Positions 1 through 64,000 of a DNA stretch of 64,000 nt are shown here, in pieces. A program made the translations under genes and the position numbers. The stretch lies in NCBI GenBank assembly GCA_029098225.1, contig JAQXNX010000020.1:1-64000 (forward strand), in the 5' to 3' direction. The notes beneath the pieces were generated by a model, which was not told the DNA's origin, ran no database searches, and was given only the letters and a program-made list of their open reading frames with translations. The number at the start of each line of letters is the position of its first letter. Position 1 is the stretch's first letter. Source of the stretch: Spirochaetales bacterium. Its GTDB lineage: Bacteria > Spirochaetota > Spirochaetia > Treponematales > Treponemataceae.

Positions 1-96
1 ATTATAAAAATTCAACCTGATAACACTCTCGAAGCTTTCAGTCTTGCGGAGAGATTGAAAACAACAGAAGATTTGAATTTTCTTAAGAAGAGGTAA
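1..96 (+). CDS. C-terminal end of an unidentified protein (partial)
   Basis: The first 96 bases read through in frame 1 to a TAA stop at 94-96. They encode 31 residues of a charged, helix-like C-terminus ending in Leu-Lys-Lys-Arg. The stretch covers the ribosome-binding site of the next gene (AAGAGG at 88-93), and only three bases separate this stop from the next ATG. The two genes are therefore probably co-transcribed and translationally coupled. The fragment is too short to assign a family; the rest lies outside the window. Confidence 0.6.
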   Translation: MIKIQPDNTLEAFSLAERLKTTEDLNFLKKR

Positions 97-99
97 TGT

Positions 100-555
100 A
101 TGATTTCACAGGGTTCTATATATCTTATTGTTAGAGATTTCGATAAATCAGTACAATTTTATAAATTGTTGCTTGAACGAGATGTGACAGAACAAAATAT
201 GAACAGATTTGCAATATTTAATATTAATGGGCTGTGCTTATCTATTATGAACGGATATTTTGATTCAGAACATCCCGATAAAGTAACAACCAAAGGAAAA
301 GCGTACAAGGAGTATGATGATTATGTTAGCATTGCCGAAATGCAAAATACAGGTAAGGTTGTTATTAATCTTTCTACAAATGACTTAAAAAAAGAATATG
401 ACAGGGTATGTGCGTTGGGTATAGCTAATAAGCAGACAGAAATCAGATACATTAATGCACGAAATCCATATTACTATTTTTCAATGAAGGACCCAGATGA
501 CAACACAATAGAAATCACTGGTCCATATGATGAAACAGGCGGTGAATTGAAATGA
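100..555 (+). CDS. VOC-fold (glyoxalase/bleomycin-resistance family) protein
   Basis: This 151-residue protein has the size and pattern of a single vicinal-oxygen-chelate unit. The N-terminal strand (residues 5-12) is followed by the 'D...S..FY...L' helix typical of glyoxalase/bleomycin-resistance/dioxygenase proteins (about residues 14-26). Near the C-terminus, 'F.MKDPDDNTIEITGP' (about 128-143) matches the family's closing 'DPDGN.IEL' strand. Such proteins bind a metal and act in resistance, isomerisation or thiol adduct chemistry; the substrate cannot be read from the sequence. The start follows AAGAGG with good spacing. The stop overlaps the ATG of a very short downstream ORF (AATGA), so a longer coupled gene may once have followed. 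Confidence 0.8.
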   Translation: MISQGSIYLIVRDFDKSVQFYKLLLERDVTEQNMNRFAIFNINGLCLSIMNGYFDSEHPDKVTTKGKAYKEYDDYVSIAEMQNTGKVVINLSTNDLKKEYDRVCALGIANKQTEIRYINARNPYYYFSMKDPDDNTIEITGPYDETGGELK

Positions 556-596
556 GATTAATTGTTGAACAGGCAATTTTAGCAAAATTCAGTTAG
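552..596 (+). pseudogene. 14-codon ORF coupled to the VOC gene, probable 5' remnant of a lost gene
   Basis: An ATG at 552-554 overlaps the VOC stop codon (ATGA), the usual arrangement for a coupled downstream gene. It opens only 14 codons (starting MRLIVEQ) before TAG at 594-596. The stop lies where the GC-rich island begins (about 598), as if that island replaced the body of the gene. A leader peptide or chance ORF is also possible. Confidence 0.3.
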
Positions 597-597
597 T

Positions 598-687
598 CAG
601 TCGCCTTCCGCCACTCCGCTATCGCTCCGGTCTTTCAGACCCGCCAAAGGCGGCGGCTCCACGCTCGGTGCGCTGCTGCAATTACAA
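598..687. repeat. GC-rich island A, sharing a motif with the metY-flanking repeats
   Basis: This GC-rich stretch stands out from the AT-rich surroundings. About 27 bp at 604-631 (ttccgccactccgctatcgc and the bases after it) match, with few changes, a segment of the repeats at 5981-6115 and 7992-8135. Beyond that core the similarity is lost. It carries its own small inverted repeat (ccgcc/ggcgg around 640-655). It may be a diverged or partial member of the same dispersed family. Confidence 0.5.
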
Positions 688-721
688 TCTGCAACCCACA
701 TTTCAAGCTGGCGAACTTGCC

Positions 722-765
722 CGTGTTAACTAAATGCTCATTGGTGTGCCAAATTTAGCAACACG
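722..765. repeat. Imperfect inverted repeat with bulges (hairpin 1)
   Basis: The arms CGTGTT (722-727) and CTAAAT (730-735) pair with ATTTAG (753-758) and AACACG (760-765). They are separated by an asymmetric bulge (AA opposite C). An inner TTGG-TGTG-CCAA stem sits at 741-752. A bulged stem of this kind could be an RNA hairpin or a folded-DNA recombination site. There is no T-tract, so it is not an ordinary terminator. Confidence 0.5.
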
Positions 766-806
766 AGCCAGGGACAGACCTCAATTGTATGTGTATTTGT
801 ATTTAA

Positions 807-860
807 GCTCGGAATGCTTGGCGTCTTCATTGCAGTTTTGTGTGACGAAGCAATCCGAGC
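807..860. repeat. Imperfect inverted repeat with a two-base bulge (hairpin 2)
   Basis: GCTCGGA (807-813) pairs with TCCGAGC (854-860), TGCTT (815-819) with AAGCA (848-852), and CGTC (822-825) with GACG (844-847). There is one mismatch and two extrahelical G residues, and the loop covers 826-843. Together with hairpin 1 it fills the 300-bp gap between the VOC gene and the convergent gene that ends at 897. I see no gene in this gap. Confidence 0.5.
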
Positions 861-896
861 AGTGATAAACTTTATTCGTTTCTTAAAAATAAAGTT

Positions 897-2072
897 TTAG
901 CAAACGATGTAAAGACCTGCTGCGGATGCCTTGTAATCTTTAGGGATTTCGAGACCTTCTACATTCATACCGTACCAGTAGAGTTCCTGTCGGGGACTCA
1001 GGAAGCTGCAGAGCCAGAAGATATATAACTGATCTATTCTTTCTTTTACACCCCGCATCTCAGGAAGCATTATTTCTTCCATTGGTTTTTCTGTTGCTTC
1101 TGCAATTTCTTTTACAATTGGAATTACAGCTCTGGTGATGATTTTCTCCAGCTCAGAAATAACTTCTTCTGTGAAAACAGGAATCATAGGCTTGTAAGTG
1201 TCGTCACGCTTTTCCACAACTCCATGTTTTTCAAAATCTTCCAGAAACTTTTGCTCTTCCTCTGTAAAATCATGCTTTATTCCTTTTACAAGATTCAGAT
1301 AAAAATCAAAATTTCCCCGGGTCAGATAATTATTTCTGCCCATTTCTGAACTTCCCATTCCAATTGCGTTTTCTTCAAAGCTGCATGGGAAAGGTGCGTA
1401 ATCAAAAACGTTGTTGAATCGGTATTGATCATAATGTTGATAATAGGTCGAAGTTTGTGTAAGTCGTCTTTCCAGATGATCATCTTCGATTTTTTCATCA
1501 GCATAATTATATGAAGCGCAAAGTGAATAATCATAATTGGCAGTCCGCCAGTCACTATTGTTGAAGATGACTTCATCAGTTTTGTCAGAAAAGTATGAAC
1601 GGAACTCTGAAATCATACAGTTATCGGTTATGGTATACAAAAACCAGTTTAAGTATGAAAGATCAAAATCATTTCCGTAAAAATCCAGAGTCGCAATTTT
1701 ATCCTTCAAAGAAAAAAGAATGTCATTTATTTTCTTTGGAATCTCGTGCTCTTCGAAAAACTTATAGCCCAAAAGACCAGCCTGGTAATTTTTCTTCAGA
1801 TGAAGCATTGGGAAAAGTGTAAGATATTTTCCGTCAATCTTCTTCATCATTTTTGCATTACAAAAAGAATCAAGTGCGTCCTGAATGTATTCGTAAGGAG
1901 TCTGAAGTGCCTCGGAAAGTTCTTCAACAGATTTTGCCTGGTCATAACAAAGCAAGGCAAGCTGCTGTCTGAAAATACCATTCATCTCGCGCATAGCAGG
2001 AGATGCCCATCCGCAATAAGAAAGCTGGAATTCTGCGGGTGCATAGGAAAGCTGTTTATCTATCTTTTTCAT
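897..2072 (-). CDS. Stand-alone paralogue of the sigma-factor C-terminal extension
   Basis: This 391-residue protein has no named family that I recognise, but it is clearly related to the C-terminal half of the upstream gene product (2086-3735). Both have a winged-helix-like segment (here about residues 35-90) and share the exact heptapeptide FYGNDFD (about 131-137). Both end in a Lys-Ala-Ser-like motif followed by a hydrophobic tail ending in Cys or Cys-Glu. It lacks sigma regions 2 and 4. The start at 2072 is chosen because AAAGGAG lies 8 nt upstream; a longer in-frame start at 2114 would overlap the upstream gene. The two genes are 13 bp apart and surely co-transcribed. It may be a regulator or partner of the sigma protein; this is inference. 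Confidence 0.75.
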   Translation of the reverse strand: MKKIDKQLSYAPAEFQLSYCGWASPAMREMNGIFRQQLALLCYDQAKSVEELSEALQTPYEYIQDALDSFCNAKMMKKIDGKYLTLFPMLHLKKNYQAGLLGYKFFEEHEIPKKINDILFSLKDKIATLDFYGNDFDLSYLNWFLYTITDNCMISEFRSYFSDKTDEVIFNNSDWRTANYDYSLCASYNYADEKIEDDHLERRLTQTSTYYQHYDQYRFNNVFDYAPFPCSFEENAIGMGSSEMGRNNYLTRGNFDFYLNLVKGIKHDFTEEEQKFLEDFEKHGVVEKRDDTYKPMIPVFTEEVISELEKIITRAVIPIVKEIAEATEKPMEEIMLPEMRGVKERIDQLYIFWLCSFLSPRQELYWYGMNVEGLEIPKDYKASAAGLYIVC

Positions 2073-2085
2073 TTTAAAATCTCCT

Positions 2086-3735
2086 TTACTCACAAAGCAA
2101 AACCATAGCTGCACATGAAGCGTTTTTGCCTTCTACAAAACGGACAAGCTTATTATCAATTGCGTACTGTATCAGCATGGAATCTAAGCTCTTGTCGTTT
2201 CCAAGTGGAATGACATGCCAGAAGGAAGCCCACAAAAGATCTTTACGGATATAAGGCAGCACAACTTTTTCCTGTGCTTTGTAAAGTGCATCATAATATT
2301 CTATTGAAAGCTCTTTAAATTTTTCGTGCCAGATTTTGCACCACTTGTCTACCTGCGCAAAAGGGATGACCGGAATTGTTCCCTTGTAGCCGGCCTGAGT
2401 TTTTTTGAGCACACCATTGTTCAGCATGTCTGCAACAAGCATTTCTTCTTTTTCTGAAAGAATCTTCTTCGGATTTTTGATGAGCTCAAGATAAAGGCCT
2501 GTGTTGCCACTGTTGAGCCAGTCAAGTCGATCGAGGTCGAGCTCACATTTGTGCCCGTCTTTTTCATAATGCATTGTGTTGATTGTATTATGAAATTCAA
2601 TATGTCCGTATTCAGGAATGTTGTAAACATTATAATTATAGCCGGGGCCTATCAAAGAAGCTTCTTTCTTAGCAAGGTCTTGGGGCTCATCTTCATACCA
2701 GCCCGAAAGATAAAAGTTTCTCCAGAATCTGTCTGTGAGTCCCTTACCGTATTTTTCGCGAAGATAATCTCCGCCCGCCTTTTTTCCAAACTCTCTGTCC
2801 GAGCGGATTATGAAATATGGAAGAAGATATTCCCAGTCAAAATCATTGCCGTAAAAATTTTCCTTCAAAAGCTCCGCCTTCATGCCATTAAGAATTTCAA
2901 AAAAGCGTTCAGCGATTTTTAAATCCCGGCAAATCTGACGGTCAATTTCTTCTGCCTTTCTACGTACTGACTTTGGAAAAATTGTAAAGTCTGTAAGATA
3001 GTGGCCTTTCTTTTCTTCAAAGAGAACATTCGCCCGAACAAGCTTTGTAATGCTGTCTTCCAAAAAGAGCTGGGGTAGGTCAAGCTGTGACGCAAGCTGG
3101 CTGACAGTCTGACTTTTTTCACGACATGCAAATAAAATTTGTCTGTCTATCAGAGAAGAAATTGCCATCCAGGCTTGATTTGCATCCCCGTAAAACTCAA
3201 GCTCAAAATCGATAATACTTTTTTTCTTTTCAGGTTTTTCTTTTCGATTTTCCATAGTCTCAAAATTCTCCTTAAGATTTTTGCGGGCATCAGATAAGCG
3301 GCTTGTTACTGTACCCGTGGGGAGCTTAAGGGCGGTGGCAATTTCTTTTACACTCTGATTTTTGATGTAGAAGCGCACCAGAATATCTCTGTGAATATTG
3401 GCAAGCTTTGTCATTGATTTTGAAAGCAGCTCCAGTTCTTCCCGCTTGATATAATCTCCAAGTGATTTATCAAAACCAAGAAGGCTGTTTTCCATGTCAT
3501 CAAGACTGATTTTTACCGGAAGTTTTTTTCTGTAAAAATCAACAATCTTGTTATGGGCAATTTGCCAGAAAAGAGCGTAGAAGTTTTCAATCTTTTTTCC
3601 ACTTCGCAAAATCAGCAGGGCATCAACAATGATTTCCTGTGCCAGATCCTGAGCCTCTTCCTTATCTGAAATTTTCTTCCAGCAAAAAAGAAAAGTCTTT
3701 TCCATCAAATCGTCTGTAATTACCTTGTCCACCAT
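2086..3735 (-). CDS. Sigma-70-family (ECF-like) RNA polymerase sigma factor with a long C-terminal domain
   Basis: The N-terminal 160 residues look like a sigma factor. A region-2-like segment (about 8-72, with 'AQDLAQEI..DA' and 'F.ALFWQIAHNKIVDFYRK') is followed by a region-4 helix-turn-helix (about 108-155, 'SVKEIATALKLPTGTVTSRL'). A lysine-rich linker leads into about 380 further residues: a winged-helix-like part (about 192-252), FYGNDFD (about 294-300) and a region with no family I recognise. Typical ECF factors are under 200 residues, so the extension is unusual. Start choice is uncertain: GTG at 3744, ATG at 3735 and GTG at 3732 are all in frame around a GGAG. The gene is followed 13 bp later by a paralogue of its own C-terminal domain. 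A 14-bp palindrome lies upstream. Confidence 0.8.
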   Translation of the reverse strand: MVDKVITDDLMEKTFLFCWKKISDKEEAQDLAQEIIVDALLILRSGKKIENFYALFWQIAHNKIVDFYRKKLPVKISLDDMENSLLGFDKSLGDYIKREELELLSKSMTKLANIHRDILVRFYIKNQSVKEIATALKLPTGTVTSRLSDARKNLKENFETMENRKEKPEKKKSIIDFELEFYGDANQAWMAISSLIDRQILFACREKSQTVSQLASQLDLPQLFLEDSITKLVRANVLFEEKKGHYLTDFTIFPKSVRRKAEEIDRQICRDLKIAERFFEILNGMKAELLKENFYGNDFDWEYLLPYFIIRSDREFGKKAGGDYLREKYGKGLTDRFWRNFYLSGWYEDEPQDLAKKEASLIGPGYNYNVYNIPEYGHIEFHNTINTMHYEKDGHKCELDLDRLDWLNSGNTGLYLELIKNPKKILSEKEEMLVADMLNNGVLKKTQAGYKGTIPVIPFAQVDKWCKIWHEKFKELSIEYYDALYKAQEKVVLPYIRKDLLWASFWHVIPLGNDKSLDSMLIQYAIDNKLVRFVEGKNASCAAMVLLCE

Positions 3736-3771
3736 AAGCTCCACTTTTTGTAATTGTTTCCTCAGAAACTA

Positions 3772-3785
3772 TGTAATCGATTACA
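3772..3785. promoter_or_regulatory. Perfect 14-bp palindrome at the sigma-gene promoter
   Basis: TGTAATCGATTACA is a perfect palindrome 37 bp upstream of the ATG at 3735. On the minus strand it lies just downstream of a TATAAT-like box at 3788-3793, so a bound protein would cover the likely transcription start. It may be an operator for the sigma gene, possibly autoregulatory. Confidence 0.5.
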
Positions 3786-3838
3786 ATATTATAGTCGAAA
3801 AATGGCTGATTTTGTTGGGCAAAAAAGAAAATAAAATT

Positions 3839-4813
3839 TTAGTGAAGTGACATCCTGTTATTTTGTGAAATCATAAAATCGTGTTTTATCTGTAAGAATT
3901 CTTTAAGACGCTCCATGAGGATAAAAAGATTTGCGCGGTCTTCGAATTCGGTGCGATTTTGAGGCAAGGGGAGACTTTTCATTTTGTCATGGATGAGGAC
4001 CAGTTCTTCCAGCAGGGCTTTTACATCATTATCTTTGTGATATTCATTTGAAACTTTTTCGAGAAAATCTGAGAGCAGACCGGCGGTGGATGGCACTGTT
4101 CCAAGGTTGCGGACGACTTTGAACATTTCGTAAAGAATCTTTGTCTGCTTTTCGCGCATCCCAAGATAGAGGGAGTCGAAGGTATCTTTTTTTGAAAACT
4201 GATTGTTGTAATTTTCTTCTGCCTGTTTCTTGGCGATGAAGATGTTTTGATTAAGTGAGACAAAGCAGGAGCCGTCGTAATCAGTAAGAGAGGGATTCTG
4301 AATTCGAAGTGCCATTCTGTGAAGGGCAAGTTTGATTTTGTCATCAGTCTGATTTTTCAATTCTTCAATATAATTTGTCTTCTTGTGAAGTAAAAGATTC
4401 ACCAGGATTCCAAACCCAACTCCAAGAACAAAAAGAAGAACTTCGTTTTTGATTTCAGCAGGACCGGTTTTTCCAAAAGAAAGAAAGTGCGAAATCAAAA
4501 CAGAATCCATTGCCATGGCAGAAATCCATTTGCGCCACTGACAGATAAGAATAAAAATCAAAAGATAAAGAAAAAAGACCGGCACCGTAAAGCCCAACAG
4601 ATTAAAGAGCGTGATGGAAATTACAAGGGCCACTGCAAAGGCAAGAAGACGGGCAAGGGCTGTGCGGAGAGTTTCTTTTTTAGTCGGCTGAACCGAAAGA
4701 ATCGCAACAATTCCAGCCGATACTGCAAAGTCCAGTTTGAGTGCCTGAGCGCAGAGAATTGCAAGCACGGCGGCCACGGTTATTTTTATTGTGTTTGTGA
4801 CGATGGATTTCAT
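3839..4813 (-). CDS. Aromatic acid exporter / FUSC-like membrane protein
   Basis: This 324-residue protein begins with four to six hydrophobic segments in the first 145 residues, including 'TVAAVLAILCAQ', 'SAGIVAILSVQPTKKET', 'LLAFAVALVISITLF' and 'LLFVLGVGFGILVNLLLHKK'. A soluble, charged helical C-terminal half follows. The 'ILSVQPTKKET....ALARL.A' pattern is typical of the ArAE_1/DUF939 aromatic-acid-exporter family, which is related to FUSC transporters. It probably sits in the inner membrane; the substrate is unknown. There is no Shine-Dalgarno, but TATACT (4820-4825) ends exactly 6 nt before the ATG, so the message may be leaderless. Confidence 0.75.
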   Translation of the reverse strand: MKSIVTNTIKITVAAVLAILCAQALKLDFAVSAGIVAILSVQPTKKETLRTALARLLAFAVALVISITLFNLLGFTVPVFFLYLLIFILICQWRKWISAMAMDSVLISHFLSFGKTGPAEIKNEVLLFVLGVGFGILVNLLLHKKTNYIEELKNQTDDKIKLALHRMALRIQNPSLTDYDGSCFVSLNQNIFIAKKQAEENYNNQFSKKDTFDSLYLGMREKQTKILYEMFKVVRNLGTVPSTAGLLSDFLEKVSNEYHKDNDVKALLEELVLIHDKMKSLPLPQNRTEFEDRANLFILMERLKEFLQIKHDFMISQNNRMSLH

Positions 4814-4819
4814 GAGAAA

Positions 4820-4848
4820 AGTATAGCATGTAATGGGGCGCTTTGTAA
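4820..4848 (-). promoter_or_regulatory. Promoter of the exporter-like gene (leaderless type)
   Basis: On the minus strand TTACAA (4843-4848), a 17-bp spacer and TATACT (4820-4825) are followed by 6 nt and the ATG. Transcription would begin at or next to the start codon. Confidence 0.5.
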
Positions 4849-4851
4849 TTG

Positions 4852-5226
4852 ATGAATGAACTGGTCACAAATTGTGACCAGTTCAAAAGTTTGAAGCATT
4901 CTACTGTATTACCTTATGCTTTCACCGAGCAGGGTGTAGCAATGCTTTCTGCAGTTCTTCACAGCCCTACGGCAATTCAAGTAAGTATCCGGATAATGGA
5001 TGCCTTTGTGAAGCTTCGTCATTATGTAAGTTCGCAGATTGTGAAAACTGATGATAAGGAAGAACTTGCAGAAATCCGGCGACTTCTTTTGCTTCATATA
5101 GATTACTGTGATAAAAAGTTTTCTGAACAGAATGAAAAAATCAATCAGATTATTCAGGTCTTGAATAATCTGATTGATGAACCAAAGGCGGATCGGAAAA
5201 TAGGATTTGTAAACGAGAATAAATAA
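4852..5226 (+). pseudogene. ORF6N-domain protein, 5'-truncated remnant
   Basis: The product contains 'LVTNCDQFKSLKHS' followed by 'PYAFTEQGVAMLSAVL' (about residues 18-38). This is the second half of the ORF6N domain found in phage and mobile-element antirepressor-like proteins. It continues with the usual 'AIQVSIRIMDAFVKLR' helix and a coiled-coil tail ending near 'RKIGF'. The first half of the domain is missing, and TAA at 4846-4848 blocks the frame just upstream, next to the promoter of the divergent exporter gene. A full-length protein would be roughly 50-80 residues longer at the N-terminus. It is most likely a decayed fragment of a mobile element, although translation from TTG 4849 or ATG 4852 cannot be excluded. 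Confidence 0.7.
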
Positions 5227-5248
5227 CTGGTCGGATTTGAGAAGCTTT

Positions 5249-5929
5249 TTATTTCATCATCTCGCCGTGAAAAAAGCATTCGTAGACTTTTTTGTCGTGA
5301 AAGTAGATTTCTTCGTAGCCCTGGAACCAGGTAAAGTCTCCGTTTACTGAGCACTTGTAGATGTATTCGCCGCTCTGGTAATATTCGGGGCCGCGGTAGG
5401 GCATTTTGTGGTCGGCGGCGCGCAGGGCTTCTTTTAAGAAGTTTCCGCTGAATTCTTTTTCGAGTACACGTCCAAGATAGTTCATGGCGTATATTGCTTT
5501 TCCTTTTTTCCAGATAGCTTCTTCACCTGCAAACTGTTCTCCGCCTACGTAGGTGTCGTGGTAGGTGTAGTCGCCGTTACTGTAGCGGAAGTCGTGGGAG
5601 TCGAGGCGGGTAGAGTCTGTTTCGTTCATAAAGGCGGCATAGGTATTTACGTTTGCTTCAAGACGGAAGGTGATGAGTTCTTTGAGGTCGGCGTTGCCAG
5701 AGCTGGTAACATCTGTCACACTCATCATACACTGCTGGTCTCGTACCAGATAATCTACAGTTACGCTCATCAGGTCGCTGATTTGTATGAGGTTTGCGAT
5801 GTCGGGGTAGGCCTGTCCGCTTTCCCATTTTGCAACGGCCTGACGGGAAACGTTTAGCTTGTCGGCCAGCGCTTCCTGTGTGAGGCCTTTGTTTTTTCTA
5901 AGTATCTGTAGTTTTTCGGAAAAGTTCAT
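5249..5929 (-). CDS. XRE-family transcriptional regulator with a DUF5680-like C-terminal domain
   Basis: Residues 5-60 are a classic Cro/CI-type helix-turn-helix ('LRKNKGLTQEALADKLNVSR' then 'QAVAKWESGQAYPDIANL'). It is followed by the 'LM.VTVDYLVRD' linker common in Firmicutes-type XRE regulators. The C-terminal part (about 105-226) has the pattern 'RLDSHDFRY..GDYTYHDTYVGGEQFAGEEAIW' and 'NYLGRV'. I associate it with DUF5680, an intracellular sensor domain of unknown ligand. AGGAG with a 6-nt spacer supports the start at 5929. It probably represses or activates its own or neighbouring genes. Its 5' flank runs into the repeat at 5981. Confidence 0.85.
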   Translation of the reverse strand: MNFSEKLQILRKNKGLTQEALADKLNVSRQAVAKWESGQAYPDIANLIQISDLMSVTVDYLVRDQQCMMSVTDVTSSGNADLKELITFRLEANVNTYAAFMNETDSTRLDSHDFRYSNGDYTYHDTYVGGEQFAGEEAIWKKGKAIYAMNYLGRVLEKEFSGNFLKEALRAADHKMPYRGPEYYQSGEYIYKCSVNGDFTWFQGYEEIYFHDKKVYECFFHGEMMK

Positions 5930-5980
5930 GACTGTCTCCTGAGTCGCGCGGTGAATAGTGCGAACGCAATGAATTATTTA

Positions 5981-6115
5981 GCGCAAGGGATTGTAGCCAC
6001 GCCGAAGGCGGCCACCGCAAGCGAGTGAACTAACGTTAGTTAGTGAACGAGTGCGGAGGCTGGAGCGATAGCGGAATGGCGGAAAGCCCGACCGCCGCTT
6101 GCGGCGGTTGCGCCC
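5981..6115 (+). repeat. Structured dispersed repeat, copy B (inverted partner of 7992-8135)
   Basis: This GC-rich sequence matches the reverse complement of 7992-8135 over nearly its whole length, including 'gccacgccgaaggcggcc' and 'gcggaggctggagcga'. It holds a perfect 14-bp palindrome, AACTAACGTTAGTT (6028-6041), and ends in a hairpin with arms 6091-6096 and 6103-6108. The terminal hairpin has a different sequence but the same position as in the other copy. The repeat separates the XRE gene from the Spx-like gene. An apparent N-terminal extension of the latter through the repeat is not believed. Confidence 0.8.
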
Positions 6116-6198
6116 ATATGAATAATAATATCATACTCTTAATTTTGCGAAAACCAAACGCCGGTTGCTTTTTGGTTACTTATAGTTGCGTTTTCTGC

Positions 6199-6204
6199 TA
6201 TAAT
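6199..6204 (+). promoter_or_regulatory. -10 box of the Spx-like gene (leaderless type)
   Basis: A perfect TATAAT ends 6 nt before the ATG at 6211, and there is no purine-rich Shine-Dalgarno. Transcription would start at the start codon. The -35 region (TTACTT, 6176-6181) is weak. Confidence 0.55.
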
Positions 6205-6210
6205 GCTTTT

Positions 6211-6570
6211 ATGATTCAGATTTTTGGTACGAATAAAAGTTTTGACTGCAAGGCGGTGCAGAGATTTTTTAAGGAACGCCGCATTCCTTTTCAGTTTGTG
6301 GACCTCAAGGAAAAAGAGATGTCTGCGGGCGAGTTTGACTCTGTTGTAACGGCGCTTGCCCGAACGGAAGGCGGACGCGATGCAGCCCTGGACGTGCTTA
6401 TTGATAAAAAGGCAAAAGATTACGCCAGCATCGCTTACCTGGACGACAGCGAAAAAGAAGGAAAGCTTTTTGAAAATCAGGCAGCACTTTTGAAGCAGCC
6501 GGTCTGCCGCAACGGGAAAACCGAAGCAACCGTTGGCATGTGTCAGAAAATCTGGGAAGGCTGGAAATAA
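6211..6570 (+). CDS. Spx/ArsC-family (arsenate reductase-like, thioredoxin-fold) protein
   Basis: This is a 119-residue protein with the Spx/ArsC layout. An N-terminal beta strand and a redox-site loop with Cys13 ('GTNKSFDCKAVQRFFKERRI') are followed by 'PFQFVDLKEKEMS.GEF' and the C-terminal 'LLKQPVCRNGK.EATVG' loop corresponding to the family's 'L.RPI......VG'. ArsC-type enzymes reduce arsenate through a thiol, while Spx and YffB members are redox regulators or of unknown role; the sequence does not decide between these. The start is taken at 6211 because TATAAT lies 6 nt upstream. It lies with metY inside a pair of inverted repeats; a link to sulfur or redox metabolism is an inference. Confidence 0.8.
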   Translation: MIQIFGTNKSFDCKAVQRFFKERRIPFQFVDLKEKEMSAGEFDSVVTALARTEGGRDAALDVLIDKKAKDYASIAYLDDSEKEGKLFENQAALLKQPVCRNGKTEATVGMCQKIWEGWK

Positions 6571-6624
6571 AACTTGAAATAAAAACTAAAAATAAAAGAT
6601 ATTTATCATATTAAAGCTTTTCAG

Positions 6625-6705
6625 TATAATTAAAATCTATAAAAAGGCGGTTCAAGCTTTTTTCTATAGCTCCGCCAGCATTATATTTTGAAAAGAGGCG
6701 CAATT
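6625..6705 (+). promoter_or_regulatory. metY promoter and 5' leader with a GGCGG/CCGCC hairpin
   Basis: TATAAT at 6625-6630 is followed by a leader of about 70 nt. In it GGCGG (about 6646-6650) can pair with CCGCC (about 6672-6676), around an inner AGC/GCT pair. AGAGGCG lies 7-8 nt before the ATG at 6706. The leader is too short for the common SAM-I riboswitch, and I do not recognise another class. Confidence 0.4.
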
Positions 6706-7983
6706 ATGAAAATCGAAACAAAAGTTTTACACTCAGGCTATAAGCCGGAAAATGGCGGTCCTGGAACTATTCCTATCGTTCAGAGTACTACATACCGCTT
6801 TGACAGCTGCGACCACGTTGCGGCTCTTTTTGATAAGCCGACAGAATACATGTATTCACGTTTTGCAAACCCAACCTGCGATGCAGTTGAAAAAAAGATT
6901 GCAGACCTGGAAGGTGGCGTTGGCTGTATGCTTACCAGCTCTGGTCAGGCAGCAAGCCTTCTTTCTGTTTTGAATCTTTGTTCTGCAGGCGACAGCTTTA
7001 TTGCTTCTGCTTCGATTTATGGCGGAACAATCAACCTCTTTGGCTTTACTCTTAAGAAGCTCGGTATTGAATGTATCTGGGTTGATGTTGATGCCAGCTA
7101 TGAAGAAATTTGCAAGGCAATCAAGCCTAATACAAAATGTATTTTTGGTGAGACTCTTGCAAATCCTGCCCTTACAGTTTTTGATTTTGAAACCTGGGCA
7201 AAGGCTGCTCACGACAACAATCTTCCTCTTATCGTAGATAACACCTTTGCAACTCCGGTTCTCTGCCGTCCATTCGAGTGGGGCGCAGACATTGTAGTTC
7301 ATTCAACAACAAAATATATGGACGGTCACGCAGTTCAGGGTGGCGGTTGTATTGTTGATTCAGGAAACTTTGACTGGGAGTCTGCCTATAGGAAGACCGG
7401 CAAGTTTGCTGATATGGTTGAGCCTGACGAAAGCTATCATGGACTTTGCTATGTAAAAGAGTTCGGAAAAGCTGCTTATATCATTAAAGCCCGCACTCAG
7501 CTTATGCGAGACTTCGGCTGCTATCCTGCCGCTCAGAGTGCTTTCTATCTGAACATGGGTTTGGAAACACTTCCAGTCCGCATGGAACGCTACTGCCAGA
7601 ATGCCCGCAAGGTTGCCGAGTTCTTTAAGACAAGCGACAAAATTGCTAAGGTTACATATCCTGGACTCCCTGGCGACAAGTATTACGAGCGCGCACAGAA
7701 GTATCTTCCAGACGGAACCTGTGGCGTTATTTCTATCAGCATTAAGGGTGGCCGTTCGGCAGCCGTTCGTTTTATGGATGCTTTGAAATTGGCCTGCGAC
7801 GAAGTTCACGTTGCCGATATCCGCACCTGCGTTCTTCATCCGGCTTCTGCAACTCACCGCCAGCTTACAGACGAACAGTTAGTTGCTGCCGGAATTGACG
7901 GTGGTATGGTTCGCGTTTCAGTCGGTCTCGAAAATGTTGAAGATATAATTGAAGACCTTAAGGGTGGTCTTGCTGCTGTTTAA
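6706..7983 (+). CDS. metY: O-acetylhomoserine sulfhydrylase (PLP-dependent Cys/Met metabolism enzyme)
   Basis: This 425-residue protein is a full-length Cys/Met-metabolism PLP enzyme. Visible signatures are 'TIPIVQSTTYRF', 'YSRFANPTCDAVEKKIADLE', the PLP aspartate in 'LIVDNTFATP' (about D178) and the Schiff-base lysine in 'VVHSTTKYMDGHA' (about K203). 'HPASATHRQLTDEQL' and 'GMVRVSVGLENVEDIIEDL' close the C-terminal domain. The length and the 'GYKPENGGPGTIPIVQSTTY' start fit O-acetyl-L-homoserine aminocarboxypropyltransferase, which makes homocysteine from O-acetylhomoserine and sulfide in the cytoplasm. Methionine gamma-lyase is the main alternative. The start at 6706 is chosen over an in-frame TTG at 6688 because AGAGG precedes it. 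Confidence 0.9.
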   Translation: MKIETKVLHSGYKPENGGPGTIPIVQSTTYRFDSCDHVAALFDKPTEYMYSRFANPTCDAVEKKIADLEGGVGCMLTSSGQAASLLSVLNLCSAGDSFIASASIYGGTINLFGFTLKKLGIECIWVDVDASYEEICKAIKPNTKCIFGETLANPALTVFDFETWAKAAHDNNLPLIVDNTFATPVLCRPFEWGADIVVHSTTKYMDGHAVQGGGCIVDSGNFDWESAYRKTGKFADMVEPDESYHGLCYVKEFGKAAYIIKARTQLMRDFGCYPAAQSAFYLNMGLETLPVRMERYCQNARKVAEFFKTSDKIAKVTYPGLPGDKYYERAQKYLPDGTCGVISISIKGGRSAAVRFMDALKLACDEVHVADIRTCVLHPASATHRQLTDEQLVAAGIDGGMVRVSVGLENVEDIIEDLKGGLAAV

Positions 7984-7991
7984 TATAATTC

Positions 7992-8135
7992 GGGCGTAAC
8001 CCGTCGCACCTTCAGTGCGCCGGGTCGGGCGTTCCGCCATTCCGCTTTCGCTCCAGCCTCCGCACTCATTCACTAACTAACGTTAGTTCATTCGTTTGCG
8101 TGGGCCGCCTTCGGCGTGGCTTCATGCCCTTACGC
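7992..8135 (-). repeat. Structured dispersed repeat, copy C (inverted partner of 5981-6115)
   Basis: The reverse complement of this stretch aligns with 5981-6115. The same 14-bp palindrome AACTAACGTTAGTT is at 8075-8088. The terminal hairpin is ACCCG (7999-8003) with CGGGT (8021-8025) and CGCAC (8005-8009) with GTGCG (8015-8019). It lies directly after metY and before the convergent 8157-13997 gene, where it may also work as a terminator. Confidence 0.8.
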
Positions 8136-8156
8136 ATTTTTATTCATTCTTGAATT

Positions 8157-11100
8157 TTATTTTACAATCATTACTTTTCTGGATTCATCTATATCGTTAC
8201 CATTTACACGAATAAAATAAATTCCGCGTGCAACAGATTTTCCATTTTTGTTTTTTCCATCCCAGGTAAAATAATGTTCGCCTTCAGAAAGTCTTCCATG
8301 AGAAAGATATTTTACAACATTTCCATCGGGTGTCATAACAATTACGTTCAAGTTTCCTTCCTGAGGCATATTAATTTTTACAACACATTCTTCATCTTTT
8401 TCCGGATTAATAACATTGTTTAGAATTGTTACTCCTCCACGCTGATTTTTTATTCCCTTAAATTTTATAGACCATAAATCCAGCGAAAGGATATCGGAAT
8501 CATTTTCTAAACGAATTGCAAATAAAGGTAATTTTTCATTAACTGAATATCCTGTTCCAGATGGATTTAAAACAGGAGCAGAACAAAAACTAATTTCCTG
8601 AGCTAAGGCTGTATCACCGTTAGTAATTGTAAACAGAAATTGAACCTCTCCATTTTTGCTCCATTGTGTAACTTTATCTTTTGAAGGTGAAACAATTATC
8701 TGATTTGAATTTCCAGAATTTTTATAATCAGCCTTTAATGCAGAAAGTGTAGAGTTAATTGCAGGATCAATATTTTTGTCGCAAAGTGCACGGAAGATTG
8801 AAGTTGTAAATGAAGTTCCTGTAATTTTTGGAAGCCAGATTCTAAGCGAAAGATTTAAATCTTCATTTATCTGGCGGGAAACTGCATCAGCATCGGGCGC
8901 TGAACAAAAATAAGTTTTTATTCCGTAATTGCGTTCACCGGTTACAGAATCGGTTGAAGCAAAAATTGAATTTGAGTTGCTTCCGTCATTCAATGAAGCA
9001 ATTAAATCAAAGCTTTCGTTAAGCGGCAGTGTTCCAAAATTCTGCTGTTCTCTTCCAAAGTCCCTTGCTGTCCATGGATTTTCAAGCGACGATTCATTTC
9101 CAAAGTCCAGTGAGTTTGGTGCTGCAAATTGTGGATTAACGGCATTAATTGCAAAGTCAGAAATTGCATGTGCTGTATTCATCTGAATATAATTTCCAGT
9201 TTCATCCTGAATAAAAGTAACCCAGCTGGAAATATTTGTAAACGGATCATTAGATTGTCCATATCCTGCAGGATTTATAACGCGCACATAATATTTTTGA
9301 AGATCTTCCAAATTAATTTCGCGGTTTGTTGTAAGAGTAATTTTTGTAAAACTGATTCCACTGGAATTACTTCTTATATGAGAAATTTCTGCAGGAATAC
9401 TTGCATTAATCTGTAGATCGTTTGCTGCAGTTGCAACTGTTGCTGTACCAGAATCATCTATTGTAATTATTTCAAAACATCCTGGAATAAATTCACTGTA
9501 TGATTGACTTGTAGTATCACTAAGATGACTTGTTGAACTTGCACCGCTTGTTGAGTAATGTACCAAAGAAGCATCTGTTAAAATCTTTTTTACAAAAATC
9601 ATATTGATTTTATTTTTAGCAAGTGGGCTTAAAGTTATATCAAAGGAAGGTGGAGTTTTATCCAGCGTTCTGATTGTTACTGTATCAAGCTTATTACCGG
9701 CTAAATCTGTTATTGCATATGTTGAATTTTCTGCATATGAAACTGTAAATGTAGAGTTTACAGGTAGCGTTGTATCAGAGAGTCCCATTGTAAAATAAAG
9801 ACCTTCATGTTCGCTTGTCGTATGATACGGTGAAGAAGAACCTGTAAAAAATGGAGATGAAGTTCCCAGCGTTATTGATGCGAAGTTTTGTCCAGAAGAG
9901 GAAGTAAGAGAATCAACGACTCCGTAAGAAAATGCGCCATTGTTGTAAGCTTCAATTAAAGTGCTTACACGAATGCCACCTGTTTGTGATGATCCAGAAA
10001 TCCCTTTACTTCCACCAAATATATCTGCCGCATAAGAATTTGCATTTACTAAAGATGCACCTCCTTGTGAGCACCAGCCAATTCCACTTCGCCAATAAGG
10101 TTCACTTGAATTGTAAACAGGATCGTTATCAAAAAAGTGAAATTCAATTCTATCCAAAGTTGATCCTGAACCAGGAACATTTGCAAGAGCTTCTGCCTCA
10201 TAAATGCCGGAAGGTCTTGTCCAGGATGCATCTGTATTTAATTTTGCAAAAACAGGTTTTGAAACATCCCAAGGTCCGTAAATGCCAGAAGCCGTAGACT
10301 CAACAGATAACGACGATTTTTTTACTTTTGAACTCTGGCCGTTTCCTTTCATGTCTTTTATAAGATTATTGGTCCATGGAGAACTTGTAGTCCCCGGAAG
10401 AGAAACAGTGCCAGCAGGAGAAATTGCACTTTCAATATATCCAACCCACTTTTTATATGCTTGTCCTTTATAATTTTCTGTTCCTGCTGTCAAACCAGCG
10501 ATGGAAATTCTTAACGAACGTTCGTTAGTTCTATACAATGCATTAACATATTTGTTATTCAATCCATTTTGTTTTGTATGAATTTTTCCGCTTGCAATTG
10601 TTATTCCAAGCCCCGCGAATGTAAGATTACCACTTGCAGAAACATCGCCGGTTAAAGCTCCGAATGAATCTGTAACAGCAACATTTTCTACAGCTTGAAA
10701 GCTTCCGCTTGTTCCGTGTGCTCCATTATAAGCAGGAAGCCATACATCACAAACGGAATTATCTTCAGAACCAAAATTAACAGGTTCGCTATAAATGAAT
10801 TCTATGAAATTATGGGCATCATACGAATGCTGACTTGAAGCGCCAGTTCCCGCAGAATATTCTTCATGAACTTCCTGACCTGTTTTTACTGCAACTAAAA
10901 CCGGCGGACATTCATCAATTGTGTCTGTATAAATTCCTTCGGCACCGGTTCCGCCTGTGCTGTAATGCTTACTGCGTTTCCCCCATAAATCAGTTACAAA
11001 ATATGATTTTTTTCCTGTCGAAGTATTTCCATTAAATGCTGTATGCCCGGCACGTAGTAATTCTATTGTCGGCAGTACAGTTCTATGGGTTCCTGTTGCA

Positions 11101-13997
11101 TCTGTATCTCCTGAACTTCCGGATGATGCTCCTGTTGCACTTGTATTCCAGTTCGCATTTGATTTTATATAAAGCTCTGTGAGATTTGTTATTCCCGCTG
11201 TCGGCTGAATGTTGCTTTCAAAATTTGTATACATTCCTCTGTAATATGCAGTTGAAGGTTTTAAATATTTATTATCTGCGCTGCATCCATTTGTAAGCTG
11301 GTCATCTAAATTCCTGATTTCTCGATTGAATTTTATTTTTACTACATTGTCACTTAGAGTTCTTGGTTTATCAGCATCGGTTGTTACAATCACTAAATCT
11401 TCATTATCCCAGCCAAAGGAATAAGCGCCTGTAGACGGAACAGAAGTAGAACCTTCACATACAATTTTTAACTCATCATTTGTTGCTGATGCAGCAGTTC
11501 CTGAGCCACTACCATTCCAGCCATACACTTTGCAGTTTGCAGCTGAAAAATCTGAATTAATTGCAATCGCAAAATTTGTATTTACATTTTTATTTTTTTT
11601 GATTTTTAAAATCCATTCATTACTTCCGTCTCCGGCTAAAGGTGCATTAAAAGTTATTCCATTGGCATAGAAATTTTCCCCGGCACTTACAACAGAGCCT
11701 GCAGCAACAGCAATAGTTCCGCCGCTTAAATTTATTGCAGCAGTGCCACCAACTGCTACAGGCAACGAACTACCGTTAGTTAGTGTAGTTGCATAATAAT
11801 TTGTTCCGTTATAAGTTGTCACATCAGAAAACGCTGCCGCACATTCTAGATAAGAAAATATTGCAAGACCTGTAACAGAATCTACTGGATTATAATTTCC
11901 ATAAAGAAGTAAATCTTTTGCGGCAGACATATTTCCATATATGCTAATATTATTTCCATAAGCGACAATATTATCTGCCGAAAGACTTCCATTTATTGTG
12001 CAGGTATCACTTCCAGCCGACGCCGCAACAGTAAAATTTTTACCAACTGTAATTGCATTTCCCGTAGAAGAAACTGCCTGTAAAACTGAATTTCCAAAAC
12101 ATAATGCATCATTAGAAACAGTCAACGTTGATGTACAATGAATCTCTCCATTATTAACAAGATTATTATTTATACTCCCTGTTCCGCAGTTTACACTTCC
12201 TGTAGTATCAATGGTTAAATCATGTCCCGCATTCAATGTTGTGCACGTAAATGAATTTTTAATTAATCCATCATATATTTTTGCAATGCCAATTCCGCTT
12301 ACTGTAGAATCAAATTGAGCGCTTGAATTCTTTATTTCAAGATTATGAGAATTACCGGTTACAGTACCTTCAAATTTAACAAGTTTACCTGCTGCAGATT
12401 GAATAACAAGATTTTCAGTTAATGTAAAATTATCAGCTGTAATATTTTCTGCATTAATAGAGCCTTCTGCATCAACTTCATCAAGCGTAATATCTTTTGC
12501 ATTTACATTTCCGTTTATAATTGTTTTACCGGTCGTGTGAGTAAAATTTTTGCTTCCGCCGGTTCCAATGTTTATTACCGAAGAACTTCCGTTTCCTAAA
12601 ATTAAATTGCTTGTGGTAGAAAATGTTTGTGCTGCAGCTGAGCCAGAACAGATTGTTCCACTTCCCAAAAATTTAATTTCGCCGGCTCCGGCCGAATCTG
12701 AAAAAATTTGAATATTTGTATTTCCGTTAAAAATTGTACTATTTGCAGAGGTTAAAGAAAAATTTCCGAGTCCTGCATTACCTTCAAATTTTATATCTCC
12801 AGCTGAATCAATTGTCAAATCGTTGATTGATGCATTTCCGTTAAAATTTACATCACCTGCAGAATTAATTGTAAAATCATCAATTGTTGCTCCTGCATCA
12901 AAAGTTACATCATTTGCAGAAGTAACTTCAAGCGTAGCCAGTTCTGCAGTAGAAGAAAATGTTAAATCATTACACAAAGTAATTTCAAGATCATCTATAA
13001 TTACAGAACTTGCAAAAGACAAATCATCACAAGAAAGAATATTTATTGTTCCAAAAGTCGCTGAACCGGTTGTAGAAAAATTTCCGGAACTTTTATTAAC
13101 TTCAAATTCAATTGAAGAATAATTTTTTGTACCTGCTGAAAAAGCTTGATCCGAAGCACCATCAAAAATTATTTTTCCATTTCCAGAAACATCAAGCAAA
13201 GCTCCATCAAAATTACCAGAGAGCTGTAATTCACCATTATTTTTTACACAATTATCTGAACCAGAAAAACTTGAAGTAACAACTTTTCCTCCGGAAGAAA
13301 TTTCCATTTTTCTTGTTGCAACCGCAGATAAATCAACTCCAGTGCTGCAGGTAAGATTACCTTCAATTTTCAAAAGAGTTGCAGGAGCTGCTCCACCAGT
13401 ATTAATTATGGAATTAATCTCAGCATCAGAAGAAGAAGCTATTGTTATATTTCCACCGGAATGCATTCTTAACTCTGCCGCGGTCAGATTGCATTCAATA
13501 TTCAAAGTACTTGTTCCGTTTGCATCAGCTCCTGCTCCTGCAGTACGGAATGTTTCAATCTCATTAGTAACGGTCAGTGCATTTCCGGTAAGAGTTACTT
13601 CAAAAGATGTCGTTTGAGAATTTGAACTTGGTATAAAAAGCTTATCAACAGTTACAGAGGCTGAATCAATATTTACAGTACATTGAATTACAAAATTTGC
13701 ATTATCCGAGGCTCCCGGAACTGTTCCTGTGGTTCCAGAGCCGTCAACTTCAGTGTTCCATTTTGAACCATCGCTCCAGTTACCATCTGGATCAGCAGGA
13801 ATTCCATTTGCAACGTCTTCTGGTGTTCCAAGCCAGTAATAGTCAGCTGCAAAAATGTTTTTGGTTGTAAAAGAAAATATAAATATATAAAAACACAAAA
13901 AATGCTTAAAAAAACTATTGAGGCGAAATCTTTTTACATGCTTACATGTCTGAGTAGAGCTTTCTACAAAAAATTTATACATAGCTTCTATAAACAT
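8157..13997 (-). CDS. Giant secreted beta-repeat protein with a FlgD-like C-terminal domain
   Basis: This 1946-residue protein has an N-terminal signal peptide (hydrophobic 'FLCFYIFIFSF', probable cleavage after 'FAA' near residue 51). Next comes a 'NWSDGSKWNT' module like those in autotransporter and surface proteins. Residues about 300-430 hold roughly 20-residue beta-helix-like repeats of the type 'INDLTIDSAGDIKFEGNA'. Middle parts resemble Ig-like modules ('YSEPVNF', 'FTVSYAENSTYAITDLAGNK'). The last 75 residues ('PDGNVVKYL..G.L..GEH.FTWDGKN.NGK.VARGIYFIRV') are a FlgD-like Ig domain, often C-terminal in exported proteins. It is probably cell-surface or outer-membrane associated; adhesion or substrate binding is inferred. 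ATG 13997 and ATG 13982 are both possible starts; TATAAT (14007-14012, minus) precedes the first by 9 nt. Confidence 0.8.
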   Translation of the reverse strand: MFIEAMYKFFVESSTQTCKHVKRFRLNSFFKHFLCFYIFIFSFTTKNIFAADYYWLGTPEDVANGIPADPDGNWSDGSKWNTEVDGSGTTGTVPGASDNANFVIQCTVNIDSASVTVDKLFIPSSNSQTTSFEVTLTGNALTVTNEIETFRTAGAGADANGTSTLNIECNLTAAELRMHSGGNITIASSSDAEINSIINTGGAAPATLLKIEGNLTCSTGVDLSAVATRKMEISSGGKVVTSSFSGSDNCVKNNGELQLSGNFDGALLDVSGNGKIIFDGASDQAFSAGTKNYSSIEFEVNKSSGNFSTTGSATFGTINILSCDDLSFASSVIIDDLEITLCNDLTFSSTAELATLEVTSANDVTFDAGATIDDFTINSAGDVNFNGNASINDLTIDSAGDIKFEGNAGLGNFSLTSANSTIFNGNTNIQIFSDSAGAGEIKFLGSGTICSGSAAAQTFSTTSNLILGNGSSSVINIGTGGSKNFTHTTGKTIINGNVNAKDITLDEVDAEGSINAENITADNFTLTENLVIQSAAGKLVKFEGTVTGNSHNLEIKNSSAQFDSTVSGIGIAKIYDGLIKNSFTCTTLNAGHDLTIDTTGSVNCGTGSINNNLVNNGEIHCTSTLTVSNDALCFGNSVLQAVSSTGNAITVGKNFTVAASAGSDTCTINGSLSADNIVAYGNNISIYGNMSAAKDLLLYGNYNPVDSVTGLAIFSYLECAAAFSDVTTYNGTNYYATTLTNGSSLPVAVGGTAAINLSGGTIAVAAGSVVSAGENFYANGITFNAPLAGDGSNEWILKIKKNKNVNTNFAIAINSDFSAANCKVYGWNGSGSGTAASATNDELKIVCEGSTSVPSTGAYSFGWDNEDLVIVTTDADKPRTLSDNVVKIKFNREIRNLDDQLTNGCSADNKYLKPSTAYYRGMYTNFESNIQPTAGITNLTELYIKSNANWNTSATGASSGSSGDTDATGTHRTVLPTIELLRAGHTAFNGNTSTGKKSYFVTDLWGKRSKHYSTGGTGAEGIYTDTIDECPPVLVAVKTGQEVHEEYSAGTGASSQHSYDAHNFIEFIYSEPVNFGSEDNSVCDVWLPAYNGAHGTSGSFQAVENVAVTDSFGALTGDVSASGNLTFAGLGITIASGKIHTKQNGLNNKYVNALYRTNERSLRISIAGLTAGTENYKGQAYKKWVGYIESAISPAGTVSLPGTTSSPWTNNLIKDMKGNGQSSKVKKSSLSVESTASGIYGPWDVSKPVFAKLNTDASWTRPSGIYEAEALANVPGSGSTLDRIEFHFFDNDPVYNSSEPYWRSGIGWCSQGGASLVNANSYAADIFGGSKGISGSSQTGGIRVSTLIEAYNNGAFSYGVVDSLTSSSGQNFASITLGTSSPFFTGSSSPYHTTSEHEGLYFTMGLSDTTLPVNSTFTVSYAENSTYAITDLAGNKLDTVTIRTLDKTPPSFDITLSPLAKNKINMIFVKKILTDASLVHYSTSGASSTSHLSDTTSQSYSEFIPGCFEIITIDDSGTATVATAANDLQINASIPAEISHIRSNSSGISFTKITLTTNREINLEDLQKYYVRVINPAGYGQSNDPFTNISSWVTFIQDETGNYIQMNTAHAISDFAINAVNPQFAAPNSLDFGNESSLENPWTARDFGREQQNFGTLPLNESFDLIASLNDGSNSNSIFASTDSVTGERNYGIKTYFCSAPDADAVSRQINEDLNLSLRIWLPKITGTSFTTSIFRALCDKNIDPAINSTLSALKADYKNSGNSNQIIVSPSKDKVTQWSKNGEVQFLFTITNGDTALAQEISFCSAPVLNPSGTGYSVNEKLPLFAIRLENDSDILSLDLWSIKFKGIKNQRGGVTILNNVINPEKDEECVVKINMPQEGNLNVIVMTPDGNVVKYLSHGRLSEGEHYFTWDGKNKNGKSVARGIYFIRVNGNDIDESRKVMIVK
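12720..13040 (-). repeat. Coding repeats of about 20 residues in the giant secreted protein
   Basis: At least five successive degenerate units of about 60 bp encode alternating 'xFxGNAxIxDLxIxSAGDI' patterns. They show the periodicity of a parallel beta-helix. Confidence 0.55.
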
Positions 13998-14033
13998 CGG
14001 TATAAAATTATATCACTCTTAGAAGAATTGTAG

Positions 14034-14039
14034 TATAAT
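14034..14039 (+). promoter_or_regulatory. -10 box of the GH43 gene (leaderless type)
   Basis: A perfect TATAAT ends 6 nt before the ATG at 14046. Only 48 bp separate this start from the divergent ATG at 13997, whose own TATAAT is at 14007-14012 on the other strand. The two promoters must share their upstream regions. Confidence 0.55.
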
Positions 14040-14045
14040 TAAATT

Positions 14046-15665
14046 ATGGCTACAAGAATTATTAACCCTGTACTTTCCGGTTTTTATCCGGATCCTTCAA
14101 TGTGTGTTGCAGAAGATACTTATTATCTTGTATGTTCCTCTTTTGCATATTTTCCCGGTCTACCTGTTTTTAAAAGCAAAAATGGTTATAAGTGGGAGCA
14201 GATTGGAAACATAATTGACAGGGCAGAGCAGCTAAATTTTGAAGGTGCAGGAGTTTCTAGAGGGCTATTCGCGCCTACAATCAGATATAATAAAGGAAAA
14301 TTTTACTGCATCTGTACACAGGTAGATAAGCTTGGAAATTTTATTGTTACAGCAGATAAGCCCGAAGGCCCGTGGTCAAATCCAATTGCCATTCCAAAAG
14401 CGGAAGGTATAGATCCTTCACTTTTTTTTGATGATGACGGAACTGTATGGTACATTGGAACACGTCCCGCTCCGGAAGGTCCAAAATATAATGGAAACTG
14501 GGAAATCTGGATTCAAAAAATTAATGTAGAAACTGGTGAGCTATACGGAGATTCAAAAGGAATATGGAGGGGTGCATTAAAAAATTGTGTCTGGCCGGAA
14601 GGCCCTCATATTTACAAAATAAACGACATGTATTACCTGATTCATGCAGAAGGCGGAACAGGAAGTGATCATGCTGTTTGTGTTGCGCGCTGTGAAACTA
14701 TAGACGGTGAATGGGTTGGAAAACCTGCAAATCCTATTTTAACACACAGGCATCTTGGAAAAAATGCTGGAGTTATAAATGTAGGACATGCAGATCTGGT
14801 TTGTACAGCGGAAGGAAAGTGGTGGATGTGTTGTCTTGCTTCTCGTCCGTATGGAGAAGGAGAAAAACGTTTCTGTAATCTTGGTAGAGAAACTTTCTTT
14901 GTGCCTGTAAAATGGGAAGACGGATGGCCGGTGGTAAGCTGGGAAACAGGACTTGTAGAAGAAGCCTACAGTTTAAGTGGTCATGTTGTAAAACGTTCAT
15001 TGGAAGATGCGCCTTTATATACTGTTCCTCCTATTGATGATTTTAATACACCAAAACTCGCATATTACTGGATAAGTCTCTGGGGTAGAGATTCTAAGAA
15101 AATTAATTGTACGGAAAATCCTGGAAATTTACGTATTTATGGCGGTAAAAATTTTATGCAGAATATGGTTTTACGTCGCCAGACAGGCTTTAGTTTTGAA
15201 GCCTGCACTTCGTTAGTTGCAAATTTCAAAAACGAAAATGATTCAACCGGGCTTATTTTGTTTCAAAATGAACAGTTTAATTTTAGAATGCAGATTATAA
15301 AAAAGGGAAGAGTATTTATGCTTCAATTAATCAAAATGGCTGGTCCAAAAGAAGAGATTCTTAAAGAAGAAATTCTTTCTGGTGGAAATGAAAATCTGCA
15401 TATGGTTTTAAGGGTTCTTGGAGAAAAGCAGAAGCTTTCATTTGAATACGGTCAGGATGAAAGAAATATGCAGCTTTTTATGGATAATATAGATTCAAGT
15501 ATATTAAGTACAGAAAAAGCTGGCGGGTTTGTAGGAACTGTAATGGGTGTTTTTGCAGCTTCAGAAAATGCTGATAAAAAAACTACAACAGAAGAATCAT
15601 TCTATGTAGATTTTGACTGGTTCAAATATGAAAATATTGGATTAGACTGGATTTGTCCAGTTTAA
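14046..15665 (+). CDS. Glycoside hydrolase family 43 (beta-xylosidase / alpha-L-arabinofuranosidase type)
   Basis: This 539-residue protein has the five-bladed propeller signature of GH43 in its first 320 residues. The catalytic base is in 'GFYPDPS' (D16), the pKa-modulating Asp in 'GIDPSLFFDDDG' (about D123), and the catalytic acid Glu in 'WPEGPHIY' (about E185). The C-terminal third, from about residue 335 ('IDDFNTPKLAYYW'), fits the beta-sandwich domain of XynB-type xylosidases. It would release xylose or arabinose from xylan-derived oligosaccharides. No signal peptide is seen, so it probably acts on imported oligosaccharides in the cytoplasm. It is followed 87 bp later by an esterase on the same strand. 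Confidence 0.9.
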   Translation: MATRIINPVLSGFYPDPSMCVAEDTYYLVCSSFAYFPGLPVFKSKNGYKWEQIGNIIDRAEQLNFEGAGVSRGLFAPTIRYNKGKFYCICTQVDKLGNFIVTADKPEGPWSNPIAIPKAEGIDPSLFFDDDGTVWYIGTRPAPEGPKYNGNWEIWIQKINVETGELYGDSKGIWRGALKNCVWPEGPHIYKINDMYYLIHAEGGTGSDHAVCVARCETIDGEWVGKPANPILTHRHLGKNAGVINVGHADLVCTAEGKWWMCCLASRPYGEGEKRFCNLGRETFFVPVKWEDGWPVVSWETGLVEEAYSLSGHVVKRSLEDAPLYTVPPIDDFNTPKLAYYWISLWGRDSKKINCTENPGNLRIYGGKNFMQNMVLRRQTGFSFEACTSLVANFKNENDSTGLILFQNEQFNFRMQIIKKGRVFMLQLIKMAGPKEEILKEEILSGGNENLHMVLRVLGEKQKLSFEYGQDERNMQLFMDNIDSSILSTEKAGGFVGTVMGVFAASENADKKTTTEESFYVDFDWFKYENIGLDWICPV

Positions 15666-15689
15666 AACTTATAAGGGCTTTGATATAAT

Positions 15690-15752
15690 TAGTTATATAT
15701 CAACTTGGTAAAGATAGAATTTTGACAGGAAACTGTCTGACGGGAGGCAAAA
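15690..15752 (+). promoter_or_regulatory. Promoter and leader of the SASA gene, with a GNRA-loop hairpin
   Basis: A TATAAT-like box occurs in 'gatataattagttatatatc' just upstream. The leader carries a 5-bp hairpin GACAG-GAAA-CTGTC (15724-15737) directly before GGGAGG and the ATG at 15753. The GAAA loop is a stable tetraloop and may protect or present the ribosome-binding site. Confidence 0.4.
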
Positions 15753-17834
15753 ATGAATAAAGAACTAAAAATCAATGGTATTTATGGTTCAGGAATGGTT
15801 TTACAGAGAAATAAAATTAACTGCGTTTATGGAACTGCAGGAGTTTTTTCCGATGTAATGATGACCTTCCGTGGAGTAACCTCCATTACTCAGGCAGATG
15901 AAAGCGGAAACTGGAAGCTGGAATTTAGTCCGGGAGAAGCAGGTGGCCCTTTCATAATGACAATTAAAAGTGATTCACAGAAAATAGAGTTCACCGATGT
16001 TTTTGTCGGAGAAGTATGGCTTTGTTCAGGACAGTCAAATATGCAGCTTCCTATGGAAAGAATGAAATATTCTTATCCGGCAGAATTTGTTCAGCCAAAA
16101 AATGAAAATATCCGAATGCTCACAGTTCCTATTTCCTGGTCTTTTGATGGAGAAAAAGATTCTTTACCACAAACAGAGTGGATTTCTAATGCGGATGAAG
16201 GTACAAAAGCTGAATGTACTAATCCCGCAGCAGATAATATAACAGGAGCAAAATGGGTTTGCGCCTCTCCCGAAACTCTTGGTCAAATGAGCGGAACAGG
16301 CTACTTCTTTGCAAAAAAGATTATGGAAGAGCTTGATGTTCCTGTTGGAATAATTAATGCCAGTCAGGGTGGTTCACCAATTGCTTCATGGCTTTCAAAA
16401 ACTGCTCTGGAGGAGCTTGGCGGAAAAACTGAATATCTGGAAAAAATTAAATATTTTGAAAATTCTGAAAACGTAAAAAAGGAACAGGAATCGCTTGCTG
16501 CTAAACAGGCAGAATGGAATAAAAAGCTGTTAGATGGAGTTCAGTATCCGGATACAGCAACTGATTCTCTCTGGAAGGATTGTACAATTCCTGGCGACAT
16601 AGACGGCACAGACTGTGCTGGAATTGTATGGTTTAAAAAAGAAATAGAGCTTACAGAAGAGCAGCTTTCTCATTTTAATAAATATTCAGCAAATCTCTGG
16701 CTTGGAACAATTATTGATGCTGATGTAGCTTATATCAACGGAGAAAAGGTTGGAGAAACTCCTTATTGCTATCCTCCGCGCCGGTATAAATTTTCTCCTG
16801 ATTTATTGCATGCAGGAAAAAATACCATTGTTCTTAGAGTGCAGAAGAATTCCAAAATTGGAAAAATAAGATTTTTTAAAGAAAAGCCATATTGTCTTTT
16901 TACAGACAATGTAATTATTTCTCCAGTTGCAACCAGAAATATTGAACAGCGCCACGATACTCTTTTTCCTCTGGATGGAGAAGAAATCAGTCTTGAAGGC
17001 AATTGGAAAATGAAGATAGAAAAGCAGATAGAAGATTGTCCGGAAAATCTTTTCTTTGAATGGCTTCCAACTGCGCTTTATAATTCTATGCTTGCACCTT
17101 GCTTTAAATATGCAATTTCGGGAGTTTTATGGTATCAGGGAGAATCTGATGCAGGAAATGCAAATGATTATAAAGGAATGCTTGTAAAACTCATTGAATT
17201 ATGGCGGCATAAATTTGTTTATGGCGCAAAGGATTTGCCATTTGTCGTTATTCAGCTTCCTAACTGGAGTAATGGAACAAATGAAGATTCTACCAGCGTA
17301 GACGGCGGATGGGCAAATATCAGACAGGTTCAGTCCGAAGCAGCAGAGATTGCAGGTCGTACAGGACTTGCAGTAACAATTGATGCTGGTGAATGGAATG
17401 ATCTTCATCCAGAAAAAAAATTGACGGTTGGAACTCGTGCAGCATTGGAAGCATTACGTATAGCTTATGGAAAAACTTATATTTCTCCTGCGCCAAAAGC
17501 TGTCTTCTGTGAAAACAACGAAGATAAATATACAATACATTTTGACTGCGGAAACTCTTCTCTGGCTGCTTTCAAGATAGAAGAAAATATTGCAGATTTC
17601 TATATTGAAGATACAGAAGTTTTCGGCTTTAGTTTCCTCTGTAAAAAAGACAATGAATTTATCGCAGTAGAAGCAAAGGCAAAACTTATTGAGGATGAAA
17701 TTGTAGAAGTTTATGTTCCAAAAGATTGCGGAACACCACTTGAACTTCGTTATCTCTGGGCCGATAGTCCATCTCCAATAAATCTGTATTCCAGAGATTT
17801 AATTCCAGTTGTTCCTTTCAGATTAAAAGCTTAG
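15753..17834 (+). CDS. Sialate O-acetylesterase-like (SASA) carbohydrate esterase
   Basis: This 693-residue protein has the SGNH/SASA pattern: 'FVGEVWLCSGQSNMQLPM' with the nucleophile Ser95, a middle block 'SGVLWYQGESDAGNA' (about 455), and a late 'DLHPEKK' supplying the Asp-His pair (about 550). Between them lies an inserted beta-galactosidase-like jelly-roll (about 265-400, 'NLWLGTIIDADVAYINGEKVG'), usual in this family. Members remove acetyl groups from sialic acids or from plant xylan. Next to GH43, and with no sialic-acid genes nearby, acetyl-xylan deacetylation is more likely. No signal peptide is seen. GGGAGG precedes the ATG by 7 nt. The stop lies 5 bp from the convergent purF-like stop. 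Confidence 0.85.
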   Translation: MNKELKINGIYGSGMVLQRNKINCVYGTAGVFSDVMMTFRGVTSITQADESGNWKLEFSPGEAGGPFIMTIKSDSQKIEFTDVFVGEVWLCSGQSNMQLPMERMKYSYPAEFVQPKNENIRMLTVPISWSFDGEKDSLPQTEWISNADEGTKAECTNPAADNITGAKWVCASPETLGQMSGTGYFFAKKIMEELDVPVGIINASQGGSPIASWLSKTALEELGGKTEYLEKIKYFENSENVKKEQESLAAKQAEWNKKLLDGVQYPDTATDSLWKDCTIPGDIDGTDCAGIVWFKKEIELTEEQLSHFNKYSANLWLGTIIDADVAYINGEKVGETPYCYPPRRYKFSPDLLHAGKNTIVLRVQKNSKIGKIRFFKEKPYCLFTDNVIISPVATRNIEQRHDTLFPLDGEEISLEGNWKMKIEKQIEDCPENLFFEWLPTALYNSMLAPCFKYAISGVLWYQGESDAGNANDYKGMLVKLIELWRHKFVYGAKDLPFVVIQLPNWSNGTNEDSTSVDGGWANIRQVQSEAAEIAGRTGLAVTIDAGEWNDLHPEKKLTVGTRAALEALRIAYGKTYISPAPKAVFCENNEDKYTIHFDCGNSSLAAFKIEENIADFYIEDTEVFGFSFLCKKDNEFIAVEAKAKLIEDEIVEVYVPKDCGTPLELRYLWADSPSPINLYSRDLIPVVPFRLKA

Positions 17835-17839
17835 ATTAT

Positions 17840-19255
17840 TTACTCTTTACCATTCCAGCAGTAAGTACAAAGCTTTTCATGCGGCAGTCCTGTGGAATCC
17901 AGCATGTCGTCGAGGCGGTGGAAGCGCAGGGTTGTAAAGTGTAGCTGCTTGCGGATTTCTTCTACCATCCTTGCGTATTCTGGAGTGTCCGGATCACAGT
18001 ATTTCTGCAGAGTTTCTTCGCTTACATTGTCGCCTTCAAACTGCTTGATAACTCGTCTTGTAATCAAATCCATTTCACTCTTTGAGCGGCTGAAGTTGAG
18101 ATATTTACAGCCGTAAACAAGAGGAGGGCAGGCCGGGCGGATATGAACTTCCTTAGCACCGCTCTTGTAAAGATAGTCTGTAGTTTCGCGAAGCTGAGTT
18201 CCACGAACAATCGAATCATCAATCAAAAGAATCTTTTTTCCTTCAATCAGCTGCTGAATAGGAATCAGCTTCATATGTGCAACCTGATTTCTTATATCCT
18301 GATTTGTAGGCATAAAAGAGCGTGACCAGGTTGGAGTGTATTTAATGAATGGTCGTGTAAAAGGAATGCCGCTTTCGTTAGCGTAGCCTACCGCATGAGC
18401 AGTTCCGCTGTCAGGAACTCCCGCAACAGCATCCGGGTGAACATTATCCTTATCGCGGCGGGCAAGGAAGCGGCCGCAGTTGTAGCGCATAGCCTCAACG
18501 TTTACGCCTTCGTAGCAGGCAGTAGGGTAACCGTAGTAAATCCAGAGGAAGGTACAAATCTTCATTTCTTTACCAGGCTGCTGGAGAACTTCCATTTTAT
18601 CTGCATTAAAGAAAACAATCTCGGCAGGTCCCAGCTCGTGGTAATCCTTGTAGCCAAGATTCATATAAGCATAGTTTTCAAAGCTGGCACAGAAAGCGCC
18701 GTCCTTGTGACCAATTTCAACCGGGGTACGTCCCAGGCGGTCGCGGGCAGCGTAAATACCGTCGGCTGTCAAAATCAGCATGGAAATTGAACCCTTGATT
18801 TTTTCCTGAACAAACTTGATTCCTTCAACGATTGTGTCCTTGTGGTTGAGAAGGGCAACAATAAGCTCGGTCTGGTTGATTTCACCGCCGCTCATTTCCA
18901 GGAAGTGGGTGTAGCCGGAATTAAGAACTTCTTCAACAAGCTCGTCCTTATTAGTTACGATTCCGACAGTTGTAATTGCAAAGTTTCCAAGATGAGAGTG
19001 CACGAGCAGAGGCTGAGGTTCAAAATCAGAAATACAGCCGATTCCCATTTTGCCGTGCAGGTCTTCCATATCATTTTCGAATTTAGTTCTGAAAGGTGAG
19101 TTCTGAATATTATGAATTGAGCGCGAAAAGTGGCCGTCCGGAGTTACAACCGCAATACCGCCGCGTCGTGTGCCAAGGTGGGAGTGATAGTCCACTCCGA
19201 AAAACAAATCCAACGAACAGTCTTCTTTTGAAGCAACGCCAAAAAATCCGCCCAT
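17840..19255 (-). CDS. Amidophosphoribosyltransferase-like protein lacking the N-terminal catalytic Cys
   Basis: This 471-residue protein aligns in design with PurF. It has an N-terminal class-II glutaminase-like domain ('YHSHLGTRRGGIAVV', 'LVHSHLGNFAI', about 1-235) and a phosphoribosyltransferase domain with the PRPP loop 'KILLIDDSIVRGTQL' (about 340-354). PurF normally makes phosphoribosylamine from glutamine and PRPP, using Cys at position 1 after Met removal. Here the protein begins Met-Gly-Gly-Phe-Phe-Gly, and the first Cys is at residue 13. Glutaminase activity is therefore not expected, and the enzyme may use ammonia or have another role. AGAGGAT precedes the ATG, and a good promoter lies upstream. 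A frameshift or misread start is unlikely because the Gly-Phe-Phe-Gly strand is intact. Confidence 0.8.
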   Translation of the reverse strand: MGGFFGVASKEDCSLDLFFGVDYHSHLGTRRGGIAVVTPDGHFSRSIHNIQNSPFRTKFENDMEDLHGKMGIGCISDFEPQPLLVHSHLGNFAITTVGIVTNKDELVEEVLNSGYTHFLEMSGGEINQTELIVALLNHKDTIVEGIKFVQEKIKGSISMLILTADGIYAARDRLGRTPVEIGHKDGAFCASFENYAYMNLGYKDYHELGPAEIVFFNADKMEVLQQPGKEMKICTFLWIYYGYPTACYEGVNVEAMRYNCGRFLARRDKDNVHPDAVAGVPDSGTAHAVGYANESGIPFTRPFIKYTPTWSRSFMPTNQDIRNQVAHMKLIPIQQLIEGKKILLIDDSIVRGTQLRETTDYLYKSGAKEVHIRPACPPLVYGCKYLNFSRSKSEMDLITRRVIKQFEGDNVSEETLQKYCDPDTPEYARMVEEIRKQLHFTTLRFHRLDDMLDSTGLPHEKLCTYCWNGKE

Positions 19256-19306
19256 TTCAAATCCTCTTATAAAAGCCGCGTCATTTGCGGTAAAAAATAT
19301 GCGGAT

Positions 19307-19335
19307 AGTATAGTGATTTTAAGGATTTTTTGCAA
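19307..19335 (-). promoter_or_regulatory. Promoter of the purF-like gene
   Basis: On the minus strand TTGCAA (19330-19335), a 17-bp spacer and TATACT (19307-19312) form one of the best sigma-70-type promoters in the window. It gives a leader of about 45 nt before the ATG at 19255. Confidence 0.65.
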
Positions 19336-19341
19336 ATGTAG

Positions 19342-19445
19342 GTCAGGAGGGAGGAGCCCCTCCCTGCGCGCAAGCCTCCTCGGCCGGCTGACGCCGGCCT
19401 GCGGTGTCTCGCGCTACCCACCCAGCGGGGACACCCCGCAACGCC
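19342..19445. repeat. GC-rich island D with three consecutive hairpins
   Basis: This island between GH27 and the purF-like promoter is far more GC-rich than its neighbours. It contains GGGAGG/CCTCCC, GGCCGGC/GCCGGCC (loop TGAC) and GGTGTC/GACACC (with inner CGCT/AGCG) inverted repeats in series. There is no T-tract. It looks like an intergenic repeat element. It lacks the palindrome found in the metY-flanking copies. Confidence 0.6.
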
Positions 19446-19452
19446 CCTGTTA

Positions 19453-20781
19453 TTAAATTTTAAACGCTCTGCATGCGTGCGGCTGCAGAGTGAATTTTAT
19501 ACTTGGCTTTAAATCTTTTCTTTTCCACAAATCGCGGATAACAGCACCATTTGCAGAAAGAGACTCATCAATATTCATTCTGATTGTCTGTGGCTCTTCA
19601 CTTAAATTAAAATATGCGTAATATGCGTGGCCGTCGTCTGTAAAATTGCGCCATACAACTATATCATCGTGGCAGCTGGAATTAACCTGTTCTGCCTGAT
19701 TTGGACATTTGTCCATTTCTATAATTTCTGGATTTGTAAGAAGACTTAAATTAAATTTATCCAGTTGTGGTAAATCTGTGCCAATCATAAGAGGTGCGCG
19801 GAAAATGCACCAGAGAGTAATCATTGTGCGGGTTTCTTCTTTTGTAAATTTACTGAACCATCCGCGCTTTTTTTCCGGAGTTCCGGGGGCAGCCCAGCCC
19901 CAGCCAAGGCGGTTCATAGGGAGCATATCACAATCCGGCCAGTTTCCGTTTCCTGTATGAGTTTGCCAGACTTCGCAGCGCTCAAACATTGCCTTTAAAA
20001 GCTTCCAGTCATCCCAAAAGTCATCGGTAATGCGCCACATATTTGCAAAAGTTTTGTAATGATGAGCCTTTTCTATAACTGCTGGTCCCGGACTAAGCGA
20101 AAGAACCATTGCGCGTCCACTGTTTTCTATAGCTTTAGCCATCATTTCAATTTCTTTTTCGGCAGAGTAGGGAGCGCGCGGATACATATTTGTGTTGCAG
20201 ATGTCGTCAACCTTTACAAAATCTACGCCCCATTGGGAATACAGTTCAAAAATTGAATCATAATAATCCTGAGCATATGGGCGCGAAGCATCTACTCCGT
20301 ACATATCTGCATTCCATCGGCTTACAGAATACGGATTTGCCACCATATCAGCAGTTACAGCACTTCCATCGTGAGTTTTAATTGGAAGATGGTCATGGGC
20401 AGCAAATCGAGGGATTCCCCTCATAATGTGAATTCCAAATTTTAATCCAAGTGAATGAATATAATCTGCAAGAGGTTTAAAACCTTTTCCGTCACTGCTG
20501 CTTGGAAAGCGGTTAGGAGCCGGGATTTGTCTGGAATACTCATCTATGCAAAAACGGCTGAACGGAATGTACTGAATGCCTTCTGCATTACGCGCTCCTG
20601 CATCCGGGTCTGACCACTGAATATCTATTACAACATATTCCCAGCCGAAGGCCTTAAGGTTTGCAGCCATATATTCGGCATTTGCACGAACCTGTTCTTC
20701 GTTTACCATTGTGTTGTAATAATCGTAACTGTTCCAGCCCATCGGAGGCTGCATTGCAACTGTGTTTTTATTGTACTTCAA
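19453..20781 (-). CDS. Glycoside hydrolase family 27 alpha-galactosidase
   Basis: This 442-residue protein carries the GH27 signatures. 'PPMGWNSYD' (about 12-20) is the conserved start of the TIM barrel. The nucleophile Asp is in 'WGVDFVKVDDIC' (about D192) and the acid/base Asp in 'MWRITDDFWDDW' (about D253). 'GNWPDCDMLP' is the GH27 segment near the metal- or sugar-binding loops. It hydrolyses terminal alpha-galactosyl (sometimes arabinopyranosyl) residues, for example on galactomannan or raffinose-type sugars. There is no signal peptide. The start is a TTG at 20781 preceded by CAGG. The gene begins 12 bp after the upstream lipoprotein stop, so the two form one transcription unit. Confidence 0.9.
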   Translation of the reverse strand: MKYNKNTVAMQPPMGWNSYDYYNTMVNEEQVRANAEYMAANLKAFGWEYVVIDIQWSDPDAGARNAEGIQYIPFSRFCIDEYSRQIPAPNRFPSSSDGKGFKPLADYIHSLGLKFGIHIMRGIPRFAAHDHLPIKTHDGSAVTADMVANPYSVSRWNADMYGVDASRPYAQDYYDSIFELYSQWGVDFVKVDDICNTNMYPRAPYSAEKEIEMMAKAIENSGRAMVLSLSPGPAVIEKAHHYKTFANMWRITDDFWDDWKLLKAMFERCEVWQTHTGNGNWPDCDMLPMNRLGWGWAAPGTPEKKRGWFSKFTKEETRTMITLWCIFRAPLMIGTDLPQLDKFNLSLLTNPEIIEMDKCPNQAEQVNSSCHDDIVVWRNFTDDGHAYYAYFNLSEEPQTIRMNIDESLSANGAVIRDLWKRKDLKPSIKFTLQPHACRAFKI

Positions 20782-20793
20782 AATATTACCTGT

Positions 20794-22383
20794 TTAGTTT
20801 TCTGCCTGGAATTCAAAGTAGTAGTCGTCGGAAATTGGATTAAAATCTACATCATAGAATCCAATTTTTATTTGTGTTCCGGCAAAGGAATTAAATGAAA
20901 TATTACAAGTATCTCCTTCCCAAGTAACAGAAAAAGTTTGGTCCCCTTGATCTTCCCAGTCCCCAAATGTTTCAGACCAATAAAATGCCCTTATTCGTAT
21001 ATTTTCTGGAATAGGATTTCCTTCATTAGTAAACGCAAAACTTAGTGTATCTCCGGTATGTACAGTAGAAAGCGTATCTGTTCTTGTTATTCGTACGGAA
21101 AATATTTGTTTAAGGTTTCCTGAAGAATCTATTTTCCAATAAGTAACTGGACCCGATTCTGTGTAAGGTGGAACTGTAAATTTTTCGTATTGTAAAGGAA
21201 TACCTTCCTCTGCTCCCAGCATTATTGTTCCGGAATTATAATTACGTGGTATTAGGGAAGCAATAGGAGCACTTTCTGTAAGGATTCCTCCTACAATAAC
21301 AAATGGACCAGTTTGCCCTTCTTGAAAAGTTTTAATATCATTTTTGCCAATGAGTTTTGCGTTTCCACTTAAAACAACTTTTGCACCTTCACCATTGATA
21401 GTAATGCCATGTCCATTATTTGAAATATTATTAATTTTTATATTTTCCGAAAGGTAAAGTATGGAAGAATCTATCGAAATTCCGTCTTCGTTTCCATCAA
21501 GAATTACTCCTCTTCCAATAGAAACATCAGAAGATAAACTAAGAGTAAAATCTGTAGTGTTATCCCTAAAAGTAATATTTTTAATTGTCAAAGGAATAGT
21601 ATCCAGATTTACATAAAGCGAAGGATAATCTTCTTCTGGATCTGTAAATGCTGCAGAGGAATCTTCACCCTTTAATATAATGGAATTTGCTTCAAATTCA
21701 CCAACCTCGTCTTTGCTTAATCTTTGTCTTCCTGGGAGTTCTCCCTGTACTATAAATATATAATCAATTTCTTCTCCAGCGTGTGCAGTCGTTCTTTCAA
21801 TTAAAGAAGTAAGCGCATCCATCATAGAATCATATGGTTTTTCCTTTGAACCGTCTCTGTCTCCCTGAGGTATATCCAGGTTAGCATGAATATAAATCCT
21901 TTCTCCCCAGGCTTCAGGATTTTTGTTTTTTTTGAGTGAAACAGGCAGAAAGATTTCGCTTCCTTCTATAGTTACTGTGGGAGATTTTCCTTCGTAAAAA
22001 ACAACCTTTTCGTCACCTTCAATAAAATAGGCTTTTGCTTCGGCATAAAGTGAAAGTCCGGCAGGAATGTTTTCAAAGCTTGCAGTTTCTCCTGCCTTTA
22101 CAGGAACAGTTATGGTTTCTTCATGACCACCTTTCAGCGAAACATCAATATATAAATCTTCTTTGCTTATTGCTGTAGAAGTATATCGGGCATTTGCGGT
22201 TCCGTTATGAGCTCTTCCTATTGCTGTTCGGATTGAGTGCTCCATGTTTTCATCTATAACAAAATAAACAGAACCGTTTTCTGAAGCTTCCTGATTTGAA
22301 AACGAACATGCAGTAAAAATTGCTGCAATTAAGAATATAGAAGAAAAGATTATAGTCTTTTTGATTGAGATTTTTGTAATCAT
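20794..22383 (-). CDS. Lipoprotein with beta-helix-like domain
   Basis: The protein starts with a lipoprotein signal: a basic start, the hydrophobic 'IIFSSIFLIAAIF' and the lipobox 'FTAC' (Cys near residue 24 from the chosen start). The next 150 residues hold an Ig-like 'LSLYAEAKAYF' part. Residues about 190-400 carry a right-handed beta-helix pattern ('SSILYLSENIKINNISNNGHGI', 'KVVLSGNAKLIGKND'). Such multidomain lipoproteins are common in treponemes; the function is unknown. The start at 22383 is chosen because GGGG lies 6 nt upstream. ATG 22395 is an alternative, and the longer frame to 22521 crosses a terminator and is rejected. It is co-transcribed with GH27, so glycan binding is plausible. 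Confidence 0.7.
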   Translation of the reverse strand: MITKISIKKTIIFSSIFLIAAIFTACSFSNQEASENGSVYFVIDENMEHSIRTAIGRAHNGTANARYTSTAISKEDLYIDVSLKGGHEETITVPVKAGETASFENIPAGLSLYAEAKAYFIEGDEKVVFYEGKSPTVTIEGSEIFLPVSLKKNKNPEAWGERIYIHANLDIPQGDRDGSKEKPYDSMMDALTSLIERTTAHAGEEIDYIFIVQGELPGRQRLSKDEVGEFEANSIILKGEDSSAAFTDPEEDYPSLYVNLDTIPLTIKNITFRDNTTDFTLSLSSDVSIGRGVILDGNEDGISIDSSILYLSENIKINNISNNGHGITINGEGAKVVLSGNAKLIGKNDIKTFQEGQTGPFVIVGGILTESAPIASLIPRNYNSGTIMLGAEEGIPLQYEKFTVPPYTESGPVTYWKIDSSGNLKQIFSVRITRTDTLSTVHTGDTLSFAFTNEGNPIPENIRIRAFYWSETFGDWEDQGDQTFSVTWEGDTCNISFNSFAGTQIKIGFYDVDFNPISDDYYFEFQAEN

Positions 22384-22470
22384 AAAATACCCCATAAAAA
22401 ATTCATAATCAGCAATGGTGTAAAATATATACCCAAATATTATAGCATATTTATGATTATTGTTTAAGAA

Positions 22471-22504
22471 AAAAAAATACGTGATAAAAATCACGTATTT
22501 TTTT
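22471..22504. terminator. Bidirectional rho-independent terminator (after tkt)
   Basis: A seven-base stem TACGTGA (22478-22484) with TCACGTA (22491-22497) is flanked by A7 (22471-22477) and T7 (22498-22504). This gives a stem of up to 14 bp and a U-tract in either direction. It ends the tkt operon, which is transcribed leftwards. Confidence 0.85.
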
Positions 22505-22506
22505 AT

Positions 22507-22544
22507 GGATTTCAGGAACACACTGGCGTGCTGTCCTGAAATCC
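22507..22544. repeat. 11-bp inverted repeat between the tkt stop and the terminator
   Basis: GGATTTCAGGA (22507-22517) pairs perfectly with TCCTGAAATCC (22534-22544) around a 16-nt loop. In the tkt 3' untranslated region it forms a second strong hairpin next to the terminator. Confidence 0.7.
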
Positions 22545-22560
22545 GAATGTATTCTGAAAA

Positions 22561-24537
22561 CTATTTTTTCAGAAGTTTTGCTAAATTTTTTGCGGTAAAG
22601 CCTAAATATTCCGCAACTTTATTAGCTGGACCTGATGTACCGAAGGTATCGATACAGAAACAGTTTTCTTTAGAAGTGAACTGAAGCCATTCCATACTGA
22701 TTCCAGCTTCTGTACAAACTATGCGCTTTGTATTTCCAATAATTTTTTCCTGTTTTGCTTTTGGAAGATTTTCGAATTTCTTTAAATCTGGAACAGAAAC
22801 TACACGAATCTTCTTTTCTGGTACAAGAGCAGCAGCCTGTAAAGCCATGTTTACTTCGGAACCGCTTGCAAGAATTGTGATATCCGGCTTTTCTGCACCG
22901 TTCTGAACAATGTAAGCACCGCAAGAAGCCATGTTCTTTTTCCAGCTCTTGTCATCCTTTTTGTAAACAGCAAGTGCCTGGCGTGTGAATGCCATACATA
23001 CAGGATGATCTTTAGAAGCATAAGCAATCTTCCATGCTTCCATAGATTCTTCAGGGTCACCAGGACGGATAGCCTGAACACCAGGAATAGCGCGGAGAGA
23101 AGTCATAGTTTCAATTGGCTGATGAGTTGGACCATCTTCACCTACGTAGATTGAATCGTGTGTGAATACGTAGATTACAGGCTGCTTCATCAAAGAAACA
23201 ACGCGGAGAGATGGGCGGAGGTAATCTGCAAATACAAGGAATGTAGCGCAGAATGGGCGCAAGCCGCCGTGAAGAGAAATACCTGCACAAACTGCAGACA
23301 TTGCAAATTCGCGGATACCGTATTCAATTGTACGTCCAGCGCGGTTAGCAGGGCTGAATGTTCCGTTATCTGTAGCCTTGAATGCAGTCTTGTTTGGTCC
23401 CATTAAGTCAGCAGAACCACCAACAAGGTTAGCATAGCGTGCAGCAATCACGTTCAATGCTTTTCCGGAAGCATCGCGTGTTGCGCAGGCATCGCCTACT
23501 TTGTAAGTAACATCTTTTACAGTCTCATCTGTTACAGCATCTGAGTGGTAAGCATCCCAAAGCTTTTTAAGCTCAGGATTTTCTTTTGCCCAGGCATCAA
23601 AATCTGTTTTCCAGTCTGCTTCTGCTTTTGCAAAAGAAGGTTTTTTGCTTTCAAAATATTTATATGCGTCTGGAACAACGTAGAAGTCCTGATCAACAGG
23701 AAGTCCAAGCTTTTTCTTTGCAGCTTTAATTCCTTCGGCACCAAGTGGAGCTCCGTGAACATCTGCAGTTCCCTGCTTTGGAGCACCTTTTCCAATAACA
23801 GACTTAAGCATAATTAAAGTTGGTTTATCTGAACAGGCTTTTGCTTCTTTTACAAGCTGTACAATGCCTTCTACATCGTACATATTTCCTTTTAAAACCT
23901 GCCAGCCGTATGCTTCGTAGCGTTTTTTAATATCATCTGTAAAGGTAATATCTGTGCAACCATCAATAGAAATCTTGTTCTGATCGTAGAATACAATAAG
24001 TTTTCCAAGTTTAAGGTTTCCGGCTAAAGAACAAGCTTCTGATGCAACACCTTCCTGAAGACAACCTTCTCCTACGAGAGAGTAAGTATAGTGATTTACA
24101 ATCTTGTGCTTTGGTGTGTTGAATTTAGCTGCGAGCATCTGCTCTGCAACTGCCATACCAACTGCCATAGAAACACCCTGTCCCAAAGGACCTCCGGTAC
24201 ATTCAACACCGTCTGTGTCACCAAATTCAGGGTGACCAGGACATTTAGAACCTACCTGACGGAAGTTCTTAATATCATCCATGCTTACTTTATAACCAGC
24301 TAAATGAAGAATGCTGTAAAGAAGCATAGAACCGTGTCCAGCAGAAAGTACAAAACGGTCTCTGTCTGCCCATTTTGAATCTGCAGGATTGTGCTTCATT
24401 ACTTCGCCGTATAAAACTGCAGCAGCTTCTGCAGCACCAAGTGGAAGTCCAGGATGTCCTGAATTTGCCTTCTGAATTGCGTCCATTGACAAGCTGCGGA
24501 TAGAAAGTGCAACTGCCTCAACACCTTTCTTGTTCAT
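22561..24537 (-). CDS. tkt: Transketolase
   Basis: This 658-residue protein has the full transketolase layout. His28 is in 'NSGHPGLPLG', His68 in 'LSAGHGSML', the thiamine-diphosphate motif lies around residues 156-187 ('GEGCLQEG' to 'FYDQNKISIDG'), and the Pyr domain has 'RAGRTIEYGIREFAM', 'THDSIYVGEDGPTHQPIE' and a normal C-terminal domain. It interconverts pentose, tetrose, hexose and triose phosphates in the cytoplasm. The GDG motif reads GEG: the Mg-coordinating Asp is Glu157, a conservative change. AGAGGT precedes the ATG by 8 nt. It is the last gene of an operon with EIIA (25 bp upstream) and ends at a strong terminator. Confidence 0.95.
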   Translation of the reverse strand: MNKKGVEAVALSIRSLSMDAIQKANSGHPGLPLGAAEAAAVLYGEVMKHNPADSKWADRDRFVLSAGHGSMLLYSILHLAGYKVSMDDIKNFRQVGSKCPGHPEFGDTDGVECTGGPLGQGVSMAVGMAVAEQMLAAKFNTPKHKIVNHYTYSLVGEGCLQEGVASEACSLAGNLKLGKLIVFYDQNKISIDGCTDITFTDDIKKRYEAYGWQVLKGNMYDVEGIVQLVKEAKACSDKPTLIMLKSVIGKGAPKQGTADVHGAPLGAEGIKAAKKKLGLPVDQDFYVVPDAYKYFESKKPSFAKAEADWKTDFDAWAKENPELKKLWDAYHSDAVTDETVKDVTYKVGDACATRDASGKALNVIAARYANLVGGSADLMGPNKTAFKATDNGTFSPANRAGRTIEYGIREFAMSAVCAGISLHGGLRPFCATFLVFADYLRPSLRVVSLMKQPVIYVFTHDSIYVGEDGPTHQPIETMTSLRAIPGVQAIRPGDPEESMEAWKIAYASKDHPVCMAFTRQALAVYKKDDKSWKKNMASCGAYIVQNGAEKPDITILASGSEVNMALQAAALVPEKKIRVVSVPDLKKFENLPKAKQEKIIGNTKRIVCTEAGISMEWLQFTSKENCFCIDTFGTSGPANKVAEYLGFTAKNLAKLLKK

Positions 24538-24562
24538 TTGAAAACCTCTTATTTGTCTTATT

Positions 24563-25027
24563 TTATGCCAAATCTCTTATCAAAGCTGAAAGAGTGGCTT
24601 CATCGGCTTGATTTTCCAAAGCTTTTCGGAAGTTTATATCGCGGAAAAGCCCAGCAAGAGATGAAAGAACTTTTAAATGAAACTGAGAATTAGAAGTTAA
24701 AAGAACAAACATTACATATACCAGACGTTCATCGGGTGCATTCATATCGATAGGTTCTTTTAAGTAAACAACACAGATTTTCTGGTCAGTATCATTCTTT
24801 ACAATAGGAGTTCTTGCATGAGGAAGAGCAATGCCGTTTCCTACTGCTGTACTAAGAACTTCTTCTCTTGCACATAAAGAATTATATATTAGTTCACTTG
24901 TTGTTCCATAGGGTAAATCTATCATTTTACTAAGTTTTTCATATATTTCTGCTGGAGTTTTTCCTTCTACATTTTTGTAGACTCCACCGTTATGAATTAA
25001 TTTAGCAATATCGCAATTTGTTTCCAT
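24563..25027 (-). CDS. PTS EIIA domain protein (fructose/nitrogen type, PtsN-like)
   Basis: This 154-residue protein is a single EIIA domain of the fructose-mannitol/PtsN type. The phosphorylated His is His70 in 'GNGIALPHAR'. 'LPYGTTSELIYNSLCAREEVLSTAVG' before it and 'MFVLLTS..QFHLKVLSSLAGLFRD' after it fit the family. No EIIB, EIIC, HPr or EI gene is nearby, which argues for a regulatory PtsN-like role rather than sugar transport. GGGGGA precedes the ATG. It starts 12 bp after the upstream stop and lies 25 bp before tkt, so it may be expressed with pentose-phosphate functions. Confidence 0.88.
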   Translation of the reverse strand: METNCDIAKLIHNGGVYKNVEGKTPAEIYEKLSKMIDLPYGTTSELIYNSLCAREEVLSTAVGNGIALPHARTPIVKNDTDQKICVVYLKEPIDMNAPDERLVYVMFVLLTSNSQFHLKVLSSLAGLFRDINFRKALENQADEATLSALIRDLA

Positions 25028-25039
25028 TTACATCCCCCT

Positions 25040-26521
25040 TTAGTCAGAAACAATTTCAAAGCCTTTGCGCTTATTATTTTCTAAAGCATAAGTTAATGAA
25101 CCTTCTATGTCGTCAAATGTTTCTTCCATTCCGTCTAAAGAAAGTTCTACATCATCAATTGGAAACTGATTCCTTGTAAAATTATTTTCCAATTCTTCCA
25201 GTAGCCTTACAAGATGCCCAAAAAGCTGGGTTAGAATAATAACTTCCTGCTGAGGTAAATTTTCTAATGAGATTGAATAATCTGAACAGGCTATTTCACT
25301 CATTAAAGAATTTACGCGTGTAAAAAGTGCAAGGCAACGATGACGAGTTTTAGCAATAGTAAAATTCGAAAAGTTATTATAACTTTTTTCTACTATATCA
25401 TGTCGTTTTTTTATATTCAATAATACAAATTTTTTCTCTGTTGAACTTAAACGAAGAATTTGAGGAAGCATGTCCTCCAGCAAATCTTCAAAAGATTTCA
25501 TTTTCTTACCGCTTTGCTTCTGGTAAATATAATCTTCTATGAAGGCGTCTATAATATATGGAGAAAAAGAAACTGTCATATCAAGGAAAATCAGATCATT
25601 AGAAAAGTTTTTATTCCATGGACCAAGGAACGGAACATCTTCTCCATTTTTCCAGATTCTGTTTTCTACACCGTAAGAAGAAAATCCAATCTTTGTTGTG
25701 TGAGCCAGAAACTCTTCTACCGAACCGCAATTCTTTTTGCACAACTCTTCCTGATTTTCCAAAAACAAAAGTGAAAGCTGTTCTTCTATAGAATCTACAG
25801 GACCGTGCTTTTGCATGCTTGCAAGAAAACTGTTTTCAAAATCTGAATACCATTGCTCGCGTTCAAGTTTTTCTTCCGAAAGTGTAAAGTTTTCTGAAGA
25901 ATCCGGCATATGAAGCATTTCTATAACACCGTTAGCCCAGTCTACTACTCTGCATAAAATTCTGTCGCCATATTTGAAATTTCTTTTTCCGCTAATACTT
26001 TTTAGTGGCCAGGAAGTTAATTTTATTTCTGAAGGAAGACTGTATTGCATGGAAGAAATTGAAAGAGAATCGTTAGATTTGTCTCCAAAAATATTTGGAA
26101 TAATATAACCTTCTCCGTACAATGCAAAAACATCCATGGCAAGATTCATGGAAAAAACTGTAGAGCTTGAAGGAATTTCTTTTCCCTGATTAATTACAAT
26201 TAATGAATCGCACGGAATTTCGGAATTTGCAAAAGGCATGCATCTATGTCCAATTAAAAAAGAGCCTTTATTTACTTCTTCCTTTGAAGGCTTAAAGCTG
26301 AACCATCTGCCAATAAAAACACCGGCCTTTGTAATGTACTCATCATTTACAAGCGAAAAAACATAATCGGATGAACGTAATAATTCTACGCATTCTGCTT
26401 TAGTAATTTTGATGCCGCTTTTTTTTAAGTAATGGAAAAACTCTTCAGAAGTGAATAATTCATCCTGTTCTTTTAAATAGCTTGAAATAATACTTGCAGA
26501 ACTGTAAGGATCAAATGGCAT
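25040..26521 (-). CDS. Uncharacterised protein, first gene of the EIIA-tkt operon
   Basis: I do not recognise a family for this 493-residue soluble protein. It has no signal peptide or membrane segment. The N-terminal 60 residues look like a small helical winged-helix-like unit ('FTSEEFFHYLKKSGIKITKAECVELLRSSDYVF'). The centre is mixed alpha/beta, and the C-terminal half is mainly helical ('LLNIKKRHDIVEKSYNNFSNF', 'LFGHLVRLLEELENNF'), ending in an acidic tail. The ATG at 26521 is chosen over a TTG at 26539 because TACAAT (26528-26533) ends 6 nt before it; no Shine-Dalgarno is present. Tight linkage to EIIA and tkt suggests a regulatory role in carbon metabolism, which is an inference. Confidence 0.7.
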   Translation of the reverse strand: MPFDPYSSASIISSYLKEQDELFTSEEFFHYLKKSGIKITKAECVELLRSSDYVFSLVNDEYITKAGVFIGRWFSFKPSKEEVNKGSFLIGHRCMPFANSEIPCDSLIVINQGKEIPSSSTVFSMNLAMDVFALYGEGYIIPNIFGDKSNDSLSISSMQYSLPSEIKLTSWPLKSISGKRNFKYGDRILCRVVDWANGVIEMLHMPDSSENFTLSEEKLEREQWYSDFENSFLASMQKHGPVDSIEEQLSLLFLENQEELCKKNCGSVEEFLAHTTKIGFSSYGVENRIWKNGEDVPFLGPWNKNFSNDLIFLDMTVSFSPYIIDAFIEDYIYQKQSGKKMKSFEDLLEDMLPQILRLSSTEKKFVLLNIKKRHDIVEKSYNNFSNFTIAKTRHRCLALFTRVNSLMSEIACSDYSISLENLPQQEVIILTQLFGHLVRLLEELENNFTRNQFPIDDVELSLDGMEETFDDIEGSLTYALENNKRKGFEIVSD

Positions 26522-26527
26522 ACATGT

Positions 26528-26533
26528 ATTGTA
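26528..26533 (-). promoter_or_regulatory. -10 box of the EIIA-tkt operon (leaderless type)
   Basis: TACAAT on the minus strand is followed by exactly 6 nt (ACATGT) and then the ATG of the operon's first gene. This is the same spacing as at several other genes in the window. Confidence 0.5.
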
Positions 26534-26597
26534 GTGCAAATTTGCGAATTAGGGAAGTTGAGCAATATTTGTGCAGCAATATTTGACTGAATAATTT

Positions 26598-26664
26598 TAG
26601 TTCCGCACATATCCCGCATAAATGCGGAACTAGCATATCCCGCACCCGCATAAATGCGGAACTA
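26598..26664. repeat. Short direct and inverted repeats downstream of the SUMF-like lipoprotein
   Basis: TAGTTCCGCA (26598-26607) pairs with TGCGGAACTA at 26623-26632 and again at 26655-26664. The block 'catatcccgca...taaatgcggaactag' is present twice, the second time with an extra 'cccgca'. Two alternative hairpins can form. It lies between the lipoprotein stop (26675) and the EIIA-operon promoter and may act as a weak terminator; no T-tract follows. Confidence 0.6.
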
Positions 26665-26674
26665 GTTGCAGAAA

Positions 26675-29600
26675 TTATTTAGCCGGAATATTTCGGACTA
26701 CACGTATTCCAGAAAAGTCTATGTCTGAGCCCTGACCTCTGCTGCGATAAATCGTTCCGTTGTCATCATAAGAGCCATATGGGCTTGCTTCGTAAGAGCC
26801 GCCCCGTAAATCTGGCGATGAAAAATCTATCTGCGTCTGAGTTTTGCAATCATGAACAATTTCTGCAGCGTTTCCGGACATATCATATAATCCAAGCTTA
26901 TTTGGAATTTTTGTTTTTATGTTATCCGGACGGCTTTTATCAAATACACCGACACTTTCATAATCATCGCTTCCACTATATTTCATTTTATAGTCAGGGT
27001 TTGCTTCCATAGCTGCATAAAGCCATTCTGCATCTGTAGGAAGTCTAAAGCCATCTGAGTCTAAATTTATAGTTTCTTTTTCTATATTGTAAAATGGTTC
27101 GTAACCGTACATAAGACTGAGTTCGTTACAAAAATTTATTGCATCAAAAAGACTTATATTTGTTACAGGAGCAAGAGGCGAATCGTTATAACGGCGTTCT
27201 TCAAGAGAATTAATATTCGGATTATAATGCATTACACGGATAAACATTTCGTTAGTAATTTCCGAATCTGCAATTTCATAATCAGAGAGCTCTCTTAAAT
27301 CATATTTTTCTATTTCTCCGTAATAATCCCGCATATAAAAATTATTTGCATCTATATGAATCATTTTAAGATTTTCATCAAAGAAATCTTTTTCAGCTTT
27401 TAGATTTTCCAGATGCTCTTTGTTATGTGCTTCAAGAAGCTTTTTCATTTCGTCAGGATTTTTGGTTCTTACAAGTCTTAATGAATTTTTATAATTACTT
27501 TCGACTGAATTTCTTACAGAAAGTTTTACATCATCTGCGGTTGAAGAATATATTTCTGAACCCTTTGAAATTCTTTTTGGGGCGTAGACCTGACCATAAG
27601 GCATTTTTGTACTGCTGTATGGTTTTGAATCGTATGAGCTTATTGTATAATCAGGCTTTTCGGTTGAAAAATCATAATAATCAAATAACTGATAATCATT
27701 GCACCATTCTGTACAAAAGCCTGCAAGGTTATAAATTCCAAGAGAATTTGGTTTTCCAGAATAAACAGTAATTGACTCATTTACAGGCCGGTAATAATAA
27801 TCATAATAATGCCAGTCTGTTTCTATTAACTCAAATTCAGAAGGGTTTCCATAAAACATTACAGAATCAATATTAACTCCGTATTTAATGGATTTATCGG
27901 TTGTTCCGGAACGTGCTGCGTGTTCCCATTCAGCTTCGGTCGGCATCCTGAAGCCGTTTGCTGTGTAATCTATAGAAACTGAATTTTTATTAAATGTATA
28001 TACTTTTTTGTAGTTATATAATTCACTCAGCGCATTGCACACTGCGGCTGCGTCGTACCAGTTAAATTCAACAGGATTATCTTCGAATACATAAGCTGAA
28101 TCATAATTCGAATTATTTTTTTCGTATTCTTTTCCCTGTAGAGCATAAAAAATTCTATTAGTAACAGGAATTTCAGACATTTCAAAAGAACCAATAGTTA
28201 CGTCAAGAAAATCTTTATTTTCTGTATCAAGCGATTGAAGTGCTTTTCCACCTTTTACATTTTTCATAAGGCTGTCCAGAGAAAAGCCGCATAACTCTTC
28301 AAAGTCTGCAAGTTTTTTGCCACGAGCCTGTTCGGAATATTTTGCAATTTCTTTATCTATTTTTTCAAGCTGCTTTTCGTCTTGCGGAAGATTTTTGCAG
28401 ATATAAAAATCATCAAAACTATAAGAGTAACTTGCGTCCCTGTATATATTAGTGTGATCATTGTTTTCGTTAAGCTCAAACGGGGACATATCTGCAGTTA
28501 AATTTAAGTTTGTAAAATAATCTATTTGCGAGCCTGAATCTTTATAAGACAGATAGGAAAGTTTTTTTATGCAATCCGCTTCTTCTACACCATCTATAGT
28601 TGTTACAAATCTAAAGCCATCTGCGTTTGTGTTAATCGTTATTTTAAATTTATCAAATTCCTTATTGTGCTCTCTGATATAAGAGTAATCTGGAATACGA
28701 TAATCCAAATTATTTTCTATAAGGAATTCTTCACTAACATCTTTGTATTCGCCATTTTCATCCGGGAATTTAAATATATAAACAGGCTCATAACCAAGCA
28801 TAGAACTTAATGTATTAAGGAAACGTAGAGAGTTGTAAAGTATTATACTAAAGCTGGAATTATTTGGCTCTGAATTATAAGCTTCAGGATACTTGTCCGA
28901 CAAAAGAAAAATATCATCTATAGAAAGCGGCTGGTTTGTAATATAAAGACCATTAAATTCTTTTTCTTCGTCATAGTATGTAGTATATGTAAAGGGTTCA
29001 ACTTTTACGAGTTTTGAATAAACTGATTCTTTAATTAAATCAAGCTGATTTTCTTTTGCAAGTATTGTTGCCTTTTGAACTTCTTTTTGAATTTCTTCTG
29101 AATTAATTGAACGGCAGACACGGAAGCCAAAAAAATAGTTTTCGTCTCTTACGTAAAAAGTCATCCTGTCATCTATAGTATCATTATCACTATATTCACC
29201 GCCTTTAAGAATTCCTATTATTGAATATGCTAAATTCTTTCTTTCCGGTCCGGTATAATTTACTGTGTCATATTCAGGATAATTAGCAAAATAATCCCAT
29301 ACAAGTTCACGCAGATTTCCAGTCATATCATAAAAACCAAGACTGTTCGGTAATTTAGATTTTACATCTTCCGGTCCCTGATAACGAACCGGATTTTCGT
29401 CTCTATAATCGTAACTGACTGCAACTTCCGAAAGATTATCTGATCCTGAATAAATGAATGTATCATGATTAATTCCCGAATGTGCGGCATACATCCATTC
29501 AGATTCTGTAGGAAGTCTGAAGCCGTCTGCGCTAAAATCGCAGACTAAATTATCCATAAAGCTATAGAAGACTTCATCGCTTTTTCCCCAGAAGTCCGGC

Positions 29601-30109
29601 CATAAGTCTGGATTTGTTTCTCCTTTTACAGAATAGCATGGGGTAAGATTTTCTTTTAAACTCAATTTGTTACAGAATTTATATGCGTCCGTAATTTTTG
29701 TAATTTGTACAGGTCTGTTTTTACTTACATGGAGCGAAGGATTTTCATCCATAATCTGTTCATATTGATTTTGAGTAATTTCCGAAGAACTCATCATAAA
29801 ATCACTTACATAAGTTTTGTGCGCTCTATATAAAGCATAATGATAGTCGTCGGTTATTTTATTTTCATCAGATTTATTGCAGCCGGCAATAAACCAGCCG
29901 CCTTTTACTTTTATCATATTAAAAAATTCCGGCGGCTCTTTTTGAATTTCTTCTGCCTTTTCTGCAGGAACTGAATCAGCCGGTAAATTTTCTTCTTCAT
30001 TAATGCGCTTATTTTTGCAGGAAGCGAGTGCACAAGTTAATAAAATTGTGGCGCAAAAAATAATTCCTAAACCCGATAATTTGTAATTTTTATTTTTTAA
30101 TTTTTTCAT
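26675..30109 (-). CDS. Giant lipoprotein with four degenerate FGE/SUMF1-like units (first of two)
   Basis: This 1144-residue protein has a lipoprotein signal with lipobox 'LASC' near residue 31. It then holds three clear formylglycine-generating-enzyme-like units with 'GFRLPTESEWMYAAHSG' (about 200), 'GFRMPTEAEWEHAARSG' (about 725) and 'GFRLPTDAEWLYAAM' (about 1030). Each has a preceding 'FCN.LS' helix and a following 'GLYDM(S/T)GN..E.V' block. A fourth, decayed unit lies at about 370-590 ('NADGFRFVTTIDG'). The catalytic cysteines of true FGE enzymes are missing, so a binding or structural role is likely. AGGAT precedes the ATG by about 7 nt. It lies 70 bp downstream of a similar gene on the same strand. 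Confidence 0.8.
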   Translation of the reverse strand: MKKLKNKNYKLSGLGIIFCATILLTCALASCKNKRINEEENLPADSVPAEKAEEIQKEPPEFFNMIKVKGGWFIAGCNKSDENKITDDYHYALYRAHKTYVSDFMMSSSEITQNQYEQIMDENPSLHVSKNRPVQITKITDAYKFCNKLSLKENLTPCYSVKGETNPDLWPDFWGKSDEVFYSFMDNLVCDFSADGFRLPTESEWMYAAHSGINHDTFIYSGSDNLSEVAVSYDYRDENPVRYQGPEDVKSKLPNSLGFYDMTGNLRELVWDYFANYPEYDTVNYTGPERKNLAYSIIGILKGGEYSDNDTIDDRMTFYVRDENYFFGFRVCRSINSEEIQKEVQKATILAKENQLDLIKESVYSKLVKVEPFTYTTYYDEEKEFNGLYITNQPLSIDDIFLLSDKYPEAYNSEPNNSSFSIILYNSLRFLNTLSSMLGYEPVYIFKFPDENGEYKDVSEEFLIENNLDYRIPDYSYIREHNKEFDKFKITINTNADGFRFVTTIDGVEEADCIKKLSYLSYKDSGSQIDYFTNLNLTADMSPFELNENNDHTNIYRDASYSYSFDDFYICKNLPQDEKQLEKIDKEIAKYSEQARGKKLADFEELCGFSLDSLMKNVKGGKALQSLDTENKDFLDVTIGSFEMSEIPVTNRIFYALQGKEYEKNNSNYDSAYVFEDNPVEFNWYDAAAVCNALSELYNYKKVYTFNKNSVSIDYTANGFRMPTEAEWEHAARSGTTDKSIKYGVNIDSVMFYGNPSEFELIETDWHYYDYYYRPVNESITVYSGKPNSLGIYNLAGFCTEWCNDYQLFDYYDFSTEKPDYTISSYDSKPYSSTKMPYGQVYAPKRISKGSEIYSSTADDVKLSVRNSVESNYKNSLRLVRTKNPDEMKKLLEAHNKEHLENLKAEKDFFDENLKMIHIDANNFYMRDYYGEIEKYDLRELSDYEIADSEITNEMFIRVMHYNPNINSLEERRYNDSPLAPVTNISLFDAINFCNELSLMYGYEPFYNIEKETINLDSDGFRLPTDAEWLYAAMEANPDYKMKYSGSDDYESVGVFDKSRPDNIKTKIPNKLGLYDMSGNAAEIVHDCKTQTQIDFSSPDLRGGSYEASPYGSYDDNGTIYRSRGQGSDIDFSGIRVVRNIPAK

Positions 30110-30179
30110 ATTTATATCCTGTTTATATATGAATTTCTGTCGCAGGATTTCTGCACAGTATAAAATATCACAATATAAA

Positions 30180-33176
30180 TTATTTATATCTTATAACCCT
30201 AAATGAATTTTCAGAATTAATATTTTTATATTCGCGTTTTCTCTGTGTCTCCAAATAAGAACTATAGTAATAATTTGACTTGTATTCTTCCTTATCTTTT
30301 CCACAATGCGCTCTTGAAACATGGGTTTCAATCATAACTCCTCTTCCGTCCTGTTCCTCTTCGTCAATCTCTTCATAGATTTCATAGAACTGTGCATTTA
30401 CTGGACCTTCGTCGTTACACCATTCCGGATATATTGAATTCATAAGGTACAGACCTGAAGCAGCTGGCGGTTCTGGTTTTAGCTCGTATAATCTGGTTAT
30501 AAGCTCAATTTTTTCATCAGGAGCTTTTCCAAGAGTACCTGCATATTCCCATTCAATCTCCGATGGCAGCTGATACCCGTTTGCAGTTTCATCATATTCT
30601 ATAATTGATTTAAAGTTTTCAATTTCGTATTTGTGATCAAATTCTATATAATATTTCTCGCTTATATCATAGAGCTCAGATTCAGAAAGAAATTCTTTTC
30701 CGTTTATTTTATAAGCCGGTGTAAGGTTTGCCAATAAACTTAATTTATTGCAGGCTAAAATAGCTTTTACAAAATTTGTTTTGTAAACGTAATCATCGCT
30801 GTATGAACTGAAATTTGAATCTACAGTTTTTTTGGCAAGCTCCCTTGAAAATTTTGTTGATTGAATATAGAACGGTTTTATACTTTTTGTTTTTGAAACA
30901 TCCTTTTCTGATATATCATCATAATAAGTCATTGTATAATTTCCGCCGTCTAACTCAACCATGTCTAAGATTTCATCAAGTTTTTGTGCAAGCTGTTTTT
31001 TCTCAGCTGCATTTTTTTCAAGAAGCTCAGTCATTTTTTTTGAGTCTAAAGTTCGGCATAAATGAAATTGTCCATTTGAACGGTAATCTATAGAGCCGTC
31101 ACCCCATGCATAAGAATATAATATCTGATCATTTTTTAAATTGTAATCTCCGTTAGGAAAAGAAGTTTCCCAGACAGGAATAACGGGAGAAACAAAAATA
31201 TTATTGCATAAACTTCGTGTGTTCCAGTCTTTCTCCTTTTTGGACACCAGTTCGGCAATAACCGGAAGTCTGTAACCGTTTTTTGTATAATCACATTTCC
31301 ATATATTATCTTTCAGATAGTAGCATTCATCTAATCCGCGTATTTTGCTGAGCTTATTACATATTTCTGCAATTTCTTCATATTTAAGACTTACCAGATT
31401 TTTATCGGAATCATATGGATAATTTCCGGTAAGAGTAGTGTACAGATAATTGCTGAAGTTTGTTTCTGAAAGTTCAAAGTCTGCAAGCTCAGCTTCGGGG
31501 AATTTTTTAAATTCTTTTAATCCGCCTTCGTATTTTTCCATTGTTACAAGTGAATCAAAAACTTCATTAATTTTTTCATTTATAACTTTTTCCTGTTTTA
31601 ACTGATATTCTTTAATTTGTTCCGGGTTTGCATTCTGGAATAAACGCAGACAGAAATTCGGCGATTTGGAATCTTTGTAATTATATACTTCATACTCGGT
31701 TACGGAATTTGAAATAGGCTTGCGGCCTCTTTCAGAAAAGCGGTAAATCAATTGTTTAAAGTAATATGCATCAAAATGGGTAAACGGATTATACATATCT
31801 GTTGTATAAAAATCATCAACGTCCGAATCGTAAACCCAGTTCCAGTGAGTCGGGTCAAAATCAATTTCCGCATTAGAATTATTTTGTGCTTCAAAAGAAA
31901 TAAATTCTGCTTTTGTAGGAATTTTGTAACCGTTTGCTTCAGGATTATAAGAATAAGGTTCTTCCTGCTTATAACATGGGGTAAGACCTGAAATTTCACT
32001 TAAACGGTTACAGAATTTAATGGCCTCTTCAAAAGTTATATTTGTTGAAGCAGAATGAATATCTGATAAATCTTCTTCACTGATATGGCTTCTATAAGAA
32101 CGTCTTGAGTAAGGACCAATTAAAAAATCCGGAGTTTCAATTCCGTCATAAATCTGCCCGTAAATTACAAAATTAAAAAGCTCTTTTGAAACTTCATTTT
32201 TGCAGGCGTTAATTTCCGGAACATAAATGTTGATTTTCTTTTTTGAGTCGTCAGGATTAAAGCCCACAGCCTCATACGAATATTCACTGCAATTTACAAA
32301 TTCAAGATTCTGCTTATAGTTTTCGAAATTTGTTTTATTCCACTGTTCAATATCTTTTTCTACATCCTTTTGTAAGAGAATATCAATTTTAGATTTATCT
32401 ACAGAAGCTGGACAGCAGATTCTGAAACCGGTTACATCTTCAGTATTTAAAAAATATTCTTTGTATTTTTCAAAGTCATCTGTATACAAATAAGGCTTAA
32501 GTTCTTCAGAAGTCTGAACGCTTTCTATTTTCAGAACCTTTGTTTTGGCTTCTATTTGCTTCTCTTCATAGGAATAAAAATATTCTTGAAAATCTTTCTG
32601 AGAAAAATAAACATATTCTCTAGCGTTCCCGCAGAAATCAAATAGTCCGAATTTATCCGGCATGAAATGTGCCGTTTTGTGAAGTCTTGTTCCGTGCCAG
32701 CCTTCTCCAGTTTTATGATATAAGTTTCCTTTTGACTTAATATATGTTAAGTTATAGTAAATTGTATAAGCTTCATCGCATCTAAGAAGACGGAATCCCT
32801 GAGCATTGGCAATTTCTTTTATGTTTGTTGTATTTAAAGCAATTCCATCAGAAATTTCTTCTATTTCATAAACTTCTTCAAGGCCGGAAAGCCTGCTTAA
32901 TTTATTGCAAAAACGGCAGGCGTCCTCATAAGAAATATTTGTTACAGGCAGCTGCTCATCAACAATTTTAGATGGATTTTCTTTCATTATTTCTGAATAT
33001 TTAGCCTGTGTAATTTCTGTGCGCGAAACAAATAGATGAATATCTTCAGAATCTTCGTCTGAAATATTAATTTCTACAAATTGAATGCCACTGTTATAAT
33101 TATTTTTTTTGCAGGAAAAAAAGATAATCAAAGAAGAGAACAAAATGATTAATAATAGAACTTTTTGTATTTTCAT
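30180..33176 (-). CDS. Giant lipoprotein with four degenerate FGE/SUMF1-like units (second of two)
   Basis: This 998-residue protein has a lipoprotein signal ('LLIILFSSLIIFFSC', Cys near residue 22). It carries four degenerate FGE-like units marked by 'QGFRLLRCDEAY', 'NGYKIPTKAEFIS', 'NGYRLPVIAELVS' and 'NGYQLPSEIEWEYAG'. Each is preceded by a 'FCN(K/R)LS..(S/R)GL..(V/C)Y' helix-loop. The first unit also has 'FGLFDFCGNAREYV'. It is less conserved than the downstream paralogue. No Shine-Dalgarno is present; TAAAAT (33183-33188) ends 6 nt before the ATG. The pair presumably forms an operon and is anchored in a membrane. The ligand is unknown. Confidence 0.75.
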   Translation of the reverse strand: MKIQKVLLLIILFSSLIIFFSCKKNNYNSGIQFVEINISDEDSEDIHLFVSRTEITQAKYSEIMKENPSKIVDEQLPVTNISYEDACRFCNKLSRLSGLEEVYEIEEISDGIALNTTNIKEIANAQGFRLLRCDEAYTIYYNLTYIKSKGNLYHKTGEGWHGTRLHKTAHFMPDKFGLFDFCGNAREYVYFSQKDFQEYFYSYEEKQIEAKTKVLKIESVQTSEELKPYLYTDDFEKYKEYFLNTEDVTGFRICCPASVDKSKIDILLQKDVEKDIEQWNKTNFENYKQNLEFVNCSEYSYEAVGFNPDDSKKKINIYVPEINACKNEVSKELFNFVIYGQIYDGIETPDFLIGPYSRRSYRSHISEEDLSDIHSASTNITFEEAIKFCNRLSEISGLTPCYKQEEPYSYNPEANGYKIPTKAEFISFEAQNNSNAEIDFDPTHWNWVYDSDVDDFYTTDMYNPFTHFDAYYFKQLIYRFSERGRKPISNSVTEYEVYNYKDSKSPNFCLRLFQNANPEQIKEYQLKQEKVINEKINEVFDSLVTMEKYEGGLKEFKKFPEAELADFELSETNFSNYLYTTLTGNYPYDSDKNLVSLKYEEIAEICNKLSKIRGLDECYYLKDNIWKCDYTKNGYRLPVIAELVSKKEKDWNTRSLCNNIFVSPVIPVWETSFPNGDYNLKNDQILYSYAWGDGSIDYRSNGQFHLCRTLDSKKMTELLEKNAAEKKQLAQKLDEILDMVELDGGNYTMTYYDDISEKDVSKTKSIKPFYIQSTKFSRELAKKTVDSNFSSYSDDYVYKTNFVKAILACNKLSLLANLTPAYKINGKEFLSESELYDISEKYYIEFDHKYEIENFKSIIEYDETANGYQLPSEIEWEYAGTLGKAPDEKIELITRLYELKPEPPAASGLYLMNSIYPEWCNDEGPVNAQFYEIYEEIDEEEQDGRGVMIETHVSRAHCGKDKEEYKSNYYYSSYLETQRKREYKNINSENSFRVIRYK

Positions 33177-33182
33177 ATCTGT

Positions 33183-33188
33183 ATTTTA
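33183..33188 (-). promoter_or_regulatory. -10 box of the FGE-like lipoprotein operon (leaderless type)
   Basis: TAAAAT on the minus strand ends 6 nt (ACAGAT) before the ATG at 33176. It faces away from the PhnP-like gene promoter 130 bp to the right. Confidence 0.45.
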
Positions 33189-33316
33189 CAGTTAATAGCT
33201 TTATAATTCAATTGGAAGGGAAGTTGGGGATGAACTTGCAGAAGGCCTTGCTGAATTGCTGAATTGCGTAGATGCATAAATAAAACCGATATATTCCAAA
33301 AAATCTTACTGCATAT

Positions 33317-33322
33317 TATAAT
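33317..33322 (+). promoter_or_regulatory. -10 box of the PhnP-like gene (leaderless type)
   Basis: A perfect TATAAT ends 6 nt (ACGATT) before the ATG at 33329, and no Shine-Dalgarno is seen. Confidence 0.55.
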
Positions 33323-33328
33323 ACGATT

Positions 33329-34195
33329 ATGAAATTTACTTTTCTTGGAACAGGAACAAGTCATGGAGTTCCTGTAATTGCCTGCGATTGCGAAGTTTGC
33401 CGTTCAAAAGATCCTCGAGATAAGCGTTTACGAACTTCAGGATTTTTACAGACAGATGATGAACATTACATACTTTTTGATGTTGGTCCGGAATTCAGAA
33501 TTCAGGCATTGGAAAATAATATTAAAAAATTAGACTCAATTCTTTTAACACATGCTCATGCCGACCATCTTCATGGAATAGATGATGTACGTGTATTCAG
33601 TACAAAAATGTTTAAGGCGCCTACAGACCCAAGATCTTTAAAACAGTACAATGCGCCGCCGCTACAGCTTTTTACAAACGCCAATACTGCTCAGGATTTG
33701 CGCGAAAGATTTGGTTACATATTTTCTAATGTTACAGAAGGCGGCGGCGTTGCAAAAATAAATTTAGTCGAAGTAAAAGAGCCCTTTTACATTGGTGAAA
33801 CAAAAATCACGCCAGTTCCTATGATGCATGGCCATCTTGAAACCTGCGGATTTATGGTAACTTCTAAAAAAAATAAATCACTTGCATATCTTACAGACTG
33901 CAATTTCATAAGCGATGAATCCTTTGAAATAATTAAGAAAAATTGCGGTACGCTTGAACATGTTGTAATTGATGGTCTTCGAATAAAAGAACATTCAACA
34001 CATTTTAATTTTTTGCAGGCCTTGGGCGCGGCAGAAAAGCTTCCGGCAAAACATGTCTGGATAGTTCATCTTACGCACAATGCAAGTCATGTTCAGGTAA
34101 TTGATTATATAAACAAAAATCTTAAAGAATTTCCGGGTCTAAAAGCTGCAGAATCTGTGCTCCCGGCTTATGATAAACAGGTTATTGAATTTTAA
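33329..34195 (+). CDS. Metallo-beta-lactamase-fold hydrolase (PhnP-like)
   Basis: This 288-residue protein starts 'MKFTFLGTGTSHGVPVIAC', the PhnP-type N-terminus, with a cysteine cluster (C19, C21, C24) that in PhnP binds a structural zinc. The metal-binding motif 'THAHADHLHGIDD' (about 74-86) follows, and later ligands are 'MMHGHLETCGF' and the C-terminal 'WIVHLTHNASH'. PhnP is a cyclic phosphodiesterase in phosphonate breakdown. No other phn genes are near, so the true substrate is open. It is cytoplasmic, monocistronic and convergent with rpmB. Confidence 0.88.
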   Translation: MKFTFLGTGTSHGVPVIACDCEVCRSKDPRDKRLRTSGFLQTDDEHYILFDVGPEFRIQALENNIKKLDSILLTHAHADHLHGIDDVRVFSTKMFKAPTDPRSLKQYNAPPLQLFTNANTAQDLRERFGYIFSNVTEGGGVAKINLVEVKEPFYIGETKITPVPMMHGHLETCGFMVTSKKNKSLAYLTDCNFISDESFEIIKKNCGTLEHVVIDGLRIKEHSTHFNFLQALGAAEKLPAKHVWIVHLTHNASHVQVIDYINKNLKEFPGLKAAESVLPAYDKQVIEF

Positions 34196-34221
34196 TATAA
34201 ACGGAATCAGCTGAGCAGTGC

Positions 34222-34249
34222 AAAAAAAAAACTCCACGCGTCCGTGGAG
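34222..34249 (-). terminator. Rho-independent terminator of rpmB
   Basis: CTCCACG (34232-34238) and CGTGGAG (34243-34249) form a perfect 7-bp stem with a 4-nt loop. On the minus strand it is followed by ten U residues (A10 at 34222-34231). It may also stop the convergent PhnP-like gene. Confidence 0.85.
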
Positions 34250-34279
34250 CTTTCATAAGTCATACTGACTATTTCCAAA

Positions 34280-34504
34280 TTAATTTGCAGCAGCTTCAGC
34301 CTTTGGAACTCTTACTTTCTTTTCTACAAAACCACGTCTAAGGCAGCTTGAACAGATTTTAATAGTTCTAACTTCACCATTTGGGAGTTCTGCTTTAATA
34401 GTGTGGAGATTAGGTCTCCAAGTTCTCTTTGTATGATTCATAGACTTGCTGACCTTATTTCCATGCATAACGCCTTTTCCGCAAACATCGCACATTCTAG
34501 ACAT
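34280..34504 (-). CDS. rpmB: Ribosomal protein bL28
   Basis: This 74-residue protein matches bL28 in length and motif: 'CDVCGKG...GN.VSKS.NHTKR.W.PNL' followed by 'IKICSSCLRRG'. The four cysteines C5, C8, C51 and C54 make this the zinc-binding (C+) form. It is part of the 50S subunit. AAGGAAGGAT gives a strong ribosome-binding site. A possible promoter TTGACT (34581-34586) with TATAAA (34560-34565) lies upstream, with a short 15-bp spacer. Confidence 0.95.
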   Translation of the reverse strand: MSRMCDVCGKGVMHGNKVSKSMNHTKRTWRPNLHTIKAELPNGEVRTIKICSSCLRRGFVEKKVRVPKAEAAAN

Positions 34505-34637
34505 TTTCTTTATCCTTCCTTAAAAATATCGATTTCAGCACTTAATATAGTTTTAGAAGTTTATAGAAATTGGGAAAAAAAGTCAATCGTTATTATCTTC
34601 CATTTTTGTAAATTAAAAAATAACGTTTATGATATTT

Positions 34638-36635
34638 TTATTTCCCATATTGAGCTTCAATTGCAAGAATTTTATCGCGCACTGCAGCTGCCTGTTCGTA
34701 TTCCATTCTGTCTGCGTAATCGCTCATCTGCTGCTTTAAAGCATTAATAACTTTTTTGCGCTCTTTTGCATTAAACAGATTAGCTTTATTCATAAGAACT
34801 TCAGCTTCCAGCTCTGCATTATCCTCTGCATCTTTTTTCTCATGAATAAGAATATCTTCTACCGCCTTAGAAATTGTTTTTGGCGTAATTCCATGCTCTT
34901 TATTATAAGCTTCCTGAACCTCTCGCCGATGCTTTGTTTCTTTAATTGCAGCTTCCATCGCAGGGCTCATATGGTCTGCATACATAACTACCATACCTTC
35001 TGCGTTTCGGGCAGCACGTCCGATTATCTGAATTAGCGAAGTTTCACTGCGCAAAAATCCAATCTTGTCTGCATCCAGGAGAGCAATAAAAGAAACCTCA
35101 GGCAAATCAATACCTTCCCGCAAAAGATTAATTCCTATTAAAACATCAATTTCGCCTGCACGCAGCGACTTTAAAATTTCAACACGTTCAAAAGTATCAA
35201 TTTCCGAATGAATGTATTTTACCTTAAGCTTTAATTCTGTCAGGTAATCTGTTAAGTCTTCTGCCATTTTTTTTGTAAGAGTCAGAATAAGGCTTCGTTC
35301 GTGGCGGTCAATTCTTGTACGAACTTCCTTGTAAATATCCTCCATCTGACCTTCGCTTGGACGCACTTCAACAATCGGATCAAGAAGTCCTGTAGGACGA
35401 ATAAGCTGTTCAACAACCTGTGTACTCTGTTTAACCTCTTCCGGGCGCGGAGTTGCCGTAACGTAAATTATCTGATTCATCTTAGCGTCAAATTCAGCCT
35501 TTTTAAGCGGACGGTTATCTGCAGCAGAAGGCAAACGGAATCCAAAATCAATAAGGTTTTGCTTGCGGCTTCGGTCTCCTTCATACATAGCACCAATCTG
35601 CGGAACCGAAACATGCGCTTCATCAATCATACATAAAAAATCATCAGGAAAATAATGAAGAAGAGTAGCCGGAGGTTCTCCCGGTGCACGACCGGCAATC
35701 GGTGCAGAATAATTTTCTATACCGGGACAAGTTCCCATTTCTTTTAGCATTTCAATATCATAAGTCGTACGTGTTTTCAGGCGTTCTGCTTCAAGCATTT
35801 TTCCTGCAGCGCGCAGTTCTTCAACACGGTTTTCCATTTCTGCCTGAATGCGGTCTGTTGCAGAAATAAGCTGATCATGCGGAACAACAAAATGCTTTGC
35901 CGGATAAAAAACAGTTTCTTCAAGCTCTTCTGTAACGTCTCTATTTAAAACATTGAATCTTCTTATTCGTACAACCTCTTCCCAGTCAAGCTCAATTCTG
36001 TAAGCTTCGTCAGTTTCCATGTACGGTGGAAAAACTTCAATTACATCGCCTTTAATGCGGAAATTTCCGCGTTCAAGAATATCATCGTTTCGTGAATATT
36101 GCATGGAAATAAGGGAAGCGGCAAATTTTTTTATATCAAGAGACTGAGCCTTTTCCACATGAACACGCATTCCCTTGTAAACATCCGGCATACCCAAACC
36201 GTAAATGCAGGAAACCGTTGCAACAACAATTACATCTCGGCGCTCCATAAGACTGTAGGTAGCCTTTAATCTTAGCTGGTCAATTTCGCGGTTGATGTCG
36301 CAGTCTTTTTCTATGTAAAGATCTCTGGCCGCAACGTAAGCTTCCGGCTGATAATAGTCGTAGTAAGAAACAAAATATTCAACAGCGTTATTCGGAAAAA
36401 AAGATTTAAATTCCCGGTACAGCTGCGCAGAAAGAGTTTTATTATGACTGATAATAAGAGTAGGGCGCTGAACAGCTTCAATAATTTTTGCCATAGTAAA
36501 AGTCTTGCCGCTGCCTGTAACACCTTTTAAAGTCTGAAATTTATCGCCGCGCAAAAAGCCTTCACTAAGCTTTTGAATAGCCTGTCCCTGATCCCCACTT
36601 GGCTGAAAATTAGAAACTACTTCGAATTTTTTCAT
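34638..36635 (-). CDS. uvrB: Excinuclease ABC subunit B
   Basis: This 665-residue protein is a full-length UvrB. Walker A is 'GVTGSGKTFTMA' (about 38-49), the damage-clamping beta-hairpin carries 'YDYYQPEAYV', the helicase motifs include 'MIDEAHVSVPQ', 'YVTATPRPEE' and 'IIGRAARNAEG', and the C-terminal UVR motif is 'MSDYADRMEYEQAAAVRDKI'. It loads onto damaged DNA with UvrA and recruits UvrC. GAAGGAT precedes the ATG. It lies 37 bp downstream of htrA and probably shares its transcript. Confidence 0.97.
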   Translation of the reverse strand: MKKFEVVSNFQPSGDQGQAIQKLSEGFLRGDKFQTLKGVTGSGKTFTMAKIIEAVQRPTLIISHNKTLSAQLYREFKSFFPNNAVEYFVSYYDYYQPEAYVAARDLYIEKDCDINREIDQLRLKATYSLMERRDVIVVATVSCIYGLGMPDVYKGMRVHVEKAQSLDIKKFAASLISMQYSRNDDILERGNFRIKGDVIEVFPPYMETDEAYRIELDWEEVVRIRRFNVLNRDVTEELEETVFYPAKHFVVPHDQLISATDRIQAEMENRVEELRAAGKMLEAERLKTRTTYDIEMLKEMGTCPGIENYSAPIAGRAPGEPPATLLHYFPDDFLCMIDEAHVSVPQIGAMYEGDRSRKQNLIDFGFRLPSAADNRPLKKAEFDAKMNQIIYVTATPRPEEVKQSTQVVEQLIRPTGLLDPIVEVRPSEGQMEDIYKEVRTRIDRHERSLILTLTKKMAEDLTDYLTELKLKVKYIHSEIDTFERVEILKSLRAGEIDVLIGINLLREGIDLPEVSFIALLDADKIGFLRSETSLIQIIGRAARNAEGMVVMYADHMSPAMEAAIKETKHRREVQEAYNKEHGITPKTISKAVEDILIHEKKDAEDNAELEAEVLMNKANLFNAKERKKVINALKQQMSDYADRMEYEQAAAVRDKILAIEAQYGK

Positions 36636-36672
36636 CAGTTATCCTTCATGCAGTTTTTAAGCAACCGGAAAA

Positions 36673-37914
36673 TCAGCTCTCAATAAGTGTAATTTTTAAT
36701 GTAACGTTTTTGCGATTGCGGCGGACAATTACTGTAACTTCGTCGCCCGGGCGTTTGCTTTCCAAAGCAGAATAATAATCTGCAAGTGTGGAAATTGTAA
36801 TATTATCAATTTTTGTAATTACATCACCGCCAATGTAAATAATATCTCTGCGGCTTCCGTAGTAAACAGCTTCTGTACCGCCCTGCAGACCGGCTTTTTC
36901 TGCCTTTCCTTTTTCTTCAACTCTGGAAACAAGAACACCAGTAGAAATATCAAGTCCGGCATATTGAGCAATTCTGCTGCTTAATTGAATAACTTCTGCG
37001 TCAATTGTTCCGCGCTGAACTTTTCCATATTTAATTAAATCGGCAACAACTCTAACTGCAGTTTCTGAAGGAACAGCAAAACCAACTCCAGCTGAACTTC
37101 CCGAACTTGATTTTATCATTGTGTTAATGCCAATCATTTTTCCAGTTGTGTCTAAAAGCGGGCCGCCAGAATTTCCCGGATTAATTGCCGCATCGGTCTG
37201 AATCATGTCGCGGATAATTCTGTTATTGCTGTTCTGAATTGGTCGACCAAGACCGGAAACTATTCCTGTTGTAATTGTTCTTTCCAAACCGAACGGATTT
37301 CCGATTGCAATTACTCTCTGACCGACTCTGAGCTCCGAAGAATTTCCAAAGGAAATAGTTTTTAATTCCATTCCTTCCGGCGGAGTAAATTTTATAACTG
37401 CTAAATCGCTGTCTAAATCCTGACCAATAACTTCTGCTTCGTATTGAGTTCCGTCAAATAACGAAACATAAATTTTTGTTGCTCCCTGAATTACATGTAC
37501 GTTAGTTAAAATGTATCCCTGTTTATCTATAATGGAACCGCTTCCGCTGCCGCCTTCCTGAACATATGGCTGTAAAAACCAGTCGTAAGCAGTTACCTGT
37601 GTGTTAATGTTTACAACCGCTTCATTACAGTTATCATAAACATAAATATTCTGAGCTTCTTCTGTTGTGTATTTTGCTTCATTAGAAACCTGAATATAAT
37701 TTTCAATTCCTGTTGAATTTCCGGAATCAGCTGATTTTTCCTGATTTGTTAATTCATTTCTGTTTTCAAAATTTTCAGAAATCTGAACACTGTCATTTAC
37801 AGATTTTGATGTTTTTTTATTTATGATTATGGCAAATAAGCTTACAAAAAGTGCTACAACAAGCCCGGTAATAACTAAATATTTGATTAATTCGCTGCGA
37901 GAATAAAGTTTCAT
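36673..37914 (-). CDS. HtrA/DegP-type periplasmic serine protease
   Basis: This 413-residue protein has an N-terminal membrane anchor (about 11-31). A trypsin-like domain follows with the triad His140 ('LTNVHVIQG'), Asp170 ('DSDLAVIKF') and Ser249 ('NPGNSGGPLLD'). One PDZ domain lies at about 300-410 ('IGGDVITKIDNITI'). It would degrade misfolded exported proteins. There is no clear Shine-Dalgarno; TATTAT (37921-37926) ends 6 nt before the ATG inside the 15-bp gap from radC. It may have its own promoter or be read through from radC. Confidence 0.93.
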   Translation of the reverse strand: MKLYSRSELIKYLVITGLVVALFVSLFAIIINKKTSKSVNDSVQISENFENRNELTNQEKSADSGNSTGIENYIQVSNEAKYTTEEAQNIYVYDNCNEAVVNINTQVTAYDWFLQPYVQEGGSGSGSIIDKQGYILTNVHVIQGATKIYVSLFDGTQYEAEVIGQDLDSDLAVIKFTPPEGMELKTISFGNSSELRVGQRVIAIGNPFGLERTITTGIVSGLGRPIQNSNNRIIRDMIQTDAAINPGNSGGPLLDTTGKMIGINTMIKSSSGSSAGVGFAVPSETAVRVVADLIKYGKVQRGTIDAEVIQLSSRIAQYAGLDISTGVLVSRVEEKGKAEKAGLQGGTEAVYYGSRRDIIYIGGDVITKIDNITISTLADYYSALESKRPGDEVTVIVRRNRKNVTLKITLIES

Positions 37915-37929
37915 ATTACAATAATAATG

Positions 37930-38595
37930 TTATTTTTCGTTGAATACAATAGAATGCTGCATAAAACTAAAATAGGAATTACAGTCTATGATTATATGAT
38001 CCAGAAGATTAATTCCTATTATCTTAGATGCTTTTAATAAAATTCTTGTTGTTTTTATATCTTCCTCCGAAGGTGTACAGTTCCCCGAAGGATGATTATG
38101 GCACACAATAATGCAGGCCGCATTTTCTTTAATTGCCACAGAAAATACATCGCGGGGATGAATTAAGGTTTTGTCCAGAGTTCCTACAGAAATTACGTGA
38201 ATCTGAATTATTTCGTGACCGCCTGTGAGCGTAACTGCAAGAAAATGTTCCTTCTGGCTGACGGCATAATTTTTTACAAAGGGAATTATGTCATCCGGAG
38301 TTTGAATAACAGCCTTCAGGTGGCTATATCTTCTTCTTCCAAGCTCCAGAGCTGCCGCAATTGCCAATGCTTTGCTTTCTCCAACTCCTTTTATATCCAT
38401 CAGATTTTTTACAATATCTTCTTCTTCCGATTCATCAATTACTTCCACAATTTTTCCGGCCATAATATGTACAGGAATATCGTGATTCCCGGAACCTATT
38501 ATCAGCATAATCAGTTCTTCATCAAAGGGAAAAGTCAGCCCATGCTCCATAGCTTTTTCCCTTACGTCGTATTTTGGTGTTTTTATTTTTTCCAT
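37930..38595 (-). CDS. radC: RadC-family JAB/MPN protein
   Basis: This protein of about 221 residues has the RadC layout. A helix-hairpin-helix segment ('LMDIKGVGESKALAIAAALELGRR', about 70-95) is followed by the C-terminal JAMM/MPN zinc motif 'VCHNHPSGNCTPSEED'. RadC was first linked to DNA repair, but its role is not settled. The start at 38595 (MEKIKTPKYDV) matches the usual family N-terminus; an in-frame TTG at 38664 would add 23 residues not expected in the family. No Shine-Dalgarno is seen. It is the first gene of the radC-htrA-uvrB run. Confidence 0.88.
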   Translation of the reverse strand: MEKIKTPKYDVREKAMEHGLTFPFDEELIMLIIGSGNHDIPVHIMAGKIVEVIDESEEEDIVKNLMDIKGVGESKALAIAAALELGRRRYSHLKAVIQTPDDIIPFVKNYAVSQKEHFLAVTLTGGHEIIQIHVISVGTLDKTLIHPRDVFSVAIKENAACIIVCHNHPSGNCTPSEEDIKTTRILLKASKIIGINLLDHIIIDCNSYFSFMQHSIVFNEK

Positions 38596-38671
38596 ATAAT
38601 AATAACTGCACCGATTTGCAAAAAAATGAAATATAATTGAGAAAAATTTTAAAAATTCCGACAATTATAGA

Positions 38672-39367
38672 ATGAATGATAAATTATTGAACAAAAATCG
38701 TCTTTCAATTGCAGGTTTTTACGCAGATTTTGCTGAAGGTTCAAAAGCCTGTTCTGGTGCGGGAAAATTTCAATTAATAAAAAAAATCACTTTTATTCCG
38801 CTTTTAATTCTTTCACTTATTTTGATTTCCTGTCATACACTTCCTCGTGAGCAAATTCAGCTTTCAAGAAAACTTTTAGATGAAGGAAAGCTTTCTGCAA
38901 CTCAGCTGGCCGAGTTTTTTAGCATAAATAATCCGCGAATAAATTATGACGAAATTCTTGAGTTTGCAAGATATTATATAAAAGAAGCTTCTGATGAAAA
39001 TATTAATTCTGATGTTGCATTTGCGCAAATGTGTCTGGAAACCGGATTTTTAAAATTTGGCGGACTTGTTACAAAAGAAATGCATAATTATTGCGGTCTT
39101 GGTTCTATGGACGCTGCTCATCCAGGCGAAATATTCGAAACTGAACAGCTTGGAGTAAGGGCACATATTCAGCATTTGCAGGCTTATGCAACAACCGAAG
39201 ATGTTATGCTGAATAATGAGCTTATTGATCCGCGTTATAACTGGGTTCATAAAACAAAACTTGCGTATACAATAGAAGATCTTGCAGGAAGCTGGGCTAT
39301 GGATCCTTCTTATGGTGCAAAAATTGATGCAATTCTTATGCGTATGGAAGCATTTATAAATGAATAA
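38672..39367 (+). CDS. Lipoprotein with a glucosaminidase (FlgJ/Bax-type) domain
   Basis: This 231-residue protein has a late lipoprotein signal (hydrophobic 'FIPLLILSLILIS', lipobox Cys about 54) after an unusually long N-region. The following 170 residues match peptidoglycan beta-N-acetylglucosaminidase domains: 'EILEFARYYIKEA', 'SDVAFAQMCLETGFLKFGG' with the probable catalytic Glu (about 123), 'NYCGLG' and 'GVRAHIQHLQAYA'. It would cut cell-wall glycan. A GACAAT box lies 6 nt before the ATG. The gene is divergent from radC and 43 bp upstream of the GerMN gene. Confidence 0.85.
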   Translation: MNDKLLNKNRLSIAGFYADFAEGSKACSGAGKFQLIKKITFIPLLILSLILISCHTLPREQIQLSRKLLDEGKLSATQLAEFFSINNPRINYDEILEFARYYIKEASDENINSDVAFAQMCLETGFLKFGGLVTKEMHNYCGLGSMDAAHPGEIFETEQLGVRAHIQHLQAYATTEDVMLNNELIDPRYNWVHKTKLAYTIEDLAGSWAMDPSYGAKIDAILMRMEAFINE

Positions 39368-39398
39368 TAAATCTGCTTAACAGAAAAATAAATGTTCC

Positions 39399-39404
39399 GA
39401 TAAT
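39399..39404 (+). promoter_or_regulatory. -10 box of the GerMN gene (leaderless type)
   Basis: GATAAT ends 6 nt (TAAAAT) before the ATG at 39411, and there is no Shine-Dalgarno. It could be an internal promoter of the two-gene run. Confidence 0.4.
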
Positions 39405-39410
39405 TAAAAT

Positions 39411-40295
39411 ATGGCACAGAGAAAATCGTCAAAAAAAGAAAAATCAAAAGCATCAAAAAGTAAAAAAACTGTAAATATGTTTACTGCGGGCTGCGTTGTT
39501 CTTGGGCTTTTTATAATTGTAATTGTTTTTATAGCCAATAAAAACCGCATTGTAAATAATTATAAGGCAACAAACTTTTTTGGAAGTATTTTTGGTTCAA
39601 ATCCTCAGTTTATAGAAAATCACGAATCTGGTCCGCAGGAAACTTCTGTAAGTGGAGATGATCAGATTGTAATAAATATTGAAGAAGAAAGTGCAATCGT
39701 TCCTGATGACGAACCTGTTGTAATTCCACTTGCAGGCGAAAGTTCTTCTACACAAGCAGCTGAGACAACAGCTGCGGCCGCAAGTACTGCGCCTTCTGCC
39801 TCTGTAACAACTTCCAGTCAGACTACAGCTTCTGCAGCAGCACCGGCAAAGCCTGCGTCAGAATCAGCTTCTTCTCTTATGGAAGTTCAGCTTTGTTTTG
39901 TAATGATAGACGGCGATGGTTCTGTTGTAAGAAAAATGGCTAAGCGAACAGTTGCAAAAACCGATTCTCCTTTAACCTATTCAATTAACGAGCTTTTGAA
40001 GGGACCAAATTCTGCAATTTCCGGCGAAAAAAATCTTTCAACATTAATTCCTAAAGGAACAAAATTGTTGAGCGCAAAGGTTCAGAATAAAGTTGCTTAT
40101 TTGAATTTTAATCAGGCTTTTGAATTTAATGAAATTGGAATAGAAGGTTATATCCACCAGCTTGAACAGATTGTCTACACAGCAACAGCTTTTTCTACAG
40201 TAGAAAGTGTTCAATTCCTTATTGAAGGACAAAAGGTAGAATATCTGGCCGAAGCTCAGTGGATTGGAAGCCCTCTTTCAAGAAAGTCTTTTTAA
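39411..40295 (+). CDS. Membrane-anchored GerMN-domain protein
   Basis: This 294-residue protein has a lysine-rich cytoplasmic start and one transmembrane segment (about 23-42). An Ala/Ser/Thr-rich linker (about 105-155) probably spans the wall. The C-terminal domain (about 158-280) has the GerM/SpoIIIAH-associated pattern 'SINELLKGPN...G..TLIPKGTKLLSAKVQNKVAYLNFNQAF' and 'QIVYTATAFSTVESVQFLIEG'. GerMN domains occur in spore and cell-envelope proteins of unknown biochemistry. It follows a glucosaminidase gene, which supports an envelope role. Its stop overlaps the convergent gene's stop. Confidence 0.85.
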   Translation: MAQRKSSKKEKSKASKSKKTVNMFTAGCVVLGLFIIVIVFIANKNRIVNNYKATNFFGSIFGSNPQFIENHESGPQETSVSGDDQIVINIEEESAIVPDDEPVVIPLAGESSSTQAAETTAAAASTAPSASVTTSSQTTASAAAPAKPASESASSLMEVQLCFVMIDGDGSVVRKMAKRTVAKTDSPLTYSINELLKGPNSAISGEKNLSTLIPKGTKLLSAKVQNKVAYLNFNQAFEFNEIGIEGYIHQLEQIVYTATAFSTVESVQFLIEGQKVEYLAEAQWIGSPLSRKSF

Positions 40296-41395
40296 TAAGT
40301 CCAGCTGTTGAAAATCTTCTTAAAATATGCGGCGTTTGAATCGTAGGCTTGTTTAAAAACAGCTAACGAAAGGTAGTTATATTTTTTTTCAAGAGGATTA
40401 TCAACGCCGGGCAGTCGTGCAAGCTTTATATTTTTTACAAGTTTAGAATTATTTTTCTGATTAATTATTTCAACATAAAGTTCAAGACACTGTTTTTTTT
40501 CATCATATTTTACATAAGAATTCTGTAAGTCAGAAATTGAATCTTCTGAACTTTCAAGAAGCTTTCTTGCAAAATAAAAATCGTTTTCTATGTATTCTCC
40601 GGGAATATTTGTTAAAGAAAGAAATGCGTCTTCGCCAAGAATAAAAACATTATCAAAAACCTCACCGTTAGCTCCACTGGAAACACGGTCCCATTCAGAA
40701 CCTAAAGTAATTGATTGATTTTCATAAGTATACTTTTTTTCTTTTTTTGCCTTATATTTTTTCTTATTCTTTGATTCTTTTACTTCAGGGAGGCCTTTAA
40801 AATTGTCAAATAATTTATCTTCGGCAGAAGTAATTCTTCCAATAGTTATACATTTTAGCGCAATGCTTCCATCCGGTGCTTTAATCTGACTTATGTTGAA
40901 CAGAGGAATAATCGGATTGTAAGAAACAGAAGCCTGTCCACCAAACTGAGGATAATCCTGAATAAAAATATTTGAATTATAAATATCTGCAGAGTCTTTT
41001 ATTTCTCCTGCAAGCAATCTGTGAGAATTAAATTCATAAAGAATATCATGAAGATAATTTACAATATCTACATCTTCTGAATCCGGCTGAAGCTGCGAAA
41101 TAATTTTTTCGCCGGTAAATTCCATATAAGAGGTTTGCGGATTCAGTGTTATAAGAATTGCAATTTCTTTTTCTGCAAGATTATTTTTTTTATCTGCAGG
41201 TGCATAATATTTTACCTGCAGAGTTACATCATCATAACAAAGAATTCCTATATAGCTTTCTCTTTTAAAAGATGAATCTTTGTAATAAACAAATTCCCCA
41301 GGGTCATCTGCGATTGTAGAAGAAAAATACGGAATTGCAAAAACCGAAAAGGTTAAAGAAAGCAAAACAGAAATTAAAAAAAACAATTTTTTCAT
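40292..41395 (-). CDS. Exported protein of unknown function
   Basis: This 367-residue protein begins with a clear signal peptide ('KKLFFLISVLLSLTFSVFA', cleavage near residue 20). The rest is mixed alpha/beta with a lysine-rich stretch (about 205-225, 'KNKKKYKAKKEKKYTYE'). No family is recognised. The start at 41395 is chosen because AGAGGA lies 6-7 nt upstream; the longer frame to 41455 adds a non-signal N-terminus. Its TAA overlaps the convergent GerMN TAA by 3 nt, so the two transcripts must be complementary at their ends. Confidence 0.75.
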   Translation of the reverse strand: MKKLFFLISVLLSLTFSVFAIPYFSSTIADDPGEFVYYKDSSFKRESYIGILCYDDVTLQVKYYAPADKKNNLAEKEIAILITLNPQTSYMEFTGEKIISQLQPDSEDVDIVNYLHDILYEFNSHRLLAGEIKDSADIYNSNIFIQDYPQFGGQASVSYNPIIPLFNISQIKAPDGSIALKCITIGRITSAEDKLFDNFKGLPEVKESKNKKKYKAKKEKKYTYENQSITLGSEWDRVSSGANGEVFDNVFILGEDAFLSLTNIPGEYIENDFYFARKLLESSEDSISDLQNSYVKYDEKKQCLELYVEIINQKNNSKLVKNIKLARLPGVDNPLEKKYNYLSLAVFKQAYDSNAAYFKKIFNSWTY

Positions 41396-41504
41396 AATAG
41401 TCCTCTCAAAAGAGTTTTGTATAAACCTGTATAAAAATTTACCGCCCGTTTGCATGAATTCAAATTACGTTGAATCAGCTTGCGGGCGGCAGAATAAGTG
41501 CAGC

Positions 41505-43316
41505 TTATTTATTCAATTTATCCAATTCTTCCTGAACAATTTCTGCCGCTTTTTTTGCTGCTGTTTCAAATGGAACAAGCTCGGCTTCTGCCTGAGTTCG
41601 AACCTTTAATTCAACATTAGGAAGATTTTTATCTCCAACGACAATTCTGATTGGATAACCGATTAACTCTGCATCTGTAAATTTTACACCAGGACGTTCA
41701 TTTCGGTCGTCAAGAATAACATCAATGCCGGCAGCCTTAAGTTCCTCATAAATTTTATCTGCAACTTCCTGCATTTTATCTTTGTACATAATTGGAATAA
41801 CTGCAACCTGGTAAGGAGCTGTGCTCATTGTCCAGCAAATTCCCTTATCATCGTGATGCTCTTCAATAATAGAAGCAAGAGTTCTGTCAACACCAATTCC
41901 ATAACAGCCCATAAGAGGAGTTACCGGTTTGCCGTTTACATCAAGATAAGTAACGCCCATAGATTTTGTATATTTAGTTCCAAGCTTAAATATGTGTCCA
42001 AGCTCGTTACCTTTTTTCATGTAGAATTTTCCGCCACATTCAGGACAAGCGTCGCCTTCTTTACAGGTACGAACATCTGCTGTCATAAAGGCTGTGTAAT
42101 CGCGGCCCGGTTCAACGTGCTTAATATGGAAGCCTTCTTTTCCAGCTCCGGCAATACAATCATGCATATCAATTGTAGATTTATCAGCAATAATTGGAAT
42201 TTTAATTCCAACAGGACCAACAAAACCGTGTGGAGCGCCGCTGTACTTGAGAACATCTTCATCACTTGCAAGTTCAGCTCCGCTTGCCTTTAGCTCTGCA
42301 GCAAGCTTAGTTTCATTTACATCAAGGTCTCCGCGAATCAGTACGCAGAAGAAGGTTTCTGGAATATAAGTCTGTCCGCCTTCTGTAACAGTTTTTGCAT
42401 CCTTGTAAAATTCAGTATTAGAAAGGTCAACGGCGCAGTTATAAACCTTATAAATTAAAGCCTTAAGGAAGGTTGTAGATTTTTCTCCAAAGAATTTTTC
42501 CATATCGCCAATGCTGAATACATTTGGAGTTGCAACTTCTTCAATCGGCAGGTCTGTTTTTTTCTGTGGATTTCCGTTTGAATCAAGAGGAACTTCTGTT
42601 TTACAGCTTGCTTTTTCTACGTTAGCTGCATAAGAACAGTTTGGACAAAGAAGAAGTGTGTCATCACCAACTTCAGATTCAACCATGAATTCTTCTGAGC
42701 CGGAACCACCCATTGCGCCTGTATCTGCTTTTACGCTGATTGTAGAAAGTCCCATGCGCTTAAATATTCTGCGATAAGCTGCTGCTACATTATCATAAGA
42801 AGCATCAAGGTCGGCCTGATCTTTATCAAAGGAATAAGCATCCATCATTGTAAATTCACGGCCGCGCATAACGCCATAACGTGGTCGAATCTCGTCGCGA
42901 TATTTAGTGTTAATCTGGTAAAGTGTAAAAGGAAGCTGTTTGTATGAAGAAAGTCCTTCGCGCACAAGTGCTGTAAAAGCTTCTTCTGCAGTTGGAGAAA
43001 CAATCATGTCCTGACCGGCGCGGTTTTGAGAAGTAAGCATTTCTCCTGCCATTTTATCCCAGCGGCCGCTCTGCTTCCAGAGTTCTCCCGGCTGAATTAC
43101 AGTCGGGCGCATTTCCAAAAGACCTGCATTATCAAGTTCTTCACGAATTATTTTTTCAACTTTACGAAATGCTCTAAGACCAACCGGCATGTAAGCATAA
43201 AGCCCGTTTCCTAATTTTCTGATTAATCCGGCACGCATCATAAGCTGATGGCTGGCAATTACTGCGTCATTTGGAGCTTCACGCAGTGTAGAGATAATTG
43301 TTTTTGTAGCTTTCAT
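41505..43316 (-). CDS. proS: Prolyl-tRNA synthetase (bacterial type)
   Basis: This 603-residue protein is a bacterial-type ProRS. It has the class-II catalytic core ('MRAGLIRKLGNGLYAYMPVGLR', 'EMRPTVIQPGELWKQSGRW', 'YQINTKYRDEIRPRYGVMRGREF'), an inserted editing domain (about 225-395), motif 3 with 'GCYGIGVDRTLASIIE', and a C-terminal anticodon-binding domain ('IDVILDDRNERPGVKFTDAELIG'). It charges tRNA-Pro. TAAAAT (43325-43330) lies 8 nt before the ATG and no Shine-Dalgarno is present, so the leader may be absent or one to two nt long. Confidence 0.97.
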   Translation of the reverse strand: MKATKTIISTLREAPNDAVIASHQLMMRAGLIRKLGNGLYAYMPVGLRAFRKVEKIIREELDNAGLLEMRPTVIQPGELWKQSGRWDKMAGEMLTSQNRAGQDMIVSPTAEEAFTALVREGLSSYKQLPFTLYQINTKYRDEIRPRYGVMRGREFTMMDAYSFDKDQADLDASYDNVAAAYRRIFKRMGLSTISVKADTGAMGGSGSEEFMVESEVGDDTLLLCPNCSYAANVEKASCKTEVPLDSNGNPQKKTDLPIEEVATPNVFSIGDMEKFFGEKSTTFLKALIYKVYNCAVDLSNTEFYKDAKTVTEGGQTYIPETFFCVLIRGDLDVNETKLAAELKASGAELASDEDVLKYSGAPHGFVGPVGIKIPIIADKSTIDMHDCIAGAGKEGFHIKHVEPGRDYTAFMTADVRTCKEGDACPECGGKFYMKKGNELGHIFKLGTKYTKSMGVTYLDVNGKPVTPLMGCYGIGVDRTLASIIEEHHDDKGICWTMSTAPYQVAVIPIMYKDKMQEVADKIYEELKAAGIDVILDDRNERPGVKFTDAELIGYPIRIVVGDKNLPNVELKVRTQAEAELVPFETAAKKAAEIVQEELDKLNK

Positions 43317-43407
43317 AATGCTTTATTTTATTGAAATAAGCACTGAAAATCAATGATAAGAAAATTTTATGAAATCAGCATTTTTTGCGAAGCAAAAATA
43401 TGTAAAC

Positions 43408-43435
43408 AAAACTATGCCATTTTTGACATAGTTTT
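43408..43435. terminator. Hairpin terminator after the methyltransferase gene
   Basis: AAAACTATG (43408-43416) pairs with CATAGTTTT (43427-43435) around a 10-nt loop, directly after the stop codon at 43437. The A/T ends give a short U-run on either strand. Confidence 0.65.
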
Positions 43436-43436
43436 A

Positions 43437-44174
43437 TTATTTCTTCAGCACACAGATAATTTTTTCAGAATCTTTGAAGTATGGAGTTTTGTTGTAATCG
43501 CTGTAAAATTCAACAGAAGAAAATTTCATTTCTTCGGCTGCAATTTTAAATGTTTCAAGGCTTACAGGACAAACAACTTCGTCTTTAACTTCTTCAATCA
43601 TTTTGCCGCTGGAAGTAACAAAATTCTGATAAAGTCTGTAAGATAAGCCATCTGAGTTTTTAACAAGCGAAGAATATAAGGTGCCGCGGTCGCAGGATTT
43701 TTCCGGCAAATCTATTTTTGTCAGCGAAAAATCATATTTTGCAAAATTAATTAAATCAAGAATTAAATAGCCGCCTTCCGAAAGGGCCATTTTTGCATCA
43801 AATAAATATTTTTTAATGAGCGCACGTTCCTTAAGGAATATAACTCTATAATTCAAGCAGTAAACCAGATTAAAAAAGTTCTTTGCAAGATAACGGCTGA
43901 AATCCTGAGGATGAAGATTAAAGGCGTGAATTTTTCCTGCGTTATAAGAAGTTCGTGATTTAATAATATCTATAAATTCCTGATGCTGATCCAAAACAGT
44001 AATATCGTATTTGTCGGCAAAAGCTTCAGAAAGCAGGCCGGGACCGCATTCAATGCTTAAAAGTTTTGCAGGCTGCTGGAATTGATCTGCATAAGATTCA
44101 AAAAAACTCTGCTGACCTTCTTCAATAGTAAATAAGTCGCTGTAATAATCAATCCATCGTTTTATATAGACCAT
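43437..44174 (-). CDS. Class I SAM-dependent methyltransferase
   Basis: This 245-residue protein has a Rossmann-type methyltransferase core. Motif I is 'LLSIECGPGLLSEAFA' (about 38-53, with the E-x-G-x-G spacing), the acidic end of strand 2 is 'ITVLDQHQEFI', and a post-motif block 'LSEGGYLILDLINFAKY' (about 130-148) follows. The substrate cannot be told; small-molecule methylation is typical of this size. TATAAT (44183-44188) lies 8 nt before the ATG, again with no Shine-Dalgarno. It is divergent from the DNA methyltransferase gene, 65 bp away. Confidence 0.78.
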   Translation of the reverse strand: MVYIKRWIDYYSDLFTIEEGQQSFFESYADQFQQPAKLLSIECGPGLLSEAFADKYDITVLDQHQEFIDIIKSRTSYNAGKIHAFNLHPQDFSRYLAKNFFNLVYCLNYRVIFLKERALIKKYLFDAKMALSEGGYLILDLINFAKYDFSLTKIDLPEKSCDRGTLYSSLVKNSDGLSYRLYQNFVTSSGKMIEEVKDEVVCPVSLETFKIAAEEMKFSSVEFYSDYNKTPYFKDSEKIICVLKK

Positions 44175-44227
44175 ATTAGATTATTATAACTCATATTATA
44201 GGAATTTCAATTATTATTTTTTTTATA

Positions 44228-44233
44228 TATAAT
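44228..44233 (+). promoter_or_regulatory. -10 box of the DNA methyltransferase gene (leaderless type)
   Basis: A perfect TATAAT ends 6 nt (AAGCTT) before the ATG at 44240. Confidence 0.55.
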
Positions 44234-44239
44234 AAGCTT

Positions 44240-45559
44240 ATGCCGTTGAATTTTTTTTGGGATGATATTCCTGAAAATTTAATTTCTCCTGATTTTTGCG
44301 AAAAAGGATTTTCGCCGGAATTTTCATCTGAAAAATCAAACAACATTGTACGGCTGATTTCCCCAAAAAAAAGTTCAAAAAACAAACAGGAAAATATTTT
44401 CTTTCCGCCAGAAAATCATCTTCTGATTAAGTACGAAAATCTTCAGGTGCTGAAGTGGCTTGCCGGCGCGGGTGAAAAAAATGAAGGCGCGGAGAAGTCA
44501 TTTTATGGCGCGGAGAAAACCTGTGCTGATTCTCAGCTTGCATGTGATTCTGCGGAGAAGCCATGTTATGGCGCGGTTAATTTTATTTATATAGATCCGC
44601 CTTATAACACGCGAAACGATTTTGCTTACAATGATAATTTTACAACTCAAAACGACAGACATTCTGCCTGGCTAAGTTTTATGTCGCGTCGCCTAAAACT
44701 TGCACGTTCTCTTTTGCGCGAAGATGGTTGTATTTTTATTGCGATTGATCAGAATGAACTTTTTGTATTAAAGCTTTTATGCGATCAGATTTTTGGAGAA
44801 GAAAATTTTGTAAATGATTTTATGTGGCTTCACGGAAAAGGAAAAAAAGATACCTGGTCCAGAACGCTTCAGCAGCATACACTTTGTTATGCCCGCGATA
44901 AAACAAAGCTTAAACCTTTTAAAGAAATTGAACAGACTTCGTGGGCAAAATCAAATGTTGATAATGATCCACGCGGAAACTGGTTCAGCGGAAGCATTTC
45001 GTTCAGCGAAAAACGTTCCAATCCAAAGCATAAAAATTTTTATTCAATTACTTCTCCTTCCAAAAAAGTCTGGACAAGACAGTGGCTTGTTTCTAAAGAA
45101 GAAATGCAAGAGCTGATTAAAGAGGATAAAATTTACTGGGGTCCTTCTCCAGAGTTTTCAAAGGTTCCCCGCGAAAAAATTTTTAATGACACAGAAAAAG
45201 AAATAATTCCAAAGAATATTTTTGACTGTCCCGAAAGTACAAGAGATGCACAAAATCATTTAGATAAAATTCTTGGAATTAAAAATGCTTTTGAAAATCC
45301 AAAGCCTGTTAGTCTTGTAAAGCATTTCATAAAAATTTCCATGCAGCCTGCAGATGCTTTAATCCTGGATTTTTTTGCAGGAAGCGGAACTACTTTTGAA
45401 GCTGTCTGTGAATTGAATAAGGAAGACGGCGGAAAAAGAAAATGTATTCTTGTGCAAAAACCCGAAGCTTTTAAAAACTCAGAGCTGCCTTTTAAAACAA
45501 TTGCTGATTTGTGCGAAGCAAGATGTCTGAAAGTTGCAGAAAAATTTGACGTAATATAA
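44240..45559 (+). CDS. Orphan beta-class adenine/cytosine-N DNA methyltransferase (Mod-like)
   Basis: This 439-residue protein has catalytic motif IV 'FIYIDPPYNTRNDF' (DPPY at about 119-122) before motif I 'LDFFAGSGTTFEAV' (about 375). This is the beta-class order of type III Mod and related N6-adenine or N4-cytosine methyltransferases. The centre (about 190-330) would hold target recognition. No restriction (Res) subunit or nuclease lies nearby, so it is an orphan or regulatory enzyme. Residues 76-110 are made of 7-residue repeats ('GAEKSFY', 'SAEKPCY') just before motif IV, where relatives have a shorter loop. An A8 tract (44365-44372) lies early in the gene; a slip there would frameshift it. 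Confidence 0.85.
   Translation: MPLNFFWDDIPENLISPDFCEKGFSPEFSSEKSNNIVRLISPKKSSKNKQENIFFPPENHLLIKYENLQVLKWLAGAGEKNEGAEKSFYGAEKTCADSQLACDSAEKPCYGAVNFIYIDPPYNTRNDFAYNDNFTTQNDRHSAWLSFMSRRLKLARSLLREDGCIFIAIDQNELFVLKLLCDQIFGEENFVNDFMWLHGKGKKDTWSRTLQQHTLCYARDKTKLKPFKEIEQTSWAKSNVDNDPRGNWFSGSISFSEKRSNPKHKNFYSITSPSKKVWTRQWLVSKEEMQELIKEDKIYWGPSPEFSKVPREKIFNDTEKEIIPKNIFDCPESTRDAQNHLDKILGIKNAFENPKPVSLVKHFIKISMQPADALILDFFAGSGTTFEAVCELNKEDGGKRKCILVQKPEAFKNSELPFKTIADLCEARCLKVAEKFDVI
44465..44569 (+). repeat. 21-bp in-frame degenerate repeat array inside the DNA methyltransferase gene
   Basis: Five successive 21-bp lengths begin with 'ggcgcgg' or 'tctgcgg' in four of five cases. They encode GAGEKNE, GAEKSFY, a doubled unit starting GAEKTC, and SAEKPCY. 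Changes in copy number would alter the length of the protein without shifting the frame. Confidence 0.65.
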
Positions 45560-45580
45560 AACATGGTTGATACTGATATT

Positions 45581-45616
45581 TAACTGCAGATTCTGCCACT
45601 GGCAAAACTGCAGTTA
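45581..45616. promoter_or_regulatory. Nested inverted repeat upstream of sodA
   Basis: TAACTGCAG (45581-45589) and CTGCAGTTA (45608-45616) are perfect arms around an inner TGCCA-C-TGGCA. The element lies 47 bp before the sod ATG and 22 bp after the DNA methyltransferase stop. It may be an operator of sod or a terminator of the upstream gene; no T-tract follows. Confidence 0.5.
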
Positions 45617-45662
45617 ATGTACATTTTGAAATTATGTGCAGAATGTACAGCAGGAGGAAACA

Positions 45663-46294
45663 TGTTTGAACAGATTAAATTACCTTATTCTTTTGATGCA
45701 CTTGAACCGGTCATAGATGCATTAACCGTAGAAACTCATTATGCAAAGCATCATGCGGCATATACAAAGAATTTTAATGATTTTGTAGAAAAGGCAAAGG
45801 CACTTGGAACAGATTTTTCTGGAAAAACTGCAGAAGAAATTCTCGCTAATTTAGATTCAGTAACTGATGCAGCAGTTAAAAACGGATTGCGTAACAACGG
45901 CGGCGGTTTTTACAATCATAATTTGTATTTTTCTACGCTGTCTCCATCTGGCGGTGGTAAACCGGAAGGAAAACTTGCAGAAAAAATCAATTCTACCTTT
46001 GGAAGCTTTGAAGAATTTAAAACAAAAATTTCTGCACTGGCTGCAGGACAGTTTGGTTCTGGCTGGGCCTGGCTTTCTGCTGCAAAAAACGGTGATTTAG
46101 TTTTGTCTGCAAGTGCAAATCAGGATAATCCAATAAGCCTTGGAACTGGAAATACTCCGATTTTTACAATCGACGTGTGGGAGCATGCTTATTATTTAAA
46201 ATACAAAAATCTGCGCGCGTCATATATTGAAGCCTTATTTGACATTGTAGACTGGAATGTCGTAGAAAAGTTATATGAAAATGCAATAAAGTAA
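45663..46294 (+). CDS. sodA: Superoxide dismutase (Fe/Mn family)
   Basis: This 210-residue protein has the Fe/Mn SOD fold with all four metal ligands: His26 ('VETHYAKHHAAY'), His86 ('GGGFYNHNLYF'), Asp171 and His175 ('IDVWEHAYYLKY'). It converts superoxide to oxygen and peroxide in the cytoplasm. An in-frame upstream start at 45617 is rejected, because AGGAGG lies 5-6 nt before the ATG at 45663. Presence of a SOD in a presumed anaerobe suggests defence against brief oxygen exposure. It ends at a strong terminator and has its own inverted repeat upstream. Confidence 0.95.
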
Positions 46295-46361
46295 TAACCT
46301 GCGTAAGACTTCTGAAGCTCAATTATTTTGAATTTGAGCACTTTTTGCAGCCAAAAATGAA

Positions 46362-46397
46362 TTATTAAAACAATGGCGAATGCCATTGTTTTAATAA
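46362..46397. terminator. Terminator of sodA (16-bp perfect stem)
   Basis: The 16-base arms (46362-46377 and 46382-46397) pair perfectly around the loop GAAT. The GC core is AATGGC/GCCATT, followed by TTTT. It can act in both directions. Confidence 0.85.
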
Positions 46398-46447
46398 AAT
46401 ACTACAATACATATATAGAAAATAACAAATAAAATAAAAGATTTTTC

Positions 46448-46476
46448 TTGATTTATGGCGATCTCTGACCGATAAT
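46448..46476 (+). promoter_or_regulatory. Promoter of the giant lipoprotein genes
   Basis: TTGATT (46448-46453), a 17-bp spacer and GATAAT (46471-46476) form a sigma-70-type promoter. The start is near 46483, giving a leader of about 100 nt to the ATG at 46586. The leader holds a CTGTTT/AAACAG hairpin (about 46494-46507). No known riboswitch is recognised. Confidence 0.55.
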
Positions 46477-46538
46477 ATATGTTGAGGTGGGGTCTGTTTT
46501 TAAACAGGTTTTATGACTGGCAGATATTTTTCGGTCAG
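46465..46538. promoter_or_regulatory. Separated inverted half-sites around the giant-lipoprotein promoter
   Basis: CTGACCGA (46465-46472) overlaps the spacer and -10 box. Its inverted copy TCGGTCAG (46531-46538) lies in the leader, 58 bp away. The first arm is upstream of the transcription start, so this would work as DNA (paired operators), not as an RNA hairpin. Confidence 0.4.
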
Positions 46539-46585
46539 TTAAGGGAGAGTGAGATGGTTTGATTTATTAGCAAAAGGTGGCGTTT

Positions 46586-49500
46586 ATGAAAAAAAGTTTT
46601 TTTAGATTTAATGAAGGGAATGCCTTTGTAAAACGATTTATCTCTTTTTCGGGTATTTTATTTTTTGCCTGGATAATTTCTGTTTTTACAATTTCCTGCG
46701 AGATTGGACTTGGAGCAGCAGTAGATACAATGGCTCCAACTCTTTCTATTGATTATCCGCCAACAAATGCCATAATCCGCGATACCTTTGTAATTTCTGG
46801 TTCATGCGGAGATGATGATACTGTAGCAGAGGTTCAGGTTAGTCTCAGAAATATCGCCACAAATGTAGACTACGGTCCTTATGATGCAGATATAGAAGAT
46901 AATTCTTCCTGGTCCGTTCGAGTTAATCAATCAGTTTCAGGCGGCTATAACGGCTGGCAGATTCCGGATGGTTCATATACAATCAGTGTAACAGTTACTG
47001 ATGGTGTTGGAAGAACTACAGGTCCATTTACACGTACAGTAGATATTGATAATACAAAGCCAATTTTTATCGTAAAAACTCCAACTACAGATCCAACAGA
47101 TGCAAACATAAAACTTTATGGTACAACTCTTCGTATTTCGGGAACAGTTGCAGAAAAACATTCAATTTCTTCCATGAAGCTTGTTGTTGATGATAAGGAT
47201 TCTATTCAGAATGTTATTCAGGTTCCTGTAGAACTTGAACAGAAAGATGTTGATGTTTCAGACGGTGCTACAGTAGATTTTGCCAGATTCATTAAAGACA
47301 ACAAAAATGAAGCTTCTGGTCCTACAAAGGATTATCAGGATATTTATAGCGAAGTATTATTAGATACCAATAATACTAGAATTTTAACAGATCAGGAAGG
47401 AAATGTTGTAAGGGCTTTTAAGACAAGTATTACCATTTCTGATAACGCAAAGGTTTATAACGGTTCATCTCCTTCGGGAGCAAATGCAGAAGGTAACACA
47501 ACTTCTGTAATTTATCTCAGCGATGACGTTTATTCAACTTTATTTGGAACTTCGGGAACAAATTTAGGATTAACAGCAGAAGAATTAATAGCCTGCGTAA
47601 ACGGAACCTCTAATTCCGGAACTACAAGAGAAGCAACTGTTTTAAACACTCTTTCTACTTATGCAAAAGATACAACAGAAGACAGTAATATGCTTTTGTT
47701 TAAGCTTTCTCCAAGTGCAAGACCAACTTATACCGTTTCTTCTTTAGGACAGCTCAATGGCAATGTAAATCCGGCTGCTCCAGACGGAACTTATACAGAA
47801 GTTATGAAAGGTGGTGCAATTACAGCACTTATCCAAGGTTTTGATACAAATACTTTTGTTAAGACAGATAGTTTAAAAATGTGGTATTACAGACTTGATG
47901 AAAGTCATTATACAAATACTTCAATCAGGACTCTTATAGATAATCTTCAGACTGCAGTTTATTCAGGTAATTCAGCTCCAACTGGCTGGTCAATTATTGG
48001 AAACGGCACTGGAAACAATGCTTATCAGGTTTCATTTAACGGTTCTCCTAATGACGTTGTAGGAAACCAATATTATGCAGTTGCCGTTACCGGTGAAGAC
48101 GTAATGGGAACCAACCTGTATTATGATAATGTTTATGTATTTAAAGGAAAGTCTTATTCTAACCCACCTACACTTGAGCTTCAGTCACCAGATGCAGAGC
48201 ATTATTATACTTCAACTTCAGGACTTTCAATTGAAGGTATTGGAGAAAGCGGTGGTAATGACATTTCAAAAATCAAGATTCAATTGAATATAACAAATGA
48301 AGATTTACCATCTTCAAATTCTGCACGAACTACAACAGTAAATGTTGAAGGAACAGAGACTTCTCATTCAGCCTTTGCAACTTATGAAAAAGTAGGCGGA
48401 GATCCTAAAAAGATTCACTTTAAGGCTAATTTTGACAACATTTTAGCAGAGGCCTGGAAGGTAGCTGCAAATTCTGACAAGAATCTTACTTATTCATTAA
48501 CAGTAACAGTTGAAGATAACTCAGGAAAAAATACTTACAGTACTCTTCAGATTTTTGTAGATTCTGCAAAGCCTGTTCTTACAATAAGAGAGCCTTCTCC
48601 TGTAGTTACAACTCATGAACAAAATAAAAAACATATTAATGGTACAGTTTCTGTAGTTCTTAATGCAGAAGACAAGCACTTAAAGGAAGTTAAATATCAG
48701 TTGCTTGTAAATAATACTTCTGCTCAGATTTATAAATCAGACGGTACACCTGCAGCTGCTTCAGATGGATTTATAGACGGCTGGATGTCTCTTGGAAGCA
48801 ATTCAACAAATACAATTACAATTGATACAACAAAATATGAAGATAACAAATCTCTTATAATAAAGCTTTATGCAAAAGACGATACAGAAGAAAACTATAT
48901 TGAAGAAACTTCTCAGGAATATATAATTCTTCAGGCTACAGATAAGCCAAAGATTACAGTAAGAAATGCAACTCAAACACCTACTGGAGTAATTGATCCT
49001 ACAGATCAAACACCTACTGGAGTAATTGATCCTACAGATACAAGCTCTATAGACGGAAATAACATTTTTGATGATACTTCAAAGAATTCATTAGATATAA
49101 ACCTTGAAGATGATGATTTACTTGCCTCTGTAGAATTAAAGGCATGGAAGCTGGGTAATGATGGAGTTCTTTCTGCAACAGCTGTTACAGCACCTGCCGC
49201 ATGGACTGATACTTCAACCGGACAAAATGGAATTACTTCTTCAAGAAAATACAGCTTTACACCTTCGCTTTCTTCTCTGGCAGAGGGTATTTATAAGGTT
49301 CAGATAACTGTAAAAGATTCTACCTGGGCTGGCGCTTCTTCTACTTACCAGGGCAATAGAAGTGATGTTTGTGAATTCTGGATTGTAAAAGATAATTCGG
49401 CTCCGGCATTCACAGAAGATTCTACTGTATTTGGCGGTTCAGAAAACGAAGTTACAATCAGAGAAAACTTTACAATCAGCGGAACAGCAAGCGATACAAA

Positions 49501-52500
49501 TGCTCTTTATTCTTCAATAGTCAGTCCAACTTATCCGAATGCAATTAATAAAGGTAAGAATGCTATAGTAATTACTGCACGCAAGGCAGACAATACAACT
49601 AAGAGCTGGCCAGTAGATGTAGTTGTTCTAGATCCAACAAATGGCCAGTGGTCTAAGGATTTTGTTGTAGGAGCTTCTAATTCCGGTACTAATAAGCTGG
49701 ATGATGGTACTTATGAATTTACAATAGAAGTTAAAGATATTGCAGGAAAAACAACTTCTGTTTCCAGAAATGCAAAGATTGATACAGCAGAACCTGTATT
49801 CAAGCAGTCTCGAAGTACTGCTGCAGCTAATGTTGAAAAATGTGAAATTACAACAGAAAAAACAACTGTTACAGAAGGTGGAACTTCAACAGACTGGTAT
49901 AAAACAAGTTCTCTTGATTTAAGCGGTTATGGTTATGATGAAAACGGCTTAGAGTCTGTTAAATATGTAGTTTATACAGGTGATACCGATCCTGCAGATG
50001 TTGCAGACAGTGCATGGAGCGAATTCTCATATAACAATACTAATCAGACATGGGAAGGTAATGTTCCGTCTGTAGTTCACAATAGTTCAAAAATTGCCGT
50101 AAAACTTACAGATAACGCTGGTAATAAAACCTATAAATCTTTAGATCCTGTTAATATTGATACTATTCCACCTGTTCGTGGTGTAGACACTCTTAAAGTA
50201 GAATATGGAACCGGAACAAACAAAACTACCTTTGTAGATGAAACTGCTGCAACTCCAATTGTTGAACAGGTTATTTCTAACAAGACAAAAGATATTTATG
50301 TAAACGTAAAATTAACTGATGCTGCTGCTTCTGGAAATTCAGGAAGTTCCGGAATAGATATTAATAATATTTATCTTAATATTGGAACTGCCTTCTCCGG
50401 AACAGCTAAGCCTGCTGCAGCAAATAAGATTTCTACAGCTGCAACCGCAGGAACTGCAATTGCATATCATCTTGCTCTTGCTAATGATGGTACTGCAAGC
50501 TTTACAATTCCAAAAGCAAAAGCTGCCGATGGTAACGTTTACCTGAGATTCTATGATAAAGCCGGAAATTACACAGATGAGCAGTTATTTACAATTGTAG
50601 TAGATACATCTGCTCCTTCGGCTTGTGTTTCTTCACCTTCTGCAAGTGTATTAAATGGCAAAAATATTGTAAAAGGAAATACCAGCGATAATAGTGCTTC
50701 AAAGAAATTTGCACTTTATTATTCTCTTACAGCTCCAACTGCTAATGATTCAAAGATTCCTTCTGCAGATGATGCAGAATATGGAACTTCTGGAACAACA
50801 AGTCTTGTTCGTATAGGAAATGTTCTTACTTCTAATATAAATAACTGGACATTTGATTCAACAGAAGCAGGTGCAGATCGTCCGATTGTTGATTTTAATA
50901 CAATATCTGGAGCAGCTTATACTGCTGCCGGAAAAGTAAAAGATATTTATATTATTCCTGTTGTTTATGACGAAGCAGGTAACTGTAACGTTTACACAGT
51001 TAATTCAAGCGGAACAGCTGTTTACTCTTATGCAGAAAATACAAATTACTGGAAATATACTGTAAATCTTGATACAGACCGTCCGGTAATTAAAATTACG
51101 ACACTTTCTGCTGACGGAGAAACTATAAAACTTAATTCAGAAGCATCAATAGATGGAAGCATAACCGATGATGACAGTACAGTAGATGCAATTGTAACTC
51201 ACTTTATTGCATCTTCAGTTGCTTATGGTTCTACAGGCTTTGGTGCAACAGAAGTTGCTGCAATTATTTCAGGTAAAACTACAAATAACACAACAGGTAT
51301 TACAACTTATCAAAATACAAATATTTCTTATACACCTACAGGCGGCACAGTAAGATACGATACAACAGAATTTAATGCAGCCGGCGGAGAATGGACATAT
51401 TATCCTGCAGATAATCGCGATGGCAATAAGAATGTTTTCTTCTATATAGTTGATAATTCTGGTAATATTTTCTACACAGGACGGTTAGATGATTCTACTG
51501 GTTCAACTTTAGCAACAACAGATCCTGTAAGAATGCCAAAACTTCGCTATAAGAATACAGCAGAAAATAATGCAACAGCAAATTCAGCTGCGGTAACTTA
51601 TATTTCAGATACACAAACACCTACAACTTCAATTACAAAATTACAGTGGGCAAATGTTAATACAAAAACAGCTGCTTATGTAGCATCAAATCGTCCTTTA
51701 AATTACAACGGTCCGGATGGCGAAACAGATACAATTACCTCTGCGACAAAGGTTGGTGGTCCTAAGAAGAAATATATAAGATTTGAAACCACAGCACAGG
51801 ATGCTACCGGTATAAAAGCAATGTCTCTTACTTTGCGTGCAAATAAGACTACAGACGGAACAACAACTCAGGTAACAAAAACAATTAAAGCAGGTGTTAC
51901 AACAGGAGAATATGCAGATGCTGGAGGAAGCTTTACTCCAACAACCGATTCAACTGCAGCAACCTGGAAGACTGGTTACATTGATGTAAGCGGTTACGAC
52001 ACAGGTACACTTTCTGTTACTTTGAATGCAGAGGATAACAGTACTCTTAAAAAGGATTCTAACTGTCAGATTACTATAGATAATACAAAGCCGGAAGTAA
52101 GTAATTTTATTCCAACTCCTACAACAGAGGTTACCGGCAGCTTTGAAATAAGCGGAAAATCAACAGATGAAGGTGGTTCTTCATTAGTAAAATCAAGCTG
52201 GATGATTCCTCTTAAAGCAGACTCTTCTAAAACAGATGCTCAGTTAGCTGTTCTTCCGGAAGCAACTGCTCAGCAAATTTCTACAGGTGGAACGGCTTTG
52301 AACGGAAAATGGATTCCATTCAGTTCGGCTTCTACCTGGAGTACAATCTTTAGCGAAAATCAGGCTAAAGCTTATGACAATACTACAACCTATAACGTAA
52401 CATCAGAACCAAGTGGTGGTGTTACATTATATAATATTCCATTCTATGTTTATGCCGAAGATGGAAACGGAAACTGGACAATTTCTAAGCACACTATTAA

Positions 52501-55500
52501 ACATAATCCGGATGCAACAATTCCTCGTACTTCAATTACTTATCCTGCATTAACCGATTATGATAATAATAAAAATTATATTACACTTGGTGGACCAACT
52601 CGTATAAGCGGAACTGCTACCGATAACCAGTCTGTAGTTGCAGTTTACTTACAGATAGACCACAATGCCGGTGCAAGCTTTAATGGTACGTTTGATAAGA
52701 ACGATGCTGTCTGGCTTTCTGAAGGCTGTAAGCGAGACGGTTCAGATACAGTTCTTAAGCAGTACGAAATTTACGATTTGACAGTTCCTGCTAACCCTGT
52801 TGTAATTACAAACTTTGCAGGCAAAGAAGATGACTTCAACTGGGGTATTAAAGTAACCGGTACTACAAGCTGGGGCTACTTAATAAATGAAAAATTAGAG
52901 CTTGCTCCGGATAGAGATTCAGATACTCCAAATTATATCAGACTCAGAACCTGTGCTATTGACGATGAAGGACACTTAAGTTCATGGTCGGAAGTAAGAA
53001 ATGTAGTAATGGATAACAAGGCTCCAATCATTTCTAACTCTGCAAAGCTTTATAAATTCAGTAAGCCTCCAGTAGCAACAATCAGCTGGGTTGCTGCAAC
53101 TTCTTCATATACATATGCTTTTGCAGATACATCTAAGCCGGATTCTTCTCAGCTTTACGACAAAGATATGTATGTAAGAAATGAGACTAATGCTTACTGG
53201 TATATAGCTGTTCCGGTTCAAGATGAAAATGAATTAAGTTCAAGTAATCCTGTAAGGATAACCAGAAAGATTGGAACAGGAAGTGGAATAATCCTTTCTG
53301 GAGTTGAATGTGCAGCTGCTAATACAACAGTTGCTTCAAACTCTTTCTATTATGTGAATAATTTTTATAATGGAAAGCTTACTGCAAAAGTACTCTTTAT
53401 TCCTGTTATGAATGGAGTTCCAGATACAGCAACTGATGTTTCTTATGTTATTTCCGTTACAGACGGTGATAATACACAGCATACAACAACAGCAACCTTC
53501 CAGTTTAAGATAGATAATACAGCACCAACTGTAAATTCTCTTACCGATGGTAATGATGACAATTTACTTGGAGCAGAAGCTTCTCCTGCAACAGATGTTC
53601 CTGTAATTCAGAACTCTAATGGTATTTATAATATCAATGCAAGATTAACAGACGCTGATTCTGGATTAAAGAATATGGCTTTCTATATAAGCCGTACTTA
53701 TGGAACAGGTACTTCTGCTGTTACAAAAGTATTTGATGTTACAAAAGATAATCTTGCTAATGGCGAAACAAACGCTTCAAAGGTTGCTCCTGAAGCTGTA
53801 AGCACTCTGCAAGAGCTTACTATAAATTCTTCTTACAAGCTTTATGGAAAGAAGTTTACAGGCGGAACCTATACAGAAACTGGTTCAACATATACATATA
53901 ATGCAACAGGAATTTCCAGCGATATTCATATTAGAGTAGGCGGATTAATTTACATAGATGGAATGTACCGCATAATTACTGCTATAGCAGGAAATACAGT
54001 AACCTTTGATACTCCTGCAAGTACAGGAACTACAGAAGCCGTATTCCCTTATGTACATAATATTTATGCAGGTGGCGATGATGATCTTATTTCAAGTTCA
54101 TTCAATACAACCGATACTACATACTCATTGAATGCACAGTTTAATTCTCACAATATTCCTGATGGTCCTGTAACTGTTCATTTCTTCTTCTTTGATAATG
54201 CAGGAAACATTACTGCTAAAGAGGTAACAACAGAAATTCAGAATAATGCTCCAAGAATTGCAAGACTCTTCCTTGGTACAGACTTAAATTCAGACGGTAA
54301 GTATGGTGCAGGAGAATTTAATGAATATCTTGCCGGAACTATAAAGCTTGGAACAACAAATGAAGTTGAACATTATGTTCAGGATTTTGAACTTACAACT
54401 GCACAGGCAAAATACCAGTACGGTACAAAATTTAAGATTACAAAAGGACTTGCTGTAGTTCCTGAATATACAGGAGGAAATGGTTCGTTAAAGATGGTTG
54501 TTCTTAAAGACGCAAGTACGACAACAACTTATCGGACAAAAGCTCAGGCAACAGCAGCAGGCGGTATAGAAGTTACTGCTCAAGCAAATGACAATGTTGT
54601 AACAAACGATTTTGGAACCTTATTGACAAATGCCGATGATACAACTCTTGGCGGAACAGACAGGATTTCTAAGTATGTAATTAACAATGCTGATTTACCT
54701 GCAGACGGAAATAATAAATCTATGTCATTTACCTTCTGGGATGAAACAGATGGTACAACTCAGAGTACAGACAGTAACTACTTCTTTGTTCGTGTAACAG
54801 ACTTTGATATTGACTGTGTAGATGACACCGGTCCAAAGGTTGTAATTAATCCGTTCTATTGGGCAAGTCTTAAAAATAACTCAATTTATGGTTCAGGTAC
54901 GGCAGAAACATTTGCAGATTTACAGGGTCATATTGAATTAGAAAAAGACTGGAATCTTTCCGGAAACAAAACTGGAACAACAGGTATACTCGACGGCGAC
55001 CCTAAGGTTTCTGGTAAGATTGTATTTACAGGAACTGTATACGACGAGCATACATTAAAATCTATTCAAATGACTGTTAAAAATTCAGCAGGAACTGCAA
55101 TTACAGGCTGGAACAATGTTGAGCTTGCAACCTATGATCCTGACAGTACAACAAATGGTGGCTGGACAGTACCTGCAAAGACTCTTGCTGCTGCCGGTTA
55201 TACCTTTACTTTAAAATATGATGCTGCAGATTATCCGTCAGATTCAGAGGGTGAAAAACTTGCCGGCTTTGGCTATTACGAAAATAATGTTTACTTTAGT
55301 CAGAGAGGACATAAGATTTACTGGGAACTTGCTTTAGATACCGAAAAATTTGCTGCTCAAAGTGATATCACTCTTAGTATTTCAGCAAAAGATCAGGGAA
55401 ATAATACAACTTCTTCTGCTGCTGATACAACTATCGGAGACGAAACTTATAATAAACCGTCTTACCGCATGGATATTGTTCCGTATATTACAAGTGTAAT

Positions 55501-57502
55501 AAACTCTATTTCTGCAAAGAAACCTTTGTATGCACGCACAACACTCGGACACTATCCTGTATATACAACTCGTGCGCAGAATACTGCGGATAAAAGAGAG
55601 ACTGTTATAGTAAACGGCTTTAACTTAAAAGCTGAATATTATGTAGTATTTAATAAGGCAAAATTTAATAACAATAGTTATACAAATTACCATTCTTACG
55701 ATGCTAGTGCAAAGCTTGCTGCAAACGGTACAAATGGATTCAAGTTTACGGTTCCTGCAGACGGTATAAGTGGTGAGGTTGTAATTACAAGTGCTAATCC
55801 TACAATAGCAGAAGGCGCTGCTAATGCAAATGCCACTATAACCTATAGCGGTGTTTATACTCTTAATAACCTGAACTATAAGAATTCTCGTGGAGATTAT
55901 GGTTACAGCACAGATGAAAATGGTGTTGTTACAGATGAGCTTACAATTGATGATACTACAGGCGAAATTGGTGCAACTGGAAGCTATGAGGATTATTTGA
56001 ATTTCTATAACCGCTGTCCAAATAAAAAGAATAATAACCTTCTTACAGATGACCTTTATTTTGATATATGGGATTTTAATACAGATGCGGCAAGAACTTA
56101 CGATGGCAGAAACTCTGTTCTTGACTTAATGATGAAGATTGCCCCAGGACAAGATAAAATTGGTTTTGCCTTCTGTGATGGTGACGAAAAATGGGCAATG
56201 CCAGGGGGAACAAATAATTCTTATCAGAGCTTTGTAACAACTGCCGACTTCTTTAAGTCTACCGGCTTTATTTACACCTCAGACGGCAAGACCTTTGGAG
56301 TATGTGCTGGTGGTGAATCTGGCACTAATTATGCCGATACCTTCAGCTTGTATTCAAGTTTAAGTGGTGCAAATAATGGAGACAAAGGTTCTATAAATGG
56401 ACGTAACAATACACGAATTGAATGTATCTCTCAGAATGGTACAAAGACAGATGCAACTGTTGGTGAACAGATGGATAAGGACCGTTTCTTAAGTCCGGCT
56501 TTTGCTGCCAGAAGTATTGGAACTGGAAATACAGGCAGTACAGATTTGTATCTTGCATATCTTGATAATATGAACGGAGAAATTCGCTTTAGATATGGAA
56601 ATATTCCAAATAATTCTAATACAACTGCGAAAAATCATGGTCAGTTCCGTGATAGTTATAATGATGTTGGTTGGAATGGAACTACACCCAAAAATTATAG
56701 TCATAACACAAACTATTTCCAGATTCTTGCAACTTCAGAAGGAGATGGACTTGGTTATGCTGGAGAATATATTTCTATGGGCGTAACTTCTGGCGGGGTA
56801 GTTGTAATTGTATGGTACGATGCAAAGAATGGTGCTCTTAAGTATTCATACAATACTTCTCCTACTACAGCACGTACAGGAAATGCAGCTGTTGGAACCG
56901 GCTGGCAGGTAGTAAGAGATCTAAGTGCTCACTGCGGTAAGTTCTGTCAGTTAGTTGTAGATTCTGAAAATCATATTCATATTGCGGCTTATGATACTCA
57001 GAAGGCAGATTTAATGTACTTCTACCTTGATGAATATGATTCGACAAGCTGGACAACTTCCACAGTAGATTCAAAGGATGGTGTTGGTGAATATCTTACA
57101 CTTGATGTAGCAGAACATGATGGTAATCAGATTCCTTATATCGGTTACTGGAGAGCTTCTGCTCAAAAACCTTGTTTTGCTTACCTTGCAAATCCTGCTG
57201 CAACAGACAAAGCCGGTACAGATACTGATTTTTACACAGGTACATGGGAATGTTCTATTGTTCCTGTACAGAGTACTCTTCCAGAACAGGGAGAAAAGAA
57301 TGACCAGCGAAACAGAATTAATGTTGCGGTCTGGAAAACTGCAGGTGGCTCATTAACGTTTTCTACTAAGCAAAATTCTTCAGTTACTGCAAATGGAACG
57401 GGTAGTGGAACATGTTATGGTAACGGTTCTCCTAATCCTGTTTTAGCTTATAGGATAACAGTTGGTACCAGCGGTCGTGCAGAAACCGCGCAGAAAAAGT
57501 AG
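46586..57502 (+). CDS. Giant lipoprotein with about 12 bacterial Ig-like repeats (first of a tandem pair)
   Basis: This protein of about 3638 residues starts with a lipoprotein signal (hydrophobic 'ILFFAWIISVFTIS', lipobox Cys near residue 40, then 'EIGLGAAVDT'). It is followed by about a dozen Ig-like units, each joined by a 'xxIDNTxPxxxxxSP'-type linker, for example near residues 160, 670, 840 and 1720. Residues about 2960-3040 ('ITSVINSISAKKPLYARTTLGHYPVYTTR' region) resemble an IPT/TIG-like module. The last 450 residues contain propeller-like repeats ('LYLAYLDNMNGEIRFRYGN'). It is probably surface-exposed; the role is unknown. AAAGGTGG supports the ATG at 46586 over the in-frame GTG at 46577. 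A paralogue follows 15 bp later. Confidence 0.85.
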   Translation: MKKSFFRFNEGNAFVKRFISFSGILFFAWIISVFTISCEIGLGAAVDTMAPTLSIDYPPTNAIIRDTFVISGSCGDDDTVAEVQVSLRNIATNVDYGPYDADIEDNSSWSVRVNQSVSGGYNGWQIPDGSYTISVTVTDGVGRTTGPFTRTVDIDNTKPIFIVKTPTTDPTDANIKLYGTTLRISGTVAEKHSISSMKLVVDDKDSIQNVIQVPVELEQKDVDVSDGATVDFARFIKDNKNEASGPTKDYQDIYSEVLLDTNNTRILTDQEGNVVRAFKTSITISDNAKVYNGSSPSGANAEGNTTSVIYLSDDVYSTLFGTSGTNLGLTAEELIACVNGTSNSGTTREATVLNTLSTYAKDTTEDSNMLLFKLSPSARPTYTVSSLGQLNGNVNPAAPDGTYTEVMKGGAITALIQGFDTNTFVKTDSLKMWYYRLDESHYTNTSIRTLIDNLQTAVYSGNSAPTGWSIIGNGTGNNAYQVSFNGSPNDVVGNQYYAVAVTGEDVMGTNLYYDNVYVFKGKSYSNPPTLELQSPDAEHYYTSTSGLSIEGIGESGGNDISKIKIQLNITNEDLPSSNSARTTTVNVEGTETSHSAFATYEKVGGDPKKIHFKANFDNILAEAWKVAANSDKNLTYSLTVTVEDNSGKNTYSTLQIFVDSAKPVLTIREPSPVVTTHEQNKKHINGTVSVVLNAEDKHLKEVKYQLLVNNTSAQIYKSDGTPAAASDGFIDGWMSLGSNSTNTITIDTTKYEDNKSLIIKLYAKDDTEENYIEETSQEYIILQATDKPKITVRNATQTPTGVIDPTDQTPTGVIDPTDTSSIDGNNIFDDTSKNSLDINLEDDDLLASVELKAWKLGNDGVLSATAVTAPAAWTDTSTGQNGITSSRKYSFTPSLSSLAEGIYKVQITVKDSTWAGASSTYQGNRSDVCEFWIVKDNSAPAFTEDSTVFGGSENEVTIRENFTISGTASDTNALYSSIVSPTYPNAINKGKNAIVITARKADNTTKSWPVDVVVLDPTNGQWSKDFVVGASNSGTNKLDDGTYEFTIEVKDIAGKTTSVSRNAKIDTAEPVFKQSRSTAAANVEKCEITTEKTTVTEGGTSTDWYKTSSLDLSGYGYDENGLESVKYVVYTGDTDPADVADSAWSEFSYNNTNQTWEGNVPSVVHNSSKIAVKLTDNAGNKTYKSLDPVNIDTIPPVRGVDTLKVEYGTGTNKTTFVDETAATPIVEQVISNKTKDIYVNVKLTDAAASGNSGSSGIDINNIYLNIGTAFSGTAKPAAANKISTAATAGTAIAYHLALANDGTASFTIPKAKAADGNVYLRFYDKAGNYTDEQLFTIVVDTSAPSACVSSPSASVLNGKNIVKGNTSDNSASKKFALYYSLTAPTANDSKIPSADDAEYGTSGTTSLVRIGNVLTSNINNWTFDSTEAGADRPIVDFNTISGAAYTAAGKVKDIYIIPVVYDEAGNCNVYTVNSSGTAVYSYAENTNYWKYTVNLDTDRPVIKITTLSADGETIKLNSEASIDGSITDDDSTVDAIVTHFIASSVAYGSTGFGATEVAAIISGKTTNNTTGITTYQNTNISYTPTGGTVRYDTTEFNAAGGEWTYYPADNRDGNKNVFFYIVDNSGNIFYTGRLDDSTGSTLATTDPVRMPKLRYKNTAENNATANSAAVTYISDTQTPTTSITKLQWANVNTKTAAYVASNRPLNYNGPDGETDTITSATKVGGPKKKYIRFETTAQDATGIKAMSLTLRANKTTDGTTTQVTKTIKAGVTTGEYADAGGSFTPTTDSTAATWKTGYIDVSGYDTGTLSVTLNAEDNSTLKKDSNCQITIDNTKPEVSNFIPTPTTEVTGSFEISGKSTDEGGSSLVKSSWMIPLKADSSKTDAQLAVLPEATAQQISTGGTALNGKWIPFSSASTWSTIFSENQAKAYDNTTTYNVTSEPSGGVTLYNIPFYVYAEDGNGNWTISKHTIKHNPDATIPRTSITYPALTDYDNNKNYITLGGPTRISGTATDNQSVVAVYLQIDHNAGASFNGTFDKNDAVWLSEGCKRDGSDTVLKQYEIYDLTVPANPVVITNFAGKEDDFNWGIKVTGTTSWGYLINEKLELAPDRDSDTPNYIRLRTCAIDDEGHLSSWSEVRNVVMDNKAPIISNSAKLYKFSKPPVATISWVAATSSYTYAFADTSKPDSSQLYDKDMYVRNETNAYWYIAVPVQDENELSSSNPVRITRKIGTGSGIILSGVECAAANTTVASNSFYYVNNFYNGKLTAKVLFIPVMNGVPDTATDVSYVISVTDGDNTQHTTTATFQFKIDNTAPTVNSLTDGNDDNLLGAEASPATDVPVIQNSNGIYNINARLTDADSGLKNMAFYISRTYGTGTSAVTKVFDVTKDNLANGETNASKVAPEAVSTLQELTINSSYKLYGKKFTGGTYTETGSTYTYNATGISSDIHIRVGGLIYIDGMYRIITAIAGNTVTFDTPASTGTTEAVFPYVHNIYAGGDDDLISSSFNTTDTTYSLNAQFNSHNIPDGPVTVHFFFFDNAGNITAKEVTTEIQNNAPRIARLFLGTDLNSDGKYGAGEFNEYLAGTIKLGTTNEVEHYVQDFELTTAQAKYQYGTKFKITKGLAVVPEYTGGNGSLKMVVLKDASTTTTYRTKAQATAAGGIEVTAQANDNVVTNDFGTLLTNADDTTLGGTDRISKYVINNADLPADGNNKSMSFTFWDETDGTTQSTDSNYFFVRVTDFDIDCVDDTGPKVVINPFYWASLKNNSIYGSGTAETFADLQGHIELEKDWNLSGNKTGTTGILDGDPKVSGKIVFTGTVYDEHTLKSIQMTVKNSAGTAITGWNNVELATYDPDSTTNGGWTVPAKTLAAAGYTFTLKYDAADYPSDSEGEKLAGFGYYENNVYFSQRGHKIYWELALDTEKFAAQSDITLSISAKDQGNNTTSSAADTTIGDETYNKPSYRMDIVPYITSVINSISAKKPLYARTTLGHYPVYTTRAQNTADKRETVIVNGFNLKAEYYVVFNKAKFNNNSYTNYHSYDASAKLAANGTNGFKFTVPADGISGEVVITSANPTIAEGAANANATITYSGVYTLNNLNYKNSRGDYGYSTDENGVVTDELTIDDTTGEIGATGSYEDYLNFYNRCPNKKNNNLLTDDLYFDIWDFNTDAARTYDGRNSVLDLMMKIAPGQDKIGFAFCDGDEKWAMPGGTNNSYQSFVTTADFFKSTGFIYTSDGKTFGVCAGGESGTNYADTFSLYSSLSGANNGDKGSINGRNNTRIECISQNGTKTDATVGEQMDKDRFLSPAFAARSIGTGNTGSTDLYLAYLDNMNGEIRFRYGNIPNNSNTTAKNHGQFRDSYNDVGWNGTTPKNYSHNTNYFQILATSEGDGLGYAGEYISMGVTSGGVVVIVWYDAKNGALKYSYNTSPTTARTGNAAVGTGWQVVRDLSAHCGKFCQLVVDSENHIHIAAYDTQKADLMYFYLDEYDSTSWTTSTVDSKDGVGEYLTLDVAEHDGNQIPYIGYWRASAQKPCFAYLANPAATDKAGTDTDFYTGTWECSIVPVQSTLPEQGEKNDQRNRINVAVWKTAGGSLTFSTKQNSSVTANGTGSGTCYGNGSPNPVLAYRITVGTSGRAETAQKK
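48974..49039 (+). repeat. Exact 33-bp tandem duplication within the giant lipoprotein gene
   Basis: The 33-bp unit at 48974-49006 is repeated without change at 49007-49039, encoding QTPTGVIDPTD twice. Perfect identity suggests a recent duplication that can expand or contract in frame. Confidence 0.9.
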
Positions 57503-57517
57503 GAGAGGGGGTGCATT

Positions 57518-60500
57518 ATGAAAAGGTTTACAAATATGAAAAGAAATAGATTTATAAGAAAAAGTTTAGCAGTTTCTCTCGTTTCTTCTTTGCTGGTTGC
57601 TGTAACTACGCTTTCCTGTGAGGTTGGACTTGGTGCCGCAATTGATACAGAAGCGCCATCAGCAAGTATTACCTATCCTCCGGAATCTGCAATTATAAGA
57701 GATTACTTTTATATTGCAGGTACCTGCGATGATGATGATAAGGTAGACCACATTGAGCTTACTCTTACCTGCGATGGTTCAACAGTTTATTCTACCGAAG
57801 ATGATGTAACAATCGAAGATGGAAAAAACTGGAGCATAAGACTAAATGAAAAAGGCAGCGGTTCTTACAACGGATATCGTTTCCCGGATGGTTCTTATAC
57901 AGTTAATATTACAGTAGTAGATGGAAGCGGAAGAAGTACAGGTCCTTATGCACGTTCCTTTACTATTGATAATACTCCTCCTATTTTTATAATTTCTTCT
58001 CCAAGCAGTATAACAAGTGCAAAGGCATATGGAACAACTCTTAATGTTGCCGGAACTGTAGCAGACAGCTCCGGTTTAGCAGAAATGAGACTTTCTGTTT
58101 ATGATGAATCTGGTGCAGATAAAGGTTCATATACTGTAAAGGATATAGATACTTCGGACGGAACTTCTGTAGATTTTGCCCGCTTTAATAAGAGTGCTCC
58201 GGATGACAGTCTTTCTGAATGTTATACAAATATATATGGAACAGTAGCACTTACAAACTCTGGCGATATTCTTGATAACGATACAGCTAACCCGGTAAAA
58301 ACATTTAAAACAAATGTTGTATTAACAGATAAGGCAAAGACTTATCAGTCTCCAAATTCTATGGGTGCAACAAGTTCCGTAGGAAATACAACAAGTACAG
58401 TATATTCTTATGATGATGTTTATACTCAGATAATTGGTGGCGCTCCTTTAGCATTAACTCCTGGTGAACTTATTAAAAACATGAACGGTAAGTCAGGAAC
58501 CTCTGCTGTCTTTACTAATGGCGGGCAGTCTATGTCTGTAAAAGAATATATGACAAGCAAAGCCATAGATACCAGCTCTGTGAATACAAGTAATCAGCTT
58601 GATAAGCTTTTAAAATTCAGTTTAAACCCAAGAGCAAGACCAGGCTTTGTAGTTACAACTCTTACAGATACTAATGGTACTACATTTAATACATCAGGTC
58701 TTTCAAATGATTTAACCATTGATGAAAAAAAGAATAAAATTAAATCTCGTGTAATGACAGGAGCTACACTTGTAGCAACAGTTTCTGGTTTTGGAAGTAC
58801 AGAAATAAAAGGTAATTCATTAAAGATGTGGATGCATCGCCTTGAGTCTGGAGAATTTAATATTGCTTCTATAAAGTCAGTTATTACCAGCCTGGAAAAT
58901 CAGGTTTATGGTGGAAGTACAAATCCTACCGGATGGCAAGATATTACAGCCGAAGATGCAAATTATTCAGATGGAACAACTGTTTCTATGTCTTCCAGAA
59001 GACTTCCTACCTTAATGAACGATGAATTCTATATTGTTGCAATTACAGGAAAAGACGCAGAAAGTGCAAATCTTGACCAGGGTGTAATTTACGGCTTTAT
59101 GGGACAGCCTAATACCGATGCTCCTGTTATAGTAATAAATGACCTGGAAGATGGTCATTATTATACAGGAACTCAGTATTCAAGTCTTAATCTTAGCGTT
59201 ACTGTAACAGGTGGTGGCGCTTCAAGCATTATTCAAACAGTAACTGCTAAGGTTTATTATGGTGCAAATGAGCAAACTACAACATTAACAGACAGCAATA
59301 ATACTCCTGTTTGTAATATTAACAGAGCATTATCTGCTCTTGTAAGTTCACTAAATATACCTGCAGCAGAAAATAATTTTTCTATAAGAATAGAAATAAC
59401 TGCAAGAGATACCGACGGTAATAATAGTACTAAAGGTTTAAGAATTAATATTGACCGTCAGGCTCCTGTAATAAATATTGTTTCTGCAGAACCTGTTGTA
59501 AAAAAATACAATGGTACTGATGGAAACTTTATAAACGGAACCTTTAGAACAGAGATTAACGTAGATGAAGTAAAACTCACCGGAGTTTCTTATACAATTA
59601 CAAATGGTTCAACTACTTCTGCTTCAACAACTTTAGGAACTTCTTCTACTTATCCTATAGATATAGATACTACAAGATATATAAATGGTACAACTTTACG
59701 GCTGAATTTTACTGCAGTGGACGAAGCTGGTAATACTTCTTCTCTGTCTTCTACAGTATATACAATTCAGCAGGAAACAGATAAACCAAAAATTTCTATA
59801 ACAAATGCAGATAAAACAAAAGATGCAGCAACAGATGATTTATCTGTTGATAACCTTTTTGATTTATCTACAAAGAAAGCACTAAGCCTTGCAGTAGAAG
59901 ATGATGATTATATTAATTCAGTTGTTGTAAAATATCAAAAAGTACAAGCTAATGGTACTCTTGGAACTGAAGTGACACTTAGTCCTGCTTCTACAACTGC
60001 CTTTACTCCAAATACAACTACTTATTATACAGGAAATTATCCATTACAGAATTCTTCTGGAACAGATCTCCCGGAAGGTGTTTATTTAATTAAAGTTGAA
60101 GCTAAAGATAAAACTTGGAATGACACAACAAATACTACAGTACGAGCTTACAGACAGGAATCAGAATCTTTCTATATTGCAATAGATAAGACTGCTCCTT
60201 CTATTTCAGAAAATGAATTTGGTTCTACAACAAATAGAACAAATCTTGCGTCAACTATAACTTATGCAGGAACTGCATCAGATACAAACGGACTGTATAA
60301 TAATGGAACAGGAGCAATTACAGCAAAAGCAACAAAAGAAGGTGAATCTTCTCCTGCTAAGACCTGGACAAGAGATGTTGTTAATGGTAACTGGAGTCTC
60401 CCTATTGCTCCAGCAGATATTACAGCAGATGGAACTTATACAATCGAAATAAAGGTTAAAGATGCTTCCGGACGTACAAAAACTGTAAACAGAACAATGA

Positions 60501-63500
60501 TTCGTGATACTGTCCTACCTGTTATAACAAGTCCACAGATTTCTGTTTCTCCTCATACCGCTTCTAACAATACACATGAATGGTATAATTCAAGCAGTCT
60601 TGGAATTTCTGCAACTGTAACAGACAGTAAACTTAAAGAGGTTCAGTTTGTAAATGTTGCTTCTACCTGGGCTGGAACTGCAGAACCTACATCTGTAGAG
60701 TTAAATGGAAATACCTGGGCAAGAATGAATGCTATGTCTACAGCAAATACTTATGCTGCAACAGCTTCTAATCTTGTAAGTATGAATGCTGCTTCTGGTG
60801 CTACTGCAATTGCAATTCGTGCAACAGACGAAGCCGGAAATAAAAAATATGCAAAAATTTCTGCAGTAAAGATAGATGCGGTTGCTCCACAGCTGAACAA
60901 TGACGTTTCTGCTTCTGGAACTTCAGGAGATGCGAGCGTATATGTAAAAATTGGTGCAACAGAAAGCAAATCCCTTCAGGCATTAAATTCTGTAAGATCT
61001 GATCAGTCGCAGGCTGCAGAAGTTCGTGTTGCCTTAAAGGATTTGGGTGGAAGTGGAATAGACAGCGGAAAGATATTTGTTTCTGTAAAAGACCGTTTTG
61101 GAAATTCAGAACCTGCTGCAGCCAAGAAAGTTTCTGTAACACTTGCCGATGGAAGTGCCGCTGCTTGTGGACTTGCTTCGGGTGTATATAAATTTACAAT
61201 TCCTGCTTCTTCTATAGAAAACGGAACAGTATATCTCCGCTATTATGATATGGCAGGAAACTATACCGATTCTACAATCTTTACATTCTATGTAGATAGT
61301 GAGGCACCTAAAGCATCTATAACCTCTCCTGTTAAATCAGAGGTTAATGGAAAACTTATGATTTCGGGAACTGCAGAAGATGAAACTGCACTCCGCGAGG
61401 TCAGCCTTTATTACACAACTACACAGCCAACTTCTTCTACAAATGTTTCGACAGCATTTACAGCTACAAACAGAATTGGAACATCTATTGACTGTACCGG
61501 CTTAACAAGTAAGGAATGGGAGTTCGGCGGAACAACAGGTGTAGATTTTGAATCTATAGCAAATGTTACAAGCCGTGCCGTACCAAAAGAGATTTGGATT
61601 GTACCTGTTATTTATGACGAGGCTGGTCATGTAAATAACTTCTGGACAGAATGCAGAAAATATAAGGTAGATTTGAATTCAGACCGACCTGTAATTAAAT
61701 TTGCAGAATTAAGGAATCTTGGTCAGATATTTACTTATAACGAAACCGGTGAAATAAGTGGAACTTTCGCAGATGACGATGATGACGGAACAAATGTTGT
61801 AACAACATTTATTGCAAGTTCATCTCCAATTACTTTAAGTGCAAGTACTGGTGAACCAACAAATGCAACAACAGAAACAACTGTTGATCTGGCTTCCGGC
61901 GAATGGACATTTACTCCTGCCAACAACGCCGACGGCGAAAAGAATGTTTACTTCTATATAAAAGATAATGCGGGAACAAAGTTCTACACAAGTGCAGCTT
62001 ATTCAAGCGGAACTTGCGGTGGAGATCCTTATATTCAGTATAATGGTGCTTCAAAAGCAGATAATACTACCGCTATTTCTTATAAAATAGATAATGCTGG
62101 TCCTTCAGTTCCAAGTATTGTTCTTGAATGGAATGATGCTTCTACGGGCACAGCAGATGGAAGTACAGATGAAATTTCCAGAACAACAGTTATTGGTGGA
62201 GTAAAACGCTATTACCGCTTTGTAATTACAGGACATGATACAAGTGGAATTGCTTCAATGACAATGAAACTTGCCCAGCAGGGAGCTTCTACAAATTATG
62301 AAACTCTTGATTCTTCAACAGATGGAACCTTTGGAGCTCAGGTAACCGGTTCAGGAAGTTCTGCTGTAACTTCTACAGAAACCTTTATCTGGACAACTCC
62401 ATGGATTGATTCTAAAAAATCATATACTGTTTCTGGAGCTGCTCATACAATAGAAGATGAAATTCTTTCCGGTTCAATTACCGTAACAGATATTTCTGGT
62501 CTTGATTATCCAACTTCTGTAACCTTTACAATTGATAATAAGGTTCCTGCAGCAGCTTTGATTTCTCCAAATTCATCTATTATTCAGACAGGAACTGTAA
62601 ACTTCAGTGCGACTGCAAGTGATGTTGGAGATGCCGGTCTTGCAGCTGTTAAATGGATGGTTCCGCTTGCTGCAGATTCTTCTAAGACAGATGTTCAGCT
62701 TGCAGCGATTGGAGATGCAACTGCTGCAGAAATAGCAAATGGTACAGGTGGTGGAAAGTGGCATCCATTTACATTAGATGGTGCAACTTATAAGGCAAGC
62801 TTTACAGAAGCACAGGCTTATGTAAGTGGAAGTAATACAGGTAAGTTTACCGATACAACAACCTTTGCAACTACTATTATAGATAATACACCTGCCGCTG
62901 CTGGAGACAAGATTTATAGTATTCCAATCTACATTCTTGCAGAAGATAATACAGGAAACGTTTATGTAGAAAAGGCATCTATTAGATATTGTCCAAATGC
63001 TTCTATTCCTAAGTCAAACTTTACATATCCTACTCCAAGTGATTATGACACTACTTCAACTGGAACTCAGCAGAATTTCATTACGCTTGGTGGAACAATT
63101 CGTATTACTGGTGTAAGCGAAGATGATATGGGTGTTGATGCAACCTTTATTCAGATAGACATTGATGCTGGTAATGATTTCTCTGCTGCTAACTGGAATA
63201 CTACAGATAGTACTTATCTGGAAGGAAAAGGCTATACTATTGTTACTAAAGCAGATCTTATGAGTGATTATGGTTTATCAACTGATGATGTTCCAGACGG
63301 ATGGTGGGGAATTAAGTGTTCCGGAACAAGTGGCTGGAACTGTCAGTTAAACGAAGCAGACCAGCTTGTAAGTGAAACAGCTGATACAGCAAGAAATGTA
63401 AGTATTAGAGTTTGTTCTGTTGATATTGATGTTGGTACAAAGCATCTTTCTTCCTGGAGTGCGCCTGTAAATATTAAGGTAGATGATAAAGCTCCAAAAA

Positions 63501-64000
63501 TTGGAAATAAGCTTTCTAAGATGTACCAGTTTGATGGAACAGTTGGCAGCGTAACTGTAGCTGTAACAGGAAGTGGAGCCAGCGAAACTGTAACTGCCAT
63601 TGCAAAGAATACGTCTGGCACTACAATTACACCAGAAAAAATTACAGATTATACAACAAATATGTTCCTTCGTGGAGCCTGGTATTATGCTGTATCTATA
63701 GAAGATGAAAATGCAATTGATTCTGTAGCAGTTTATAAAGATTCTTCAATTTCACCTCTTACAGCAGGTACAGATTATAAATATGTAGATTACACAGCAG
63801 AAAATTCATGGCGTAAACAGATTATTTATCTTCCTATCAGTCAGAGTAACATAAATGTTTCTTATAGAATTTCTGTAACAGACAAGGATGCAACAGCTCA
63901 TAAAACAGAGCAAACCTTTAACTTTAGGATTGATAATAATGCACCAGACTTTAATTCTCTTACAAGCGATGATGCAGATCTTGCCGCAACAGGAGTAACC
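57518..64000 (+). CDS. Giant Ig-repeat lipoprotein, second of a tandem pair (3' end outside window)
   Basis: The frame is open from ATG 57518 to the window edge (2161 codons). It follows 15 bp after the previous stop and has AGGAGAGGGGG as ribosome-binding site. The start has a lipoprotein signal (hydrophobic 'AVSLVSSLLVAVTTLS', Cys near 35, then 'EVGLGAAIDT'), closely matching the upstream protein, as does the following 'ITYPPESAIIRD'. Ig-like units follow in the same order as in the first protein (linkers such as 'TIDNTPPIFIISSPS', 'YVDSEAPKASITSP' and 'RIDNNAPDFNSL'). The two clearly arose by tandem duplication of a whole gene and are likely co-transcribed. The function is unknown. Confidence 0.88.
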   Translation, partial: MKRFTNMKRNRFIRKSLAVSLVSSLLVAVTTLSCEVGLGAAIDTEAPSASITYPPESAIIRDYFYIAGTCDDDDKVDHIELTLTCDGSTVYSTEDDVTIEDGKNWSIRLNEKGSGSYNGYRFPDGSYTVNITVVDGSGRSTGPYARSFTIDNTPPIFIISSPSSITSAKAYGTTLNVAGTVADSSGLAEMRLSVYDESGADKGSYTVKDIDTSDGTSVDFARFNKSAPDDSLSECYTNIYGTVALTNSGDILDNDTANPVKTFKTNVVLTDKAKTYQSPNSMGATSSVGNTTSTVYSYDDVYTQIIGGAPLALTPGELIKNMNGKSGTSAVFTNGGQSMSVKEYMTSKAIDTSSVNTSNQLDKLLKFSLNPRARPGFVVTTLTDTNGTTFNTSGLSNDLTIDEKKNKIKSRVMTGATLVATVSGFGSTEIKGNSLKMWMHRLESGEFNIASIKSVITSLENQVYGGSTNPTGWQDITAEDANYSDGTTVSMSSRRLPTLMNDEFYIVAITGKDAESANLDQGVIYGFMGQPNTDAPVIVINDLEDGHYYTGTQYSSLNLSVTVTGGGASSIIQTVTAKVYYGANEQTTTLTDSNNTPVCNINRALSALVSSLNIPAAENNFSIRIEITARDTDGNNSTKGLRINIDRQAPVINIVSAEPVVKKYNGTDGNFINGTFRTEINVDEVKLTGVSYTITNGSTTSASTTLGTSSTYPIDIDTTRYINGTTLRLNFTAVDEAGNTSSLSSTVYTIQQETDKPKISITNADKTKDAATDDLSVDNLFDLSTKKALSLAVEDDDYINSVVVKYQKVQANGTLGTEVTLSPASTTAFTPNTTTYYTGNYPLQNSSGTDLPEGVYLIKVEAKDKTWNDTTNTTVRAYRQESESFYIAIDKTAPSISENEFGSTTNRTNLASTITYAGTASDTNGLYNNGTGAITAKATKEGESSPAKTWTRDVVNGNWSLPIAPADITADGTYTIEIKVKDASGRTKTVNRTMIRDTVLPVITSPQISVSPHTASNNTHEWYNSSSLGISATVTDSKLKEVQFVNVASTWAGTAEPTSVELNGNTWARMNAMSTANTYAATASNLVSMNAASGATAIAIRATDEAGNKKYAKISAVKIDAVAPQLNNDVSASGTSGDASVYVKIGATESKSLQALNSVRSDQSQAAEVRVALKDLGGSGIDSGKIFVSVKDRFGNSEPAAAKKVSVTLADGSAAACGLASGVYKFTIPASSIENGTVYLRYYDMAGNYTDSTIFTFYVDSEAPKASITSPVKSEVNGKLMISGTAEDETALREVSLYYTTTQPTSSTNVSTAFTATNRIGTSIDCTGLTSKEWEFGGTTGVDFESIANVTSRAVPKEIWIVPVIYDEAGHVNNFWTECRKYKVDLNSDRPVIKFAELRNLGQIFTYNETGEISGTFADDDDDGTNVVTTFIASSSPITLSASTGEPTNATTETTVDLASGEWTFTPANNADGEKNVYFYIKDNAGTKFYTSAAYSSGTCGGDPYIQYNGASKADNTTAISYKIDNAGPSVPSIVLEWNDASTGTADGSTDEISRTTVIGGVKRYYRFVITGHDTSGIASMTMKLAQQGASTNYETLDSSTDGTFGAQVTGSGSSAVTSTETFIWTTPWIDSKKSYTVSGAAHTIEDEILSGSITVTDISGLDYPTSVTFTIDNKVPAAALISPNSSIIQTGTVNFSATASDVGDAGLAAVKWMVPLAADSSKTDVQLAAIGDATAAEIANGTGGGKWHPFTLDGATYKASFTEAQAYVSGSNTGKFTDTTTFATTIIDNTPAAAGDKIYSIPIYILAEDNTGNVYVEKASIRYCPNASIPKSNFTYPTPSDYDTTSTGTQQNFITLGGTIRITGVSEDDMGVDATFIQIDIDAGNDFSAANWNTTDSTYLEGKGYTIVTKADLMSDYGLSTDDVPDGWWGIKCSGTSGWNCQLNEADQLVSETADTARNVSIRVCSVDIDVGTKHLSSWSAPVNIKVDDKAPKIGNKLSKMYQFDGTVGSVTVAVTGSGASETVTAIAKNTSGTTITPEKITDYTTNMFLRGAWYYAVSIEDENAIDSVAVYKDSSISPLTAGTDYKYVDYTAENSWRKQIIYLPISQSNINVSYRISVTDKDATAHKTEQTFNFRIDNNAPDFNSLTSDDADLAATGVT

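Follow-up and report, generated by a model that had tools for sequence, protein, structure and literature searches.

A Treponema ECF Sigma Factor With a Winged-Helix Extension and a Free Paralogue of That Extension: A Candidate Autoregulated Two-Gene Unit

The Sigma Gene and Its Free Paralogue

The window, meaning the whole stretch of 64,000 nucleotides that was analysed, is a contig end of a Treponema genome whose close relatives include T. bryantii. Two adjacent genes, referred to here as A and B, lie near its beginning (Table 1). Gene A encodes an ECF-type sigma protein, which scores 59 bits with the NCBIfam model sigma70-ECF (cut-off 42.9) and 34.6 with the Pfam model Sigma70_r4 (cut-off 24.1). 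The match to Sigma70_r2 is marginal, 20.8 in one scan and 24.2 in another, at a cut-off of 24. Judging from the orthologues, GTG 3732 is most likely the start of A rather than ATG 3735, because that ATG is not conserved and is replaced by ACG, GCG or ACA in most of them. Beyond the sigma part, the protein continues for about 385 residues, which are designated the C-terminal domain (CTD).

Gene B encodes a free homologue of the CTD. Its start is ATG 2072, and the GTG 2114 assigned mechanically in the list of open reading frames is not its first codon. Aligned end to end with the CTD of A by BLASTP, B is identical at 87 of 385 positions (23%, E 2e-20), and a profile-profile comparison of the two gives a probability of 99 over 357 columns. 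An earlier note on this DNA had read the locus as a sigma protein with about 380 extra residues followed by a stand-alone copy of that extension, and the ECF profile matches and the homology over the whole CTD bear out both parts of that description.

Table 1. Features of the A/B locus, with positions in the window
Feature	Position	Strand	Remark
Promoter of A, ECF-like, CCAAC-N16-CGACTATAAT	3788..3818	minus	blocks invariant in 8/8 loci
14-bp palindrome TGTAATCGATTACA, candidate operator	3772..3785		just downstream of the -10 block
Gene A, ECF sigma factor plus CTD	2086..3732	minus	start GTG 3732
Sigma part of A	3256..3732	minus	sigma2 and sigma4, no sigma3
AAGGAG, Shine-Dalgarno-like, before the joint ATG of A	3268..3273	minus	12 nt before the ATG
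In-frame ATG at the sigma/CTD joint	3253..3255	minus	predicted internal start; corresponds to codon 1 of B
Predicted free CTD from A by internal initiation	2086..3255	minus	predicted product
First winged helix, CTD of A	2974..3183	minus	
FYGNDFD in A	2836..2856	minus	
Probable second winged helix, CTD of A	2362..2502	minus	AlphaFold2, local pLDDT about 80-92, low overall confidence
AAGGAG, ribosome-binding site of B	2081..2086	minus	kept in 7/7 B genes compared
Gene B, free CTD homologue	897..2072	minus	391 aa, start ATG 2072
Winged helix of B	1800..2012	minus	
FYGNDFD in B	1662..1682	minus	

Downstream of B, 71 bp of the window (790-860) are identical to the 3' end of a MATE transporter gene of loci L047 and L044. 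The MATE gene is convergent to B in those two loci, and only the 71-bp remnant is present in the window. Additionally, a G+C-rich sequence of 26 bp occurs at 603-628 and, in inverted orientation, at 6062-6087; the copy at 603-628 adjoins a glyoxalase-family gene (100-555). This inverted sequence looks like the end of a cassette or mobile element.

Fold of the C-Terminal Domain

The first part of the CTD is a winged helix of the ArsR/MarR/PadR type, as indicated by matches of both profile and fold. The Pfam model HTH_5 is matched above the cut-off in relatives of type C (see below), while the Pfam matches in A and B themselves are below it. A profile of the family matches AdcR with an E of 4e-5, and residues 21-91 of the model of B resemble DNA-binding regulators with a Z of about 10 over 57-85 residues. 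Confidence in the AlphaFold2 models is low, with mean pLDDT values of 61.5 for B and 59.7 for A, and a Foldseek search of the PDB returned nothing significant for the whole chain (E above 0.2). In the last third of the CTD, the model tentatively suggests a second winged helix. The motif FYGNDFD is located between the first winged helix and this tentative second one and is specific to A and B, with the last D variable among orthologues; distant relatives retain only parts of it, for example FYGSD or YIPGGN. Both the winged-helix-like part and the FYGNDFD motif had been ascribed to the two proteins in the earlier note, and both attributions hold.

Beyond the ArsR/MarR-like winged helix, no Pfam or NCBIfam model covered the CTD in scans of A, B and their relatives. 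Weak Pfam or NCBIfam matches, among them TrmB, YxeA, DUF1803 and AdcR, were considered for the family of the CTD and rejected because they fall below cut-off. The possibility that the CTD would prove to be a known, well-studied family, which would have spoken against the earlier reading, is thus not borne out by any curated model. The same scans found no SnoaL-like, TPR or Cys-rich extension domain in A or B.

Distribution and Inheritance of the Pair

The pair is present in some Treponema, mostly from the rumen. A search of 195 family genomes with the CTD of A found orthologues of A and B together in eight, and a scan of one genome per species (84,980 species) gave 12 loci, 11 of them in organisms named Treponema or Spirochaetia and the twelfth, at 84% identity, in an uncultured bacterium. 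Two of these 12 loci are truncated by a contig end and were excluded from the count of gene order; in the other ten and in the window, A is directly followed by B (11/11 resolvable close loci). A wider profile search covered 274 family genomes, of which 38 were positive, and yielded two further pairs of much greater divergence (L147 and L155), in which a sigma-CTD gene is immediately followed by a free CTD gene. The pairing noted earlier at this one locus is therefore kept in relatives, with both genes together at each of the 13 loci that could be resolved (11 close and two divergent).

In a maximum-likelihood tree of the CTDs, the sigma-linked domains of A and the free domains of B form two sister clades with supports of 100/99 and 100/97 to 100/99, and the branching order of L147, L155 and L052 is identical in both. 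These mirrored clades indicate a single old duplication that was inherited as a unit. Neighbouring genes differ between the loci, indicating that the two genes themselves constitute this unit. Moreover, both are under purifying selection, with dN/dS of 0.07-0.25 for A and 0.04-0.24 for B. The low identity between A and B would, taken alone, permit B to be a redundant and decaying duplicate of the CTD. This is very improbable, however, because it is contradicted by the constraint across B, B is found in every resolvable A-type locus, and the duplication is old.

Sigma-CTD fusions without a partner are common in Treponema. The other fusion subfamilies in Treponema genomes, labelled types C to H, have no adjacent gene for a free copy. 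One further relative is encoded by pRUMAL02, a plasmid of Ruminococcus albus. The CTD of this protein can be aligned with B, and the two share LSYAPxE at their beginning, a few residues past the Met. Among viral contigs, plasmids and phages, this was the only relative of the CTD found, the phage matches being to the sigma part only.

Several observations were made on individual fusion loci. The copies in L110 (G086:C21), L115 (G580:C49) and L156 (G573:C38) are broken by internal stops or frame breaks, which indicates that such fusion genes are lost at times. The E-type fusions of L142 and L143 have the same downstream genes, the first of which starts MRIAICEDDRPSRDYEANLI and appears response-regulator-like by eye. 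Two G-type fusions (L148, 3269-4705; L149, 271-1707) adjoin similar 478-aa proteins of unknown kind with a KPTYKVGEYF motif, possibly a target or partner of the fusion. In L137, a C-type and a D-type fusion (2331-4013 and 7970-9712) lie within 6 kb of each other, and near-identical open frames of 221 and 222 aa are found between them.

Promoter and Palindrome

Upstream of A, three elements show no variation in 8/8 loci, namely the blocks CCAACAAAA and CGACTATAATA and the palindrome TGTAATCGATTACA. The spacer and nearly all of the sequence further upstream vary among the same eight loci, which include L052, L050, L051 and L053, where the upstream genes differ. The -35 block of L052 is TCCAACAAAA. 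A sequence of the kind expected at an autoregulated ECF promoter, with an AAC -35 core and a CG -10 core 16-17 nt apart, is conserved in front of A. The arrangement AAC-N16-CGAC is a layout of ECF promoters, such as those of sigma-W of Bacillus subtilis. A sigma-70-type promoter was rejected, since a scan for one gave none at the site, although the TATAAT itself is perfect.

In each pair-bearing genome the exact palindrome is present as a single copy, only at the A/B locus; the G131 copy is situated at the end of a contig, and G134, whose contig begins inside A, lacks it. Four genomes without the pair do not have the palindrome. The palindrome that the earlier note had placed at the promoter therefore proves to be conserved as well as single-copy. 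The exact promoter pattern is likewise confined to the A/B locus in pair-bearing genomes, apart from single stray matches in G090 and G561. Of the two divergent pairs, L155 has kept the promoter, with only an imperfect repeat at the site of the palindrome; in L147 the promoter is a related one and the palindrome is absent.

A regulon search with relaxed promoter patterns returned scattered matches with one mismatch, mostly at or below the level of a reversed-pattern control. The matches that recurred were rejected as targets because their spacers are nearly identical and one is also present in a genome without the pair, so this search of promoter patterns found no target genes of the circuit. 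No Rfam match was obtained within the window.

The C- and D-type genes have conserved promoter blocks of their own, with a similar layout. In all eight C-type genes (L011, L012, L014, L016, L025, L026), perfect palindromes of 10-14 bp are located 29-31 nt before the ATG. These vary in sequence (CAAATAATTATTTG, AAACTATAGTTT, CAAACCGGTTTG), and with the letters changing it is the symmetry that seems to be kept.

A Predicted Internal Start in the Fused Genes

An in-frame ATG is present at the joint between sigma part and CTD in 36/36 of the fusions examined, despite linkers that differ between subfamilies. It recurs across subfamilies that are less than 20% identical, although these are drawn mostly from one genus and are not fully independent. 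Upstream of this ATG, inside the last sigma codons, is a Shine-Dalgarno-like run, which reads, for example, AAAGGAAGG or AAGGAGGG in the C types, AAGGAG in A and AGGGAGGG in R. albus. The codons AAG GAG of A are invariant in nine orthologues, and their distance of 12 nt from the ATG is longer than usual.

For pairing with the 16S tail, the median energy is -7.8 kcal/mol at the joints and -2.3 kcal/mol at 453 other internal Mets; values at or below -6 kcal/mol are reached by 92% of the joints and 6% of the other Mets. The p of 8e-22 for this comparison overstates the case because the genes are related. The comparison also carries some selection, since the CTD profile served to place the joint and, in types D, G and H, where Mets are clustered, the one beside the CTD was picked. 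Resampling of synonymous codons indicates that codon choice adds modestly to the pairing, with p between 0.01 and 0.5 per gene and a Fisher p of 0.0012 for 12 representatives.

A test of synonymous sites is free of the bias from Met choice for A and C, where most sequences have a single nearby Met. Across codons -9 to +7 at the joint ATG of A, synonymous variation is 0.039, compared with a mean of 0.298, and 0/496 windows are lower. The same stretch in C gives 0.273 compared with 0.464, again with no lower window (0/503), and that in D gives 0.190 compared with 0.390, with all but 1.4% of windows higher. In a smaller set of C sequences, synonymous variation is lowest at the joint and at the true gene start. 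The joint thus combines a Shine-Dalgarno-like run and an in-frame start codon with selection at the nucleotide level. Low synonymous variation of this kind is the trace expected of a second translation start; it would also arise from an internal promoter or a protein-binding site there.

From these conserved start signals, the fused genes are predicted to make a free CTD as well, and they probably do so. B would then be a duplicated, gene-encoded version of the internally started CTD. Alternatively, the joint ATG and the run before it could be relics of an ancient fusion or a by-product of a Lys/Glu/Gly-rich sigma4 end, in which case the fused genes would make no free CTD and A and B would represent an ordinary duplication. 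The ends of ECF sigma4 are indeed Lys/Glu-rich, and the resampling signal is modest per gene. A relic or by-product would not, however, lead one to expect synonymous variation below that of every other window in A and C and of nearly every one in D, nor the persistence of the ATG among such dissimilar subfamilies, and this explanation is considered somewhat unlikely. On balance, it appears a little more probable than not that the fusions are a widespread, undescribed class of ECF genes with two products, the free form of which was duplicated into B in one lineage and, together with the palindrome, became a dedicated autoregulatory circuit.

A Possible Autoregulatory Circuit

The two genes may together make up a self-contained unit that regulates itself, the CTDs, whether free or fused to sigma, acting on the promoter of A; this model is drawn from sequence comparison and is held tentatively. 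Through its sigma part, A most likely recruits RNA polymerase to the ECF-type promoter in front of its own gene. The winged-helix CTD would be supplied both fused, in A, and free, as B and probably also as the shorter product of A. These CTD units would pair, either between A and B or between two copies of B, and the paired CTDs would bind the palindrome that covers the presumed transcription start. Once bound, they would damp the loop driven by sigma until the CTD senses a signal that alters this. Counting against the model are the imperfect or absent palindrome of the divergent pairs L155 and L147, the long Shine-Dalgarno spacing in A, the low confidence of the structural models and the finding of no target genes. 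The suggestion of the earlier note, that a regulatory device is formed by a sigma factor together with its own extension in free form, is strengthened in part, namely by the unsplit pair, the purifying selection and the single-copy palindrome at an ECF-like promoter.

Two other arrangements of the same components were weighed. B could act by protein contact as an anti-sigma factor or competitor, pairing with the CTD or the sigma part of A and holding sigma inactive, with the palindrome serving as a site for A alone or for a different regulator. Strict one-to-one co-inheritance of B with A is consistent with such a role, as is the inhibition of the sigma part of ECF41 proteins by their own extensions (PMC8999054). 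Because it leaves unexplained both a single-copy palindrome as conserved as the promoter and a winged helix under constraint in the free protein, this arrangement, though a serious rival, is considered less likely. Slightly less likely again, but likewise a serious rival, is an activating role for A and B as an obligate hetero-complex, with B serving as a co-sensor or stabiliser instead of a repressor. Such a complex would fit the homology over the full length and the co-inheritance of A and B, and it has parallels in an endolysin whose full protein and free C-terminal domain must assemble for activity (PMC9430671) and in ECF42, whose extension is essential for activity (PMC8999054). The unpaired fusions, however, do without a partner gene, although an internally started CTD could stand in for it.

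Comparison With Known Systems

At least 26 ECF groups possess extensions, 15 of which are unstudied according to a 2022 review (PMC8999054), and the control of ECF factors with large extensions is open for most groups. ECF41, ECF42 and ECF238 are similar to A in that an ECF core is joined to a cytoplasmic extension without an adjacent transmembrane anti-sigma factor. The extension of A differs from theirs in its length of about 385 aa and in beginning with a winged helix, whereas those of ECF41, ECF42 and ECF238 are SnoaL, TPR and Cys-rich, respectively. Moreover, in the system of A a free paralogue is the next gene of the operon, and the joint carries start signals. The review (PMC8999054) describes none of these three features, the winged-helix-led extension of this size, the free paralogue and the joint start signals, and no description of a pair of sigma factor and free CTD or of internal starts in sigma genes was found in the open-licence literature. 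The model protein of ECF262 is from R. albus and has an extension of unstudied mechanism (PMC8999054). The relative on pRUMAL02 may belong to this group, a comparison made only by the organism of the model; unlike A and B, the R. albus fusion gene has no free paralogue listed beside it.

A further comparison is with winged-helix repressors of the ArsR/MarR/PadR type that bind a palindrome at their own promoter; the likeness of the present system to them lies in the winged helix of A and B and in the palindrome over the predicted transcription start. Compared with these repressors, the protein is five times longer, comes fused to a sigma factor or paired with one, and shows neither a detectable metal site nor another known ligand domain.

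In phage endolysin genes, an internal in-frame start gives rise to a free C-terminal domain able to assemble with the full protein (PMC9430671). Endolysins are phage lysis enzymes, unrelated to the fused sigma genes in sequence and function, and their second product is experimentally proven, whereas that of the sigma genes is predicted. If the fused genes yield both sigma-CTD and free CTD, a reading of one protein per gene misses a regulator, and the ratio of fused to free form would provide a simple and testable control knob. The A/B pair represents a natural experiment in this respect, because a separate gene encodes the free form and the promoter carries a palindrome of its own that occurs once per genome. 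One promoter and two proteins therefore suffice for testing both models, that of self-regulation and that of the free domain.
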